Shown here: positions 1-64,000 of the stretch, in pieces | Layout: each line of letters begins with the position of its first letter | Numbering within the stretch: position 1 is the stretch's first letter | From: Bacteroidales bacterium | GTDB taxonomy: Bacteria > Bacteroidota > Bacteroidia > Bacteroidales > UBA10428 | Reading direction: 5' to 3' | DNA: 64,000 nt | Assembly (NCBI GenBank): GCA_016928305.1 | Contig: JAFGKY010000073.1 | Location: 1-64,000, forward strand | Translations under genes and position numbers: made by a program | Notes under the pieces: generated by a model | Told to the model about the DNA's origin: nothing | What the model saw: the letters and a program-made list of their open reading frames with translations, nothing else | The model's database searches: none

Positions 1-17
1 AAAAAAAATTTATAAAA

Positions 18-188
18 ATGAAGAAAGTAGCTTTGTATTTTGTTGCTTTATCAGTAATTGGAGTTATAGCTCTTAGTGCTTGCAAACAAAAAGCACCCGA
101 AACTACTGAACCCGAAGCAGCCCCGGTAGAAGAAGTAGTTCCCGCAGCTGACACAGTTGTTGTTGCTGATACTGTTGCAGTTGAATAA
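18..188 (+). CDS. Small lipoprotein-like secreted peptide (56 aa), A/E/V/P-rich
   Basis: Read directly: MKKVALYFVALSVIGVIALSACKQKAPETTEPEAAPVEEVVPAADTVVVADTVAVE*; signal peptide with LSAC lipobox. Too short for the supplied ORF track. Confidence 0.75.
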   Translation: MKKVALYFVALSVIGVIALSACKQKAPETTEPEAAPVEEVVPAADTVVVADTVAVE

Positions 189-239
189 ACTATCAATAGT
201 CTACTGCATAGTATTATAAGGGAATATTAAAGTATTGAA

Positions 240-263
240 GCAGGACTGTTGTCCTGCTTTTTT
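240..263 (+). terminator. Rho-independent terminator after the small lipoprotein
   Basis: GCAGGAC-TGTT-GTCCTGC followed by TTTTTT. Confidence 0.85.
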
Positions 264-396
264 ATGTTAACCTGGAGTCAGTTGTCTATGGTTTACTTGC
301 CGTTAGGCAGGCCTGCTGTTAATTGCTGAACCATCTTTAACCCGGGTTCATTTATCGTTAATTTTTCGTATTCAGGCTAATATTTTGGTCCTTGAT

Positions 397-1227
397 TCAT
401 TTTACCATTCCTGTCATCACCTTCCCCGTTTCATAATCCAGTTCAGATCCTATTGCGCTATGGGGAATGGAGAAGATAACCAGCATAATTACAGCAGCAA
501 TAATTGTGAGTATAGGCCTTTCTTTTTTCATGTTACCCGCAAAGGCAATGATCCAAAAGGTAAAAGCGATCAACGTTTTATTATCGGTAAGGTCGAAGCC
601 CCTGGGGAATCCTGTCCATAATTCTCCAAAAGCATAAAACTGAACTACCGGACCAAGTATCATTCCTCCAAGCAGCAATGCTGCAGTAGTCACAAAAGTA
701 TACGGTCTGAACCTGGGATCCCGGGTTAAGGCCATCAGTCCTGCCAGGTTTGCCAGAAAAAGGGCAACAAACATGAACAGGATATGCGGTATTATGATCA
801 GGGCAGGCACGTCTCCCCGGAACCGGATAATAACAGATTCGTCCCCGGGTATGGATATTTTCTGACCGCCTGCATGAAGAATGATATAGTATTCCAGTTT
901 GCCGGCCGGAGGCTGGTTCGGTAATAAACCTACCAGGTTTCCTTTATCCATAAACATACGTGTCTTTTTCCAGGATTCAACCGTGGGATATCTTTTAAAG
1001 TAAAGCGTTCCTGTAATGGAGGAATCAGGAACGGGCAGCTCAATGCGTGCGTCTTTCATGCCTGCCTGGCTGCGTGGCAGCTTAAAATGAAATTCTGATT
1101 GGGGACTGATGAACACCGTAATGCGTTTGGGATTGGCCGGACCCGTGAACCGTTGAAAGATAATGGCTCCAAAAGTAACGACAATAGCTGTAAGCCATAT
1201 TAAATATGATCTGAATTTCATCTGCAA
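397..1227 (-). CDS. Conserved multi-TM membrane protein of unknown function
   Basis: 276 aa ORF with N-terminal TM and several C-terminal hydrophobic segments. Confidence 0.7.
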   Translation of the reverse strand: MQMKFRSYLIWLTAIVVTFGAIIFQRFTGPANPKRITVFISPQSEFHFKLPRSQAGMKDARIELPVPDSSITGTLYFKRYPTVESWKKTRMFMDKGNLVGLLPNQPPAGKLEYYIILHAGGQKISIPGDESVIIRFRGDVPALIIIPHILFMFVALFLANLAGLMALTRDPRFRPYTFVTTAALLLGGMILGPVVQFYAFGELWTGFPRGFDLTDNKTLIAFTFWIIAFAGNMKKERPILTIIAAVIMLVIFSIPHSAIGSELDYETGKVMTGMVK

Positions 1228-1283
1228 TACAGTTTGGTAACAATTTTAGTAATTAGATTCTTTCTTGGCGAATAAATCACGTA

Positions 1284-3059
1284 TTACAATTGTATAAGTA
1301 AGACCTCCTTATTTCCATTTCTTTGTATTTCAACGCTTATGGTTTCTCCCGGAGAAAGTTTCGAAAGCCTGTACATATAATCGTAAATATTATGTATAGG
1401 TAAATCATTTATGGCTGTGATGATATCGCCACTTTTAATACCTCCAAGTTCCGCCGGCTTTCCCCTGGTAACGAATTCCACCCTTACACCATCCGTTGAA
1501 TCATCTGCAATACAAGGCATGAAGCCAAGTGTTACTTTAAACCGTCTCCCGCTGGAAACACTGGTTTTGGGACCAGCTTCCATAAAATGCAGGGTGGAAG
1601 GATGATTGGCAATTGCTTCGGTAAGTCTGAATGCAAAACCCGATACCTGGTCCAGACCCTGAAAATTGATATATTCAATATCATCATCAGGAGTATGGTA
1701 GTCAACATGGGCACCGGTGGTAAGGAAGAATACAGGAATATCCCTGCCATAAAAAGATGCATGATCAGAAGGCCCGAAGCCTTCAGAAGTTTTCCTTAGC
1801 TTCAGACCAGGGTGTTTGTTTGCAAGGGCAATCAATGAATCCGCTTCAAGCGATGTCCCCGTTCCTGATACCTGAAGCCCCTTGGATGTATCAAGCCTTC
1901 CTACCATATCGAGGTTGATCATGGCAGTGATCTTTTTCAGATCAACCGGTGGATGCGATACAAATTGTCTCGATCCAAGCAGTCCCATCTCTTCAGCACC
2001 AAATGCAACAACTATGACACTCCGCCTTAAATGTTTGTGAGGTAATAATTTGGCCAGGGTTAGCATGGCTGTGACACCGGAAGCATTATCATCGGCCCCG
2101 TTGTGCACCGCAATGGTATCTGGGCGCCGTGAGGAAGAGTTCTTTCCACCGATGCCCAGATGATCAAAATGAGCTCCAATAACTATATATTCATTTTTCA
2201 GCAACGGATCGCTTCCTTCAATCAAACCGGCAATATTATAAGTATTTCCCTTTTGTGTCAGGATATCACTGATGGCATATACGGTGTCATATAAAGCAAA
2301 GGAAATGGGTTTTTTATCTTCCAATATGTTCGATTCCAGCTGGGAGACAGCAATGTTCTTTGTCGCCAGCAGGGTGTCGGCAAAAGCACGTTTAATATGG
2401 AATACAGGTATCCCTACGGAACTGGCTGTTGAATCGAAGGAAATAAGTTGGTCTTCATTATCATAGCTCATTCCGGAGACGAATAATAAGCCTGCTGCCC
2501 CATTGTCTCGCGCCAGCATTGCCTTGTCACGTTCTTCCGAATATTTTTCCAATAGTGTGTCATTACCTTCAACATGCGGATATCCGCGGAGCATCATAAG
2601 CCATTTTTGATGTGCATCAATACCGGCATAATCATCCCAGGTGAAGTCACCAGACAAACATGTGATTCCATAACCGGCAAAAATTACCTGGCCTGTAACT
2701 GTATCAGGTGACGAAAAGCCGAGAGGCATCATATCTTTACCCATCAATAAGGTGTCGCCATTGAAAACCAGGCTGGTATTTTTCCCCGGAATCCTTGAGC
2801 GTGTAAACGGTACTTCCTGAAAACCTTCGTTAAATAAAAGCTTGACACTGTTATCAAGAAATACATGTTGAATGTAATAACGTGCCATGCTGTCTCCTTC
2901 AGTCCCCGGATATCGTCCTCCAAGAGCATCGGATGACAGATACTGCAAATGGGCCTTGGCATAATTATCGTGTTTTTCATGCATGGACCGGGGAACAGCA
3001 CAACCCATAAATAATGCAAGTCCTGTTACAATGGAAATGAAATAAGGGATTTCGTGCAT
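1284..3059 (-). CDS. M28-family metallopeptidase with PA domain and C-terminal PDZ domain
   Basis: Metal-site motifs (GAHFDHLG, NGADDNASG, FGAEEMGLLGS), GFGPSDHASFY, and C-terminal PDZ (GGIKSGDIITAINDLPI). Confidence 0.9.
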   Translation of the reverse strand: MHEIPYFISIVTGLALFMGCAVPRSMHEKHDNYAKAHLQYLSSDALGGRYPGTEGDSMARYYIQHVFLDNSVKLLFNEGFQEVPFTRSRIPGKNTSLVFNGDTLLMGKDMMPLGFSSPDTVTGQVIFAGYGITCLSGDFTWDDYAGIDAHQKWLMMLRGYPHVEGNDTLLEKYSEERDKAMLARDNGAAGLLFVSGMSYDNEDQLISFDSTASSVGIPVFHIKRAFADTLLATKNIAVSQLESNILEDKKPISFALYDTVYAISDILTQKGNTYNIAGLIEGSDPLLKNEYIVIGAHFDHLGIGGKNSSSRRPDTIAVHNGADDNASGVTAMLTLAKLLPHKHLRRSVIVVAFGAEEMGLLGSRQFVSHPPVDLKKITAMINLDMVGRLDTSKGLQVSGTGTSLEADSLIALANKHPGLKLRKTSEGFGPSDHASFYGRDIPVFFLTTGAHVDYHTPDDDIEYINFQGLDQVSGFAFRLTEAIANHPSTLHFMEAGPKTSVSSGRRFKVTLGFMPCIADDSTDGVRVEFVTRGKPAELGGIKSGDIITAINDLPIHNIYDYMYRLSKLSPGETISVEIQRNGNKEVLLIQL

Positions 3060-3359
3060 AATTATTCGGTTTAAAGCACGGTAAAATTAAACTTCTTGAG
3101 ATTAAATAAAAAAATGATTGAATTAAATCGTTGAATAGTAAGAACAGGTGTCCTCGAAAATTAAAAGTAAGATTCTTGATGCTATGAATCAGGCATTTCC
3201 CTGACACGGATTTGATGGAACACGGAGTGAACTCGGGTTTTCTCAATCAACAAATCAACCCTCCTCTGCCATCACCTTTGCTGAAGCTACGGTGATTGAG
3301 AAAGGCTGCGGAGGGCGAAACAAATTATTAAACCAGCAAATCAGCTAATCAGCAATTAA

Positions 3360-4478
3360 TTATGCTGTTTTCCTGTAACGGTTGATGGCGAGGATTGTGA
3401 ATACAATAGCAATCACGGTCAGGGCAATGATTTCCCGGTTGATATCATAAAATGTCGATCCTTTAAGCATAACCATCCTGTTAATGCGCATAATATATAC
3501 AACAGGGTTAATCAGGTTAATCTTTTGTGCCCATACAGGCATGCTCTCCAATGGTGTGAATATACCACTCATCAGTATGAATATTATCATAAAAAAGAAA
3601 CCGGTGAACATAAACTGCTGTTGTGTGCCTGCAAAAGTCGAGAGGAAAAGGGCCAGCCCGAGAACCGCGACCATGAAAACAGTTGAGCAAAGAAAAAGAA
3701 GGGTAATGCTACCCTCAAACGGAATATTGAAAGCCAGTTTTCCTATGGCTAATCCCAGTGCAAGGTCAATCAACCCGATAATCAGAAATGGCACTATTTT
3801 AGCCAGGATGAAATGATATTTCTTAACGGGTGTAACATTGATCTGCTCAATAGTGCCGCTTTCCTTTTCTTTCACCAGATTAAGGCCAGCAAGAATGAAT
3901 GCAATTGCGAGCACAAGGATGCCAAGTATCCCGGGCAGCATGTAGAATTTATAATTGAGCATCTCGTTGTACCAGTACCTGTTTGTAACCTTCACCTGGG
4001 GGATGGATGTAAATCCTAAGCCTCCGGTTTTTTCGGTTATGATATTCATGTTGTAATCACGAATCACGCCGTTCAGGTATGCCCACGACAGCTGGGCATT
4101 TGCAGCATTGATAGCATTGGCCGAAACAAATATCCTTCCGGAGTTCCCATTTCCGATCTCTTCTCCGAAACCGGAAGGTATATGAAGTATTAAATCACAT
4201 TTATCCTTTTTTAACAGATTATTGGCTTCATCTTCAGAGAATGTAGAAAATCTGACGTTGAAGAATGTTGATCCTTCCAGCTGGCCGACCAGTTCTCTTG
4301 ATTCGATGGTCATGTCCCTGTCAACAATGCACAGCTTTACATTTTTGATTTCAAACGTTATGGCAGGGACTAATATCAACATCTGGACAATGGGAATACC
4401 AAAAATGGCTTTCCCGATAAATTTATCCCTGAAGATCTGAATAAACTCTTTCCTGATTAAATATATAAGTGTTCTCAT
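3360..4478 (-). CDS. ABC-2 type transporter permease
   Basis: 372 aa; N-terminal TM, large extracytoplasmic loop, C-terminal TM bundle, KEKESGTIEQINVTP motif. Confidence 0.88.
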   Translation of the reverse strand: MRTLIYLIRKEFIQIFRDKFIGKAIFGIPIVQMLILVPAITFEIKNVKLCIVDRDMTIESRELVGQLEGSTFFNVRFSTFSEDEANNLLKKDKCDLILHIPSGFGEEIGNGNSGRIFVSANAINAANAQLSWAYLNGVIRDYNMNIITEKTGGLGFTSIPQVKVTNRYWYNEMLNYKFYMLPGILGILVLAIAFILAGLNLVKEKESGTIEQINVTPVKKYHFILAKIVPFLIIGLIDLALGLAIGKLAFNIPFEGSITLLFLCSTVFMVAVLGLALFLSTFAGTQQQFMFTGFFFMIIFILMSGIFTPLESMPVWAQKINLINPVVYIMRINRMVMLKGSTFYDINREIIALTVIAIVFTILAINRYRKTA

Positions 4479-4528
4479 ATTTTCGATTATATTCTTTCAG
4501 CTTATGTCTCCCTTCTTCAGTATCCAAC

Positions 4529-4591
4529 TCCTCACCCCCTGCCCCCTCTCCAAATTGGAGAGGGAGGCTCGAAGAGCCGGGGGGGTGAGGA
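4529..4591. repeat. Palindromic intergenic repeat that can fold as an outer stem with two inner hairpins
   Basis: TCCTCACCCCC...[CCCTCTCC-AAATT-GGAGAGGG][GGCTC-GAA-GAGCC]...GGGGGTGAGGA read directly. Confidence 0.75.
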
Positions 4592-4655
4592 AATCACCCT
4601 ATATAGTTTGCTATACCCTGCTTCTTTTTTCCTTCGATCTTCCTTCTTCCTTATC

Positions 4656-5765
4656 CTACTGTAACCGTATTTTAAAATTCCTAATACTCAATCCTATTGC
4701 AGCCGCCGTAAAAACCATCAGTATCAGTGTTTCCTTCCATACATAAAGGAATCCGGTTCCCTTGATCATTATATTTTTAATGATCACAATAAAATATCTT
4801 GGTGGAAGTATGGCGCTGACCCATCCGTATACTTTCGGCATATTCTCTATTGGAAATATGAAACCGGAAAGCAAAACACTCGGAAGCAACATGCCCACCA
4901 GGGAGATAAAGATTGCCTGCTGCATTGTTTTTGCCACTGTTGAAATTAAAATCCCAATTGAGAGACTCATAAGAATATAAAGCATCGATTCAGCCAGAAG
5001 CAGGATCAGGCTTCCTTTAACCGATAAACCAAACACCAGCCATGAAAGCAACAAGATCATGATCACATCGACAAAGGACAGCATGAAATAAGGAATTACT
5101 TTACCCAGAATGATCTGAATCGGTTTCAGGGGTGAAACGAGCAGGACCTCCATGGTTCCGAATTCCTTTTCACGGGTAATGGTAATGGATGTCATCAACG
5201 CACAGATAAGTATCATTATAAGAGTTATGACACCAGGCACAAACATATATTGACCTTTCAGTGAAGGATTATAAAACATCCTCACTTCTGGTTCAACCAA
5301 CTGGGCAACGGTAGCTGAGTTCCCGGCCAGCTCCTTGTTGAAATCGGCAACGATAGCTGTAAGATAGTTTGTTGTGAGGGTTGCCATATTGGGTTCCGAC
5401 CCATCGGCGATAATGCTTATGGCGGCTTTGCCTTCGCTGACAAGACTCCGGCCAAAATCCTTTTCAAAGACAATAACGGCTTTAATCTTGTTACCCCTGA
5501 GTGCCTTATCAATGTCATTGAAATTTAACAAAGTTTCACCCCTCCTGAAAAAACCTGATGAACATATCTTATCGGATATTTTTTGTGTTATTTCATCGCG
5601 GGAAAGATCAAGAAAGGCAACCTGGGCATTTTTCAGGTCGGTGCTTACCACAAAGCCAAACAGAAGTATCTGAACGGCAGGGATACCAAACAGTATGATC
5701 ATCGTGCGGACATCCCTGAAGATATGCAGGAACTCTTTCTTGACAAATCCGAGGAATCTTTTCAT
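4656..5765 (-). CDS. ABC-2 type transporter permease
   Basis: 369 aa; TREKEFGTMEVLLVSPLKP motif and ABC-2 topology. Confidence 0.88.
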   Translation of the reverse strand: MKRFLGFVKKEFLHIFRDVRTMIILFGIPAVQILLFGFVVSTDLKNAQVAFLDLSRDEITQKISDKICSSGFFRRGETLLNFNDIDKALRGNKIKAVIVFEKDFGRSLVSEGKAAISIIADGSEPNMATLTTNYLTAIVADFNKELAGNSATVAQLVEPEVRMFYNPSLKGQYMFVPGVITLIMILICALMTSITITREKEFGTMEVLLVSPLKPIQIILGKVIPYFMLSFVDVIMILLLSWLVFGLSVKGSLILLLAESMLYILMSLSIGILISTVAKTMQQAIFISLVGMLLPSVLLSGFIFPIENMPKVYGWVSAILPPRYFIVIIKNIMIKGTGFLYVWKETLILMVFTAAAIGLSIRNFKIRLQ

Positions 5766-5768
5766 ATC

Positions 5769-6506
5769 TTAATCTTTACCGGGACGGGCTATTTTTATAA
5801 ATACTTCCTCCACCGAGTTAACCTTATATTGTTTCTTCAGCTCAGCCGGCGTATCCAATGCTACAATTTTACCTTCGCTCATTATGGAAACCCGGTCGCA
5901 ATATTCGGCTTCATCCATATAATGCGTTGTTACAAAAACTGTGATACCATTGGCTGCTGTTTCGTAGATCATCTCCCAGAACTGGCGCCGTGTAACGGGA
6001 TCAACCCCACCGGTAGGCTCATCGAGAAAGACAATTTTCGGTTGATGAAGAACTGCAACTGAAAAAGCAAGTTTCTGCTTTAATCCCAGAGGCAGATCCG
6101 AGATCATCCTGTCTCCATATTCTACGAAATTCAGTCTTTTAAGAAGACCGTCTGTCCTTTCTCTTATAAGTTTCAGTTTCATCCCGTAAATACCACCATA
6201 CAGCATTATATTCTCTTTTACAGTCAGATCTTCATACAATGAAAACTTCTGACACATATAGCCGATGCTTTTCTTTATCTGTTCAGGCTGCTTCCTTGCA
6301 TTGAATCCGGCAACAAAAACTTCTCCCGATGTCGGTGCCGACAAACCTGAAAGTATCCTGATGGCCGTTGTTTTTCCCGCACCATTGGCGCCCAGGAAAC
6401 CAAAAATCTCCCCTTCATGAACTTCAAAGTTCAGGTTATCATTGGCCGTGAAGTCTCCATACTTCTTCACCAGGTTTTTGACTGATATTACTGTATCACT
6501 TACCAT
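5769..6506 (-). CDS. ABC transporter ATP-binding protein
   Basis: Walker A GANGAGKTT; Walker B KIVFLDEPTGGVDP. Confidence 0.93.
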   Translation of the reverse strand: MVSDTVISVKNLVKKYGDFTANDNLNFEVHEGEIFGFLGANGAGKTTAIRILSGLSAPTSGEVFVAGFNARKQPEQIKKSIGYMCQKFSLYEDLTVKENIMLYGGIYGMKLKLIRERTDGLLKRLNFVEYGDRMISDLPLGLKQKLAFSVAVLHQPKIVFLDEPTGGVDPVTRRQFWEMIYETAANGITVFVTTHYMDEAEYCDRVSIMSEGKIVALDTPAELKKQYKVNSVEEVFIKIARPGKD

Positions 6507-6566
6507 CTTCTAATTCTTGTTATTGTACTCTTAACCAGCCAGCTTTGCCGACTGCAGACTGAAACC

Positions 6567-7484
6567 TCAGCGAAAGCTGGTCCCCATCAGCTCGAGGAAC
6601 CTGTCTTCAATTCCTGCTCTGGTTTCACTTATAGTCACATTGATTATGCCCATCCCAATAAGATAATCATTGAACGAATTGTCAAAATTATCTTCTTTGA
6701 AGGTCACATGTACAGCATCCCCGAATGGATAGGCGGTGCTTATTCCGGGAAAACTTCTCAAAGCATTTATCAGCTTGTATTTTTCAGGAGATTTTACACT
6801 GAAAAGCTTCTTGCTGAATCCGTTTCGTATTCCTTCAGGCTGATCGATCGAAAGTATTTTTCCTTCCTGGATAAGCGCCACCCTGTCACACTTCATGGCC
6901 TCATCCATATAGGGTGTAGAAACGATGATTGTGATGTTGTGCTTTCTGATTTTTTTAAGCATTTCCCAGAATTCCGTCCGAGATACTGCATCAACACCGG
7001 TTGTTGGCTCGTCAAGGACAAGCAGACGCGGTTTATGAATCAATGCACAGGATAATGCCAGCTTCTGCTTCATACCGCCAGAAAGCTTTCCCGCAAGCCT
7101 TGTCTTAAAGGGTTCAATATGGGAATAGACATCCTGAATGAGGTCGTAGTTCTCCTTTACTGTGGTACCAAAGACAGTCGCGTAGAAATTCAGGTTTTCC
7201 TCAACCGACAGATCCATGTATAGGCTGAATCTTCCGGGCATATAACCAATGTTCTCGCGCAGTTGCTTGTACCCGGTTTCACTATCGAGTCCCATGATCG
7301 TCATTTTTCCTTCATCAGGAAGCAACAGTGTCGTTATGATCCTGAAAAGCGTTGTTTTGCCTGCTCCGTCGGGACCAATGAAACCGAATATCTCGCCCTC
7401 AGACACCTCAAAGGATATTTCCTTCAGGGCTTGTGTTTTCCCGAATTTCTTACTGATACCCGATGATTCAATGACTTTCTGCAT
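6567..7484 (-). CDS. ABC transporter ATP-binding protein
   Basis: Walker A GPDGAGKTT; signature LSGGMKQKLALS; Walker B LLVLDEPTTGVD. Confidence 0.93.
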   Translation of the reverse strand: MQKVIESSGISKKFGKTQALKEISFEVSEGEIFGFIGPDGAGKTTLFRIITTLLLPDEGKMTIMGLDSETGYKQLRENIGYMPGRFSLYMDLSVEENLNFYATVFGTTVKENYDLIQDVYSHIEPFKTRLAGKLSGGMKQKLALSCALIHKPRLLVLDEPTTGVDAVSRTEFWEMLKKIRKHNITIIVSTPYMDEAMKCDRVALIQEGKILSIDQPEGIRNGFSKKLFSVKSPEKYKLINALRSFPGISTAYPFGDAVHVTFKEDNFDNSFNDYLIGMGIINVTISETRAGIEDRFLELMGTSFR

Positions 7485-7490
7485 AGCTTA

Positions 7491-8384
7491 TCAAAAAATT
7501 GCTTCTCCGGGCATTCCCGATTTCATGGAGCCGTCATTCTTTACATCAATGGTTACGGCATATACAAGTGTGATACGTTCTTCCTTTGTCTGGATTATCT
7601 TGGGGGTGAACTCAGCTTTGCCTGATATATAACTTATGGTACCCGGAAATGATCTATAGCCCTTCTTCCCGTCATCGATCCGTACAGTACATTCCTCACT
7701 GATTTTCAAATGTCCCAGCTGAGCACCGCTGACATAAACTTTCAGCTTTATCAACGACAAGTCGGCAATCTTTGCCAAAGGCTTGCCTGATACCGTAATT
7801 TCTCCGGCCTCGGCGTATTTTTCAATGATGGTTCCGTTAATAGGACTACTGACACGACAGCGCATTAACTGTTCATTAAGTGTAGCCTTTTTTGATTCGA
7901 AAACCGATAACTCCGCTTTAACGGATGATTTCTGTATGTTGTTGGCCGCTATCTGTTTCTGCAATACCGCAACCTGACCTGTAAGGTCATCGTATTGTTT
8001 TTGGGTCGCAGCATCATTCTTCAGCATATTCTTAATCCTGTCAATATTGACATTTAGATTCACTATTTGCTGATTCAGGATCTCATTCTGTGCATCTATG
8101 GTGGCGATACGGGTTCTGACGCCCTTCATTCCGGCATTGATCTCATCTTTTTGAAGATGGAACAGTGTCGTATCGATCAGGGCTATTTCTGTCCCCTTTT
8201 CAATTTCCGATCCTTCCGACACATTAAGTTTGAGAATCCTTCCGTTGGTCTCTGAAGAAACAAGTACTTCAGTTGCCTCAAAAGTTCCAAAGGCATCGGC
8301 TTCTCCTGAGCTGTTTTTGCAGCCGTTGAACAGCACAGTTGTTGTCAGTAACAATAACCAGTTTTTCATAATAGTATGATTCAT
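7491..8384 (-). CDS. HlyD/RND-type periplasmic adaptor (membrane fusion) lipoprotein
   Basis: Lipobox (FNGCKNSS), biotinyl-lipoyl-like halves around a coiled coil, SPINGTIIEKYAEAGE motif. Confidence 0.88.
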   Translation of the reverse strand: MNHTIMKNWLLLLTTTVLFNGCKNSSGEADAFGTFEATEVLVSSETNGRILKLNVSEGSEIEKGTEIALIDTTLFHLQKDEINAGMKGVRTRIATIDAQNEILNQQIVNLNVNIDRIKNMLKNDAATQKQYDDLTGQVAVLQKQIAANNIQKSSVKAELSVFESKKATLNEQLMRCRVSSPINGTIIEKYAEAGEITVSGKPLAKIADLSLIKLKVYVSGAQLGHLKISEECTVRIDDGKKGYRSFPGTISYISGKAEFTPKIIQTKEERITLVYAVTIDVKNDGSMKSGMPGEAIF

Positions 8385-8391
8385 TTTTTTA

Positions 8392-9684
8392 TTATTCTAT
8401 ATCCTTACCGCTTATATTTAAATATTCAACCCGAGTCATCGCAAGATTTATGATATGTATTTCATAATTTATCAGGGCTTGTCTTTCAGCATTGAGTTCA
8501 TTCAAATAATCGGTGGCCGTAATGGTTCCGTTTTCATATTGCGATTCGGCAGCTGATGTGATCCTTTTTCGTATCTCAATGAGTTCCGTGTCGGTTTCCA
8601 AAAGGGATTCCAGGCCTGAGATTTCCGCACTTTTGGCCTCCAGAAGCCGTTGCAGATTATCTTCCAGATCGCTTTTCCTGCTGTCAATTATGCTCTGCTG
8701 AAGGGATATAACCTTCTTTTCATTCTTTGCCATGTTCCAGTCGAAGATATTCCATTTCAAGCCTGCACCAAGCATGTAATAGGGTGCAAATTCATCTTTG
8801 AAGAGATTGTTCCCGGGCGGATTTCCATATCCAAAAGTTGCAAATCCGAATGCCTTTGGCATCCTTTTGCTTTGTATCAGCTTCCGTGATGCATCAAGCT
8901 GTTTTATTCTCAGGTCGAAGAGCTGCAATTCAGGGCGCGTTAATTCATCAGTAAGCTCTTGTTCTATCGCCGGAATCACTAATTGTGTTGAATCATCAAT
9001 ATCACTTCCCGTGAGGTCTGAAAGAATCTTTAGCAACGATGTTTTCCTGATATCGTACTCCGTGAGTTGCTGTTCAAGCTTTATCTTCTCGGAAGACAGG
9101 ACGTCAATATCGGATTTCCGGATTACACCGCTGGCAAGGGCTGAAATCATCGATACCAATCTTTTTTTTATAAGCTCCAGGTAGTTTTGCATCAGCTCCT
9201 TCTGTCTTTCGAGGAGCAGAAGACTGAAATAATAACGATTTACCTGTTCACGGCGTTTGTATAGATCAGCCTCTGTCTGCTGCTCATTAATACCAAGGTC
9301 AGCCCTTTCAAGAGCCCTTGCCCCCTTTATTGCGCCTCCGTCATAAATCACCTGGTTTATATCCAGTGTTACCTTATACTGTTCGTGGGGCAGCGGTTGA
9401 ATAGAATCAGCAATGCCTGGCACGGGCAATGAACCAAGGACATCGGTCATATCCACCACGGATGAATTATAGACAAAGCTCCCGTTGGCATCCAGTGTTG
9501 GCAGCCAGCTCCTGGAAAGATTTTTATCTTTCAACTGCCAGATATCTGCATAAGCTTTTTTTTCTACTGCAACCGGTGACGTCGTATATGCTTTTTCATA
9601 ACATTCCTGCAAAGTCAATATCCTTTGTGAAAAGGCTGAAACCGGAGCCAATATCGTGATCAATAGCCATAATATGTTTTTCAT
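8392..9684 (-). CDS. TolC-family outer membrane efflux protein
   Basis: 430 aa; signal peptide, TolC-like repeats, position in efflux operon. Confidence 0.88.
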   Translation of the reverse strand: MKNILWLLITILAPVSAFSQRILTLQECYEKAYTTSPVAVEKKAYADIWQLKDKNLSRSWLPTLDANGSFVYNSSVVDMTDVLGSLPVPGIADSIQPLPHEQYKVTLDINQVIYDGGAIKGARALERADLGINEQQTEADLYKRREQVNRYYFSLLLLERQKELMQNYLELIKKRLVSMISALASGVIRKSDIDVLSSEKIKLEQQLTEYDIRKTSLLKILSDLTGSDIDDSTQLVIPAIEQELTDELTRPELQLFDLRIKQLDASRKLIQSKRMPKAFGFATFGYGNPPGNNLFKDEFAPYYMLGAGLKWNIFDWNMAKNEKKVISLQQSIIDSRKSDLEDNLQRLLEAKSAEISGLESLLETDTELIEIRKRITSAAESQYENGTITATDYLNELNAERQALINYEIHIINLAMTRVEYLNISGKDIE

Positions 9685-9713
9685 GTTTTTATTTGTTTTT
9701 TTCCTTATGCTTT

Positions 9714-10325
9714 TTACTTCTTAATGGCATTTATGACAAATTCTGCAGCATACTTCTTCCGTTTCTCAATATAATCGTCAAAATTATATCCCATTTTCTC
9801 CAGGATACTTGCAATAAGAACCCTGCCTGCAAACGGGAACACACTCAGGGCGGCTATGGAAGTCATTAATTGAGGAATATTCTCCAGTGTGATATTATAC
9901 TTTTCCAATTCCTCTTTGTGCTGTGCTTCAAGGGTGGTCCATATTTTTTTAATGTCAATGCCCTGAATAAATTTTCTGACCCTTTCAGGATTGCGGTTTA
10001 TTTCGTTCAGGACGAAAGGAGCAAGCCGGGGATTCTTTTGAAGAAATGAGATATGCTCCCTGAAAAAGAATCGAATCTTTTCCTCCAACGAGAGATTTGC
10101 GTCAAACACCGGGGCAAACTTTTTGAACATTTGCCCGGCGATCATTTCAAAAACTGCGTTAAACAGGCGGTTTTTCGTTCGATAATAATAATGCAATAAG
10201 GATTTGTTGATCCCGGCATGGTCTGCAATATCCTGCATCCGTGCACCATCCATTCCCTTTTCTATGAAGACCTCTGTGGCGGCTTCAAAGATCTTCTCTT
10301 CGGTTTGCCTTTCATTTTCTGTCAT
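9714..10325 (-). CDS. TetR/AcrR-family transcriptional regulator
   Basis: N-terminal HTH: AATEVFIEKGMDGARMQDIADHAGINKSLLHYYYRTKNRLF. Confidence 0.93.
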   Translation of the reverse strand: MTENERQTEEKIFEAATEVFIEKGMDGARMQDIADHAGINKSLLHYYYRTKNRLFNAVFEMIAGQMFKKFAPVFDANLSLEEKIRFFFREHISFLQKNPRLAPFVLNEINRNPERVRKFIQGIDIKKIWTTLEAQHKEELEKYNITLENIPQLMTSIAALSVFPFAGRVLIASILEKMGYNFDDYIEKRKKYAAEFVINAIKK

Positions 10326-10330
10326 GCTAT

Positions 10331-10386
10331 TTAACCATTATGTTTAATCAAATGGATTAACTATTAAGTTTAACCATATGGTCAAA
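10331..10386. promoter_or_regulatory. Candidate TetR operator region
   Basis: Two TTTAACCAT direct repeats, inverted TTTAATC/GATTAA and palindromic ACCATATGGT immediately upstream of the TetR start. Confidence 0.5.
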
Positions 10387-10647
10387 AATATGTATAATTA
10401 TTATTAAAAGCAAATATGTTAATGAAAATTTTTGATTTTATCAGAAAGCCATTATGAGGTTAAGCTTCTTCCGTATTATCAGAAGATCTGAACTGTGCGT
10501 CCTTTTTTATTTTAAGTGGTATAGCATTAGCGTAACTACACCATAAATAACAAAACATTAATGATGAGCCCGTTTACGATTGTGGTATTATTCTGCAAGA
10601 ACAAACAATGTCATCTTCTTTCGAAATATAACAACTGAAGTATATAA

Positions 10648-10670
10648 GGTGTAGTTTTGAAAACTACACC
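10648..10670. repeat. Perfect 11-bp-arm palindrome
   Basis: GGTGTAGTTTT-G-AAAACTACACC. Confidence 0.8.
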
Positions 10671-10688
10671 CGGTGAGGGATTCTTTTC

Positions 10689-11384
10689 TCAGGACAGCTG
10701 AATTTTTCTCAATATCATTCCAAACTTCTCGTCGTGTACGGCTTTTAAAATAAAGTTAAAGTGATTGAGTTTCATGCAGTAAAGAAAATCCTCTATTGGA
10801 CTGAATGCCTGGTTTTCGGGTTTAAAAAAACGCTTTCCGCTCGTTTTGCGGATGATCTCAAGGGCATTCTGAAAATTAAAAGGCTTTTCATCAAGCCTGT
10901 TACGAATATATTCCGCACAATATGTGTCTTCTTCGACCGGATATTTGCCGGCATATCCCATGCAGACAAGAGAAACTATTTCCGGATTTTTTGCCCGTAT
11001 ATATTGTACAACAGCTTCAGCATTTACAAAGCTTCCGGTAATAATTTCCGTTGCGTTCACTGCGCTGACGAGTCCCTGAGTACCTGCGCTTGTGGTATGA
11101 ACCACGGTTTTCCCCCTGAAATCATAATTGCGTGACTCAAAGGGAGAATTACCGAAATCAAAACCCTGTATCTTTTTATTGTTCCGTTCACCGATCAGAA
11201 CAAATTCGGGATTGGAGGCTTTCAGCCTGAATGCATGCCCGGATTTCCCAACAGGAATAACTTTTTCCACACCCCTGTCAAACAGGTAGCAGGCAAGTGA
11301 AAAAGCCCGAAATACATCAATGATAACAGCAAGTCCACGGGAAAGCTTCGCACCTTCAAATAATTGTAACGTATTAATCCTCAT
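10689..11384 (-). CDS. comB: 2-phosphosulfolactate phosphatase (ComB family); start trimmed to MRINTLQLFEG
   Basis: IDVFRAFSLACYLFDRG, IGERNNKKIQGFDFGNSPFE, TTSAGTQGL typical of ComB. Confidence 0.85.
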   Translation of the reverse strand: MRINTLQLFEGAKLSRGLAVIIDVFRAFSLACYLFDRGVEKVIPVGKSGHAFRLKASNPEFVLIGERNNKKIQGFDFGNSPFESRNYDFRGKTVVHTTSAGTQGLVSAVNATEIITGSFVNAEAVVQYIRAKNPEIVSLVCMGYAGKYPVEEDTYCAEYIRNRLDEKPFNFQNALEIIRKTSGKRFFKPENQAFSPIEDFLYCMKLNHFNFILKAVHDEKFGMILRKIQLS

Positions 11385-11506
11385 ACACAAAATCAGACAA
11401 CAGGTTATGACAAGCATCGTACATCCGCAATATGCTTAGGCAGCTGAAACAGAGTATGGTATTGCAAAAATAAGTGCCTTGCACGTAAGGCATATATCCA
11501 CATCTG

Positions 11507-13162
11507 TTATTTTGAGTTTTTTCTGATTTCCTCTTTGATTCGTTGAATATGCCCCCTTCCCAATGCTTTTACTTCACAACCCAGCTTAAAGTATTGCCGG
11601 ATGATGTCATCGGATAAAATACCGAAACAGTCAATGACAGCGATGGGATTTCCGGCCCATTTGACGATATCTTTCGGATTGAGCTTAAGGTACTGGCTGT
11701 GTGGTACTGCCAATATCAAAGCTTCGACACCTTTAAGTGCTTTCGGCAAATCATTGCTGATGCGCAATTTCTTAAGTTCTTCCTGATTACGGAAAAACCT
11801 TGACCATGATTGATCGGGTGCCGGATATTCATCCTGGATTTCGAGCTCATACCAATGATCAACGTAGGGATCATGGACTTTAATATCTGCCCCCATTTCA
11901 GTAAGCTTACGGACAATAAGTTCACTGCCGCTGTAACGAGTGTCTCCTACATCTTGCCTGTAACTGGCACCGCAGAGTAAGACTTCAGCACCGGCAATAT
12001 ACCGTCCCATATTTCGCAAGGCATCACGTGTGAGTTCAGCAACATGCAATGCACGTGTGTCATTGATATCAATCGCCACGGGTGTTATCTTAAAAATATG
12101 GTCTCCATCCTCGAATCCAAGGATATGCTGATAAGCCCAATATCCCAATCCTCCGTCTTTAGGCAGGCAGTAACCGCCAATCCCGGGTCCTGGAAAAATT
12201 ATATTGCTGTGGGTGGGTCTCATTTTAATGGCTTTAATGACCTTAATCAGGTCAACGCCATTACGTTCTGCAAAAATACTCCACTCATTGAGATACGCCA
12301 ATGTAGCTGCACGATATGAGTTCTCGATAATTTTGGTTGTTTCGGATTCAATGGGGCGATCCATTACCGTTAGAGGATAGTCTTTTGTGTTAAGTACTTC
12401 ATGAAGGAATTTTTCCACTCTTTTACGTGCTTCCTTGTTGCATCCTGAGCAAACCCGCCAGAAATCACGAATACTTGAAACATATTCTTTTCCTGGCATA
12501 ACTCTCTCAAAACTATGCGCTAGTAAAGGTTCTGATTTGAGGCCCCGTTGTGCAAAGGCTTTTTTCATTATAGGCCAGGCAACGAATTCGGTAGTTCCGG
12601 GAGCTACTGTGGTCTCAATGAGTACCAGACATTGTGGCTGAATTCTTTCACCGATGGTCTTCAATGTGGCTTCTAATGCAGCCATATCTGCCTCGCCAGT
12701 CTTCATATTACCGAGTTCTTTCTTCTTGTAATCACATTGTACATCCACTACAACACAATCAGCCAGTTTAAGACAATCACTGTTATAGGTAGCTGTTAAG
12801 GTTTTGCTTTTCAGGACACAGCTGGTAATTAACCTGTTCACTTCAGGATCTTCCGCTTTAATAGGAGATTCACCCCTGTTTAACATCGGTATTTTCCAGT
12901 AACTTCTAACACTGGGACGCTGACAACCAATTACAAATTTACTGTATTTGCCTTTACTATCCTTGGTATTGGCAATTATGGCAGCCATCACAGCACCAAC
13001 AAAACCAACACCCATAACTACTACCACTTCTTTTTTTTCCGATTTTGCCTTGGAAGCTAACTTTTCAAGGCGTTTAAATTCAGCCTTATATTCTTCCTTT
13101 TGTGGTATAGGAAATCTTTCACCGGCCGGATTTAATGAATACTTAATGGATTCAACTGACAT
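11507..13162 (-). CDS. UDP-glucose/GDP-mannose-type nucleotide sugar dehydrogenase
   Basis: GVGFVGAVMAA Rossmann motif, ETTVAPGTT, catalytic-Cys motif GIGGYCLPKD. Confidence 0.88.
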   Translation of the reverse strand: MSVESIKYSLNPAGERFPIPQKEEYKAEFKRLEKLASKAKSEKKEVVVVMGVGFVGAVMAAIIANTKDSKGKYSKFVIGCQRPSVRSYWKIPMLNRGESPIKAEDPEVNRLITSCVLKSKTLTATYNSDCLKLADCVVVDVQCDYKKKELGNMKTGEADMAALEATLKTIGERIQPQCLVLIETTVAPGTTEFVAWPIMKKAFAQRGLKSEPLLAHSFERVMPGKEYVSSIRDFWRVCSGCNKEARKRVEKFLHEVLNTKDYPLTVMDRPIESETTKIIENSYRAATLAYLNEWSIFAERNGVDLIKVIKAIKMRPTHSNIIFPGPGIGGYCLPKDGGLGYWAYQHILGFEDGDHIFKITPVAIDINDTRALHVAELTRDALRNMGRYIAGAEVLLCGASYRQDVGDTRYSGSELIVRKLTEMGADIKVHDPYVDHWYELEIQDEYPAPDQSWSRFFRNQEELKKLRISNDLPKALKGVEALILAVPHSQYLKLNPKDIVKWAGNPIAVIDCFGILSDDIIRQYFKLGCEVKALGRGHIQRIKEEIRKNSK

Positions 13163-13328
13163 AGAATGTTCTTTTATAGTAAATAAATAAAATTAATCAA
13201 TATTGGAAAAATATACCCGACATAACACAACGACATATAACATGCAAAACAGGATCAAATAAAGATAAAAAAAAATTAAAATGCAATGATTGAAAGGATA
13301 GTTTGTTAGAAAAGTATTATTCAAATAT

Positions 13329-13336
13329 TATCTTTG
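13329..13336 (+). promoter_or_regulatory. Candidate Bacteroidetes -7 box upstream of argS
   Basis: TATCTTTG matches TAnnTTTG; TTTG upstream at 13302, spacing slightly long. Confidence 0.4.
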
Positions 13337-13360
13337 TGGCCGGTTCATACAATGGTTCAT

Positions 13361-15154
13361 ATGAATATTGAAAATCTTATAAATCAGGAACTTGTAGCCT
13401 GTGTAACAAAACTTTATGGACAATCTATTTCGTTAGAAATGATTCAGTTGCAAAAAACAAACCGGGAATTCAACGGCGATATTACCCTGGTTGTTTTTCC
13501 ACTGCTTAAGGTCTCAAAGAAATCACCCGAAGAAACCGGTCATGAGATCGGAATATATCTGATGGAAAACGTTAAGGAAATTATCGATTTCAATGTTATT
13601 AAAGGTTTTCTGAATTTGTCGATCAGTGATCAATACTATCTTGAATTTCTCAATTTTGCATTACAACAAAGGGAATACGGAATACAGAAGGTATGCGAAG
13701 AAGCTGAAACAGTTATGGTTGAATATTCTTCGCCCAACACCAATAAGCCTTTGCACCTGGGGCATATACGCAATAATTTACTTGGATATTCGGTATGCAA
13801 TATTATTAAAGCCACGGGCAAAAAGGTAATTAAGACAAACCTGGTTAACGATCGAGGCATTCATATTTGTAAGTCAATGCTTGCCTGGCAGAAATGGGGT
13901 ATGGGAGAAACACCGGAATCTTCCGGAAAAAAGGGTGATCATCTTGTCGGTGATTATTATGTAAAATTTGAACAGCAGTATAAATTTCAGGTGGCAAAGC
14001 TCGTTAATAACGGAAAATCAGTTGAAGAAGCCGAGAGAATGGCACCGCTTATGCTGGAAGTTCAGGAAATGTTACGGAAATGGGAGTCAGGAGACACAGC
14101 CATCAACGATCTATGGAAAACAATGAACACATGGGTGTATAAAGGATTTGATGAAACATACCGGCAACTAGGTATAGACTTTGATAAAATCTATTATGAA
14201 TCCGATACATATCTCGTTGGAAAGCATACAGTTTTGGAAGGACTCAAAAACGGAGTATTCTATCAGCACCAGGATGGTTCAATTTGGGTGGACCTGAGGG
14301 CAGACGGGCTGGATGAAAAGGTATTGTTGCGCGCTGATGGTACATCGATGTATATTACACAGGATATAGGAACTGCACAAGTGAGGAAGGATGAATATCA
14401 TCCCGATCGGATGGTATATGTGGTAGGTAACGAACAAAACTATCATTTTAAAGTACTTGGACTGGTACTTGATAAGCTTGGCTTTCCCTGGGCAAGAACG
14501 CTTTATCATTTATCCTATGGAATGGTGGAGCTTCCTGAAGGCAAAATGAAATCGCGGGAAGGAACTGTAGTGGACGCCGATGAACTGATGGATGAAATGA
14601 TTGAAACTGCCCGCGAAATGTCGTATGATCTTGGAAAACTTGAAGGCCTTTCGGATGATAAGAAGGAAGACATCTTTAAAATTATCGGATTAGGTGCCTT
14701 AAAATACTTTATGTTGAAAGTGGATCCGGTCAAGAATATGACCTTCAATCCAAAAGAATCTATTGACTTTGATGGAAATACAGGACCATTTATTCAATAC
14801 ACCCATGCACGGATAAGGTCAGTATTTCGTAAAGCTGGCGAAAATGGTATTCAGTTACCGGAAAAGGCAGTTGTCAATGTTCTTCTTAACGAAAAAGAAA
14901 AGAATATCCTTAAACTTCTTCACGATTTTCCGGAAGTTATAAAAAATTCGGCACAGACATACAATCCTTCTCTTATAGCTAATTATATCTATGATCTGTC
15001 AAAAGAATACAACCAGTTCTATCATGATTATTCTATTCTGAGAGAACCCGATGACCGCATAAAAGGTCTGCGTCTGTTATTGTCAGATCTGACAGCCAGG
15101 GTAATACAATCGGGCATGGGATTTCTGGGAATCGAGGTGCCGGAGAGAATGTGA
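13361..15154 (+). CDS. argS: Arginyl-tRNA synthetase (start probably MNIENLINQEL, downstream of the ORF-track start at 13334)
   Basis: SSPNTNKPLHLGHIRNN (HIGH region), GMVELPEGKMKSREGTVVDADELMDE. Confidence 0.95.
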   Translation: MNIENLINQELVACVTKLYGQSISLEMIQLQKTNREFNGDITLVVFPLLKVSKKSPEETGHEIGIYLMENVKEIIDFNVIKGFLNLSISDQYYLEFLNFALQQREYGIQKVCEEAETVMVEYSSPNTNKPLHLGHIRNNLLGYSVCNIIKATGKKVIKTNLVNDRGIHICKSMLAWQKWGMGETPESSGKKGDHLVGDYYVKFEQQYKFQVAKLVNNGKSVEEAERMAPLMLEVQEMLRKWESGDTAINDLWKTMNTWVYKGFDETYRQLGIDFDKIYYESDTYLVGKHTVLEGLKNGVFYQHQDGSIWVDLRADGLDEKVLLRADGTSMYITQDIGTAQVRKDEYHPDRMVYVVGNEQNYHFKVLGLVLDKLGFPWARTLYHLSYGMVELPEGKMKSREGTVVDADELMDEMIETAREMSYDLGKLEGLSDDKKEDIFKIIGLGALKYFMLKVDPVKNMTFNPKESIDFDGNTGPFIQYTHARIRSVFRKAGENGIQLPEKAVVNVLLNEKEKNILKLLHDFPEVIKNSAQTYNPSLIANYIYDLSKEYNQFYHDYSILREPDDRIKGLRLLLSDLTARVIQSGMGFLGIEVPERM

Positions 15155-15183
15155 AAAAGCAAAGCAACGGATTTGTAAATGAT

Positions 15184-15191
15184 TATATTTG
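15184..15191 (+). promoter_or_regulatory. Candidate Bacteroidetes -7 box upstream of ffh
   Basis: TATATTTG matches TAnnTTTG; no convincing -33 TTG at canonical spacing. Confidence 0.35.
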
Positions 15192-15211
15192 TATTGTTAA
15201 AATAGAGAAGC

Positions 15212-16552
15212 ATGTTCGAAAGCCTATCAGAACGACTTGAACAGTCATTCAAAATACTCAGGGGACAGGGTAGGATAACTGAGATCAATGTGGCCGAAAC
15301 CCTGAAAGAGGTTCGCCGTGCATTACTCGATGCGGACGTTAACTATAAAATAGCTAAAAGCTTTACCGATACAGTTAAACAAAAAGCACTGGGGCAGAAG
15401 ATTCTGGCTGCTGTAAAACCAGGCCAGATGATGGTGAAAATAGTCCACGATGAACTGGTTGAGCTCATGGGTAGTACAGATGTTGACGTTAACTTGAAGG
15501 GAAATCCGGTTGTGATATTAATAGCTGGTTTACAGGGTTCAGGTAAAACTACATTCGCTGCAAAACTGGCTGCATATCTTCGTTCAAAGCGCGGTAGAAG
15601 CCCTGTGCTGATTGCGGGTGACGTATACAGACCAGCTGCAATCGAACAGTTAAAGATACTGGGGCAACAGATTAATGTTCCGGTATATACCGAAGACGAT
15701 AACAAAAATCCGGTGAAAATTACCCAGTCGGGAATTAAAGAAGCAAAAAAAATCGGACATGACCTGGTTATTGTGGATACGGCCGGTCGTCTTGCAATTG
15801 ATGAAGAAATGATGCATGAAATTACCTCCCTTAAAAAGGCGATTGATCCGCAAGAAGTACTTTTTGTAGTGGATTCCATGACCGGTCAGGATGCGGTAAA
15901 TACAGCCAGGGAGTTTAATGAAAGACTCAATTTCGATGGTGTGGTACTGACAAAACTCGATGGTGATACAAGAGGCGGGGCAGCCCTTTCAATCCGTTCT
16001 GTAGTGGATAAACCTATTAAATTCATCAGTGCTGGAGAAAAACATGAATCGATTGAGGTTTTTCACCCGGCACGATTGGCGGACAGGATACTTGGGATGG
16101 GAGACATCGTGACACTGGTGGAAAAAGCGCAGGAACAGTTTGATGTCAGTGAAGCCCGGAAATTGCAGAAAAAAATTGCTAAAAACCAGTTTGGACTGGA
16201 TGATTTCCTGAGTCAGATACAACAGATAAAAAAGATGGGTAATGTTAAGGATCTGGCAGGTATGATACCGGGCATGGGAAAAGCTTTGAAAAATGTTGAT
16301 ATCGATGATGATGCATTTAAAGGAATTGAGGCGATTATACATTCCATGACCCCTCTGGAAAGGACTACTCCCGAGATACTTAACGGATCACGCAGGAAAC
16401 GCATTGCTGATGGGAGCGGAACCTCTGTTCAGGAAGTGAACCGATTAATCAAGCAGTTTGACGAAACCCGCAAAATGATGAAAATGATGACTGGAGGTAA
16501 GAATATGATGAGGACTATGGCAAACATGCCTCAATTCCGTGAAAAACAATAA
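15212..16552 (+). CDS. ffh: Signal recognition particle protein Ffh
   Basis: GLQGSGKTTFAAKLA, DTAGRLAIDEEMM, C-terminal methionine-rich M domain. Confidence 0.97.
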   Translation: MFESLSERLEQSFKILRGQGRITEINVAETLKEVRRALLDADVNYKIAKSFTDTVKQKALGQKILAAVKPGQMMVKIVHDELVELMGSTDVDVNLKGNPVVILIAGLQGSGKTTFAAKLAAYLRSKRGRSPVLIAGDVYRPAAIEQLKILGQQINVPVYTEDDNKNPVKITQSGIKEAKKIGHDLVIVDTAGRLAIDEEMMHEITSLKKAIDPQEVLFVVDSMTGQDAVNTAREFNERLNFDGVVLTKLDGDTRGGAALSIRSVVDKPIKFISAGEKHESIEVFHPARLADRILGMGDIVTLVEKAQEQFDVSEARKLQKKIAKNQFGLDDFLSQIQQIKKMGNVKDLAGMIPGMGKALKNVDIDDDAFKGIEAIIHSMTPLERTTPEILNGSRRKRIADGSGTSVQEVNRLIKQFDETRKMMKMMTGGKNMMRTMANMPQFREKQ

Positions 16553-16608
16553 AATTACAGGATTAGCCTGGCTTTGAATGATACAGTTGTAAAAGTAAAC
16601 CAGAGATT

Positions 16609-17490
16609 ATGCAATTACTTGATGGGAAGAAGCTGGCAGCTGAAATGAAGCTTGAAATAGCCTCCGAAGTAGCTCAGTTTAAAGCCGAAGGCGGAAAAAA
16701 TCCACATCTTGCTACTATCCTCGTGGGCCATGATGGTGCAAGTGAAACCTATGTGTCAGGTAAAATAAAAGCTTGCGCTGAGGTTGGAATAAAATCTACC
16801 CTGGTGCGTTTTGAAGATAATATTGTCGAAAAGGATTTAATGGAGAAAATCAGGGAATTAAACAATGATGCTGATATTGATGGCCTGATTGTACAGCTTC
16901 CTCTACCGGTACATATCTCGGAACAAAATATTACAGAAGCGATTGATATAAGAAAGGATGTGGATGGTTTTCATCCCATGAACATCGGTCGGATGGTAAT
17001 TGGTATGCCTTCTTATATTTCTGCTACACCTGCTGGTATTTTGGAAATCATCAAACGATATAATATTTCTACATCGGGTAAAACATGCGTTGTGGTTGGA
17101 AGAAGCAATATTGTTGGTAAGCCTATAAGTATACTGTTATCCCGCAAAGGATATCCCGGGGATGCAACCGTAGTGGTATGCCACAGCAAGACACAAAACC
17201 TGAAAGATGTTACCATTCAGGCTGACATACTGATAGCAGCCTTAGGCCAACCGGAATTTATTAAGGCTGATATGGTTAAGGAAGGCGCTGTTGTTATTGA
17301 TGTCGGAATAACCCGTATCCGATCGGAACTTACCAAATCGGGCTGGAAATTGCTGGGTGATGTTAAATTCGATGAGGTTGCTCCCAAATGCAGTTATATA
17401 ACACCGGTTCCGGGGGGGGTAGGATTGCTCACGGTCATTGCCTTATTAAAAAACACCGTGCTGTCGGCAAAAAGGATTATTTATCCATAG
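16609..17490 (+). CDS. folD: Methylenetetrahydrofolate dehydrogenase/cyclohydrolase FolD
   Basis: [43 protein letters not shown]. Confidence 0.97.
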
Positions 17491-17519
17491 GACTGTATTA
17501 CAAAATTATAACTTATTGT

Positions 17520-20135
17520 ATGGGATATCCTAATTATAGCTTTGGTAATAGCGGAAATAAGTATCCCGGTCTGGCAATTATCCTTTGTATTTTCCTTGCG
17601 GGTGCTATAAGTCTTTCCTGCCATGAAAAAGGGAAAAAAGACGATAATTTACCTTCCTGGTCAAGTAATGACCCCCTTGCTATACCATACTTTATACGGC
17701 AACAAAAAACAGATAAAGGAAATCTGGTGCGTAACCCTTCATTTGAATCAGGTAAGTGGCTTAAGGTAGATTCTTTGCATAAATCTTTCTCCCTTGATGG
17801 CTGGCAGAAGACCGGTAACCATGTTACATGGATTGACCTGACAAATGATACAACATTATCTTATGATGAAGTATATACGGGACAGCACGCTATTAGAATC
17901 TCACGTACAACAGCCGATGAAATTGCTGATAAAGGTGAAGGAATAATGAGCGGTTTTATTCGCGTTATCCCGGGCAATTATTCATTTACCTTTTATGCGC
18001 GTATGCTTGACATAAGACCTTACAGCGCACGGCTGGGTACGAGGATGTACGATGCCGTTGAAATCAAGATTATATATTTCGATAAAAACAAAATAAAAAT
18101 TGATTCCCGGTATCTGTTACCTTTAAAAGATAAGAAAATTGATAATTCCTTTAAATCCCTCTCATTGGCAAACTTTAACTATATTAAGGAATTTGACTGG
18201 GGAAGGATTATCGGCAAGTCTCACAGCTTTCCATTCAGTGAAGGTGATATTCCCGACGATGCCCGGTATATTAAACTCTTTATTGGTCTTAAAGGAACCG
18301 GTACCATATGGATTGATGATATTGATTTCCATTATACAAAGTCGAATTTTACACCGCTGGAGCGATTTACAGGTATTATGGATTCAGCCTTGTCGAAACA
18401 GGATTTGATCATACCCACCCCCAAGCAAATAAGCAGACTTGAATCGATTGTTTTGTTCAGACGAGGACAGGGGATCGAAGACCTGCCAAAAATCATCGTT
18501 CCGGTTCATCCTGAGAAAGAAACTGACAGAGCTGCCAATATCCTGCTCGAAAAGATCATTTCGGCACTTACAAAGGCAGGTGCAGGTAATGACCTGATTG
18601 CACGTATGAGGCTTCAGCACACCATCAGTCAGAGTGAATTAAATGAATCAACGCTCATATTCAGCATCGGAAAAAGCATACTCTACGAAAAATACATGGA
18701 GATGCTTCCGCTAAAGGCTATCACCGGTCACGATCAGGGATATTTTGCTTATACCAGCAATGATCTCCCCAGGGTTATATTTCTGGCAGGGAATAACGCT
18801 GTTGGTGACTTCTATGCGGTTAATACAATTACTCAATTGTTTGATAATCAGTCACCTATTCTGTATAATGCCAGAATCATTGATTACCCGGATGTGAACC
18901 AGCGCTTTATCTCTATTAACGCCTGGTCGGATATCAAAGAACTTACACAGCAGGTGAATATTATTCGTGATCTGTTGCCCTTTAAACTCAACGGAGCCTA
19001 TATTCATATAAACCTGAACACACCGTTGCAGCCTTATTTGAATTCACTGGAATTTTTTGGCAGTCATTGGAAGAGCTCGAATCTGTTTCAATATATTCAA
19101 TGGGTTCTGCCGGATATTACGGATAGTTTTCCTAAGAAAGTATCGGATCCGTCCATAAAATATAACAAAATGCCTATGGATGAAGATACCCGGCATCTCA
19201 TAAGAAGAATAATTGAAACAGGCAACAAATCATATGCTTCGGGTTTGGCGATAGCTCCGGCCTATATCATGCCAAGCGATTCAACCCTGGAATACAATTT
19301 GTCAGAAGTGCTCAGACTAACGGATTGTTTCAGGGCAGAAACCGAATTTATTCTTTATTTGCAGCATTATTTGAATGGCGCTTATCCGGATCAGTCAATG
19401 GAATATTGTCTTCCCTGGTTTAATAATGAACTTGTAGATTATTCACTGGGTTATGCCGATGTTTTTGTAACATCGCTGATCGATGACCTGGATGAAAATG
19501 TGTCGTTTCTCTGGTCAGGAAGTTCCTTTTATACTATAAAGACAGATGCCGCAGATATATTCAGGTTCAACAGCTTGGTAAAAAGTCCGCCGGTATTGAT
19601 CGACAATTCGTTTCTGACCGTATCGAAAGAAACAATAACAGAAGGCTCCTTGCCGTATTATCCACGTAAAATCAGGCTTTATAATATATTTGAGCCATAT
19701 TGTAATGCTGAATTATATTATTATAACGACCGGATAAACAAAAACCGGGTTCTTGTCAATCAAACCGTTCATACCGAACTTGAAAAAATAAAAATATTAA
19801 CAGCCCTTGATTTTTACTGGAATATGGAAGTCTATGATATGGATTTCTCATTATGGAAGATCCTTGTATCCCGTTATGGCATTGATGTTGCAAAAGAACT
19901 GATAGTGTACGGTGATGCTTTAACAAAGATGATTGAAGTTAATTTACGGATGCAACAAAATGACCAGGTGAACAAGAATTATCGGATAGGGACATCTGCT
20001 TTGCTCGATCTTAGCGAACATCTGAACCATATTGCTGCAGGCCTTGGAAATAACCACCCGTTGGCGGTAGAGCTGACTGAAATCTATAGTGAAAATAAAA
20101 GTATCTTTGAAACATACGGGGCATATATACCCTGA
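17520..20135 (+). CDS. Lipoprotein resembling GH84/GH20-type beta-N-acetylhexosaminidase architecture (carbohydrate-binding + domain 2 + catalytic-like region)
   Basis: Internal start MGYPNYSFGN avoids overlap with folD; lipobox SLSCHEKG; LPRVIFLAGNNAVGDFYAVNTITQLF resembles hexosaminidase domain 2; FLWSGSSFYT...PPVLIDNSFLTVS resembles the GH84 WTGP...WDNYPVND block. Confidence 0.5.
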   Translation: MGYPNYSFGNSGNKYPGLAIILCIFLAGAISLSCHEKGKKDDNLPSWSSNDPLAIPYFIRQQKTDKGNLVRNPSFESGKWLKVDSLHKSFSLDGWQKTGNHVTWIDLTNDTTLSYDEVYTGQHAIRISRTTADEIADKGEGIMSGFIRVIPGNYSFTFYARMLDIRPYSARLGTRMYDAVEIKIIYFDKNKIKIDSRYLLPLKDKKIDNSFKSLSLANFNYIKEFDWGRIIGKSHSFPFSEGDIPDDARYIKLFIGLKGTGTIWIDDIDFHYTKSNFTPLERFTGIMDSALSKQDLIIPTPKQISRLESIVLFRRGQGIEDLPKIIVPVHPEKETDRAANILLEKIISALTKAGAGNDLIARMRLQHTISQSELNESTLIFSIGKSILYEKYMEMLPLKAITGHDQGYFAYTSNDLPRVIFLAGNNAVGDFYAVNTITQLFDNQSPILYNARIIDYPDVNQRFISINAWSDIKELTQQVNIIRDLLPFKLNGAYIHINLNTPLQPYLNSLEFFGSHWKSSNLFQYIQWVLPDITDSFPKKVSDPSIKYNKMPMDEDTRHLIRRIIETGNKSYASGLAIAPAYIMPSDSTLEYNLSEVLRLTDCFRAETEFILYLQHYLNGAYPDQSMEYCLPWFNNELVDYSLGYADVFVTSLIDDLDENVSFLWSGSSFYTIKTDAADIFRFNSLVKSPPVLIDNSFLTVSKETITEGSLPYYPRKIRLYNIFEPYCNAELYYYNDRINKNRVLVNQTVHTELEKIKILTALDFYWNMEVYDMDFSLWKILVSRYGIDVAKELIVYGDALTKMIEVNLRMQQNDQVNKNYRIGTSALLDLSEHLNHIAAGLGNNHPLAVELTEIYSENKSIFETYGAYIP

Positions 20136-20237
20136 TGAGTATTTTGCTCATCTTCAGTCGGATGAAAAAAAGTGAATCTGTGAATGGAAACATTAAGCTT
20201 TTATAACGCAAGTCATTAATCAGTTAGTTAAAACAAT

Positions 20238-21053
20238 TTGACCATGGAGATACATTTACCGTACTTGCCCGATCGTCTGTTAAAACCCCGAGAAAAAGGA
20301 TTGACAATGATGATGGATAAAGGTCTGAGCATCAGGGATGTGGAGAACTTTATCGAAACCAGTGCTGCTTATACCGACCTTGTGAAACTCGGCTTTGGCA
20401 CAGCTGTTGTTACAGATCATATAATTGAAATCAAAATAAAACTGTATCAGGAGGCCAATATAAAAGCATACCTAGGGGGTACTCTATTCGAAGCGTTTGT
20501 AATACGTGGAATGTTTGATGATTATATAGAGCTGGTTGAAAAACTGAAACTTGATACAGCTGAGATTTCTGACGGTTCGATGTATATGCCCCATCAACAA
20601 AAACTTGATTTTATAAGCAAATTATCAAAATACGTAACCGTACTCTCCGAAGTAGGTTCCAAGCAAAAAGGTGTTGAAATTCCTGATGATATCTGGATTG
20701 AGATGATGAAAACAGAGCTTGCCGCGGGATCCTGGAAGGTCATTGCAGAAGCACGTGAAAGTGGAACGGTTGGCATTTACCACAATGACGGATCGGCTAA
20801 CGAAGAACTTATATCCAACATTACAAGCCGGATTGAGGCCAGTAAAATTCTTTGGGAAGCGCCAACCGGAAAACAACAGGTATGGTTTATCAAACTTCAG
20901 GGAGCTAATGTTAATCTGGGAAATATTGCCCCCGTTGATGTTATTCCGTTAGAATGTTTGCGGCGTGGCTTACGCGGAGATACGTTTTTTGATTTTCTTC
21001 CGGAGAAACTCAGGGAATACCGGCCTGATTCAGCAAAATATAAGGAGCTTTAG
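20238..21053 (+). CDS. comA: Phosphosulfolactate synthase (ComA family)
   Basis: RPKGLT-like REKGLTMMMDKGL, KLGFGTAVV, YLGGTLFE, EISDGSMYMP, VLSEVGSK, LWEAPTGKQQVWFI. Confidence 0.9.
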   Translation: MTMEIHLPYLPDRLLKPREKGLTMMMDKGLSIRDVENFIETSAAYTDLVKLGFGTAVVTDHIIEIKIKLYQEANIKAYLGGTLFEAFVIRGMFDDYIELVEKLKLDTAEISDGSMYMPHQQKLDFISKLSKYVTVLSEVGSKQKGVEIPDDIWIEMMKTELAAGSWKVIAEARESGTVGIYHNDGSANEELISNITSRIEASKILWEAPTGKQQVWFIKLQGANVNLGNIAPVDVIPLECLRRGLRGDTFFDFLPEKLREYRPDSAKYKEL

Positions 21054-21145
21054 CATCAGAAACACCTGTATAGGTTATTAAGAGCCTGTTGGGATGAATT
21101 ACTAGAATGATAATTAATTCAAGTTACCAGATATAAAATATTAAT

Positions 21146-21277
21146 ACGATTTAAGAACTAAGAATGATGATTTTTGATTTAAGAAGGGTAATTTTAGATT
21201 TATATAGTATTGATTATATTGTTGATACATTTTTTTTCATAAATCTTAAATCGTTAATCTTCAATCTTAAATCAATT
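21146..21277. repeat. Inverted pair of degenerate heptameric (7-bp period) arrays
   Basis: 21146-21208: ACGATTT AAGAACT AAGAATG ATGATTT TTGATTT AAGAAGG GTAATTT TAGATTT ATATAGT; 21243-21277: ATCTTAA ATCGTTA ATCTTCA ATCTTAA ATCAATT. Confidence 0.7.
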
Positions 21278-21379
21278 TTAATTTATTCTTTATACGTAGC
21301 AACTTAAGTTAATCATTTATATCGGGACTGTATCAGGATATCGAAAGCAGACATTGTTCATTTCTCAAAAATTATAACT

Positions 21380-22132
21380 ATGATATTATTTGGCCTTATA
21401 GGAAATCCTCTGTCGCATTCCTTTTCGAAGCAGTATTTTACGGATAAATTCAGGAAAGAAGCATTATCGGATCACAGGTATGAGAATTTTCCCCTCCGGT
21501 CAATGGAAGAGCTTCCAGAACTTATTGTCAAATATCCTGATCTGCAAGGACTCAATGTAACTATACCTTACAAAGAACAAGTTCTTCGTTTTCTTGACCA
21601 TTGTGATGAAAATGCTCGTGCCATTGGTGCTGTTAATACAATAAAAATAATCCGTGATAAAAGAAAGGCAATACTCGAAGGGTACAATACCGATGCCTTT
21701 GGATTTTATGCTTCCCTTAAACCCTTTCTGGATAAAGACGTGACAAATGCCCTGATACTGGGAACCGGCGGTGCCTCAAAAGCAATAGCACACGTGCTGA
21801 AGCATCTTGGTATTTCATTCCTTTTTGTATCCCGGCATCCAAAAAAAAGCAGTCAGATTTCTTATGAGCAGTTGTGTGGCCCTGTGCTATATATGCATCA
21901 ACTTATCATTAATACAACACCTGTTGGTATGCATCCGGATGAAGATGCTTTTCCGGATATCCCTTACGAATTTATTACAGGTAGACACATTTTATACGAT
22001 CTGATTTATAATCCGCTGGAAACAAAATTTCTGAAAAAAGGCAGGGAGATGGGTGCACATGTTATAAATGGATTGAATATGTTGCATTTGCAGGCTGAGA
22101 AGGCCTGGGAAATATGGAACAATGAAGGATAG
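21380..22132 (+). CDS. aroE: Shikimate dehydrogenase
   Basis: GLIGNPLSHSFS, LNVTIPYKE, ILGTGGASKAIAHVL, INTTPVGM. Confidence 0.95.
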   Translation: MILFGLIGNPLSHSFSKQYFTDKFRKEALSDHRYENFPLRSMEELPELIVKYPDLQGLNVTIPYKEQVLRFLDHCDENARAIGAVNTIKIIRDKRKAILEGYNTDAFGFYASLKPFLDKDVTNALILGTGGASKAIAHVLKHLGISFLFVSRHPKKSSQISYEQLCGPVLYMHQLIINTTPVGMHPDEDAFPDIPYEFITGRHILYDLIYNPLETKFLKKGREMGAHVINGLNMLHLQAEKAWEIWNNEG

Positions 22133-22157
22133 CCCGAAAAGCTCAGCCCTGACTTGA

Positions 22158-22682
22158 TTATGAGCCTGCTGTGGCCATTTCCTGCAATTTTGAACTGTAT
22201 TTTAATCCGTATTTTGTAAAATTTCCGGGATCCATCTCAAATTTAATTTTGTCTGAAAGCAGCACAAAGTTAATGGCTGATCCGGCATTCAGTGCTCCGT
22301 TTTTCTCGGTAATTAACAACACACTTTTCCCCTGAACCGCATTTACTATTTCATCCATCTGTTTGGTACGTGCAAAGGGAATAAACAATATATGACAGGT
22401 TGTTATTTCCTGAAGGGTTTTATATCGTTTTATCTGAATATCCTGTGTCCCGACTTTTTTCCCCATGGCATAGGTTTCCAGCTCATCTGCAACGGAGGAT
22501 ACTCCGTAGACACCTATAACAAAATATCCCGATCTGTTAGATAAAGGCCATTCAACAAGACGTGAGAAGTTGTAAATAAACATAGCCTGAGCTTTTGCTA
22601 TCCCTGTTTGTGCCTGCAAAGGTATAGTCAGCGCAATAATTCCCAGGCAGCAAGAAATGATTTTCATTGTTATTCTTTTCAT
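22158..22682 (-). CDS. YfiR/DUF4154-family secreted protein (copy 1)
   Basis: AKAQAMFIYNFSRLVEWP, CHILFIPFARTKQM, KSVLLITEKNGALNAGSAINFVLLSDKIKFEMD. Confidence 0.82.
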   Translation of the reverse strand: MKRITMKIISCCLGIIALTIPLQAQTGIAKAQAMFIYNFSRLVEWPLSNRSGYFVIGVYGVSSVADELETYAMGKKVGTQDIQIKRYKTLQEITTCHILFIPFARTKQMDEIVNAVQGKSVLLITEKNGALNAGSAINFVLLSDKIKFEMDPGNFTKYGLKYSSKLQEMATAGS

Positions 22683-22796
22683 CGCTATATCATTATATAT
22701 CTACTCTATAATGACTCAAATATCGAGCCAAGATAACATAAAAACCAATTATAAACGAATTTTCTGTGAAACGGAATTCGGATTTAAAATGGAAGA

Positions 22797-23309
22797 TCAG
22801 GCCCCTGACAGAGCCATTTCTTCGAGCTTGGAGCTGACTTTAATGCCACGTTTGCTTGCATTTTCAGCTTTTAATTCAAATTTAAGCTTATCTTCCAGTA
22901 TAATGAAGTTAATAACTGAACCTTCATTCAGTGCTCCGTTTTTTTCAGTAATGACCAGGGTACTCTTTCCCTGGATAGCAGAGGTAACTTCAGTCAATTG
23001 CCTTGACTTGGCAAACGGAATAAATAGGATATGGCAAGAACCTATTTCCTGAACTGTTTTGTACCGCATAACCTGAATATCCTGTGCACCTACCTTTTTG
23101 CCCTTGGTATATAGGTCAAGTTCTTCTGCAACAGCAGAAGTTCCTAATACGCCTATTATAAAGGGGCCCGTTTTATAAGTTGCAGGCCATTCAATTAACC
23201 TGGAAAAATTGAATATAAACATGGCCTGAGCTTTGGGAATACCCATCTGTGAATAGGATATATTAAGTAAAAGCGCCAGTTTAATCAGTAATATTGTGAT
23301 CTTTTTCAT
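22797..23309 (-). CDS. YfiR/DUF4154-family secreted protein (copy 2)
   Basis: Clear full-length paralogue of the neighbouring ORF. Confidence 0.82.
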   Translation of the reverse strand: MKKITILLIKLALLLNISYSQMGIPKAQAMFIFNFSRLIEWPATYKTGPFIIGVLGTSAVAEELDLYTKGKKVGAQDIQVMRYKTVQEIGSCHILFIPFAKSRQLTEVTSAIQGKSTLVITEKNGALNEGSVINFIILEDKLKFELKAENASKRGIKVSSKLEEMALSGA

Positions 23310-23426
23310 AATACATAATGAAGATAATGCATACTTATATACGATGATCCAGTTAAAATGTTATACAATAATACTATATAACCCATTTTAATTTGTACAT
23401 GTTCTTAGAAAAAATATGAACAATTG

Positions 23427-24182
23427 TTATAATTTAATGGTTGATGGATACATTATGCGGGTTAAAAAAAGGCCTTTTGCCGGAGCTGACCTTGCAGTTT
23501 CCTTGCGATTCGCTGCAAGAACAATTTGAGTGAGTCTCTCCAGGGATATTTTTCCCCTTCCTGCTTCAACTAAGGTACCCACAATGGCCCTTACCATATT
23601 TCTCAGAAACCGGTCTGCTGTTATCGTAAAAGTAATCGTATTGTTATTCTCTGTCCAGGCAGCCTGTGATAATTTGCAGATGCTTGTCTTGACCTGGGAA
23701 TGATATTTGCTAAAGCTTTTAAAGTCTTCGATCTTAAGTAATACCTCAGCGGCCTTGTTCATTCGCTGGATATCCAGATTATGAGGATAATACCATGAAA
23801 AATCAGTTTCGAACGGATCTTTGCTTCGGCTGATACGATATTCATAGGTTCTTGACAATGCGCTGAAACGTGCATGAGCATCATTTGTCACGCGGTATAT
23901 ATCGTTAACAGCAATATCGATTGGTAATATGCTGTTAATGCCATATAATAACTTATGTTTTTTAACCGGATCATATAAATCGCTTTCAAAATGGGCTGCA
24001 AAATAACGTGCATGGACTCCCGTATCCGTTCGGCCGGCTCCAACTGTCTCAATCGTTTCTTTCAATACAACGGACAGAGCATGATTCACTATATCCTGGA
24101 CGGTGCTGGCGTTTGGTTGTTTCTGCCAGCCATGGTAGGCTGTGCCTTTAAAAGCAAGTTCAATGAAATACCTTTTTTTCAT
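23427..24182 (-). CDS. truA: tRNA pseudouridine(38-40) synthase
   Basis: FKGTAYHGWQKQPNASTVQ, VGAGRTDTGVHA, RFLRNMVRAIVGTL. Confidence 0.96.
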   Translation of the reverse strand: MKKRYFIELAFKGTAYHGWQKQPNASTVQDIVNHALSVVLKETIETVGAGRTDTGVHARYFAAHFESDLYDPVKKHKLLYGINSILPIDIAVNDIYRVTNDAHARFSALSRTYEYRISRSKDPFETDFSWYYPHNLDIQRMNKAAEVLLKIEDFKSFSKYHSQVKTSICKLSQAAWTENNNTITFTITADRFLRNMVRAIVGTLVEAGRGKISLERLTQIVLAANRKETARSAPAKGLFLTRIMYPSTIKL

Positions 24183-24456
24183 ATAAATCCAACAGAATAT
24201 AGGAAGAATAAAGGTGCGATACTTTATTCACATTCGCAACACCGTTAAGCTGTTCATAAATATACACACGGGCCTGATTGAGAACTGCTGCTTTCAATGC
24301 TGATACGGGGTTTAACAATTTTTAACATAATACAAAAAGAAGATTTTTAAATAGTTCACATATTTGCATTTTCTAAATAAAAGCATAGGTGGTATGAATA
24401 TTGTTATCACAATTATATAAATATAAAATATACAGTACATCAAAATACGAAAAATT

Positions 24457-25455
24457 ATGGGTGAAATTGCTTTTCAGATTCGTGAACTGAATGAGAAAAT
24501 CGAACGGGAAAGTGCTTTTGTTGATATGATTAACAATGAGATACGGAAGGTCATTGTTGGACAGAAGCACCTGATTGACAGCCTTCTGGTGGCTTTATTA
24601 TCCGATGGTCATGTGTTGCTGGAAGGAGTACCCGGTTTGGCTAAAACGTTGGCAATTAAAACACTGGCTGATACCATCGATGCACAGTTTGCCCGTATAC
24701 AGTTTACGCCCGACCTGCTTCCGGCAGACCTGATCGGTACCATGATATACAGTCAGAAGAAAGAGGAATTCGTTGTTCGTAAAGGGCCTGTTTTTGCCAA
24801 TCTTATTCTGTCCGATGAAATAAACCGGTCACCGGCAAAAGTACAGAGTGCCTTGCTTGAAGCAATGCAGGAAAAACAAGTCACGATTGGCACCCAATCC
24901 TTTGAGCTTCCCCGGCCTTTTATGGTTCTTGCCACGCAGAATCCCATTGAGCAGGAAGGAACCTATCCTCTTCCTGAAGCTCAGGTTGATCGCTTTATGT
25001 TGAAGGTAGTGATTACTTATCCTACCAAAGATGAAGAAAAGCTGATTATGCGGGAAAACCTTGCAATGGAGTTTCCACAAGCAAGGAAAATTGTTAAGAC
25101 TGAAGATATTGAAAAAGCTCGTAGTATCGTTAAGGAAGTATATATGGATGAAAAAATTGAGCAATACATTCTGGATATCGTGTTTGCGACACGTTTCCCG
25201 GCTCAGTACAAACTTGCTCAATTCTCCAGTCTGATCAGTTACGGAGGTTCACCGCGTGCCAGCATTAACCTGGCCAAGGCAGCTAAGGCTTTTGCATTTA
25301 TCAGGCGAAGGGGTTATGTAATACCTGAAGATGTGAGAGCTGTTTGTCACGATGTGATGAGACATCGTATGGGTCTTACTTATGAGGCTGAAGCAGAGAA
25401 TGTTACATCTGAAGATATTATTACTGAAGTGTTGAATAATATTGAAGTGCCATGA
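24457..25455 (+). CDS. MoxR-family AAA+ ATPase
   Basis: EGVPGLAKTLAIKTLA, DEINRSPAKVQSALLEAMQEKQVT, ATQNPIEQEGTYPLPEAQVDRF. Confidence 0.96.
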   Translation: MGEIAFQIRELNEKIERESAFVDMINNEIRKVIVGQKHLIDSLLVALLSDGHVLLEGVPGLAKTLAIKTLADTIDAQFARIQFTPDLLPADLIGTMIYSQKKEEFVVRKGPVFANLILSDEINRSPAKVQSALLEAMQEKQVTIGTQSFELPRPFMVLATQNPIEQEGTYPLPEAQVDRFMLKVVITYPTKDEEKLIMRENLAMEFPQARKIVKTEDIEKARSIVKEVYMDEKIEQYILDIVFATRFPAQYKLAQFSSLISYGGSPRASINLAKAAKAFAFIRRRGYVIPEDVRAVCHDVMRHRMGLTYEAEAENVTSEDIITEVLNNIEVP

Positions 25456-25465
25456 TCATTGAGCT

Positions 25466-25867
25466 ATGCGTATAGTTTTTTTATATATATTATTGGTATT
25501 CTCCTTTCATGCTTCCGCTCAAAATTACATTGGTATGCATAAGGATGAAATCATTCTGTTGATGAAGCAGAATCAGCCCAATTTTAAACTGGATAGGAAT
25601 TCTGTCAACCGTTCATACAACTGTATCAAATTTGTTGATAAGATTTCCGAACAGACCATTTTATTCTTTCTTTCTCAGCAAGATAAATGTACTTATGTCC
25701 GATGGATGTCAGATTATTCTAACCTGAATGAAATAATCACTGAACTCAATAATAAATATAAAAAGAAAGATAAGGTTACATGGTGTTATATGGATAAAGG
25801 ACAGGAATATATTGTAAAACTTGAGAAAGGTCAATGGTTTTTCACTGTGAGTATTCGTAAAAAGTAA
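25466..25867 (+). CDS. Small secreted protein of unknown function inside the MoxR/DUF58 operon
   Basis: 133 aa with signal peptide (FSFHASAQ); tight spacing to both neighbours. Confidence 0.7.
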   Translation: MRIVFLYILLVFSFHASAQNYIGMHKDEIILLMKQNQPNFKLDRNSVNRSYNCIKFVDKISEQTILFFLSQQDKCTYVRWMSDYSNLNEIITELNNKYKKKDKVTWCYMDKGQEYIVKLEKGQWFFTVSIRKK

Positions 25868-25880
25868 AACCGGGGATAAC

Positions 25881-26747
25881 GTGGAAGCTTCTGAACTGAT
25901 AAAACGTGTCAGAAAAATTGAGATCAAGACCAGGGGATTATCCGAGCATATTTTTGCCGGACAATATCATTCAGCCTTCAAAGGGAAAGGAATGACCTTT
26001 AGTGAAGTACGTGAGTACCAATACGGAGATGATATCCGCAATGTGGACTGGAATGTCACGGCACGTTTTAACCATCCATATAGTAAAATATATGAAGAGG
26101 AGAGGGAACTTACTGTAATGCTGATGGTTGATGTGAGTGGTTCGCGCGATTTCGGTTCCAGCCATCAGATGAAGAAAAATATGATGACAGAAATTGCAGC
26201 CGTTATCGCTTTTTCTGCTATTCAGAACAACGATAAGGTGGGAGTTATTTTATTCAGTGACAGGATTGAAAAGTTCATCCCCCCTAAAAAAGGCAGATCA
26301 CATATGCTCAGAATAATTAGAGAGCTCATTGATTTTGAACCGGTAAGCCGTAGTACTAATCTTACTGAACCTTTGCGTTACCTTACAAACGCAATAAAAA
26401 GAAGAAGTATCGCCTTTCTGATTTCTGATTTTATGGGCAGTGATTTTGAAGAGTCTATCCGGATAGCCAAGAAAAAACACGATGTCGTGAGTGTTTGGGT
26501 ATACGACAACCGTGAAACCGACCTTCCGCCTGTTGGCCTGATAAAATTGAAAGATGCTGAAACGAATGAAGAACAATGGGTAGATAGCTCCAGCAGGTTT
26601 GTTCGTGACGCTTATCGCAAGGCCTGGAAAAGAAAGCAGGAAGATCTGAATGAACTGTTTAAAAAGGCCGGTGTTGATTATGTTGCTGTAGCAACGGATA
26701 AAGACTATGTTAAACCGCTCATCTCCCTTTTTAAACACAGGTATTAA
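25881..26747 (+). CDS. DUF58-domain (vWA-like) protein
   Basis: FAGQYHSAFKGKGMTFSEVREYQYGDDIRNVDWNVTARFNHPYSKIYEEERELTVMLMVDVSGS. Confidence 0.95.
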   Translation: MEASELIKRVRKIEIKTRGLSEHIFAGQYHSAFKGKGMTFSEVREYQYGDDIRNVDWNVTARFNHPYSKIYEEERELTVMLMVDVSGSRDFGSSHQMKKNMMTEIAAVIAFSAIQNNDKVGVILFSDRIEKFIPPKKGRSHMLRIIRELIDFEPVSRSTNLTEPLRYLTNAIKRRSIAFLISDFMGSDFEESIRIAKKKHDVVSVWVYDNRETDLPPVGLIKLKDAETNEEQWVDSSSRFVRDAYRKAWKRKQEDLNELFKKAGVDYVAVATDKDYVKPLISLFKHRY

Positions 26748-26759
26748 AAAGTAACCGTT

Positions 26760-27767
26760 TTGATAATGGAGAAAATTGGCTGGAAAAGAACAGGAATAGG
26801 CCTGATAATGGTGCTTGTTACCTTGGTAACTCCACGCTGCATGTACGCACAGGTGATCCGTGCTCAGGCTGTGCTTGATACCAATACCATCGACCTGGGA
26901 GGTCAGGTGAAGATGAATCTGATCGTTGAAAAACCCTCCGGTTCGGTTGTTGAATTTCCGTCATTCAATGATACTCTGTTCGGAGCAATTGAGATCCTGT
27001 ATAAAGGCGAAATCGATTCCTCACGAAAACGGGATAACCAGATAATACTCAGTCAACAATTAATCCTCACGGTATTTGATACAGGTTTGTTTTATATTCC
27101 TCCTATTCCATTTGTTTACCGGTCTGAACAGTATATGGATACAATCCGGTCAGCTGCCAATTATCTTGAAGTCCTGTCATTTCCCATCGATACAGCTAAT
27201 ACCATCAGGGATATCAAAGGAATTTACAAAGCACCGTTGAGTTTTAGAGAAATATTTCCCTTTGTATTGCTGTTTCTTGCTCTTATCTTAATTGTTTGGT
27301 TCATTGTATACTATTATAAAAAGAAAAAACGAAATGAACCAATCATGGCCAGATTCCAGCCAATTGACCCTCCTGATGTGGTTGCACTAAGGGAATTGGA
27401 TCGGTTGAAGGTTGAAAAGCTTTGGCAACAAGGCAGAATCAAGGAATATTATTCCCGTCTGTCGGAAATAATCCGCATTTACATTGAGGGACGATACAGT
27501 ATTACAGCACTTGAACAAACATCATACGAGATTCTGGCAGCTGTCCAGGACATACTCGGCCGGGATTCCAACTATGCTATGCTTAAAGCACTGCTTCAAT
27601 TGTCTGATTTGGTTAAGTTTGCCAAGGCAGATCCTGACCCGGATGAGAATCACAATCAACTTGAAAATGCATACCTTTTTATCAGGAATACCCGTCATCA
27701 GCCGATAGATGACGGTAGTAAATCCAATCCAAAACCACACCCGGAAAATATTAATGTTGAAATCTGA
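26760..27767 (+). CDS. BatD-like/DUF4381-type membrane protein of the Bat operon
   Basis: Signal peptide, Ig-like extracytoplasmic part, central TM, cytoplasmic tail with YSRLSEIIRIYIEGRY; operon context. Confidence 0.7.
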   Translation: MIMEKIGWKRTGIGLIMVLVTLVTPRCMYAQVIRAQAVLDTNTIDLGGQVKMNLIVEKPSGSVVEFPSFNDTLFGAIEILYKGEIDSSRKRDNQIILSQQLILTVFDTGLFYIPPIPFVYRSEQYMDTIRSAANYLEVLSFPIDTANTIRDIKGIYKAPLSFREIFPFVLLFLALILIVWFIVYYYKKKKRNEPIMARFQPIDPPDVVALRELDRLKVEKLWQQGRIKEYYSRLSEIIRIYIEGRYSITALEQTSYEILAAVQDILGRDSNYAMLKALLQLSDLVKFAKADPDPDENHNQLENAYLFIRNTRHQPIDDGSKSNPKPHPENINVEI

Positions 27768-27770
27768 AGT

Positions 27771-28766
27771 ATGACTGCTGTTGAATTTGCACATCCGCAT
27801 TACCTGTACCTGTTGCTTGGGATAATACCGTTCATCGTATGGTATATTCTGAGGAATAAATCGCTGCAGGCTCATTTGCAAATTTCATCGGTAGATCCAC
27901 TGAAACCAATAGCTAAAACCTCCAAGGTAAACCTCCGGCATATCCCTTTTATACTGAGAATGTTGACTCTTATTCTCATCATCGTTGTATTAGCCCGTCC
28001 GCAATCAACTGACCGGCATGAAAAGACAACCACTGAAGGAATTGATATTATACTGGCCATCGATATTTCAGGCAGTATGCTTGCCCGGGATTTTACTCCC
28101 GACAGACTGGAAGCTGCAAAAGATGTAGCTGTTGAATTTATATCCGGTAGGCCTTATGACCGTATCGGTCTTGTTGTTTTCAGTGCCGAAAGCTTTACAC
28201 AATGTCCGCTTACAACCGATCATGCAGTATTGATTAACCTTTTTAAGGATATAAAGAGTGGTATTATCGAAGACGGAACGGCCATCGGGCTTGGTCTTGC
28301 TAATGCGGTAAAAAGACTTAAAGATAGCGATGCCATAAGCAAGGTAATTATTTTGCTGACTGACGGAATGAACAACACAGGTTCGGTTGATCCGCTCACC
28401 GCAGCAGAGATCGCAAAGACATTTGGAATCAGGGTATACACTATTGGTGTAGGAATCAAGGGAATGGCACCTTATCCGTTTCAGGATGTTTTTGGACGTA
28501 CCGTGATACAAAAAGTACCGGTTGAAATCGACGAGCCAACCTTGCAGGAAATTGCAGATATGACAAATGGTAGTTATTTCAGAGCAACCAATAATGAGAA
28601 ACTGAGGCAGATATATGTAGAAATTGATAAGCTCGAGAAATCAAAAATTGATGTGAAAGAGTATAGCCGCAAGCAGGAGGAATACAGAGTGTATGCCGGC
28701 ATGGCTCTGTTACTACTGTTGATTGAGGTACTCCTTCGCTATATTGTCTTCAGGGGTATACCATAA
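27771..28766 (+). CDS. batA: vWA-domain protein BatA
   Basis: N-terminal TMs; MIDAS-like DIILAIDISGSMLARDFTPDRLEAAK, LTDGMNNTG. Confidence 0.9.
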   Translation: MTAVEFAHPHYLYLLLGIIPFIVWYILRNKSLQAHLQISSVDPLKPIAKTSKVNLRHIPFILRMLTLILIIVVLARPQSTDRHEKTTTEGIDIILAIDISGSMLARDFTPDRLEAAKDVAVEFISGRPYDRIGLVVFSAESFTQCPLTTDHAVLINLFKDIKSGIIEDGTAIGLGLANAVKRLKDSDAISKVIILLTDGMNNTGSVDPLTAAEIAKTFGIRVYTIGVGIKGMAPYPFQDVFGRTVIQKVPVEIDEPTLQEIADMTNGSYFRATNNEKLRQIYVEIDKLEKSKIDVKEYSRKQEEYRVYAGMALLLLLIEVLLRYIVFRGIP

Positions 28767-28777
28767 AAAAGTGTATT

Positions 28778-29824
28778 ATGGAAAAAGCAATTTTCAGGTT
28801 TGCACATCAGGAATACTTATGGTTACTGGCTGTTCTGCCTGTATTGATGGCTGTTTATGCCGGCTTTGTATGGAATAAGCAACGATCCATAAAAAAATTC
28901 GGTGATCCGGGCATATTGTCAGCATTGATGCCTTTTGCCTCTGTGAGCCGGAGTCACTATAAATTTATTCTTTTGCTGTTAAGCTTCGGTTTTTTGATAG
29001 TGGCCATTGCCGGACCGCAATTTGGTTCAAAAATAAAGGAAATTAAGCGAAAAGGCATTGAAATAATGATTGCGCTGGATGTTTCAAATAGTATGATGGC
29101 AAGGGATATAGAACCCAATCGGCTGGAACGGGCAAAACAGGCTATCTCAAAACTGATTGACAAACTTGAAAATGATCGGCTTGGATTAATTGTTTTTGCC
29201 GGTGATGCCTATATACAGATACCCATGACCGGAGATTATACATCAGCCAAAATGTTTCTTTCCGGTATCAATACAGCAATGGTATCTAGGCAGGGTACGG
29301 CAATTGGTTCGGCCATAGAGCTGGGCATGAAATCCTTCAGTCCCCGGGAAGAAACAAACAAGGCAATTGTAATTATTAGCGATGGTGAGAATCACGAGGG
29401 AAGCGCAGTCGATATGGCCCGCAATGCAGCTGAAAAGGGCATTAAAGTATATACAATAGGCATTGGTCTCCCTGAAGGAGTTCCTATCCCTGATTCCGAT
29501 AAATCCTATATTCGAGAATACCGCCGTGATAGAAACGGGAATATTGTTACAACGCGACTGAATGAGCAAATGCTCAATGAAATCGCACATGCGGGAAACG
29601 GCAAATATTTCAGGGCAACCTCGGGGAATATAGGATTGAATGATCTTCATACGGTGTTGAACCGGCTTGATAAAACGGAAATGGAATCGAAAACCTACTC
29701 GGAATACGAAGAACAGTTTCCAGCCATAATCTGGATTGTCCTGACTTTACTTATTTTCGAATTGCTCTTGCTTGAAAGAAAAAACAAATGGTTTACAAAA
29801 ATTTCGATATTTAAACAAGCATGA
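28778..29824 (+). CDS. batB: vWA-domain protein BatB
   Basis: IMIALDVSNSMMARDIEPNRLERAKQ, ISDGENHEGSA; adjacent to batA. Confidence 0.9.
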   Translation: MEKAIFRFAHQEYLWLLAVLPVLMAVYAGFVWNKQRSIKKFGDPGILSALMPFASVSRSHYKFILLLLSFGFLIVAIAGPQFGSKIKEIKRKGIEIMIALDVSNSMMARDIEPNRLERAKQAISKLIDKLENDRLGLIVFAGDAYIQIPMTGDYTSAKMFLSGINTAMVSRQGTAIGSAIELGMKSFSPREETNKAIVIISDGENHEGSAVDMARNAAEKGIKVYTIGIGLPEGVPIPDSDKSYIREYRRDRNGNIVTTRLNEQMLNEIAHAGNGKYFRATSGNIGLNDLHTVLNRLDKTEMESKTYSEYEEQFPAIIWIVLTLLIFELLLLERKNKWFTKISIFKQA

Positions 29825-30516
29825 AAATGAAATATATAATAATCATTTTGTTGTTACTGACTCCCATGAAAGCAATTTCACAACCGGAACAAAAATACAT
29901 CCGGAAGGGAAACAATGAATACAAGGAAAAAAAATATAACGAAGCAGAGATAAATTACCGGAAAGCCCTGGAAAAGAACATTAACTCATCGAAAGCTGAA
30001 TACAATCTTTCCAATGCGTTATATAAACAAGAGAAATATGAAGCTGCCGCTACCAAATATTTTAACCTGTCACAACTGAAAAAAAACAAAGATGAGATTT
30101 CCCGGTATTATTATAACCTGGGAAATTCTTTGTTTAAGGCAAATAAACTAAATGAAAGTATTGAGGCATACAAAAATGCCCTGCGTAATAATCCCGGTGA
30201 CACAGATGCAAGGCATAACCTGCAATTTGTCCTTACTATGAAAAATATGCAGAATCAGCAGCAACAACAGGATAACCAGGGTAAAAAAGATCAGCAGGAC
30301 AGTCAGGATAAACAGGATCAGAAACAGCAGCAACAACAACAACAACAACAACAACAAAAGCAACAACAGCAACAGAATCAACAAAAGGATCAGATTTCAA
30401 GGGAAGTTGCTGAAAGATTATTACAGGCGCTGGAGAATGATGAAAAAAAGGTGCTGCAAAAAGTAAAAGAAAAACAAAACCAGGTAAGAAAAGTTCCGGT
30501 TGAAAAGGACTGGTAA
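29821..30516 (+). CDS. batC: TPR protein BatC with poly-Gln tract
   Basis: TPR motifs followed by a long Q-rich segment. Confidence 0.82.
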   Translation: MKMKYIIIILLLLTPMKAISQPEQKYIRKGNNEYKEKKYNEAEINYRKALEKNINSSKAEYNLSNALYKQEKYEAAATKYFNLSQLKKNKDEISRYYYNLGNSLFKANKLNESIEAYKNALRNNPGDTDARHNLQFVLTMKNMQNQQQQQDNQGKKDQQDSQDKQDQKQQQQQQQQQQQKQQQQQNQQKDQISREVAERLLQALENDEKKVLQKVKEKQNQVRKVPVEKDW

Positions 30517-30529
30517 AAACTATAGTGGT

Positions 30530-32368
30530 ATGTATAAACGATTGCAATCACGGCAAACATTAATGCGATACGTTATATTAACAGCGATGTTGTCGGTATC
30601 CTTGCACGCGATATTGTCTGCGCAGGATATACAATTTGTGGCACGAGCTGAACCAGATGTACTGAGGGTGGGGGAACAGTTCACAATTATATATGAAGCC
30701 AATCATAACCTTTCGGATATAGAATTGCCCGAGTTCAATGACTTTCAGTATATGGGCGGACCAAGTGTGGGACAAAGCACGCAGATTGAATCGTCACCCG
30801 GAAAGACCTATACAAAAACCACATATAGCTATACTTATTATTTCAGGGCTGTTAAAGAAGGTAAGTATACTGTTGCTCCCGCTAAGGCGACGTTTAAAAA
30901 TAAGAATTATCAATCGAATTCAATAACTGTTGAAATAGTAGGCTCTGGTTCCTCTGCTTCTTCAGCAAAAAAAGATCAGGATGCTGCAAATGCTTCGGCT
31001 GCTTCTTCCGATGATGTATACGTGAGGCTTCTCGTGAATAAAAAAGAAGCATATATTGGTGAACAGATCGTGGCGACCATTAAACTATATACAAAACTTC
31101 AGATTTCCGGACTTGACGAAAGATACAAAGGTCCTGATTTTACAGGTTTTTATACGGAGCCGATAGAAATACCGCCCCTGAGAAATCTTGAACGGGAAAA
31201 TGTAAATGGAGATATATATTATTCGGGTGTGCTGCAAAAAGTATTATTGATACCTCAAAAAACCGGTCAGTTGATCATTGAACCATTTGACCTTGATATT
31301 GCTGTCAGACAACAGGTTAAACGAAAATCAAATAGTTTTTTTGATGAATTTTTTGAGCCTTCCGTACGGGATATTCCTGTTAAACTGACATCGAACCGTG
31401 TTACCATAAAGTGCAAGCCCCTGCCCGTCCCGAAACCTGCTTCGTTTACCGGGGCCGTAGGCAGTTTTACGCTTAGCTCATCGGTTGATAAACCGCAGGT
31501 TATGACGAATGATGCGGTCAATTATAAAATAACCCTTAAGGGTACCGGTAATTATAAAATTGTTGATGAGCCGGTAATTAATTTTCCCCCCGATGTGGAG
31601 AAATACGATCCGGTTATCAAGACTTCCGATGAGAGCCCCATGACGGGAACCAAAACATTTGAATACCTTCTGATTCCGCATTATCCGGGAGAATTTACGA
31701 TTCCACCCGTTGAATTTACTTACTTTGATATACAGTCAAAACAGTTTAAAACCATTCAAACAGCAAGCCATACTATTTATGTTGAAAAAGGGGAGGGCGA
31801 TACGTTACTCCCGGTCATCGCGGGCATGGCAAAAGAAGATATTAAACTGCTTAGCAGTGATATACAATATATAAAACTGAAAAGCAAAAACCTGGACAAC
31901 AATGGAAAATTCCTGGTTGGAGATATCCGGTTTTATTTGTTTTATCTGTTATTGGCCATTTTATCGGGTCTGGTTTTATGGCTTTATCGCAATCATATCC
32001 GGAGAACGAGCGATCTGTTGTTGATAAAGAACAGAAAAGCCAGTAAATATGCCCGCAGACGTTTGAAAAAAGCCTCCCGGATGATAAAGACCGGCAATAA
32101 AACAGAGTTTTACGATGAATTGCATAAAGCAATCTGGCTTTACCTGAGTGACAAACTGGGTATTCCTATAGCTGATCTGTCAAAAGAAAGTGCTCGTTGT
32201 TCTTTGGCATCTTGTCGTGTTAACGAGGAAACCATGAATAAACTGTTTACAATCATCCATGAATGTGAACTGGCTCGTTATGCTCCGGCTTCGAATGTCG
32301 AAAATACAGGAAAACTATTGGATGAAACGATTAAGCTTATTGTCAGGCTTCAACAGGAGATTAGTTGA
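30530..32368 (+). CDS. batD: BatD family protein (start uncertain; ORF open from 30500)
   Basis: Signal peptide, beta-sandwich repeats, C-terminal TM; position after batC. Confidence 0.88.
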   Translation: MYKRLQSRQTLMRYVILTAMLSVSLHAILSAQDIQFVARAEPDVLRVGEQFTIIYEANHNLSDIELPEFNDFQYMGGPSVGQSTQIESSPGKTYTKTTYSYTYYFRAVKEGKYTVAPAKATFKNKNYQSNSITVEIVGSGSSASSAKKDQDAANASAASSDDVYVRLLVNKKEAYIGEQIVATIKLYTKLQISGLDERYKGPDFTGFYTEPIEIPPLRNLERENVNGDIYYSGVLQKVLLIPQKTGQLIIEPFDLDIAVRQQVKRKSNSFFDEFFEPSVRDIPVKLTSNRVTIKCKPLPVPKPASFTGAVGSFTLSSSVDKPQVMTNDAVNYKITLKGTGNYKIVDEPVINFPPDVEKYDPVIKTSDESPMTGTKTFEYLLIPHYPGEFTIPPVEFTYFDIQSKQFKTIQTASHTIYVEKGEGDTLLPVIAGMAKEDIKLLSSDIQYIKLKSKNLDNNGKFLVGDIRFYLFYLLLAILSGLVLWLYRNHIRRTSDLLLIKNRKASKYARRRLKKASRMIKTGNKTEFYDELHKAIWLYLSDKLGIPIADLSKESARCSLASCRVNEETMNKLFTIIHECELARYAPASNVENTGKLLDETIKLIVRLQQEIS

Positions 32369-33195
32369 TAAATAATTATTTTGTGTGTATGAACTTATAT
32401 GTAAAAACTTTGATAATCAGACGTTTGTATAACAATGCCTTACCTTTGCTTGCGATATTCCTCGTAATAGCAGTTTCCTCCTTTGCCAATTGCGTTGGAC
32501 AGAATGATTCATTGTTCAGACTGGCTAATAAATATTACCAGGACAATGAATTCAATAAGGCTGTCTCCACGTATCAGAAAATAATTAACAAAGGGAATCA
32601 AACTCCTGAATTACTTTATAATTTGGGTAATGCATATTTCAAGAGCGGTAAATTGTCATATGCCATTCTCTATTATGAAAAAGCTAAATTATTATCGCCT
32701 CATGATGAAGATATAAATCAGAATCTGGCTATCGCCAATGCCAGGGTTGTGGATAAGATCGATATAATTCCGGATTTTTTTATTAACCGCTGGTTGAAGA
32801 ATCTGATTAATGTATTTCCATCCAATACCTGGGCAATCATAAGTATCATCACTTTTGGCATTATGCTGACATTGTTCCTTCTCTTTTTCTTTTCAGGCTC
32901 AAGAAATGGTAAAAAAGTCGCTTTTTATTCAGCGGTTCTGTTACTGGTGATTTCATTGTTGACATATTGGTTCTCCGTGGAAAGAAAGCAATACATAACA
33001 AGAAACAATACTGCCGTGGTTGTTGATCCTTCAATAGCAATAAAAAGCTCTCCGGATACGGAAGGCAACAATGTATTTATATTGCATGAAGGCACAAAAG
33101 TTATGATCATTGACAGCATTAATGACTGGAAAGAGATAAAACTTTCAGATGGAAATAAGGGTTGGATTGAAAGCAAATCCATTGAACCTATCTGA
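32365..33195 (+). CDS. batE: TPR + SH3-like protein BatE
   Basis: TPRs (LYNLGNAYFKSGKLSYAILYYEKAKLL), two TMs, C-terminal SH3-like domain. Confidence 0.85.
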   Translation: MINNYFVCMNLYVKTLIIRRLYNNALPLLAIFLVIAVSSFANCVGQNDSLFRLANKYYQDNEFNKAVSTYQKIINKGNQTPELLYNLGNAYFKSGKLSYAILYYEKAKLLSPHDEDINQNLAIANARVVDKIDIIPDFFINRWLKNLINVFPSNTWAIISIITFGIMLTLFLLFFFSGSRNGKKVAFYSAVLLLVISLLTYWFSVERKQYITRNNTAVVVDPSIAIKSSPDTEGNNVFILHEGTKVMIIDSINDWKEIKLSDGNKGWIESKSIEPI

Positions 33196-33199
33196 CCGT

Positions 33200-33469
33200 T
33201 TAGAATGCAATTTTAAATTCGCTGAATTGCACAGGAGGTCCTTCCTCTATTGAAACAGACTGTATTATTGCCCGTGAGGGGCCTGTATGGCACCACCTGA
33301 TGAATTCTTCCATTGCGTCTTCATGCCCTTCTGCTTCAATGAATACACTTCCATCCGGTAAATTTCTGACAAATCCGTTAATTCCGAGATGATAAGCAAT
33401 TTTGCGTGCTGAATAACGGAAGCCAACTCCCTGAACGGATCCATGAATGATTATTTTCTTGTGTATCAT
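33200..33469 (-). CDS. acyP: Acylphosphatase
   Basis: IHGSVQGVGFRYSARKIA...GFVRNLPDGSVFIEAEG. Confidence 0.95.
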   Translation of the reverse strand: MIHKKIIIHGSVQGVGFRYSARKIAYHLGINGFVRNLPDGSVFIEAEGHEDAMEEFIRWCHTGPSRAIIQSVSIEEGPPVQFSEFKIAF

Positions 33470-33515
33470 AATTTTTAGCTAACTTTAACATCGGAGCCAA
33501 TCGAGAAAAGATTTT

Positions 33516-33932
33516 ATGCTAAAGTTACTGGATTTCTTTTTTATCATCTTTCATACTACCCTTGTTTTCTTTAATCTTTTTGGATGGATTTTCAAACAGA
33601 TGAGGTTTCTGAATCTGATAACACTTCTTCTTACCGGGGGTTCATGGTTTATCCTTGGAATATTTTATGGACTTGGTTATTGTCCGCTTACCGACTGGCA
33701 TTTTTCAGTTCTCGAAAAAATGGGTCAAAGGAACTTGCCTGTTTCATATATCGAATATATGGTGGAAAGACTTTTGCCGGTGAACGTTAATCCCCGAACG
33801 GTAGATATTTGTACGGTTGTGCTGTTTTTTGCAGCATTGATTACATCAATTGTTTTGAATATAGGCGATCATGCAAAACGAAGTAGGTCATCATTGATGA
33901 ATGATTTTCCGGGATCGTCAAACCTGCAATGA
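33516..33932 (+). CDS. DUF2784-family small membrane protein
   Basis: Three to four TMs and GYCPLTDWHFSVLEK motif. Confidence 0.7.
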   Translation: MLKLLDFFFIIFHTTLVFFNLFGWIFKQMRFLNLITLLLTGGSWFILGIFYGLGYCPLTDWHFSVLEKMGQRNLPVSYIEYMVERLLPVNVNPRTVDICTVVLFFAALITSIVLNIGDHAKRSRSSLMNDFPGSSNLQ

Positions 33933-34113
33933 ACGGCTTCACGGATGAAAGGCATGGCGGAGGAGGGAAGCTGCTTCCGACCCTGTTTGCCTGTATGAAT
34001 GAAAGGGGTATGTTATTGAACAATCATCAAATATATATGTTGTATATGGTAGATAGTTAGATAGTAAAACGGACTGTTTATTACAATCAAAAAATAACAT
34101 TAACTATATAAAA

Positions 34114-34659
34114 ATGAAATATCTGTTCGTATTTGTATTGCTGACCTTTTTGTTTCCGCTACAGGGCAGGCTTCAGCAACTAAAAAGTTTTTATGACTTT
34201 ACGGTAAAAACAATCGCTGATGAAGATTTTAACCTTTCATCCCTTAAAGGCAAAAAAGTCCTGGTGGTCAATACCGCATCAAAATGTGGATTTACGCATC
34301 AATACGGTGAACTTGAAAAGCTGTATAAAGAATACGGCGGTGAAAAATTTATTATCATCGGATTTCCGGCTAATAACTTTTTACATCAGGAGCCCGGTTC
34401 CAATGAGGAAATAGAGACCTTTTGCCGTGTGAATTACGGTGTCACTTTTCCCATGATGGCTAAAATATCGGTTAAGGGAAAAGATATACATCCGTTGTAC
34501 CAATGGTTAACTCAGAAATCAATGAATGGAGTTATGGATGCCGAAATTAAATGGAATTTCCAGAAATTTCTGATCGATGAAAATGGTCGTTTTGTTGATG
34601 TCCTTGCGCCGAAGGAAAGCCCATATAACGATAGGATTATCAGTTGGCTAAAAGAATGA
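34114..34659 (+). CDS. Glutathione peroxidase family protein
   Basis: VNTASKCGFTHQYGELEKLY, FPANNFLHQEPGSNEEI, IKWNFQKFLIDENG. Confidence 0.95.
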   Translation: MKYLFVFVLLTFLFPLQGRLQQLKSFYDFTVKTIADEDFNLSSLKGKKVLVVNTASKCGFTHQYGELEKLYKEYGGEKFIIIGFPANNFLHQEPGSNEEIETFCRVNYGVTFPMMAKISVKGKDIHPLYQWLTQKSMNGVMDAEIKWNFQKFLIDENGRFVDVLAPKESPYNDRIISWLKE

Positions 34660-34674
34660 TAAAGCTGCTGGTAT

Positions 34675-36327
34675 TTATTCCTTAAGGAAATCGTTGACTT
34701 TTTCGAGAAATTCTTTAATGTCAATGGGTTTTGTAATGCATTCGTTACAGCCTAATGAGAAACATTTGTCCATGTCAATCTCGAGGATAAAGGCTGTTTG
34801 AGCAATGATGGGTATTTTTTTGTTAAACTCACGAATCAGTCGTGTGGCCTCAAATCCATTCATCTCCGGCATTTTAATATCCATTAAAATAAGATCAATT
34901 TTATTGATTGTCTTGCACAGTTCGACTGCCTGAAAACCATTGACAGCATGAAGAATCTGAACATCACTTTCATGCAGGATAGCTTCCAGGAACCGGAAAT
35001 TTACTTCATCGTCTTCAACGATAAGAATTACCTTATCTTTCCATTTATAGGATGGTAAATGCTCTTCCTCGACAGATGAATAATCATGAAAGTCCCGGGG
35101 TGTTTCTTCATGCTGAATGGTGAATTGAAAAACAGCTCCCTTTCCGGATTCTGACTCTACCCATATTTTGCCGCCCAGCAGTTTTATCAGGTGTTTGCAA
35201 AGCGTCAGTCCCAAACCGGAACCTTCGTATTTTCTTTTAACAATTTCCTCTTCGGCAAACCGGTTAAAAATATTTTTTTGTTGTTCTTTTGAGAGACCAA
35301 TACCGGTATCTTTAACATAGAATTCAATTTTACCTTCGGAAGGCATTTTATGACCAAATTCAATATATCCTTTTTCTGTAAACTTGATTGAATTATTAAT
35401 CAGATTGGATATTACCTGTTGCAGTCGACCGGAATCGGTATAAATAATAAGGTTCTTTTTATCGGGTGTCATTAGTTTAATCTCGAGTGCCTCTTTATTA
35501 AGAGCTTTCTTTTGCTGGTTAGCATTTACCTGTATCTCTTTCAGCAACATGTTCAGATCACACTTTGTTTTGGCGATTTTAACATTGCCCGATTCAAACT
35601 TTATCAATTCCGTAATGTCATCGATAAATTTCAGGAGCAGGATACCCTGGTTTCGGATGGTTTTAACATAGTCCTTTCTTTTTTCGAAATCGAGATTACC
35701 AATATTCAGCAGTTCTGAAAAGCCAATGATTGCATTCATCGGTGTCCGGATTTCATGGGAGATATTGGAAAGCATTGTGTTCTTTGATCTTTCAGCTTCT
35801 TCAGCTCTTTCAATAGCTTTGGATACTTCTCTGCGGGTTTTCTCAATGTCAATATTATTGTAAATGATACCAATAATGATAGACTGGTTCACATCGGGCT
35901 TTATGGTTCTAATCGCCTTTGTTGAACAATACCGTATTTCCCGGGTGTCGTTTTCTATGATTAACAGCCGGTATTCTATTTCAACCGAACGTGTGTCTTT
36001 TGCGAGGGAATTAATTTGACTCTCAACCAACGATACATCATCCGGATGCACACAATCAAGGAATTGTTCGCATGTAATGGTATTTTTGTCTTTGATGTTA
36101 AGTATCTCTTGCGCCTTCTTTGATAAGGTTAACAGCGGTTCATGCAAGGATTTTGTCCAGTATCCCAGTCCACTGATATCAAATACCTGCCGGATAATAT
36201 TTAGGTCCTGGTTTATATCTTTCTCTGAACATGACAATAATTCATTTAACCTGTCAATTTCATTTTCCAGCTGTTCAATCTTATTTTTTTGTTGTACCGT
36301 ATGTTTTTTTTTATTTCTCAGAAACAT
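34675..36327 (-). CDS. PAS-HisKA-HATPase-REC hybrid histidine kinase
   Basis: NISHEIRTPMNAIIGFSELL H-box, GSGLGLTLCKHLI, C-terminal receiver LILMDIKMPEMNGFE. Confidence 0.95.
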   Translation of the reverse strand: MFLRNKKKHTVQQKNKIEQLENEIDRLNELLSCSEKDINQDLNIIRQVFDISGLGYWTKSLHEPLLTLSKKAQEILNIKDKNTITCEQFLDCVHPDDVSLVESQINSLAKDTRSVEIEYRLLIIENDTREIRYCSTKAIRTIKPDVNQSIIIGIIYNNIDIEKTRREVSKAIERAEEAERSKNTMLSNISHEIRTPMNAIIGFSELLNIGNLDFEKRKDYVKTIRNQGILLLKFIDDITELIKFESGNVKIAKTKCDLNMLLKEIQVNANQQKKALNKEALEIKLMTPDKKNLIIYTDSGRLQQVISNLINNSIKFTEKGYIEFGHKMPSEGKIEFYVKDTGIGLSKEQQKNIFNRFAEEEIVKRKYEGSGLGLTLCKHLIKLLGGKIWVESESGKGAVFQFTIQHEETPRDFHDYSSVEEEHLPSYKWKDKVILIVEDDEVNFRFLEAILHESDVQILHAVNGFQAVELCKTINKIDLILMDIKMPEMNGFEATRLIREFNKKIPIIAQTAFILEIDMDKCFSLGCNECITKPIDIKEFLEKVNDFLKE

Positions 36328-36341
36328 GGATACATGGTCCC

Positions 36342-38645
36342 TTAAAACAATTCAACTTCGACGTTCTGAATAAAAGCTGTATAGGTTATTTCATTTTCAA
36401 CCTGAGCACGGGATAACAGGATAAGAACGGGTTTTTCTTTCCGTTGCTTGGTATAAATCTTAATTTCCTTTCTTACTCCAATGATTTTATTATCACCCGG
36501 ACCGGTATAAAGCGCCAGAAATTCATCTTCTTCAATCATTTTATGCGAAAACAGAATGCCGATATCATGGTTAACGACTTCCTGCCTTTGATAGCCCCAC
36601 AATTCTTCAGCTGCACGATTAAAGAATATTATCTTGTTATCGTGACCCGTAGTAATAATGGCGTCCAGTACACCCTCCAACGTTCGTTCGTTCCGTATTT
36701 TAATATGTTCAGTTTCTTTATATTGCTGTTGCATTTCTGACCGGGCTTCCCGAAGTTTACGGCTCAGTTCTTTTTCAGATTCGCGTAAAAGTTTCTCCTG
36801 TTTCTTCAGGATGTCTGTCTGATTCCTAAGTTCAATCTCCATTTGTTTCTCATTGGTAACATCCTGCCCGATGTAAATTATTTTATCCACCTCGTTGTAC
36901 ATGTTAAAAACTGCACTAAAGGCTCCTCTTAACCATTTTTCAGTATTATCTTTTGCTTTTGTTTTAAATTGCCCCATGAATCCCACTCCCTTGATAATTG
37001 TCTCCCATTTTTTGTTAAAGCCTTCAATTTCAATAGGATCTATTAAATCAAATATGGAAAGATTACGAATATCTTTGAGGTTATATTTGTAAGAATTGGC
37101 AAAGTATTCATTGGAATCTATAATATTTCCGTTAATATCAAGTTCCAGTTTGATACCGCTACGGTTTACCGAGTCGATAACCCCCTCCATTTCAAGGCTC
37201 AGCTTTTTCTGTTCTGTTGTGTCCAACGCAAGAAAGAGAATTTTATCGACTGTGTTGTCTTCTTTCCGTATGCAGGTGTAGGTAGCAACAGTCCACAGAT
37301 CTTTCCCCGATTGGGTGATATGCTTCATATATCCTTCAAAATGCCTGCCGCCTTTTGCCAGGTCTTCCCATATTTTATCGAACCACTCCTTGTCTTTTTC
37401 ACTGATAAACTGATGAATCTTTTTCCCTTCAACCTGAGTATTTGATGTATATTCCAGTTTGTCAAGAAATTTTGTGTTAGCGTACAGTAACGTACCATCA
37501 ACGTTGTATTCGGCACGAATCATAGTATGATTAACCGTATTTTCAAGCATCATAAATCGTTCAGCCTGGCGGGTGGCTTCTTCCTGAGTTGCCTGTAATT
37601 CCTCAAGATTCTGCCGCATCTCTTCTTCCTGTGATGAAAGTGCCAGAGCCTGTGCCTTAGAATCTTCCAGCAGACGGGCTGTCTGTATATTAGTCTTCAC
37701 TGCAGAAAGGGTAGACGCAACGCTTTCTGCCACCTTTTCAACCAATGTAACCTGATGGGCTTCCATGGGATTCAGAGAAGCCAGCTCAATTACTCCGTGA
37801 ATTTCATTCTCACGCTGTATAGGAACGATCAGCAGGCATTTTGGATTGCTCTGTCCAAGTCCTGAAGTAACATTAATATAGCTTTCAGGCACCTGGGTTA
37901 TGTACACTGTTTTTTGCTCTTTAGCGGCAGTTCCGATAAGCCCATCACCCCATTGCACCTTTTGATCAGTGAATTTTTTACGGTCATAAGCAAAAAAAGC
38001 CTTGAGATCGAAAAACCTGTTGTTCTCATCGGTGTCATCCAGCATATAGAATCCTCCCTGAATTGCACCAAGGTATTTGGTAAGCGCTTTTATTGTATTG
38101 AATGCCAGCTGTTCCTGATCTTGAATATTGTTTCGCAGTATCTCACCGAAATGAGCCATACCTTCAGCCAGCCAATTTCTTAATTCATCCTCTTTTCTTC
38201 TCTTTGCTTCCTCCTCCTTGTTGGATTTTAAGGTATCCCTGAGATTTATCAACGATTTGCCCAGATCATCGTCTTCACCCATCAAGGGTAGGGAAGCCTG
38301 GAAATCATCGTGTATAAGCTGTTGCGCGAACCTGCTGATTGTTTTTGTTCTTGCCTGTTCAACATTAATGATGTTTTGTTTTTCTATCACAATTCGGGTA
38401 AAATACCGTATCAGAATGTGAATCCCAATGGATACGATAACAAATGATCCAATTACAATCCAATGGACAGGATTCGACTTCAGGAGTGACCATAGCCCTT
38501 TCGCATTGTAGCTTACATCATTAATTATCAGATCAATAAAAACAGACGCAAGGGGAAAAACAAAGAGTACGACAACGGCTAAGATAGTATATTGTGAGAT
38601 GGTTTCTTTACGGCTTTTTGCATCCATACCTGTATGAATTTTCAT
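36342..38645 (-). CDS. Membrane sensor with two TMs, GAF and multiple PAS domains, no recognisable kinase/output domain
   Basis: Two N-terminal TMs, GAF region, PAS-like repeats; ends with a PAS (ILLSRAQVENEITYTAFIQNVEVELF). Confidence 0.82.
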   Translation of the reverse strand: MKIHTGMDAKSRKETISQYTILAVVVLFVFPLASVFIDLIINDVSYNAKGLWSLLKSNPVHWIVIGSFVIVSIGIHILIRYFTRIVIEKQNIINVEQARTKTISRFAQQLIHDDFQASLPLMGEDDDLGKSLINLRDTLKSNKEEEAKRRKEDELRNWLAEGMAHFGEILRNNIQDQEQLAFNTIKALTKYLGAIQGGFYMLDDTDENNRFFDLKAFFAYDRKKFTDQKVQWGDGLIGTAAKEQKTVYITQVPESYINVTSGLGQSNPKCLLIVPIQRENEIHGVIELASLNPMEAHQVTLVEKVAESVASTLSAVKTNIQTARLLEDSKAQALALSSQEEEMRQNLEELQATQEEATRQAERFMMLENTVNHTMIRAEYNVDGTLLYANTKFLDKLEYTSNTQVEGKKIHQFISEKDKEWFDKIWEDLAKGGRHFEGYMKHITQSGKDLWTVATYTCIRKEDNTVDKILFLALDTTEQKKLSLEMEGVIDSVNRSGIKLELDINGNIIDSNEYFANSYKYNLKDIRNLSIFDLIDPIEIEGFNKKWETIIKGVGFMGQFKTKAKDNTEKWLRGAFSAVFNMYNEVDKIIYIGQDVTNEKQMEIELRNQTDILKKQEKLLRESEKELSRKLREARSEMQQQYKETEHIKIRNERTLEGVLDAIITTGHDNKIIFFNRAAEELWGYQRQEVVNHDIGILFSHKMIEEDEFLALYTGPGDNKIIGVRKEIKIYTKQRKEKPVLILLSRAQVENEITYTAFIQNVEVELF

Positions 38646-38754
38646 ATCTGCAGAAACAATCTAAAAATAAACAATATTTTCATAACTTAAAAACCGAATC
38701 TGAAAAACTGAAAGCTGAGGCTTAGATGTCCGGTATATGGTTTGCATATATATC

Positions 38755-38920
38755 GACACACATGGGAGGCAATACTGTCAAGCGGTAATACTACATGGTT
38801 TGCATTGATCTTAATAGCTTCGTGGGGCATCCCAAAAATGGTTCAGGTTTTTCACCCTGAATAATTGCGTAAGCCTCTGCCATTTTCATTTCAAGCAGTC
38901 CTTCTGCTTTTCTTTGATCC
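38755..38920 (-). pseudogene. Decayed cheB (protein-glutamate methylesterase) C-terminal fragment with a frameshift
   Basis: Minus strand: DQRKAEGLLEMKMAEAYAIIQGEKPEPF then, in another frame, GMPHEAIKINANHVVLPLDSIASHV, matching the CheB C-terminal pattern; shift at a T5G3 run. Confidence 0.78.
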
Positions 38921-38964
38921 GTGATTTTCCTTTTGTCTGTCTGACTGCATGGATGGATTTCTCC

Positions 38965-39879
38965 TTAGGGTTTCATAAAAACTGTAGGCTGAATATGTCT
39001 TAACGGCAAGTTCATTCCTGCAATTGACTCGGAGTGTCCCAAAAACAGATAGCCTCCGCTTCTGATGCTGGAACACAGCTTGAAAATGATTTTTTCCTGC
39101 ACTGTCCTGTCGAAATAAATAAGCACATTGCGGCAAAAAACAATATCAAAGATAAAAGGCGTCGAATAATAATCATCAATTAAATTCAACCGTGAGAAGA
39201 TAACTTTGTCTCTTAATTCAGGAACAACCTGCACCTTTCTTTCTTCTTTGTCAATGCTTCTTAAGAAATATTTGCTTTTTAGTCCCTGGGGAATATTGTT
39301 TATCTGCTCTTCCTTATAGATTGCCTGATAGGCTTTTTGCAAAATCCGGGTGGAAATATCCGTGGCATAAATAATAAAATCAGCTAACGAATGTTTTTCC
39401 TGGAATTCCGATAACACAATAGCAAGTGTATAGGGCTCTTCGCCGCTTGAGCAACCTACACTCCAGAATTTCAGGTGTTCTTTGCTCCCGGGCGGACAAA
39501 GATCTGGCAACAACGTGTTTAAGAGAAAATCAAAATGAAGGTTCTCCCTGAAGAATTCTGTCCTATTTGTACTGATGACATCAACAAAGTGGATCATTTC
39601 TTCTTCCATCCCCTGTTTTGAGAAGAGGTAATTGACGTAATCTGAAAAACTATTTAGGTTTAGCTTTTTTAGTCTTTTCTGCAGACGGCTCTGAAGCATT
39701 ACCTTCTTAATGTCGGGCATTTCTATTCCGAATTCCCGGGTAATGAATTCACTCAGCCGGATAAAATCCTTGTCTTCCAATTTAGCCAAATTGGAATCAA
39801 GATTGAAATTACTATCATTCTGATTTTTCAATTTCACGTATGCTTTCGGAATCGTCAACGAATATAATTGATTTTCCAA
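38965..39879 (-). CDS. CheR-type protein-glutamate methyltransferase
   Basis: STNRTEFFRENLHFDFL, FWSVGCSSGEEPYTLAIVL, FDIVFCRNVLIYFD. Confidence 0.95.
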   Translation of the reverse strand: MENQLYSLTIPKAYVKLKNQNDSNFNLDSNLAKLEDKDFIRLSEFITREFGIEMPDIKKVMLQSRLQKRLKKLNLNSFSDYVNYLFSKQGMEEEMIHFVDVISTNRTEFFRENLHFDFLLNTLLPDLCPPGSKEHLKFWSVGCSSGEEPYTLAIVLSEFQEKHSLADFIIYATDISTRILQKAYQAIYKEEQINNIPQGLKSKYFLRSIDKEERKVQVVPELRDKVIFSRLNLIDDYYSTPFIFDIVFCRNVLIYFDRTVQEKIIFKLCSSIRSGGYLFLGHSESIAGMNLPLRHIQPTVFMKP

Positions 39880-40149
39880 TGGCCATTAAAAATATAGCTT
39901 TATTCATAATGATGTCAGAAAAAATCGTTTAAACCGGTTTTTGCACATATTGCTTGTGTATCACCCGATGACGGTATTTCTGACTTCAGTTCAAAACTCC
40001 TGTTGTCTGTGCATCTTCGAATATGGTGAACTACCAGTAGGATCGATAAACCAAATGGCTCATCAGCATGCAATTTGAACAATGCTGCTCTGGCTTTTCT
40101 TTTATTTACAATATAATCATGGATTTTATTCGCTACTCATGGTATATTG

Positions 40150-41832
40150 TTAACGCAGGGTATTGATGGTCTCCTTTTCATCTTCCATTATCATAGTATC
40201 ACCCGACTTCATCCTGTCCGAAATTTCGTTTAAACAGCTTATGATATGGGTAATTTCATTCTCAAAGTGTTCATAGTACCGGACTGATTCAATGGAATCT
40301 TTTAGGTCGCCGGTTATGTCAAAAGGAGTTGCTTTTGTATTGCAAACCTGAAGTAATTCACGGTTCAGGTAGTTAATCTCCCTAAAGGCGTTCGATAGCA
40401 TCCTGACCTCCTGTTTCTGCAGGCTTTCGTATCCGTTTGCCAGGTATTCCTTCTCATATTTACGCTGCAGCATGGAAGTCAATTCCATATTTTCCTCTGA
40501 AATGGATTTAATGAAAGTGATTGTTTTTACCAATTCTTCGGCAACCGTGGACATCTGAATAATAATTGATGCTGATTCATTCCCGTTTTGCATGTTGTGT
40601 TGCTGTTTAATGGTGTTGATGACATGAAGGAAATCAGTACATGTTTTGAAGATCAACGTAAAACAGTTAGAAAAATTGGCTATTCGCTGAATAATGCCTT
40701 CTGTTTGAAGTTTGAATATATTATTAATAGCGTCGATTTCATTGTACAAATTCGCTTCTCTGCGTATGTTCAGGTCGGCATCAAAATCATTATCATTAAC
40801 TATTCGCTCCGGTGTTGAAAAAGACAGGTGAAGTGAATGGATGTCCCTGATGTGATCGCTCAAGTGTAAAAATTCAGCCGTTATGATTTCAACGGCTTTA
40901 TGATATTCATGGTTTGCATGTATCATTTGTGCCGATTGCAGGTGAGCAATCTCTTTAATCTGAAGGAATAACTTTGCGCGCGTCAGCTTAAAATCAGGTT
41001 CATTCGCTTTATCAACTAAAACAGACAGCTTATTTATAATTTCATTGTGAATATGTTTCACATGTTCAATTTTTTGTTTGATAATATCCTGGTACTGCAG
41101 GTATGTAATAATAAGTGAACCGCTTTCTTTGGTTTGTGATAGTATATTATCCAGAACTGGTTTATATTCATCGGCTTGCTGCTGTTTATCAAGAATGGTA
41201 TCGGTAATGTTTTTACAGAAAGATATAATGTGATAAATATTGTCGAGATAATTTTTTTTGAGGGAATCGGTTGCTATAAACGAGTTACTGACAAATTTCT
41301 TTACTTTCTTCAGATTATCTATGAAATTGGGATAGGATAAAAAAATATCTTCAATGTCATGGTTGATTTTATCACCATGTTGACCATGCATGATCGGATC
41401 CAGTTTAAGACTTGCCGACAGGTATTTAAGTGTACTGAGGTCCTGATAAAAATTATTTACCGGAACAAACAACTGTTCCAGTTTTTGCAATACCCGTTCA
41501 TGTATTTTTTTATTGAATACAATCTGGGCCTCAAATGCATGTAAATGTTTGTGCAACTTATCCATGGAATCCCTGATTGCTGTTGCATGTTGAGAGTTAT
41601 GAGTTTTGTTGAAACCGGCAAATAACCGGAACAAATTTGACGATAACAAATTAATCTCCTGATGGTATTTCCGGAAAATCGAACTTAAATGAACAAAATC
41701 CTCGGAAGAAAACTTTATAATGGCTATTATTTTCTCATCGATGGAATGAAAGGAGGAAATTATAGCATCAATTGAATAAGTATTTAATAACTTATCAATT
41801 ATCAGCTTGTTTTTTTTATGACCGTTATGCAT
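40150..41832 (-). CDS. Long helical/coiled-coil cytoplasmic protein of unknown function in the che-like cluster
   Basis: 560 aa without signal or TM; mostly helical heptad-like composition. Confidence 0.65.
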   Translation of the reverse strand: MHNGHKKNKLIIDKLLNTYSIDAIISSFHSIDEKIIAIIKFSSEDFVHLSSIFRKYHQEINLLSSNLFRLFAGFNKTHNSQHATAIRDSMDKLHKHLHAFEAQIVFNKKIHERVLQKLEQLFVPVNNFYQDLSTLKYLSASLKLDPIMHGQHGDKINHDIEDIFLSYPNFIDNLKKVKKFVSNSFIATDSLKKNYLDNIYHIISFCKNITDTILDKQQQADEYKPVLDNILSQTKESGSLIITYLQYQDIIKQKIEHVKHIHNEIINKLSVLVDKANEPDFKLTRAKLFLQIKEIAHLQSAQMIHANHEYHKAVEIITAEFLHLSDHIRDIHSLHLSFSTPERIVNDNDFDADLNIRREANLYNEIDAINNIFKLQTEGIIQRIANFSNCFTLIFKTCTDFLHVINTIKQQHNMQNGNESASIIIQMSTVAEELVKTITFIKSISEENMELTSMLQRKYEKEYLANGYESLQKQEVRMLSNAFREINYLNRELLQVCNTKATPFDITGDLKDSIESVRYYEHFENEITHIISCLNEISDRMKSGDTMIMEDEKETINTLR

Positions 41833-42021
41833 TGGTAACCTCCGATAATAAAGAGCTGATTATCAATTTACTTTATGGGTATTCTTAAAGTAAAGTTACG
41901 TAGAACTGAGTTTCAGGTAGTATTTTTGTAATGATTTTCATTACCGTCACCGGATGATATGCCTCATCGTAACATAGCATATTATCAGGTTTCCGTTAAT
42001 CCATGAATTTGCAGGTACTGG

Positions 42022-42399
42022 CTATACAGATTTATTGGCAGACAAGTGTATAACCTTTTTCACCGCCTTTAAAAATACCTGTTGATTCAGTGGTTTGGTA
42101 AAAATGCCATCAATGCCGAGCTTTTTGGCAAGATAGAGGTAATATGGTTGTGCGCCTGAAATTGCAAAGATTTTTATATCGGGAAAATCCCGCCTGAGAT
42201 TCATTATAAGTTCTATCCCTTCCATCTTGGGCATTATCAGGTCTGTAATAATCAGATCGACGGGATTACCCTTCACAAATTCAAGACCTTCTATGCCATT
42301 TGCAGCTTCCTTTATCTCAAAATTCTCTTTGTGGAACAGATTTCTGATCAGCTTACGCATCATTAGATTATCATCTACAACTAAAATTTGCTTTATCAT
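42022..42399 (-). CDS. Single-domain response regulator
   Basis: VVDDNLMMRKLIRNLF...LIITDLIMPKMEG...KPLNQ. Confidence 0.93.
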   Translation of the reverse strand: MIKQILVVDDNLMMRKLIRNLFHKENFEIKEAANGIEGLEFVKGNPVDLIITDLIMPKMEGIELIMNLRRDFPDIKIFAISGAQPYYLYLAKKLGIDGIFTKPLNQQVFLKAVKKVIHLSANKSV

Positions 42400-42580
42400 C
42401 AGATTGTTTATAAGTGATCAGATTTATCCCTAACTGAATTATCGGATCATAATCAAAACAACGATCCGCATTACCGGAAAGTTCAATTATTTATTGGAAG
42501 ATACTGGAATTTTTGACCAATGGTCTGTTTGAGGGGATGAATACAGATTACCTTTTTCGCTCTCCGGAAGGCCCGGTTAT

Positions 42581-42979
42581 TCATTTTGTGTTATGCATGG
42601 CTAAAACCGATTCCACTTTTTCAACAAGATACTGAAGGTCTATCGGTTTTTTGACAAAGTCAATTGCTCCCATCTCCATTATTTTGGAGATGTTCTCTTC
42701 ATCCGTAAGTGCAGAAACAACAATAACCGGTGTATTTTTTGTTACTTCGTTATTACGTATCTGGGCAAGAAAATCAAAACCTGAAATCTTAGGCATTAAA
42801 AGATCAAGAAGAATGAGATCGGGCGACTGTTGAGCAATAATGGAATAAGCTTCTTTTACATTAAGGGCAGTTTCAATGCGATATCCTTTTTCATCCAATA
42901 TGGCTTCAAGCAATACAACATTCGTAGTGCTATCATCCACAACGAGTATCATAGGTTGATTTTTATTCAGGCTTGTCAT
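42581..42979 (-). CDS. Single-domain response regulator
   Basis: VVDDSTTNVVLLEAIL...LILLDLLMPKISG...KPIDL. Confidence 0.93.
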   Translation of the reverse strand: MTSLNKNQPMILVVDDSTTNVVLLEAILDEKGYRIETALNVKEAYSIIAQQSPDLILLDLLMPKISGFDFLAQIRNNEVTKNTPVIVVSALTDEENISKIMEMGAIDFVKKPIDLQYLVEKVESVLAMHNTK

Positions 42980-43245
42980 GGTTTGTAATCGGTTAATGAA
43001 GATAACAATAAATTATGAAAAAAAAGTCTTCCAGATTCTTATGATTAATTATTATCTAAAAACTTTACTTCTTGCATCTTTTATAAGTAAAGTTATGAAA
43101 ATTAGGTATCGGACGTAGGCTTTTTAGACGGAAGATTATATGACATTGGTTACCCATTTGGGGTGATGTGCATCATCTTTTTTGCGCTAAATTTTTATTC
43201 CTTCATTAATTTTTATTATATTTATTATTACAACCACCAGCTTCT

Positions 43246-43929
43246 ATGAGACCAAATTACAATACCGATGAGCATTACCTTTTACCCTTTGCCAGATACC
43301 TTACGAAAGATGATCTGGCTGCTTTTAAGGCAAATAGCAATATCGTAGTCTACGAGAAGAAAGAAGTGATTTTCCGCCAGAATACGCGAACCTCCCACAT
43401 TATGTGTATTAAATCGGGTTTGGTTAAGATATATAAGGAAGGACGAAACAATCGTTATATAATCCTTAAAATTGCTGTTGAAAATGATTTTTTGGGCTTA
43501 ATGTCAATATACGGCAGCGATATGCATCAATTCTCAGCCTCTGCCATTCAGACTTGCGAGATTTGTTTTATCGATATCAATGTGTTTAACAAGATTTTAA
43601 AAACCAGCGGGGATTTTTCATTTCAAATTATCAATCAATTAAGTTCGGATGGATTGTTTATTTTTGAAAGACTGATGAGCCAATCGCATAAACAACTCCC
43701 GGGACGCATTGCCGATGTTATTCTGTATTTTTCCGAGATCATTTTTAACAGTCAGGAATTTGAATTTCCGCTTACACGACGCGAACTTGCAGAACTTGCC
43801 GGAACTACAAAAGAGAGCTTTATCCGAACGCTGGCCGAATTTAAAAATGATAAGATAATTGACCTGGAAGGGTCACGGGTTAAAATAAACAGCCTAAAGA
43901 TTATCAGAACACTGAGTGAACTGGGCTGA
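43246..43929 (+). CDS. Crp/Fnr-family transcriptional regulator
   Basis: cNMP-binding fold and C-terminal HTH LTRRELAELAGTTKESFIRTLAEFKNDKII. Confidence 0.93.
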   Translation: MRPNYNTDEHYLLPFARYLTKDDLAAFKANSNIVVYEKKEVIFRQNTRTSHIMCIKSGLVKIYKEGRNNRYIILKIAVENDFLGLMSIYGSDMHQFSASAIQTCEICFIDINVFNKILKTSGDFSFQIINQLSSDGLFIFERLMSQSHKQLPGRIADVILYFSEIIFNSQEFEFPLTRRELAELAGTTKESFIRTLAEFKNDKIIDLEGSRVKINSLKIIRTLSELG

Positions 43930-43971
43930 TTTTTATGTAATAGTGCAGCAACTTCTTATGACATTTTTTAT

Positions 43972-44343
43972 ATGAACATCGTTATCGTTGATGATATCTT
44001 TACCAACCGCTTGTTGATTTCTGAAATAGTTAAGAGCATAGGACATACAGTCATTGAGGCAGAAAACGGAAAGCAGGCAATTGAAATCCTGCAGCATAAT
44101 ATTGTCGACATGGTATTGATGGATATTGAAATGCCGGTAATGAATGGCATCGAAACCACGCAATACATTCGGAAATCCATGCCATTCCCGAAAAACGAAA
44201 TACCTGTTATTGCTCTTACGGCCCATAATCCGAAATTTTTCTTTGAAGATTACAAAGATGTTGGATTCGATCAGTTGTTAACAAAACCTTATTCCGTGAA
44301 TAAGATAATAACCTTGATCAATGAATTTATGAAAGATTTCTGA
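43972..44343 (+). CDS. Single-domain response regulator
   Basis: IVDDIFTNRLLISEIV...MVLMDIEMPVMNGIE...TKPYS. Confidence 0.92.
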   Translation: MNIVIVDDIFTNRLLISEIVKSIGHTVIEAENGKQAIEILQHNIVDMVLMDIEMPVMNGIETTQYIRKSMPFPKNEIPVIALTAHNPKFFFEDYKDVGFDQLLTKPYSVNKIITLINEFMKDF

Positions 44344-44350
44344 TTTCTTT

Positions 44351-44809
44351 TTAACGGTAAACCAAACTGCAGATTTTTTCAAGTTCCCTTGCATCCGTAT
44401 CATCAAAATTACCCGTAATCCTGCTGTCAACATCCATAACTCCAACTACCTCTTTGTCCTTGTTCCGTAAAGGGATTACAATCTCTGATCGTGAACGTGA
44501 ATCACAGGCTATGTGACCGGGAAATGCACGAACATCAGGAACTGTAATGGTTTTTTGTTCATTGATACACGCCCAGCATACTCCCTTGTTATTTTCAAGA
44601 ACCTGACATGCCAGAGGCCCCTGGTAAGGTCCTACGATCAGTTGACCGTTTGATAATAAGTAAAAGCCAACCCATGAAAAGGACTCCATTTTGTGATAAA
44701 GAATCGCATTTATTGTGGCCATACGGGCTAGCGGATCAGAACAAGATTGCATTAGTATTTCAAGTTGCGTGTAGATTCGCACATATTTGCGGGCTTTACG
44801 GATTTCCAT
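44351..44809 (-). CDS. GAF-domain free methionine-(R)-sulfoxide reductase
   Basis: WVGFYLL, GPYQGPLAC, KGVCWACINEQKTITVPDVRAFPGHIACDSRSRSEIVIPL; catalytic-type cysteines retained. Confidence 0.9.
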   Translation of the reverse strand: MEIRKARKYVRIYTQLEILMQSCSDPLARMATINAILYHKMESFSWVGFYLLSNGQLIVGPYQGPLACQVLENNKGVCWACINEQKTITVPDVRAFPGHIACDSRSRSEIVIPLRNKDKEVVGVMDVDSRITGNFDDTDARELEKICSLVYR

Positions 44810-44870
44810 ATCCGATCGTTATTAAAGGTTTAAATATAATTCTTTTATGCGGTGATAGGGTATTATAATA

Positions 44871-44905
44871 ATGAATCATGAATCAACATTGAATAATGAA
44901 TTAAC
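44871..44905. repeat. Degenerate heptameric array
   Basis: ATGAATC ATGAATC AACATTG AATAATG AATTAAC. Confidence 0.5.
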
Positions 44906-45046
44906 TATATTGGATCATTAACATTGAATGACGAAGGATGGTTTAAAGGCATAATGAACATCATTTCTCCTGTTTTTTTACAAGATCCCATCCATGAATA
45001 TTTTCAGGATTACTGTAAGGCGGGATCAGATTAAACAATCAATAAA

Positions 45047-45071
45047 AAAACCCTTTTGCAGAAGGGTTTTT
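45047..45071 (-). terminator. Rho-independent terminator downstream of the small ORF (bidirectional-looking)
   Basis: AAAACCCTTT-TGCA-GAAGGGTTTT flanked by A- and T-rich tracts. Confidence 0.8.
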
Positions 45072-45100
45072 AAAATTAGTAAACAGCATGACTTATTCTG

Positions 45101-45319
45101 TCATGCTGGTATAAAATCATAGATACGTAATACTTTAAACAAACGATGCGGAAGAGGTTTCAGGATGACCCGCTTATTACCCTTCTTGTAAAGAAGGTAA
45201 TTAAAATAAGTAAAACATTGAAGATTGGTAGGGAATACTCCCATACCTTCAAGCTCATCTTCGGAAAGACAAACATCTTTTCTTAAGGTTTTCTTTAAAG
45301 AAAGTAGTATTGTTTCCAT
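45101..45319 (-). CDS. Small conserved protein of unknown function (72 aa; start trimmed to METILLSLKK)
   Basis: METILLSLKKTLRKDVCLSEDELEGMGVFPTNLQCFTYFNYLLYKKGNKRVILKPLPHRLFKVLRIYDFIPA; terminator follows. Confidence 0.6.
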   Translation of the reverse strand: METILLSLKKTLRKDVCLSEDELEGMGVFPTNLQCFTYFNYLLYKKGNKRVILKPLPHRLFKVLRIYDFIPA

Positions 45320-45382
45320 AAAAAATGAGTTTAATTCTTGAATAAAACTAATATAAATACAAAACCATGTCAAGTGATTTGT

Positions 45383-45421
45383 AATGATTTAAATCATCTT
45401 AGATAGATGATTTAAATCATT
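45383..45421. promoter_or_regulatory. 39-bp perfect palindrome containing twin FNR-like dyads
   Basis: AATGATTTAAATCATCT-TAGAT-AGATGATTTAAATCATT; two copies of ATGATTTAAATCAT. Confidence 0.6.
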
Positions 45422-45720
45422 TTATAGGTATTGATAAATCCTTGTCGGAATTTGAAGAATGTAACACCAATTACGCAAGGAGAGCCCGATGCTAAACATG
45501 GAAGACATACTGCAATTAATTTGGCTCAATGAATCGATATGGGCATCGTCAGGGTTTAACGTGATTTTCTTTAATTATATCTAAAAAACATTAGATTTGT
45601 GTGATTGATTTAACTATTGCGCAATTTTAATTTATTTATCGAGCAGGTAGTATTTATAACGTATAATGAAACAACAGGATTTATTATCATAATCTTAATT
45701 TTAAAGACGGAGAATATTCT

Positions 45721-46683
45721 ATGATAAAAGAAATTACTGCACAGGAACTTAATCCTGAGCTATTTATTCAGGATAAGATTAATGAAATTAAAAGTATTGT
45801 GGGTGATGGAATTGCTATTAATGCACTTTCGGGAGGTGTTGATTCCTCAACCGTCACCATGCTGGGCCATCGTGCCCTCGGAAAACACCTCAGAACCATT
45901 TTTGTCGAAAATGGTGTAATGCGTGAAGGTGAAGCAGATCAGGTGGCCGGTTTTTTTGAAAAATTAGGTGTGACAGTTAAAGTTGTTGATGCACGGAAGG
46001 ATTTTTTTAATGCATTGAAAGGAATTACCGATCCGGAAGAGAAAAGGGAAGCTATTACTCAGACTTTTTACAAGAATGTATTCGGACGTATTGTCAGGGA
46101 AAGCGGAGCGAAGTATCTGCTTCAGGGAACCATCCTCACGGATGTCGATGAAACGGTTGCCGGTATCAAACGCCAGCACAATGTTTTTGAACAATTGGGA
46201 ATAGATCCGCAGGCAGCCTTTGGTTATAAAATCATTGAACCCCTCATTCAGCTGCGCAAAGATGGAGTCAGGAAAGTAGGCAGGGCGCTCGGCCTTCCTG
46301 CGTTGTTTTTTGATCGTATACCTTTTCCGGGTCCGGCTCTTTCAGCACGTGTGATCGGTGAAGTGACCCCTGAACGCATCGAAACAGTCCGCAAAGCAAC
46401 CAAAATAGTTGAACATATTTTGAAAGATACACAGGCTTTTCAGTATCTGGCTATATTGCACGAAGACCGTGTAACCGGAATGCGCGATGGCAAACGTGAG
46501 TTCGGACAGCAGATAGAAATTCGTTGCTGGGATAGCACCGATGCCCGAAAGGCAACTCCTACACATCTTCCATTTGATACCCTTGAACAGTTGGCCCGCG
46601 AAATTGTCAACAATGTACCCGGCATTGTGAGCGTAACCTATAACATTGCCAGCAAACCCCCTTCAACCATTGAGGCGGTGTGA
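45721..46683 (+). CDS. guaA: GMP synthase ATP-pyrophosphatase subunit (no glutamine amidotransferase domain)
   Basis: SGGVDSSTVTMLGHRALG P-loop, QGTILTDVDE, C-terminal RCWDSTDARKATPTHLPFDTLEQLAREIVNNVPGIVSVTYNIASKPPSTIEAV typical of GuaA; no N-terminal GATase. Confidence 0.92.
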   Translation: MIKEITAQELNPELFIQDKINEIKSIVGDGIAINALSGGVDSSTVTMLGHRALGKHLRTIFVENGVMREGEADQVAGFFEKLGVTVKVVDARKDFFNALKGITDPEEKREAITQTFYKNVFGRIVRESGAKYLLQGTILTDVDETVAGIKRQHNVFEQLGIDPQAAFGYKIIEPLIQLRKDGVRKVGRALGLPALFFDRIPFPGPALSARVIGEVTPERIETVRKATKIVEHILKDTQAFQYLAILHEDRVTGMRDGKREFGQQIEIRCWDSTDARKATPTHLPFDTLEQLAREIVNNVPGIVSVTYNIASKPPSTIEAV

Positions 46684-46704
46684 CTTTTTTTCCTGATGAC
46701 AAAT

Positions 46705-46731
46705 GTAGAGAGCGATTAATCGCGTCTCTAC
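46705..46731. repeat. REP-like palindrome (GAGA/TCTC foot)
   Basis: GTAGAGAGCGATTAATCGCGTCTCTAC. Confidence 0.75.
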
Positions 46732-46753
46732 GGAAAAAAAATATTCATTACCG

Positions 46754-48148
46754 ATGAAATTTGTAACAGCCCTTTTCTTTTTGCTTTTTGCCGCTCTTTC
46801 TACAGCATGCTCCGATACCGGTTATATCCTTACCGTAAAGATTTCCAGACTGCCTGATTCAAAGGTGTTTCTTGCGACTATGCGGGGTGATGCTTATAAG
46901 ATCATCGATACAGCTGAATTGAAAGACGGATTGTGTAAGTTCAACTTATCCGTTATGAATCAACCCGGTATGTATAAAATAATCCCTGAAATATCGTTCA
47001 GCCAGGGTTACCGTAATGCTCCCCTGAATGATCTCGACATTATTATTAACCGGGAAGACGTCGTGGTCAGAACCGTATATCCCTGGCTCCGGGATAGCCT
47101 GGTGATCATGGAATCGGAAGAAAACAACGTATATTTTGACTACCTGAAACAGGAGATGCTGATTCAGAACAAGCTGGGATTATTGCATAACCTGTTGCTC
47201 CAGTTCCCTGCCGACGATGAATTTTACAGTACTGTTGTTAAACGATACAATGCCCTTCAAAAAGAGAAACGTATTCTCATTCAGCACACCTGTGCTTCTC
47301 ATCCGGGTACTTTTGCGACAGGTCTGATAGCCATGCAACGATCACCAATACCCGATGCCGGCTTGCCAGAGCCAACACGACAGGCATATATAAAACAGCA
47401 TTATTTCGATGAACTGGATTTCACTGATGAAAACCTTATCAACAGCAATGCATATACACGAAGCCTTATACAATATCTTATGCTGTACAGGGATCCGGCA
47501 TTATCCCGGGACGAACTTGAAAAGGAATTCATGAAAGCAGTCGACATTATCTTGTCCCATGTCAATAAAAACCCTGTAGTATACGACTTTCTTCTGAATT
47601 ACCTGATGGAGGGATTTGAAAGGCTGAAACTTGAGAATGTGCTGAAATATGTTGCGGACAACTACCTGAATACCGTATGCACTACCGACAACAGTGCAAC
47701 CCTTAAACGGAGGCTGGAAGGTTATAGTAAATTGGCTGTCGGCGAAACCGCACCAGACATAATCATTCCTGACCAGCAAAACCAGGAGATAAAGCTTTCT
47801 GCCATCCATCATGCTTACACTCTGGTGGTCTTCTGGTCAAGCTCATGCCCGTCATGTGAAGAGCTGCTGCCAAAGATTAAAAAGTGGTATTCCTCAAAGA
47901 CAATTGATCTTGAAATCCTGGCCGTTTCGATCGACACGCTTGCTTCTGACTGGATTAAAGCTGTGGAATCCGGCGGATACAACTGGTTAAACGGATGCGA
48001 TCTGAAAGAATGGGACGGACAGGCTGCACAGGATTATTTTCTGTATGCAACCCCATCGATGTTCCTGCTTGACCGTAACCGGAAGATCCTAGCAAAACCA
48101 TTATCGTTTGAGGATTTTTTAAGGGCGGTGGAAGGACTGGGGAAATGA
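46754..48148 (+). CDS. TlpA-like thioredoxin-domain lipoprotein
   Basis: Lipobox STACSDTG; C-terminal thioredoxin fold with CPSC (FWSSSCPSCEELLPKI). Confidence 0.88.
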   Translation: MKFVTALFFLLFAALSTACSDTGYILTVKISRLPDSKVFLATMRGDAYKIIDTAELKDGLCKFNLSVMNQPGMYKIIPEISFSQGYRNAPLNDLDIIINREDVVVRTVYPWLRDSLVIMESEENNVYFDYLKQEMLIQNKLGLLHNLLLQFPADDEFYSTVVKRYNALQKEKRILIQHTCASHPGTFATGLIAMQRSPIPDAGLPEPTRQAYIKQHYFDELDFTDENLINSNAYTRSLIQYLMLYRDPALSRDELEKEFMKAVDIILSHVNKNPVVYDFLLNYLMEGFERLKLENVLKYVADNYLNTVCTTDNSATLKRRLEGYSKLAVGETAPDIIIPDQQNQEIKLSAIHHAYTLVVFWSSSCPSCEELLPKIKKWYSSKTIDLEILAVSIDTLASDWIKAVESGGYNWLNGCDLKEWDGQAAQDYFLYATPSMFLLDRNRKILAKPLSFEDFLRAVEGLGK

Positions 48149-48184
48149 ATTAACTGAACAACCACAAATGCATAACAATATACC

Positions 48185-48218
48185 ATGTGTTGAGACGTAA
48201 GATCTTACGTCTCCACAT
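48185..48218. repeat. REP-like palindrome (GAGAC/GTCTC foot)
   Basis: ATGTGTTGAGACGTAAGATCTTACGTCTCCACAT. Confidence 0.8.
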
Positions 48219-48395
48219 AATGTACAAAAATACCTGACAGCAGGTATATACTGTAATACAGGTTTATGGTATTTTTGATGGCAATATAATTCTTTGTTTA
48301 TAATTATAAGATAATCGTACAAAAGATGACATTTTGTTATGATTTGATAACAGACTGGTAATATTAAAAAAACCTTATTTTATAATAATACAACC

Positions 48396-49424
48396 ATGAA
48401 AACTACCAATCCGCTTTTACTGTTTTTGATAAGCTTATTATTTGTCGCCTGTGAATCTGAAAACGATGATGGCACTGAAACGGGTGTTCCTGTATTACGA
48501 ACATCCATGGTCACCGGAGTAACTGCCGATACTGCTGTATGTGGTGGTAATATAACCGACGATGGCGGATCTCCGGTCATTGCCCGTGGAGTATGCTGGA
48601 GCAACTCGCCGAATCCGACAGTGGAAAATGACAAATCGGATGATGGTGAGGGTGCCGGACAGTTTAGAAGTTATATCACCGGATACAGTGCGGATACAAA
48701 ATACTATGTCAGGGCTTATGCCACGAACAGCACGGGAACAGGTTACGGTGATCAGGAAACATTCCGGTATATACCGCCAAATGGTACCTTTCTTGATCTG
48801 CGCGACAATCATGAATACAAGTGGGTAAGGATATGCAACAGGGTATGGATGGCCGAGAACCTGGCCTTTTTACCAGCTGTCAGTCCTCCAACAATAGAAT
48901 CATATACGGAACCAATCTTTTATGTCAATGAATATAATGACACCAGCGTCAGTGAAGCTATGGCTACAGAAAATTATAAAACCTACGGTGTATTATATAA
49001 CTGGCTGGCGGCAATGAATGGTTGTTCGGGCGATAGTACCAGCGCCAGTCCTGTCAAAGGAATATGTCCGGATGGCTGGCACATGCCGAAGGATGCAGAC
49101 TGGACGGAACTTGTTGATTCACTGGGAGGAGTCGAGGTTGCGGCCGACAAACTCAGAGAAAAAGGCATTGGTCACTGGCCAGTGCCAAATGCAGGAGCCA
49201 GCAATACTAGTGGTTTTACTGCTCTTCCGGGTGGTTTCCGTTCCGATAAAGGAAGGTTTGGTACACCGGGTTTTTCCTGTTATCTATGGTCTGCCTCTGA
49301 GAGTGGGGAAGGACAGGCCTGGTTCCGCAGTCTTTATATGATTGAGGACAATAAGTACAAAGTTAATCGCTATGAAGGTTATTATGGACTTGGTTTCAGT
49401 GTTCGGTGCATCAGGGATAATTGA
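48396..49424 (+). CDS. FISUMP-domain lipoprotein with N-terminal Fn3-like region
   Basis: Lipobox FVACESEN; KTYGVLYNWLAAMNG, CPDGWHMPKDADWTELVDSLGG, SGFTALPGGFR, FSVRCIRDN. Confidence 0.9.
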   Translation: MKTTNPLLLFLISLLFVACESENDDGTETGVPVLRTSMVTGVTADTAVCGGNITDDGGSPVIARGVCWSNSPNPTVENDKSDDGEGAGQFRSYITGYSADTKYYVRAYATNSTGTGYGDQETFRYIPPNGTFLDLRDNHEYKWVRICNRVWMAENLAFLPAVSPPTIESYTEPIFYVNEYNDTSVSEAMATENYKTYGVLYNWLAAMNGCSGDSTSASPVKGICPDGWHMPKDADWTELVDSLGGVEVAADKLREKGIGHWPVPNAGASNTSGFTALPGGFRSDKGRFGTPGFSCYLWSASESGEGQAWFRSLYMIEDNKYKVNRYEGYYGLGFSVRCIRDN

Positions 49425-49453
49425 TTGATTCGATGGCATTAATGAAATAAAAC

Positions 49454-50104
49454 ATGTTACAGGAAAAATATAGGAATCAATACCGCATTTCATCTGACAG
49501 GCATCCCGGTTGGGATTATACATCGTCCGGTGCCTATTTTATCACCATTTGCACAAAAAACAAGGAACATTATTTCGGGAAAATCAGAACAGGAACGGAA
49601 TGCCAGGATGGACGCAATGTAGAGACGCAAGATTTTGCGTCTCTACGTGTGTCACAAATAAATATTGTACATGTACATTATTCGGAAATAGGAAATATTG
49701 CATGTCAATATTGGTCCGAAATTCCCGATCATTTTCCGTTTGTTGAATTGGATGAATTCATTGTAATGCCAAATCATGTGCATGGAATTATATTATTTAA
49801 TGATATTATTTCACCTGTAGAGACGCAAGATTTTGCGTCTCTACGTTTGCCAGAACAATCATTGTTAGACAAAATTTGGCATACCAACAAATTCGGCCCC
49901 CAATCAAAAAACCTGGGTTCTGTGATCCGTGGGTTTAAATCGGCCGTAAAATCATACGCAACAAAAAACAATATCGATTTTGCCTGGCAGGGCAGGTATT
50001 ATGACAGGATCATAAGGGATGAAACGGAATACAACAGGATACAAAAATATATTTTGGACAACCCGGCGAATTGGGGGAATGATGAATATTTAAATTCAAT
50101 ATAA
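49454..50104 (+). CDS. REP-associated tyrosine transposase (RAYT, Y1_Tnp) with two in-frame REP copies
   Basis: HUH motif VMPNHVHGI, catalytic-Tyr region RYYDRIIRDETEYNRIQKYILDNP; VETQDFASLR occurs twice. Confidence 0.92.
   Translation: MLQEKYRNQYRISSDRHPGWDYTSSGAYFITICTKNKEHYFGKIRTGTECQDGRNVETQDFASLRVSQINIVHVHYSEIGNIACQYWSEIPDHFPFVELDEFIVMPNHVHGIILFNDIISPVETQDFASLRLPEQSLLDKIWHTNKFGPQSKNLGSVIRGFKSAVKSYATKNNIDFAWQGRYYDRIIRDETEYNRIQKYILDNPANWGNDEYLNSI
49619..49646. repeat. REP-like palindrome inside RAYT ORF, copy 1
   Basis: GTAGAGACGCAA-GATT-TTGCGTCTCTAC. Confidence 0.95.
49817..49844. repeat. REP-like palindrome inside RAYT ORF, copy 2 (identical to copy 1)
   Basis: GTAGAGACGCAA-GATT-TTGCGTCTCTAC. 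Confidence 0.95.
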
Positions 50105-50179
50105 ACATCGATTGCCTAAACACCCAAACACCCTTTCGGGGTATGGAAGATGCATTCATAATATATTTAAAGCAATTAC

Positions 50180-51238
50180 TTGAATAATTTCATGTTTTTG
50201 TTATATTTGGTTGTAACGTTGTTTAAAAAAGATAAATCCATGTTTACAATCCTTACGAATAGCTTCGGGTGGTCTGCTAAATGCTACATTGCCCTGTTTA
50301 TTTTGTTCTTTGGCTTTTCACTTACCGCTCAGCAGGTCAATAATATCCACTATGAACAGAAAGATGATTTGATACACATATATTATGATCTGACGGGTGT
50401 AAAGGGCGTTGATAAATATACCGTCGAAGTATATTGCAGCGAGGATGGCGGGATCACCTGGGGATTGCCGTTGCAGCAGGTTACCGGTCATGCCGGTGAA
50501 CATCAGACGGCCGGAACCGATAAAACGATTATCTGGAACGCATTAGCCGAGAGAAATGTTACTGTGGACGATATTTTCATAAAAATCGTTGCAAAATGTG
50601 AAAGACCTATGTCGGGTGTCTTCACCGATCCCAGGGATGGTCATGTGTATGCATGGGTGAGATTGGGCGATCTGGCATGGATGACAGAGAATCTGTCGTA
50701 TTTACCGGCGGTACAACCTCCTATCATGGATTCCGGTACAGATCCCTGTTATTATGTATTGGGTTATAATGGGACAAATGTAAGTGCCGCAAAAGCCGAA
50801 GCTAATTATAAAACTTACGGGGTATTGTATAATTGGGCAGCAGCCGTGCAATCATGTCCTGCCGGATGGCATTTATCGAGCGATGATGAATGGAAACAAC
50901 TGGAGATGGCACTGGGCATGAGTCAGGCTCAGGCCGATGCAACAGGATGGCGTGGTACCGACGAAGGAGGGAAACTAAAAGTGGTCGGGTACAATTACTG
51001 GTTAAATCCGAACCTGGGTGCAACCAACAGCAGCGGGTTCAAAGCGCTTCCCGGAGGTTACCGCCACATGAAAGGTACCTTTACCGGTGATAAATACAAC
51101 GGTTTCTGGTGGACCTCCTCCGAAGTCGGTTCCGGAGCTGCACGGCGCCGCAGGCTGAGCAACAATAATATGGGCATAGCCCGTGAGATCTATTACAAAG
51201 GTTTCGGCTACAGCGTGCGTTGCGTTCAGGATCAATAA
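50180..51238 (+). CDS. FISUMP-domain secreted protein (second copy; start may be internal)
   Basis: KTYGVLYNWAAAVQSCPAGWHLSSDDEWKQLEMALG, SGFKALPGGYR, FSVRC-like YSVRCVQDQ. Confidence 0.9.
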   Translation: MNNFMFLLYLVVTLFKKDKSMFTILTNSFGWSAKCYIALFILFFGFSLTAQQVNNIHYEQKDDLIHIYYDLTGVKGVDKYTVEVYCSEDGGITWGLPLQQVTGHAGEHQTAGTDKTIIWNALAERNVTVDDIFIKIVAKCERPMSGVFTDPRDGHVYAWVRLGDLAWMTENLSYLPAVQPPIMDSGTDPCYYVLGYNGTNVSAAKAEANYKTYGVLYNWAAAVQSCPAGWHLSSDDEWKQLEMALGMSQAQADATGWRGTDEGGKLKVVGYNYWLNPNLGATNSSGFKALPGGYRHMKGTFTGDKYNGFWWTSSEVGSGAARRRRLSNNNMGIAREIYYKGFGYSVRCVQDQ

Positions 51239-51252
51239 TTATTAATTTCATG

Positions 51253-51279
51253 TGGAGACCGTTGCGTGCAACGTCTCTA
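51253..51279. repeat. REP-like palindrome (GAGAC/GTCTC foot)
   Basis: TGGAGACCGTTGC-GT-GCAACGTCTCTA. Confidence 0.75.
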
Positions 51280-51337
51280 AATAACAACATGTTATTTTAT
51301 CCGATGTTCCAGGCGAAATCATGCAATATGCAAATTA

Positions 51338-51868
51338 ATGACAGAGAAATACCAGCACAAATATCGTGTTGACACCTCCCGTGCCAAATGGTGGGATTAT
51401 AATAATGCCGGATTATACTATGTGACCATTTGTACCAACGACAGAATAAATTATTTTGGCGATATTGTGGATAATGAAATGGTATTATCCGATATTGGCA
51501 AAATGGCCGTCGAATATTGGTTAAGAATTCCGGTTCATTTGCCATTTGTTGAATTGGATGAATTCATTGTTATGCCCGATCATATCCATGGGATTATTGT
51601 AATTGAAAATACAATACCAACGAACCAATCCCCGCCAATCCTGAAAAATATACATATGACAACCATTTCCCCTAAATACGGATCGTTATCATCGGTGATC
51701 CGTTCCTATAAATCGGCCCTTACAAAATGGTGTAATTCGAATAATCTTTTCTTCGAATGGCAATCACGGTTTTATGACCGGATTATCAGGAATGATGATG
51801 AATTGAACAGGGTCAGACAATACATACGAAACAATCTGGTTCATTGGAAGGCAGACGATGCAATTTAA
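51338..51868 (+). CDS. REP-associated tyrosine transposase (RAYT, Y1_Tnp), second copy
   Basis: VMPDHIHGI HUH motif; RFYDRIIRNDDELNRVRQYIRNN. Confidence 0.92.
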   Translation: MTEKYQHKYRVDTSRAKWWDYNNAGLYYVTICTNDRINYFGDIVDNEMVLSDIGKMAVEYWLRIPVHLPFVELDEFIVMPDHIHGIIVIENTIPTNQSPPILKNIHMTTISPKYGSLSSVIRSYKSALTKWCNSNNLFFEWQSRFYDRIIRNDDELNRVRQYIRNNLVHWKADDAI

Positions 51869-51937
51869 TTACAGGATGATGCATCCAAGGGCCGATCCAC
51901 ATAGCCGCTCGTGATCCCAGCTGGATGATATACATTG

Positions 51938-51960
51938 AAAAAGCAGCCAAAGGCTGCTTA
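51938..51960 (-). terminator. Terminator of tRNA-Lys
   Basis: Minus strand AAGCAGCC-TTT-GGCTGCTTTTT. Confidence 0.8.
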
Positions 51961-51971
51961 TTTTAAACTTG

Positions 51972-52044
51972 TGATCCAGCTGGGATTCGAACCCAGGACC
52001 CCATCCTTAAAAGGGATGTGCTCTACCTGCTGAGCTACTGGATC
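51972..52044 (-). tRNA. tRNA-Lys (anticodon TTT)
   Basis: Minus strand GATCCAGTAGCTCAGCAGGTAGAGCACATCCCTTTTAAGGATGGGGTCCTGGGTTCGAATCCCAGCTGGATCA; cloverleaf with CTTTTAA anticodon loop. Confidence 0.96.
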
Positions 52045-52331
52045 AATACATTTATAATCAGTATTTTATGATTTCTGTGTAAAGCATAAAATGCTTTTTT
52101 AAAAGAGCTGCAAATATACTATCTAATTTTATTCTGAAAAATATTTTTTGGATTAAAATTTCATTTCTTAAGGCATTACCCGCCTGAAAACATTGTTGGA
52201 AAGAAATATCAACCATAACGGAACAAATCAAGTTGTTGTTCGTAAAAAATTATAATCAATTTTGTAATATCCGATGAATTGCTGAAATTGAGTTTTTCCA
52301 AAAAATAAGTTTTTAACAAAACTGCTTTTAT

Positions 52332-53438
52332 ATGAAAACCGCTTATTGTTTCCGCTATACCTTAATCCTTTCCATGCTTATACTGTATTCCATAGCAACA
52401 AAAAGCCAGGTGGAAGACATTGGTGAAATGATGGCCGCCGGAAAAGATGATGCAGAATTATTGTTCCAGTCATACCTGTCTCCTTATCTTAACGGCTTTA
52501 GTGCAGCCATGACCGGTGGATGGTACAATACGGCCGCTGCTCATAAACCGGGTGGATTTGAGATTATAATAACCATGAACGCAGCCATGGTGCCTGAGAA
52601 ATTCACAACTTTTGATATAAATGAACTCGAAGATCCTGGTTTACAAAGCCTGCACCTGGATGACCCGGATGTAAGCATTGCTCCTACCGTTGCCGGTGAT
52701 CATGAACCCTTGCCACAGTTGAATTACAACCTGGCCGGTTATGAAATAGAAGCTTTTGAAATGCCTCAAGGATTAGATTGGCGCTATGTTCCGGCTCCCA
52801 TGATCCAGGCAGGTGTTGGATTATATAAGGGAACTGACCTGTTGGGACGTTATTTACCGAATGTTAAATTAGCCGGAGCGGAAATTGGCATGTGGGGAGT
52901 TGGCGTCAGACATGATATCAAGCAATGGATACCCGGTGTGAAAAATCTACCGGTTCTTGAACTATCACTTATGTATGGTTATACAAGGCTACATTCCGGC
53001 ATTGGAATCTCGGTTGAACCGGATGATATCGGGGCTGTTGATAACACCACCAATACATCATGGGAAGATCAGGAGCTGAATTTTCTGGCACAAAGTCATA
53101 CAGCAAACCTTTTGATTGCAGCTAAATTGCCCGTAATCACTTTCTATGGCGGTGTAGGATTTATTAGGACAAAGACCAATCTGAAACTGCTGGGATATTA
53201 CCCCGTTGCTGATTTTGAAGCATCTGCTGTGGCTGGTCATATTGTTGTGACCGACGCAAGTGCAAACAATGGCCTTGATCCCATTGATATGGAAATAAAG
53301 AACGAAGATGGTTCTGTAACAGATCCCCGGCTAAATATTGGTTTCCGTCTTAAATTGTCGGTCATTACCCTGCATTTCGACTATACATGGGCTAATTACA
53401 GTGTATTTACAGCAGGTCTCGGCGTGTCGTGGAGGTAG
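52332..53438 (+). CDS. Secreted/outer-membrane protein resembling DUF6588 family
   Basis: Signal peptide; YLSPYLNGFSAAMTGGWYNTAAAHKPGGFEI; C-terminal beta-strand pattern. Confidence 0.6.
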   Translation: MKTAYCFRYTLILSMLILYSIATKSQVEDIGEMMAAGKDDAELLFQSYLSPYLNGFSAAMTGGWYNTAAAHKPGGFEIIITMNAAMVPEKFTTFDINELEDPGLQSLHLDDPDVSIAPTVAGDHEPLPQLNYNLAGYEIEAFEMPQGLDWRYVPAPMIQAGVGLYKGTDLLGRYLPNVKLAGAEIGMWGVGVRHDIKQWIPGVKNLPVLELSLMYGYTRLHSGIGISVEPDDIGAVDNTTNTSWEDQELNFLAQSHTANLLIAAKLPVITFYGGVGFIRTKTNLKLLGYYPVADFEASAVAGHIVVTDASANNGLDPIDMEIKNEDGSVTDPRLNIGFRLKLSVITLHFDYTWANYSVFTAGLGVSWR

Positions 53439-53526
53439 CAGTATTGTTATTCGTTGTGAATCCAAGCGAAGAAACTTCAATCATATCCATTGCCGTCTGC
53501 TTTGGCTGACGGACATAAGAGCCCTA

Positions 53527-54096
53527 TTAAAAATAAAATCCCAGCCTGACAACCGGATTGGAGTGTGATGAATATTTGTTCTGCGTCACATCCCATAATA
53601 CAAACAGGTTCACTCCCCATCGGTCTCCGAATGGCTGATTCAGTCCTCCTCCAATAAGTAAATTATCAATCCAAAGGCGTTTATCCGTGGTGTAAAATTT
53701 GCCTGTATTAATATCCTGGTATATTTTTTCGATATTGATAACCTCATTTTCAACATGAAGCATGATATTTCCAAGGCCGATGTTAACGTATTGCCCTATG
53801 TCTTTAATAATTGTAAAGGATAAGAATCCCTTTCCTCCATAAGTGGATGTATTGATTCCATAGTACTTATATCTTTCATATATATATATTGGGCCAAGTC
53901 CTGCCGTCAGCCGGCCGGTAATCCTGTATCCCACTACAGGTGATAAATTAATATAAGTGTTGGTGCCGAATGATAACCCGAAATCGCCCCCGAAAAAAAG
54001 CCGTTGCCTGAAAGTCATGTCTTTTACATCCTGTGCCGCAGCGGAAATTAAGAATAACAGGCATATCAGGGCAATCAATGTTTTTTTATGATACAT
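53527..54096 (-). CDS. Outer-membrane beta-barrel-like protein
   Basis: Signal peptide (LISAAAQ), alternating beta-strand pattern ending in RLGFYF. Confidence 0.65.
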   Translation of the reverse strand: MYHKKTLIALICLLFLISAAAQDVKDMTFRQRLFFGGDFGLSFGTNTYINLSPVVGYRITGRLTAGLGPIYIYERYKYYGINTSTYGGKGFLSFTIIKDIGQYVNIGLGNIMLHVENEVINIEKIYQDINTGKFYTTDKRLWIDNLLIGGGLNQPFGDRWGVNLFVLWDVTQNKYSSHSNPVVRLGFYF

Positions 54097-54185
54097 AGAA
54101 AAAGATTATTTACTTTTAATCCCGATTATCTGTTCCGAGTTCAGAACGGTTCATTCTGTGCAAAAATAATGAAACCTCGGGGATT

Positions 54186-54908
54186 ATGCCAATATCAACA
54201 GTTATAATAACAGGAGCCAGTCGCGGAATAGGCTTTGAAATCGCCAAATGTTTCGCAAGGTTAGACCATTTCCAGGTACTGGCCCTTTCCAGGAATAAAC
54301 GGCAATTAGGGCGTCTGGCGACAGAATGTGCAGGTCTGAATAAAACCTCTAAACTCATACCGGTGGCTTTTGATTTTGAGAAATTTCTTGACAGGCCTTC
54401 AGAAACCATCAGTAATCTGCCGGTAAGATTCAGGCATATCAGCATTCTGATCAATAATGCAGGTTACCTTATGAATAAGCCCTTTGATCAGATCAATACA
54501 GAGGAGGCTGTGCAGATGCTGCACACAAATTTTTTAGGTCCGTCCATACTGATTAAGACATTATTACCATTTATGGGCAGGGCAGGGGACACACACGTTG
54601 TGAATATAGGGAGCATGGGAGGCTTTCAGGGAAGCTCCAAATATCCCGGACTTTCTTATTACAGTGCAAGCAAGGCTGCTTTGGCCAGCCTGACCGAATG
54701 CTTGAGTATGGAATACAAAGGAGCAGGGATTTTTTTTAATTGTCTTGCCCTGGGTGCTGTTCAGACCGAAATGTTTGCTGAGGCTTTCCCCGGCTACAAA
54801 GCACCTGTAAAACCAAAAGAGATGGCACAATTCATTACAGATTTTGCCATCAACGGCTATAAATTTATGAACGGGAAGATCATTCCAGTAGCTTTATCGA
54901 ACCCATAG
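54186..54908 (+). CDS. Short-chain dehydrogenase/reductase
   Basis: ITGASRGIGFEIAK, NNAG, YYSASKAALASLTECLS. Confidence 0.93.
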   Translation: MPISTVIITGASRGIGFEIAKCFARLDHFQVLALSRNKRQLGRLATECAGLNKTSKLIPVAFDFEKFLDRPSETISNLPVRFRHISILINNAGYLMNKPFDQINTEEAVQMLHTNFLGPSILIKTLLPFMGRAGDTHVVNIGSMGGFQGSSKYPGLSYYSASKAALASLTECLSMEYKGAGIFFNCLALGAVQTEMFAEAFPGYKAPVKPKEMAQFITDFAINGYKFMNGKIIPVALSNP

Positions 54909-54913
54909 GAGAA

Positions 54914-55108
54914 AGAGACAAGGAACAAGCAGTGTGTAAAAAGGAGTTGTGTGAGGGTGGGTAGGTTGTATTGGTTATTATTGCTGTAATAGTTGTTATT
55001 GAAGTCGTGCAGGTCTTGCAAGTCATGCAGTCATGCAGTTAAAATACCGTAGTTTACTATAACTCTCTTCTTTCTTGTCACTTGTCACTTGTCTCTTGTC
55101 CCTTCTTC
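54914..55108. repeat. Intergenic segment bounded by inverted heptameric motifs
   Basis: AGAGACA AGGAACA at left; CTTGTCA CTTGTCA CTTGTCT CTTGTCC at right (55074-55101). Confidence 0.55.
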
Positions 55109-56230
55109 CTATTCCTCCTCCTCCCAGCATGGCAATTTCACATTTACCATGGTTGATTCATTGTATTCCCTGGGTTTGATCTCGCCCTTCAGCACCATAA
55201 GTCCGTTCATTGCCAACGCGTGCATCTCATCTTCACCAGGGTATATCACTACCGGTGCGATAAAGGATACCATCTTTTTAATGTATTCAACCACCATGGG
55301 ATTATGTGATATTCCGCCGGTGAGTATAATTGCGTCAACTTCACCGTGCAATACAGCGCACATGGCTGCAATTTCTTTCCCGATCTGATACGACATAGCA
55401 TCCTGTAATATCCTGGCTTTCTCATCACCTTCCTGCGCCATCAGCTCAACTTCATACGCGCTGTTAGTTTTCATATAAGCCATATACCCACCTTCGCCGG
55501 TTATCATCCGCTTAATCTCATCCTGAGAATATTTTCCTCCCATGCATAATTTAGTAAGAGCGTATGCAGGCAATGTTCCGGAACGTTCAGGTGAGAATGG
55601 CCCTTCACCATCCAGTGCCTGGTTAACATCAATGACCCTTCCTTTGCGATGGACACCAATTGAAATGCCGCCTCCCATATGGGCAATAACCAGGTTCATT
55701 TCCTCGTACTTTCGGTTTGCAAGGCGCGCATATGCACGCGCAGTAGCCTTCTGGTTCAGCGCATGGAAAATAGACAACCGTTTGAATTTCGGATGACCCG
55801 CAATGCGTGCAACATCCTGTAATTCGTCAACCACAACAGGGTCTGCAATGTAAGCTTTGCAATTGGGAATATCTTTTGCCAGATCATCGGCGATAAGAGC
55901 ACCAAGATTGCTGGCATGTTCACTACGTTTTCCTTCAAGCAGATCTTTTTTCATCTGTTCATTGATGAAATAGACTCCCGATTCAATAGGTCGTATCACA
56001 CCACCACGGCCGACAATAACTTCAATGAGCTCAATATTTATATGGGAATCCTTCAGTTCCTTAAGAATTATTTCTTTTCGGAATTTATACTGATCGACAA
56101 TCCGGTGAAAACCGGCAAGTTCTTCGGCTTCATGGTGAATGCTCTTCAGAAACACCGGTTTTGTATTGTGGTAGATGGCTATTTTTGTGGATGTAGAGCC
56201 CGGATTGATTGCCAGAATTTTATGTTCCAT
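55109..56230 (-). CDS. buk: Butyrate kinase
   Basis: ILAINPGSTSTKIAIYHN, VIAHMGGGISIGVHRKGRVIDVNQALDGEGPFSPERSGTLP. Confidence 0.93.
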   Translation of the reverse strand: MEHKILAINPGSTSTKIAIYHNTKPVFLKSIHHEAEELAGFHRIVDQYKFRKEIILKELKDSHINIELIEVIVGRGGVIRPIESGVYFINEQMKKDLLEGKRSEHASNLGALIADDLAKDIPNCKAYIADPVVVDELQDVARIAGHPKFKRLSIFHALNQKATARAYARLANRKYEEMNLVIAHMGGGISIGVHRKGRVIDVNQALDGEGPFSPERSGTLPAYALTKLCMGGKYSQDEIKRMITGEGGYMAYMKTNSAYEVELMAQEGDEKARILQDAMSYQIGKEIAAMCAVLHGEVDAIILTGGISHNPMVVEYIKKMVSFIAPVVIYPGEDEMHALAMNGLMVLKGEIKPREYNESTMVNVKLPCWEEEE

Positions 56231-56351
56231 TGCTTGGTAATTTAAAAATGACGTACCATTCTATATATTTCTTTTCTGATAGGGGCAGAGATGAGGCAGG
56301 ATGTCTTCAAATCCATTTATTTGCATGCAATAATAACACAACAATAATCAT

Positions 56352-57251
56352 TTATCCCAATGCAGCTGCAAGGGCGATGGAGAGATATTTGCTTGTTTCG
56401 GTGTCAGCTCTTGATGTCAGCACAATCGGTACGGCTCCTCCTGTGATAATGGCTGCCGTGACCGCTCCCCCGAGAAAATTCAACGCCTTATACAGGATAT
56501 TTCCACTGTTTATATCAGGCGTTACCAGGATATCGACATCACCGGCTACTTCCGACCGTATGTTTTTATGGGCGGCAGCCTCTGATGATACGGCATTATC
56601 CAGGGCAAACGGACCGTCAACAATGCAACCGCTCAACTGGTTTCGCTGGTTCATTGCCTTAAAGGCTGCCGCATGAAGGGTTGCTTCCATCTTTGGATTC
56701 ACCGTTTCAACAGCTGCCAGTATGCCTACTTTGGGGATTTTAATCCCAAGAGCATGGTATACTTTCACAGCGTTCTGAATAATAGCGATCTTGTCATTCA
56801 TGTCAGGTGCCACGTTCAGGGCTGCATCAGTTACACAGAAAATCTTATGGTAATAGGGCGATTCGAAAAGTGCTACATGGCTCAACAGATTCCCCTTCGT
56901 TAATCCGAGTTCCTTATTGAGAAAAGCTCTCATAAGGATGCTGGTGCTTACCATGCCTTTCATCAGAATCGATGCTTTTCCGTCAGCAATGATCTGTGCA
57001 GCATTCTCACAGGCCAGTGCCTGAACAGGTTCATGAAGAATATTTATACCGGAAAGATCAAATTCAGCCGCTCGGGCTGCGGTTTTTATTTTCTCTGTGT
57101 CTCCGATAAGCAGAGGATCAATAAAGCCGACTTCATATGCTTTGCGGATCGCCATGAGGACATCTTCTTCTTCAGCCACGGCAACAACAAGCTTTCTGAC
57201 GCCCTTCTTACAGGCTATTTCAACTAGTTTTTCAAGGGATTTCAGGATCAT
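56352..57251 (-). CDS. ptb: Phosphate butyryltransferase
   Basis: DAALNVAPDMNDKIAIIQNAV, VGILAAVETVNPKMEATLHAA, DGPFALDNAVS. Confidence 0.92.
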   Translation of the reverse strand: MILKSLEKLVEIACKKGVRKLVVAVAEEEDVLMAIRKAYEVGFIDPLLIGDTEKIKTAARAAEFDLSGINILHEPVQALACENAAQIIADGKASILMKGMVSTSILMRAFLNKELGLTKGNLLSHVALFESPYYHKIFCVTDAALNVAPDMNDKIAIIQNAVKVYHALGIKIPKVGILAAVETVNPKMEATLHAAAFKAMNQRNQLSGCIVDGPFALDNAVSSEAAAHKNIRSEVAGDVDILVTPDINSGNILYKALNFLGGAVTAAIITGGAVPIVLTSRADTETSKYLSIALAAALG

Positions 57252-58474
57252 TATTTGCTCGATGTTTTCTTGGTTTCCTTAATTATCCGCATGGTATCTT
57301 CAGCGATAACAAGTTCTTCATTGGTGGGTACCACCATTACCTTAACACGCGATTGGGGTGTGGAGATAACAGCTTCTTTCGAACGTAATCCTTTGTTTTT
57401 CCCATGATCAAATTCAATACCCAGGAATTCAAGTCCGCTACAAATGGCTTCACGGGACTCCGGACTGTTCTCCCCGATACCGCCTGCAAACACAATAACA
57501 TCGACCCCACCCATAATGGAGGCGTATGCTCCGATATATTTTTTAACCCGGTAGTGATACATATCAAGCCCCAGCATGGCACGGTCATTATGATTTTTAT
57601 GTGCAGCATCCTCAATTTCTCTCATATCCGATGAAACTCCGGTGATACCCAGCATACCACTCTGTTTGTTTACCAGCGTGCTCATGGCTGAAAGGCCAAT
57701 CTCTTCCTTGTCCATAATGAAAGATAAAACGCCCGCATCGAGATCACCAGGCCTGGTGCCCATAATAAGTCCTTCCAGCGGTGTGAAGCCCATCGATGTG
57801 TCAATTGATTTGCCATCTTTAACAGCTGCCATGGAAGCGCCGTTCCCAAGATGAACCGTAATGATCCGTTGTGCCTTAATGTCTACTTTCAATATTTCGC
57901 AGGCTCGTTTGCTGATATAGTAATGGCTTGTACCATGAAAACCGTATTTCCGGATCCCGTATTTTTTATAAAGCGAGTAGGGGATTGCATACATATAGGC
58001 ATAAGGCGGCAAGGTTTGATGAAAAGCGGTGTCGAAAACAGCAACCTGGGGTATGCCGGGGACCAGCATCTTAATGGCATTTATACCTTTGAGGTTTGCC
58101 GGATTATGAAGGGGGGCAATATCACAAAATCGTTCTACCTCACTCTGTACTTCATCGGTAATCAATACACTGGAACTGAACAGTTCTCCTCCGTTCACAA
58201 CACGGTGTCCTACGGCATTTATCTCGGTCAGTTTGCTTAAACAACCATGTTTCTTACTGGTTATGATACCGAGAATATATTCAATGCCCACCAGGTGGTC
58301 GATAATTTCACCTTCAAACCTTATCTTTTCACCATTTGCCTTTTCAATTCGCACAAACGATCCCTTAAGACCTACTTTTTCGGCAATTCCTTTAATGGGT
58401 ATGCTCTTGTCCTTCATCTCAAAGAGCTGAAATTTAATGGAACTGCTGCCACAGTTGAGTACGAGTATTTTCAT
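57251..58474 (-). CDS. ackA: Acetate kinase
   Basis: VLNCGSSSIKFQLF, HGTSHYYIS, VHLGNGASMAAVKDGKSIDTSMGFTPLEGLIMGTRPGDLD, FAGGIGENSPESR. Confidence 0.96.
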   Translation of the reverse strand: MKILVLNCGSSSIKFQLFEMKDKSIPIKGIAEKVGLKGSFVRIEKANGEKIRFEGEIIDHLVGIEYILGIITSKKHGCLSKLTEINAVGHRVVNGGELFSSSVLITDEVQSEVERFCDIAPLHNPANLKGINAIKMLVPGIPQVAVFDTAFHQTLPPYAYMYAIPYSLYKKYGIRKYGFHGTSHYYISKRACEILKVDIKAQRIITVHLGNGASMAAVKDGKSIDTSMGFTPLEGLIMGTRPGDLDAGVLSFIMDKEEIGLSAMSTLVNKQSGMLGITGVSSDMREIEDAAHKNHNDRAMLGLDMYHYRVKKYIGAYASIMGGVDVIVFAGGIGENSPESREAICSGLEFLGIEFDHGKNKGLRSKEAVISTPQSRVKVMVVPTNEELVIAEDTMRIIKETKKTSSK

Positions 58475-58482
58475 TATGTTAT

Positions 58483-59433
58483 CTATGTTATTTTTCGTCC
58501 TGTTTCATCGTATTCATAAAATCCCTTTCCGGTGATACGTCCATATTGATGTGCACGTACCAGCTTTTTAATAACAGGGGAAGCTTTGAATTTATTGTCT
58601 CCGAATTCCCCATAAAGGTTGTCCATATAGCGCAATACTTTATCCAGGCCAACCTTATCAGCCAGTTCAAAAGGACCCAGGGGCAAACCGAATCCAATGC
58701 GCATGGTAGTATCTATGTCTTGTTTCGTACCAACGCCTTCCATCATAATATCACAGGCTTCATTAATTAATGAAATGAACATGCGCACGGAAATCAATCC
58801 GGGTGATTCTTCAACCGGAATAGGTTTTTTACCTAACATCTTGACAAATTTGAATACTTTGTCATATGCTTCATCCGAAGTGTACAATCCGCGTACAACC
58901 TCAATCATTTTTGCTCCCGGTACGCTTGTCAGAAAATGAAGGCTGACACATCTTTCCTTGTGTTCAAGTTCAGCCGAAAGCTCTGTAATTACAATCGTTG
59001 ATGAGTTTGAAGCAATAATGGTATCGGGGGCGACATATTTCTCAATGTTTTTAAATACTTCTTTTCTGCATAATACCCGTTGTTCACGTGTTTTTGACCG
59101 GATGGTTTCAATAACAAGATCACATCCTTTCAAGTGCTCATATCCGATATAACCTTTAATTCTGGAAAGTATAGCTCTTTTTTCACCCGGTGTCAGTCCC
59201 CAATGCTGTATGGTGTTATCCAGCTCCTGTTCCATTTTATAAAAGGCCTGACTTATTTTTTCTTCAGAGAGCTCGATAAAAATGACTTCAAGTTCTTTCT
59301 GGCTTATCATCAATGCAATGTTCTGTCCAACAGAACCACAACCCACAAGTCCCACTTTCGAAAACAGGGTTTTTGGCCTGTCCTTTTTACTCAGCCCGTA
59401 ATGCTCAATTGGTTCTACTAAAACTTCTGACAT
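58483..59433 (-). CDS. 3-hydroxyacyl-CoA (3-hydroxybutyryl-CoA) dehydrogenase
   Basis: VGLVGCGSVGQNIALMIS, IASNSSTIVITELS, SLHFLTSVPGAKMIEVVRG. Confidence 0.88.
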   Translation of the reverse strand: MSEVLVEPIEHYGLSKKDRPKTLFSKVGLVGCGSVGQNIALMISQKELEVIFIELSEEKISQAFYKMEQELDNTIQHWGLTPGEKRAILSRIKGYIGYEHLKGCDLVIETIRSKTREQRVLCRKEVFKNIEKYVAPDTIIASNSSTIVITELSAELEHKERCVSLHFLTSVPGAKMIEVVRGLYTSDEAYDKVFKFVKMLGKKPIPVEESPGLISVRMFISLINEACDIMMEGVGTKQDIDTTMRIGFGLPLGPFELADKVGLDKVLRYMDNLYGEFGDNKFKASPVIKKLVRAHQYGRITGKGFYEYDETGRKIT

Positions 59434-59458
59434 ATGTGATTAGGTTAAAATTTTCAGA

Positions 59459-60463
59459 TTATTTCTTTCCCATGGCCTGGTTAGCCGTAATAGCAATAAG
59501 TTCAACGATGTCATTTACCGAACATCCTCTTGAAAGATCGTTGATTGGTGCAGCCATTCCTTGCAAAACCGGACCAATTGCATCGGCATGGGCAAGTCTT
59601 TGAACCAGTTTATATGCAATATTTCCACTTTCCAGCCCGGGAAAGATAAGAACATTGGCTTTGCCGGCAATAGCGCTTCCCGGTGCTTTCTTCAACCCGA
59701 CTGATTCAACAAGGGCTGCATCAGCCTGCAATTCTCCATCAATTTTCAGTGAAGGATCCATGGATTTGGCCATTTCTGTAGCCTTAGCAACTTTGTCAAC
59801 CAATTCATGCTGTGCACTTCCCTTGGTCGAAAAACTAAGCATGGCGATCCGGGGCTCGATTTGTGCAATGGCTCTGGTTGTATGGGCCGTAGCAACAGCG
59901 ATCTCAGCCAGTTCTTTATCAGTCGGATTGGGATGAACAGCACAATCGGCGAATATCATCAGTCCATTATCCCCAAATTCTTTGTCTTTGAGAAACATCA
60001 GAAAAGCCCCCGAAACAACAGAAATACCAGGCAGAGTTTTCACAAATTGAAATGCGGGTCGAAGTACATCACTGGTTGCATTATCAGCACCGGCTACTTC
60101 ACCATCGGCATCATCGTTTTTTATCATCACAGTTGAATAATACAGCGGATTATCCAGCAGTTCCAACGCATAGGCTTTTGTCAGACCCTTTGATTTCCTA
60201 AGCTCAACCATCAGATTGGCATACTCTTCTCTTTTATCCGACGTTTTAGGATCAATTATTGCAGCTCTTTCAAGATTATGGAGTGAAAGATCCAGGGCTC
60301 TCTTAAGTACATCATCTTTGTTTCCCAGAATAATGATCTCGGCTATTTTCTCTTTAATGACAATGTCTGCAGCCCGTAGTGTCCTTTCTTCATGACCTTC
60401 GGGTAATACAATGCGTTGCCGGTTCTGCCGGGCATTTTCCTTAATGCTTTCAATTAAATTCAT
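59459..60463 (-). CDS. pta: Phosphate acetyltransferase
   Basis: RIVLPEGHEERTLRAADI, MIKNDDADGEVAGADNATSDVLRPAF, NVLIFPGLESGNIAYKLVQRLA. Confidence 0.95.
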   Translation of the reverse strand: MNLIESIKENARQNRQRIVLPEGHEERTLRAADIVIKEKIAEIIILGNKDDVLKRALDLSLHNLERAAIIDPKTSDKREEYANLMVELRKSKGLTKAYALELLDNPLYYSTVMIKNDDADGEVAGADNATSDVLRPAFQFVKTLPGISVVSGAFLMFLKDKEFGDNGLMIFADCAVHPNPTDKELAEIAVATAHTTRAIAQIEPRIAMLSFSTKGSAQHELVDKVAKATEMAKSMDPSLKIDGELQADAALVESVGLKKAPGSAIAGKANVLIFPGLESGNIAYKLVQRLAHADAIGPVLQGMAAPINDLSRGCSVNDIVELIAITANQAMGKK

Positions 60464-60569
60464 TGTATATCAGTTAATTATTATAAAATATCTGATTGAC
60501 TAAAGGTAATAAAAAAAGCTGAAGCCACACGGATGGAGATATGATTTCTGTCATGATAGAAAAAACAAA

Positions 60570-60602
60570 AGCTGTCAGCAATGCTAAAAAGTGCTGACAG
60601 CT
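60570..60602 (-). terminator. Rho-independent terminator of the S9 peptidase gene
   Basis: Minus strand AGCTGTCAGCA-N11-TGCTGACAGCTTTTGTTTTTT. Confidence 0.85.
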
Positions 60603-60631
60603 CTTAAAAAGCGGAAAATGTGAAGTTATAA

Positions 60632-62539
60632 TTACTTTTTCAATGTAGAGTCACCGATATGCGTAGCAAGGAATCTTTCCATAGCACGATAGAAATCAAA
60701 ACGGTTTTCTTCATTCCGGAATCCGTGCCCTTCGTTGTCCTTAACCATATATTCTACAGTGATTCCGCGTTTTTTTAATGCTTCAACCATTTGATCCGAC
60801 TCATTTTTGTTCACCCTGGGATCGTTTGCTCCCTGGGCGACAAACAGGGGAGCTTTGATGTTGTCAACCAGGAAAACCGGGGAGACTTCTGCAAGCAGGA
60901 GACTATCTTTTACGGGATCTCCAACCATTTCATAGAACATCTGGCGCATAGGTTCCCAATAAGGAGGAATGGTATTCATGAAAGTAAACATATTGGCGAC
61001 ACCTACATAATCGACGCCGCAGGCATACAAATCGGGAGTAATGGTCAATCCGGCAAGGGTGGCATAACCGCCATAACTGCCACCGTAAATTGCAATCTTG
61101 TTCGTGTCGGCAATACCTTGTTCAATTAACCATTTAACGCCATCGGTGATATCATCCTGCATGGTACGTCCCCATTGTTTATAGGATATGTTAACAAAGT
61201 TTTTCCCATACCCTGTTGATCCTCTGAAGTTCATTTGAAGAACAGCATATCCCCTGTTTGCCAGAAACTGTACTTCGGGATTGAATCCCCAGAAATCTCT
61301 TGCCCAGGGACCACCATGGGGATGGATCACAACAGGCAGATTAGCGGGTTTAATACCCACAGGCAATGTAAGGTAACCGTGGATGGTCAGACTGTCACGT
61401 GAAGCATACTGAACAGGCTTCATTACAGCCATATTATCTTCCTTCAGCCATGGACTAATGTCATGTATTTTCTGAAGGGTGTCATTCGTTTTGCTATACA
61501 GGTAGTAAGCACCCCTCGTTCTGTCGCTGTAAGTCCTGATGATGAACACATCCTCTTCTTTGCTGGATGCACCAATGGCTATTTCATACTGACCCAAATC
61601 TTTGGCCAGCCTTTCGTAAAATGCTTTTGTCTCATCATCAAAGAAATAATGCTGTCTTTTATCGGTGACATAGATTGCTTCCGTAAGAACCTTACGCTTT
61701 CTTGAATAGGAAAGTCCTGTTACATCTACTTCATCATTTTTGTACAGCGTATCGATTTCGGATGCAGAAACGGGATCAAAAATGATTATTTCCTGTTTGT
61801 CGCGTCCCAGATCCGAGGAAGCGTAAAGGTATTTGTTATTAAAAGTGAAGAAATGCGGCGAGAAGTTGTCTTTATAGGTTGTAGTCAGAACAGGCTGAAA
61901 CTTCTCATCTTCGGTATTCCTGTATAATAATGTAGTGTTCACACCATCAGTAATGGCAAATGCAACCCTTAACTTTCCTGCATGGTCAGTCATCCACCCG
62001 ACAATATTGCCGGGATTCTCTGCCAGCATTTTCATCTCACCCGTCAGAATATTCAGACGGTAAGGATCAAATACTTCAGGATTTCTTTTGTTCATCTGGA
62101 TGATGACTTCATCATCTATATCAGGTAAATCATCGATAACCTGAGTTCTTACACCTTCAAATGGTGTAAAACATACCAGATCACTCCCATCGAGGTTGAC
62201 TCCAAAAAGACGGAAGTTCTCATTTCCTCCTATATCTTTCTGATATAAAATGCGGGTATTGCTGGCCCAGAAGTACCAGGCAATATCCCTGTCCGTTTCA
62301 AAGGTGATCTGCCGGGCAGTGTCTGTTCCGACTTCCTGTATGAATACATTCATACGTGCGTTGACAGAAGCAAGATAAGAAAAGTGCTTTCCATCAGGTG
62401 AAATCTGGTAAGCGGCCTTTTCAGGATTTTTGAAGAAGTCCTCCAGGGGTATGATCGGAGCGCGTACCTCTTTGGGTTTACAATTCCAGCATAACGCCGG
62501 CATAATGAAAATAACAAGAAGAAACAGCTTTGTTTTCAT
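60632..62539 (-). CDS. S9-family prolyl oligopeptidase-like serine peptidase
   Basis: Signal peptide; GGSYGGYATLAGL nucleophile elbow; HPHGGPWARD; NEGHGF. Confidence 0.95.
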   Translation of the reverse strand: MKTKLFLLVIFIMPALCWNCKPKEVRAPIIPLEDFFKNPEKAAYQISPDGKHFSYLASVNARMNVFIQEVGTDTARQITFETDRDIAWYFWASNTRILYQKDIGGNENFRLFGVNLDGSDLVCFTPFEGVRTQVIDDLPDIDDEVIIQMNKRNPEVFDPYRLNILTGEMKMLAENPGNIVGWMTDHAGKLRVAFAITDGVNTTLLYRNTEDEKFQPVLTTTYKDNFSPHFFTFNNKYLYASSDLGRDKQEIIIFDPVSASEIDTLYKNDEVDVTGLSYSRKRKVLTEAIYVTDKRQHYFFDDETKAFYERLAKDLGQYEIAIGASSKEEDVFIIRTYSDRTRGAYYLYSKTNDTLQKIHDISPWLKEDNMAVMKPVQYASRDSLTIHGYLTLPVGIKPANLPVVIHPHGGPWARDFWGFNPEVQFLANRGYAVLQMNFRGSTGYGKNFVNISYKQWGRTMQDDITDGVKWLIEQGIADTNKIAIYGGSYGGYATLAGLTITPDLYACGVDYVGVANMFTFMNTIPPYWEPMRQMFYEMVGDPVKDSLLLAEVSPVFLVDNIKAPLFVAQGANDPRVNKNESDQMVEALKKRGITVEYMVKDNEGHGFRNEENRFDFYRAMERFLATHIGDSTLKK

Positions 62540-62600
62540 AGGTATGGTTATTAATTATTATACTCGGTTTCAGTAAAGATAGGGAAAAAATGGTAACAAT

Positions 62601-62697
62601 AGAGTCAAGAACCAAAAATCAAGAACCAAGAGAACAGATAAAAGACAGAAATATCGAATGCAGGATGCCGGATACTGAATACTGAATACCGTTTACC
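62601..62697. repeat. Two adjacent degenerate heptameric arrays
   Basis: AGAGTCA AGAACCA AAAATCA AGAACCA AGAGAAC ... GAATGCA GGATGCC GGATACT GAATACT GAATACC GTTTACC. Confidence 0.7.
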
Positions 62698-62702
62698 ATC
62701 AA

Positions 62703-63101
62703 TCATTTCCCCCTCTCCTCATCCCCCAGGTATTTTAAAAGCAGCAGCATGAGCTCCTCCATTTTAAAAGGCTTGATCAGCACGTCGTTGCAGCCTGATT
62801 CCAAAGCATTGTCTTTATCGTATTGTGTTTTACCGGCTGTCTGTGCAATAATGGGTAATTTGTTGTTAAATTTCCGGATCTCCCGCGTAACCCTGTTGCC
62901 ATCGAAATCAGGCAACTGGATATCCATGAGCACCAGATCAATCTGATCATTATCACGGCATACCTGTATGGCCTCACTTCCATTTTTTGCCCTGATCACA
63001 CTACTTTTAGTAAGTTTGAATATTTGATTCAGGTATAGAAAGCTCATGTCATCGTCCTCGACAATCAGAATGGTGTTTTTCTCGAGATTAAGGATGGCCA
63101 T
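62703..63101 (-). CDS. Single-domain response regulator
   Basis: IVEDDDMSFLYLNQIF...LVLMDIQLPDFDG...IKPF. Confidence 0.93.
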   Translation of the reverse strand: MAILNLEKNTILIVEDDDMSFLYLNQIFKLTKSSVIRAKNGSEAIQVCRDNDQIDLVLMDIQLPDFDGNRVTREIRKFNNKLPIIAQTAGKTQYDKDNALESGCNDVLIKPFKMEELMLLLLKYLGDEERGK

Positions 63102-63238
63102 AAAGCGAACTAATTGACATAATTAACGTAAAAATATAAAAATCACACTATTTTTAGATAATATAATCATTTATTATTATTGCATCAAACCTGATTTATA
63201 TTTCAACTGTAATCTTCAATTCAAATATTTGATATCAT

Positions 63239-64000
63239 ATGGCACCAAGGATAAAGCAATATATTGACAACCTGATTCAACGTATGAACCTCAAGAAAGA
63301 TCATCCTGTTGCATCTTTTTTATTGAGACAGATTAAAATGATTCTTCTAACCATGAGGGGTTTTGCAGAGGCAAATATCCAGTTGCGTGCCTCTGCGTTG
63401 ACATTGTATACATTGTTATCAATTGTCCCCGTGCTGGCCATGATCTTCGGCATTGCCAAGGGATTTGGATTTGAACTGTACCTGAAAGGACTGATCACGG
63501 AACAATTGGCAGAACAAAAGGAATTTTTAAATGAGGTATTGAAATTTGTTGACCGTTACCTGGGCAATATCAACGCTGGGTATATTACAGGCATTGGCTT
63601 TGTGATATTGTTATGGTCAGTTATGAAAATGCTGGGCAATATTGAAAGTTCATTTAATAACATATGGAGGGTAAAGAAATCAAGAATGCTTACTCGTAAG
63701 TTCACAGATTACATATCCTTACTTATCATTGTGCCCGTATTCATTATCGTTGCCAGCAGCTTTACTGTTTCACAGGTTGATAGTGTTTCAAAGAGTATTC
63801 CTTTCCTCAGTTATTTAAATCCTATATTGAAAGGACTTGTCCATATTATCTCTTACACACTTATCTGGTTCGTCTTTACGCTTATTTACATTGTTATTCC
63901 CAATACCAATGTAAAATTCATTCCCGCACTTATTGCAGGTATTATTGCCGGAACAATGTTTCAACTGCTGCAATGGGCGTATGTGAATTTTCAATCCTAT
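63239..64000 (+). CDS. YihY/BrkB-family membrane protein, truncated by window end
   Basis: ATG at 63239; RASALTLYTLLSIVPVLAMIFGIAKGFG; ORF still open at 64000. Confidence 0.9.
   Translation, partial: MAPRIKQYIDNLIQRMNLKKDHPVASFLLRQIKMILLTMRGFAEANIQLRASALTLYTLLSIVPVLAMIFGIAKGFGFELYLKGLITEQLAEQKEFLNEVLKFVDRYLGNINAGYITGIGFVILLWSVMKMLGNIESSFNNIWRVKKSRMLTRKFTDYISLLIIVPVFIIVASSFTVSQVDSVSKSIPFLSYLNPILKGLVHIISYTLIWFVFTLIYIVIPNTNVKFIPALIAGIIAGTMFQLLQWAYVNFQSY

Follow-up and report, generated by a model that had tools for sequence, protein, structure and literature searches.

How a RAYT, a domesticated transposase, recognises its own REP is known from in vitro work on only a few enzymes, all of them from two groups other than the one considered here. 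Enzyme-REP co-evolution has been described in groups 2 and 3 (Corneloup et al. 2021, PMC8266576), and in the E. coli complex contacts to the GTAG come from beta-1 and the surroundings of beta-4, those to the stem from alpha-3 (PMC8266576). Intragenic REPs in general have been reported (PMC3733652), and subclass 2.4 TnpAREP with double-foot REPs inside the tnpAREP genes were described by Quentin et al. 2018 (PMC6006769). In the literature searched we found no biochemical study of group 4 RAYTs. Since group 4 genes carry their own substrate, each sequenced gene is a labelled enzyme-substrate pair. Here we describe a region that very probably holds two REPtrons of this kind (TnpAREP subclass 2.4, RAYT group 4), in which each RAYT would modularly recognise its own 28-bp REP type.

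The window, a stretch of 64,000 nucleotides on contig C103 of a Bacteroidales MAG (G000; 4.80 Mb, 173 contigs, 93.75% complete), contains all five palindromes that the first-pass annotation had claimed, three of them between genes and two inside an ORF; none is assigned to a strand. A covariance model built from 29 copies of the same genome recovered exactly these five loci, three of which are among its seed copies, and this agrees with the earlier statement that no others occur in the window. The window has 4 matches to the simple pattern GAGAC-N8..20-GTCTC, where shuffled sequence would be expected to give 0.21. The copy at 46705-46731 (GTAGAGA-GCGATTAATCGCGTCTCTAC) has 27 nt and the stem type GCGATT, is one foot base short (the C of one GAGAC is absent) and scores 28.1 bits (E 2e-6), and the copy at 48189-48216 has the stem type GTAAGA and scores 39.8 bits. 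Two identical copies with the stem GCAAGA/GCAAAA lie at 49619-49646 and 49817-49844, and the last, at 51252-51280, has 29 nt with one extra C and a GTTGC(G/A) stem. Each of these four stem types (GCGATT, GTAAGA, GCAAGA twice, GTTGCG) recurs elsewhere in the same genome or in other genomes, GTAAGA for example at G000:C14:11861. A search of Rfam gave nothing at the palindromes. In G002, a genome of the same genus, the syntenic gap between guaA and AhpC has no 46705 copy and is too diverged to give an insertion junction; on the right side synteny returns at 51892 beside tRNA-Lys, with different genes upstream.

Alignment of the 29 own-genome copies defined the conserved unit as exactly 28 nt, GTAGAGACG-N10-CGTCTCTAC, with sharp edges and unrelated flanks showing no conservation. 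GTAG stands at both ends, making this a double-foot element that can also be written as the 28-bp REP GTAGAGAC-N12-GTCTCTAC; the foot consensus is GTAGAGAC/GTCTCTAC, and the outermost G-C pair is present in 22 of the 29 copies. The same model found 50 distinct copies at E<=0.1 over the 4.8-Mb assembly, and this genome-wide search led us to reject the idea of a local family with which the first-pass annotation had begun. Thus short GTAG palindromes occur here in many dispersed, mostly intergenic and RAYT-linked copies, as in REP elements. Seven of the 50 copies fall within 3 kb of the three RAYT genes of the genome (0.157 expected, P 4e-10, about 45-fold enriched) and three lie inside these genes (0.019 expected). 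The RAYT gene on contig C123, which was outside the original finding, has by itself 2 copies within 1.5 kb against 0.038 expected. Association with RAYTs also holds between genomes: among 297 genomes of the phylum a RAYT was found in 41 of 55 REP-bearing genomes and in 60 of 242 without REP (odds ratio 8.9, Fisher P about 1e-11), 14 REP-bearing genomes giving no match in the RAYT search. The first reading had thus been right in assigning the palindromes to a RAYT/REP system. It had also placed them around two RAYT genes, and this association stands but was understated, two copies being in frame inside one of the RAYT ORFs.

That ORF, RAYT1 (49454-50104, plus strand), encodes a predicted HUH/Y1 TnpAREP of 216 aa with H108-V-H110, W178-Q179 and Y199, and both of its REP copies are translated as VETQDFASLR (aa 56-65 and 122-131). 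RAYT2 (51338-51868, plus strand; 176 aa, with DHIH, WQ and Y) has no internal REP and begins 57 bp downstream of the last palindrome. RAYT2 matches PF01797 (E 4.6e-5). Pfam gives no match for RAYT1, an effect, it seems, of the two inserts dividing the domain; the insert-free RAYT2 aligns around both of them. The third RAYT of the genome, on contig C123, carries an in-frame REP in the same loop (peptide HRDAMHRVSTA). An AlphaFold model of RAYT1 (pLDDT 79.7), computed with 62 sequences, has a confident core and low-confidence loops at both insert peptides, the first ahead of the HUH strand and the second between the HUH strand and the helix at 154-171. The model thus places the inserts in loops and leaves them outside the HUH/Y core, which is predicted well; Quentin et al. 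(PMC6006769) modelled the same placement. The fold is of the HUH/Y1 type related to TnpAREP: the best PDB match by Foldseek was 4er8, the E. coli TnpAREP-REP complex (E 1.7e-6), other matches being 2xm3 and 2a6m (IS200/IS605 TnpA), and a profile of 62 relatives searched against PDB sequences matched only 4er8 (E 1.7e-7). Against the motifs in Table 1 of Quentin (NH[IFV]H, WQ, YIxNNP), RAYT1 has NHVH, WQ and YILDNP and RAYT2 has DHIH, WQ and YIRNNL, so that each differs from these motifs at one or two positions in a comparison of motif strings. The double foot GT[AG]G...C[TC]AC of that subclass is present, and copy 2 of RAYT1 lies in frame between HuH and Y (H110 to Y199), an insert that RAYT2 does not have. 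The RAYT1/REP system therefore very probably belongs to an already described kind, in-gene REPs being known for subclass 2.4 (Quentin 2018).

The concentration of REPs in their own RAYT genes extends well beyond this genome. In a scan of 80 named loci, 76 of them usable (most from Bacteroidota, others from Patescibacteria, Methylomonas, Kuenenia, Neomarinimicrobiota and Kapaibacteria by MAG assignment), REP density dropped from 1.11 per kb within RAYT ORFs to 0.27 in the adjoining 500 bp, 0.04 between 0.5 and 1 kb and roughly 0.01 at greater distances. Over all sets, in-frame REPs were present in 131 of 234 RAYT ORFs, a proportion somewhat inflated since 20 loci had been chosen for long ORFs. 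Isolates are represented too, among them Flavobacterium defluvii DSM 17963 (L178, AGGGCA) and Fulvivirga kasyanovii (L142, GCAAAA). The 109 strict in-gene copies are read in frame 0 (VET...SL) in 79 cases and in frame 1 (RDA...VST) in 30, and never in the frame that reads TAG. In near-identical RAYT pairs checked for an empty site both partners keep the REP, and no clean before/after 28-bp insertion was found among them. One such pair, L144/L288, differs by GTAG to GTGG with a matched change of CTAC to CCAC, and between L306 and L199 two in-gene copies are reduced to one with the frame kept, so that in these sequences in-gene REPs do appear to undergo loop recombination.

This distribution raises the question of whether the in-gene REP is functional, the RAYT binding its own gene or mRNA, thereby limiting expression and keeping enzyme and element linked in horizontal transfer. 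Several observations argue for such a role, namely the roughly 100-fold density in RAYT ORFs over sites more than 1 kb away, the conservation of the palindromes with changes on both sides, and their retention in near-identical RAYTs, including the matched substitution in L144/L288. On the other hand, no internal REP was detected in 103 of the 234 RAYT ORFs, many of which look intact, RAYT2 has none, and simple local insertion combined with loop tolerance yields the same picture. We therefore regard a function of the in-gene copy as doubtful, although it is the strongest of the alternatives. It would be compatible with the two REPtrons proposed above, to which it adds a further claim.

The own-genome helix covaries, with 95% of cells paired against 88% in shuffles and a covariation score of 0.289 against 0.142, and among 57 distinct in-gene REPs 99.3% of cells are paired against 80% when shuffled, 8 of the 12 pairs having changed on both sides. 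Covariation beyond chance, from which the first-pass annotation had deduced selection on or propagation of a hairpin, is thus confirmed in both sets; the deduction itself holds only in part, the stems being mostly distinct REP subtypes matched to RAYT clades and not free compensatory drift within one element. Complementarity extends even to the two central pairs, in 25 and 23 of the 29 copies, more than a hairpin by itself would call for, and perfect dyads that run across the centre are not enough on their own to tell an ssDNA or RNA hairpin from a double-stranded dyad.

The match between stem and enzyme could be traced to particular parts of the protein. We compared the six apical REP bases with the protein after masking the REP-encoded residues, and in a discovery set of 54 RAYTs (leave-one-out) two segments, comprising 44 columns, predicted the coarse stem class in 50, compared with 39 for the other 118 columns and 13 for shuffled labels. 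Strict class rules, fixed before new genomes were inspected, were correct in 5/5 cases for class Q, 5/8 for F and 1/3 for I, and covered only 26 of 120 ORFs, most RAYTs lying outside any class. Of the five misses, four show variants of the stem that the rule called for: three have GCAAGA/GCAAGG with GCAAAA on the other arm and one has GTTGCT. The fifth, GCGGCA, is no variant. The stronger results rest on nearest-neighbour prediction and not on these rules. In a partial Mantel analysis of 126 RAYTs whose genes contain a REP, with distance across the remaining protein as the control, the apical stem gave 0.48 for protein windows 95-117, equivalent to segment B of RAYT1 (aa 133-165, ...NKFGPQSKNLGSVIRGFKSAV; 49850-49948, plus strand), which covers the loop and the start of the helix at 154-171 and varies with the apical bases in the stem of its cognate REP. 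It gave 0.32 for window 55 (within aa 76-97, segment A), and values at or below zero for the N- and C-terminal parts; in 200 permutations of stem labels the maximum over windows was 0.08. The foot variant (AGAGAC versus AGGGGC/AGGGAC) behaved differently, with 0.47 at the N-terminus, 0.31 at FAWQ...HIIR and about zero in the stem segments. By residue, apical bases 2-4 go with aa 144-152, 160 and 164, base 6 with aa 86-94, and the foot with aa 7-15 and 176-180, all of them leads only, given a small permutation control. One exception is L082 (class W), which has an internal GCGATT REP and yet a GCCCAA REP 228 bp away. In a profile alignment the stretch from the end of the stem-tracking helix to the Y motif falls opposite residues 81-122 of 4er8, and the contact regions of E. 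coli TnpAREP match the segment map, so that an independent structure gives a matching map. Judged from these sequences, the way stem bases follow protein segments looks like a readable recognition code. We found no report of a segment-level code for group 4 in the openly accessible papers searched, and a literature search with the string GTAGAGACG gave, among the papers listed, unrelated ones only.

Since the REP is located in the gene, co-inheritance could mimic such a code, and for this reason we turned to 15 RAYTs with flanking REPs only. There, segment B predicted 4.69 of the 6 apical bases, compared with 2.92 for the N-terminus, 2.94 for the C-terminus, 3.13 for the HUH strand and 2.46 for a random RAYT (segment B against other segments, Wilcoxon P 0.0008-0.003), and with RAYT2 added to this set none of 20000 shuffles reached the observed value. 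The association could still be one of linkage only, the REP lying just upstream of segment B and both being carried along by recombination of RAYT genes without any recognition; the main association does concern the segment right after the internal REP, and the apparent loop recombination in L306/L199 would provide a route. Nevertheless, the HUH strand, equally near on the other side, is little associated (partial r 0.03-0.15), segment A, which lies beyond that strand, is associated (0.32) and specifies apical base 6, the foot tracks the N-terminus and the WQ segment, both far from the REP, and the same code appears where REPs only flank the gene. Linkage by itself is thus an improbable explanation.

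The proposed modular recognition also allows palindromes of the window to be assigned. RAYT1 (FGPQSKNLGSVIRGFKSAV with EIPDHFPF) carries GCAAGA/GCAAAA stems. The segment of RAYT2 (ISPK..IRSYKSA, ISPKYGSLSSVIRSYKSA) has as its eight nearest segments only ones from GTTGC-stem RAYTs, so the code predicts a RAYT2-GTTGC pair, and the palindrome 57 bp upstream indeed has a GTTGC stem. The GCGATT copy at 46705 groups with KNPM..WYKG RAYTs, and a class N query against the own assembly found no class N RAYT, hence none matching this copy; the GTAAGA copy at 48189 is without an assigned RAYT class. The genome therefore holds REPs of several RAYT types, some of them orphaned.

Under the reading of two REPtrons, each RAYT would be a single-strand HUH/Y1 nuclease that recognises its own double-foot REP type and is presumably its spreader. 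The foot (GTAGAGAC or GTAGGGGC) would be read by the N-terminus and the WQ...HIIR region, and the apical stem and loop by the end of the second helix and by the loop plus helix alpha-3, with RAYT1 serving GCAAGA/GCAAAA stems and RAYT2 GTTGC stems. The two other stem types of the window may be copies of further subtypes whose RAYT is absent from the assembly. Our inference is that the hairpin of the REP is bound by the RAYT on ssDNA, cleaved and then copied or moved in trans, so that elements would accumulate near their source. REPs would land or persist mostly in or near the RAYT gene, whose ORF could survive them thanks to a variable loop and two frames free of stop codons. A further-reaching possibility is that group-4 RAYTs read the REP by a modular code from amino acids to bases, in which the alpha-3 segment reads the stem, the end of the second helix the loop base, and the N-terminus together with WQ...HIIR the foot, and that the REP inside the gene is a label, built in and maintained, that keeps enzyme and element matched, and is perhaps self-regulating, through horizontal transfer across phyla; we put this forward tentatively, as a conjecture against which we would still wager.

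Two other explanations fare far worse. Ordinary transcription terminators or mRNA-stabilising hairpins are very unlikely: four-base-loop hairpins are possible and three of the five copies are intergenic, but the 28-nt unit has no T run after it as an intrinsic terminator (GC-rich hairpin plus T run) would, two copies lie inside an ORF, and the terminator-like sites of the region show no excess (4 against 5.9 in shuffles) and none coincides with a REP, so we rejected the terminator reading, which the first-pass annotation had named as a possible refutation. Rickettsia-type palindromic elements, invading any gene as selfish peptides, would share the in-frame insertion into coding sequence but deserve hardly any credence, since in-frame inserts in many unrelated genes are not seen: of the 29 strict own-genome copies, just three lie in the interior of a recognisable gene, in each case a RAYT gene, the remaining ORF-located ones being at ORF extreme ends or in spurious-looking ORFs.

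The code accounts for the palindromes of the window varying at the top and not at the foot. The segment-to-base map makes REP recognition directly testable, and it could guide the reprogramming of a small ssDNA hairpin nuclease. Among known systems, IS200/IS605 TnpA (IS608, ISDra2) share the Y1 HUH fold and single-strand hairpin recognition, here predicted, whereas the system described here shows neither IS ends nor transposition of the gene itself. The Rickettsia palindromic elements (PMC3733652) are likewise palindromes in frame within genes, but they occupy many unrelated genes without a dedicated transposase, while those described here are concentrated in their own transposase gene. The REPtrons of E. 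coli, Stenotrophomonas and Marinomonas (groups 2 and 3; PMC8266576) are closer, with an HUH/Y1 RAYT, a GTAG foot, alpha-3 contacting the hairpin stem, the beta-1/beta-4 regions contacting GTAG, and enzyme-REP co-evolution. Their REPs have one GTAG and are strand-specific, whereas here the same hairpin is present on both strands, and the group 2 REP contains a bulge, its upper stem being non-specific (PMC8266576), whereas here the upper stem varies with the enzyme. Closest is subclass 2.4 (PMC6006769), with the same GTAG...CTAC double foot and with REPs flanking and inside tnpAREP, the frame intact, mostly between HuH and Y. That subclass was described from Bacteroidetes and Cyanobacteria, to which the present examples add Patescibacteria, Methylomonas, Kuenenia, Neomarinimicrobiota and Kapaibacteria by MAG assignment. 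RAYT1 differs in having an additional copy ahead of the HUH motif, and what distinguishes the present system from subclass 2.4 as described is that the stem type varies with two segments of the protein and the foot with two more.

The tRNA-Lys(TTT) gene encoded on the minus strand at 51971-52044 adjoins the RAYT block, and in a synteny comparison with a genome of the same genus (G002) homology to the window picks up again at 51892, with other genes lying on the RAYT side in G002. Because of this restart and the differing gene content, the block between 48.1 and 51.9 kb may represent variable DNA adjoining the tRNA gene. Within the window, the two RAYT genes alternate in order with two Fib_succ_major (PF09603) paralogues, at 48396-49421 and 50240-51235.

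Among the REPs of this genome we also found the stem types GCGATT, GTAAGA/GTAACA and GTAGCA, exemplified by copies at 46705 and 48189 of the window and, on other contigs, at C54:22093, C75:5396 and C93:29568; no RAYT class matching these stems was found in the assembly of the same genome. At C21:44069 (locus L007), an ORF whose sequence is ligase-like takes its C-terminal codons (IVETLHATSPYNVI) from a REP.

Between two closely related RAYTs (L306 and L199), one carries two in-frame REPs and the other, shorter by 75 nt (25 codons), a single REP at the corresponding place, a difference that probably reflects recombination between the in-gene REPs with the frame kept. In more distant RAYTs (L090, L095, L094 and L107), the loop that holds REPs elsewhere contains long low-complexity repeats (for example VVAQNN..GQPQG and LQYAPTENKT) in place of the AGAGAC-type REP, and these are possibly other REP-derived peptides.

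Follow-up and report, generated by a model that had tools for sequence, protein, structure and literature searches.

A TnpAREP-like transposase gene of a Bacteroidales bacterium with two in-frame copies of its candidate cognate REP palindrome

In a 64,000-nucleotide stretch of a Bacteroidales contig (the window), a TnpAREP/Y1 transposase-like gene, designated as RAYT1 (49454–50104, forward strand, 216 aa), carries two identical copies of the 28-mer GTAGAGACGCAAGATTTTGCGTCTCTAC in the same frame and orientation inside its intact ORF. RAYT1 is most probably a subclass 2.4-type TnpAREP which hosts two cognate double-foot REPs in surface loops as a result of local insertion. On the sequence evidence, these REPs are in frame and near-intact, they cluster in RAYT genes, and REP type goes with RAYT lineage.

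Copy 1 (49619–49646, forward strand) lies upstream of the HUH motif, and copy 2 is found at 49817–49844 on the same strand. Both encode VETQDFASLR, as the initial annotation had stated and as is read directly in the ORF 49454–50104. The positions and the identity of the two copies given there are exact, while the description as perfect hairpins is slightly overstated; 13 of 14 positions pair, and the central pair is G:T. The feet of both copies are GTAG...CTAC, which fits the double-foot pattern GT[AG]G...C[TC]AC. As single-stranded DNA, the REP shows a folding energy of −12.6 kcal/mol (z −8.8), and none is expected by chance (no occurrence in 100 shuffles, allowing up to 3 mismatches). The sequence common to both copies is only 31 bp (t + 28 + gt), and thus a larger tandem duplication is excluded. 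An Rfam search near the locus revealed tRNA only. The possibility of a decaying gene was not borne out: the frame is open, and the codon positions diverge like those of a constrained gene, with identities of 0.72, 0.79 and 0.54 to the nearest homologue at positions 1, 2 and 3.

REPs inside tnpAREP genes are not a novelty, because Quentin et al. 2018 (PMC6006769) already reported them in subclass 2.4. There, in-frame REPs are described as the hallmark of this subclass, as unique to it and as generally located between the HUH and Y motifs. Subclass 2.4, which corresponds to Bertels' group 4 as cited in that paper, is distributed in Cyanobacteria and Bacteroidetes, is reported to be abundant in the latter, and is characterized by double-foot GTAG...CTAC REPs and the motifs NH[IFV]H, WQ and YIxNNP. 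RAYT1 shares with it the NH[IFV]H and WQ motifs, a YIxNP-type Y motif, the double-foot REP and the in-frame REPs. NHVH and WQ match, and YILDNP has D at the first N of YIxNNP. Compared with the subclass as described there, RAYT1 is distinct in that a single gene holds two identical copies and that one of these precedes HUH. The kind of finding is already documented; the present analysis adds a survey and a type–lineage association, and parts of the survey may overlap with that of Quentin et al. No later report on in-gene REPs was found in the literature searched, where most subscription papers are absent.

In an alignment of 45 sequences, H110 and Y199 are invariant and H108 is conserved in at least 90%. 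The initial annotation placed both the HUH motif and the catalytic-Tyr region, assigned to YYDRII, outside the insertions. NHVH is present, and Y199 also lies outside both inserts. YYDRII is unlikely to contain the catalytic tyrosine, because the Y motif of subclass 2.4 is YIxNNP and Y199 is invariant; the second tyrosine of YYDRII is also replaced by His in the RAYT on contig C123. The catalytic tyrosine is probably Y199 of YILDNP. The NCBIfam model REP_Tyr_transpos matched RAYT1 partially (E 1.4e-11, 44.4 bits against a model cut-off of 80, a library cut-off not being itself a biological criterion), and a Pfam search with RAYT1 gave no hit at 0.001.

The AF2 model of RAYT1 has a mean pLDDT of 79.8. 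The REP peptides (residues 56–65 and 122–131) fall in low-confidence loops, one between strands E42–46 and E72–76 and the other between strand E108–115 and helix H154–171, and the rest of the core is confident. This agrees with the earlier view of the REPs as insertions in variable loops. The best PDB match, both by profile and by fold of the AF2 model, was the REP-bound E. coli TnpAREP (4er8), which belongs to subclass 2.2 (PMC6006769). The similarity is only partial (TM 0.62 by target, 16% identity), and the extra loops of the RAYT1 model carry the REP peptides. RAYT1 is predicted to have an HUH fold resembling 4er8.

A survey of 153 loci yielded 126 distinct full-length RAYT ORFs, with 554 neighbouring ORFs as the control and a palindrome arm of at least 12 as the threshold. 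At least one palindrome was found inside the homology region of 73 of the 126 RAYTs versus 13 of the 554 neighbouring ORFs (Fisher p 1.4e-49, with trimming applied to the RAYTs but not to the control ORFs, and without correction for relatedness). Over whole ORFs, the density was 1.04 per kb in RAYTs versus 0.023 per kb in neighbouring ORFs, approximately 46-fold. By source, palindromes were present in 40 of 72 RAYTs from genome contigs and 31 of 51 from relatives. Within the genome-contig set, the count was 25 of 37 for the nearer half of the RAYTs and 15 of 35 for the farther half, and therefore some ascertainment effect is possible. RAYT2, the paralogue in the window, and 52 further homologues have no palindrome at this threshold, which indicates that the in-gene REP is dispensable.

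Most in-gene REPs (70 of 79) are located between HUH and the W/Y region, and 9 were not placed there. The HUH–Y loop was not longer in REP-bearing RAYTs (median 70, n = 37, versus 69, n = 31), under a motif rule that missed many. Among 68 classified in-gene REPs, two reading frames are used (50 and 18) and the frame giving TAG is not used at all. An ancestral non-palindromic peptide, the other explanation raised at first, is contradicted by these homologues, which hold palindromes in two frames with different peptides. Conservation of the REP segment at the peptide level was ruled out on the same ground.

Since 28 bp is not a multiple of three, the inserted unit must be longer, or the site must have been altered. 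A close pair with and without the insert, which would define this unit, was not found in the sample. Among 61 RAYT insertions, the flanks appear to be biased: the position after CTAC (+1) is never T, and the position before GTAG (−1) is A in only 3 of 61. The apparent bias suggests a 30-bp Y-GTAG...CTAC-R unit, which would account for the preserved frame. At four loci (L162, L151, L054 and L115), some in-gene REPs are centred in longer palindromes of 40–52 bp. One RAYT ORF (L036:498–1112) has a C-terminal REP-like peptide, VETHNYASLH, as well as an upstream REP.

On a tree of the 126 RAYTs built with the REP codons masked, a quick tree in which many inner branches are weak, the REP type required 36 changes versus 58.9 ± 1.6 after shuffling (300 shuffles, minimum 54). 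Among pairs of RAYTs that differ in insertion site or frame at a tree distance below 1.3, 83–100% share at least 18 of the 20 inner bases. The sharing of type despite another site or frame points to cognate matching, and not only to inheritance of one old insertion. Different REP types are also found in RAYTs of one genome, for example L116/L143, L115/L152 and L121/L163. By these comparisons, REP type tracks the RAYT lineage and not the host genome, which is an addition of the present survey. The association supports cognate matching and with it the original proposal that a RAYT hosts a substrate-like repeat.

In the 4.8-Mb host genome, the pattern AGAGACG-N{4,34}-CGTCTCT revealed 21 palindromes, every one of the form AGAGACG-N10-CGTCTCT with a 24-bp span. 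The exact 28-mer occurs three times, the third on C138. Every palindrome was compared with the surrounding ORFs of 90 aa or more, with gene calls judged by eye; only three palindromes are inside plausible genes, and all three are in RAYT genes. RAYT1 holds two, and the third is in the C123 RAYT, where the other open frame is read as RDAMHRVST. The remaining palindromes are outside long ORFs, at their edges, or in stop-to-stop frames judged to be non-genes. At L013, the palindrome lies in an open frame that continues into a 517-aa ORF, just before what by eye appears to be an acyl-CoA-dehydrogenase-like start.

Pattern searches, which miss diverged copies, were extended to 17 and 10 genomes of relatives. 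By coordinate comparison, every copy among the matches listed sits in a RAYT ORF in G014, G015, G062 and G075. In G068 and G051, REPs are abundant and, among the matches listed, mostly outside RAYTs. Random insertion of REPs that happen to be abundant in the genome, with no tie to the RAYT, is very improbable as an explanation. REPs are known inside unrelated genes of other species, and the Rickettsia palindromic elements and REPs inside genes (PMC3733652) are likewise short palindromes in protein-coding genes; however, the host genes are varied in those cases, whereas RAYT REPs are concentrated in the transposase gene itself. The enrichment in RAYT ORFs over neighbouring ORFs of the same loci, the genomes of low copy number in which all copies among the matches listed are in RAYTs, and the correspondence of REP type with RAYT clade all stand against a chance origin.

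It is possible, though not the favoured reading, that selection keeps the in-gene REP as a hairpin, either as a DNA operator, a regulatory site or a seed, beyond mere tolerance. In 30 non-overlapping pairs with the same aligned site, identity is 0.88 in the REP versus 0.66 in the rest of the gene, but this alignment was possibly drawn by the REP peptide itself; in a masked alignment with exact register (11 pairs), the values are 0.79 and 0.66. Changed stem positions in the 11 pairs are two-sided in 29 cases and one-sided in 6, versus 6.7 and 50.7 expected if the sides were independent, although a swap for another cognate REP yields the same two-sided pattern as compensation. The four genomes without a copy outside RAYT genes among the matches listed are in line with selection, but the pattern searches overlook diverged copies, many RAYTs have no REP, and decayed copies occur, mostly with foot mismatches. 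A more specific and rather doubtful version is that the in-gene REP serves as a RAYT-specific seed maintained by selection at the level of the element. An intact cognate REP would thereby be kept in the coding sequence, a transferred RAYT would always bring its substrate, and the in-gene REP would report the specificity of each RAYT.

Autoregulation of expression by mRNA hairpins in the RAYT transcript, suggested in the initial annotation, is unlikely. Around copy 1, the RNA forms a strong fold (−30.4 kcal/mol, z −5.1), but any inserted palindrome would fold. Constraint at the mRNA level would favour G:U mismatches, and it is unsupported because the stem mismatches on the coding strand (G:T 11, A:C 13) show no such bias, in small numbers.

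Under the preferred reading of local insertion, the enzyme or a relative would insert cognate REPs locally, both into its own gene and close to it. Insertions would survive only if they were in frame and in tolerant loops, and the gene would then hold a linked seed in the form of its own substrate. Where a locus has an in-gene REP, the copies that lie outside the RAYT and any other long ORF are at a median distance of 53 bp from the RAYT. Self-targeting by RAYT1 of its own in-gene REPs is plausible, and cleavage or mobilisation of an in-gene REP by RAYT1 is a putative activity. Should the in-gene repeat prove to be the cognate substrate, RAYT specificity could be read directly from sequence alone, and RAYTs could be paired with REP families in genomes which hold several of each.

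RAYT2 (51338–51868, forward strand) is a paralogue 44% identical to RAYT1. It is above the Pfam Y1_Tnp cut-off (24 versus 23) and below the NCBIfam cut-off. Its alignment with RAYT1 agrees with the earlier remark that it lacks both REP peptides; RAYT1 is 25 residues longer at the first site, and the REP accounts for only ten of these. Upstream of RAYT2, a degenerate REP-like palindrome of the TTGC type, GGAGACCGTTGCGTGCAACGTCTCTA, was read directly from the sequence at 51254–51281 (forward strand, ends approximate), and a TTGC-type palindrome is also present at C21. Two Fib_succ_major-domain genes (48396–49424 and 50180–51238) alternate with the RAYTs, and this gene–RAYT–gene–RAYT order may represent a duplicated unit. 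Among the surveyed loci, two N6_Mtase/HsdM-like ORFs contain in-frame REPs, two in L116:850–2337 and one in L160:2–1660, and both loci are RAYT-bearing.
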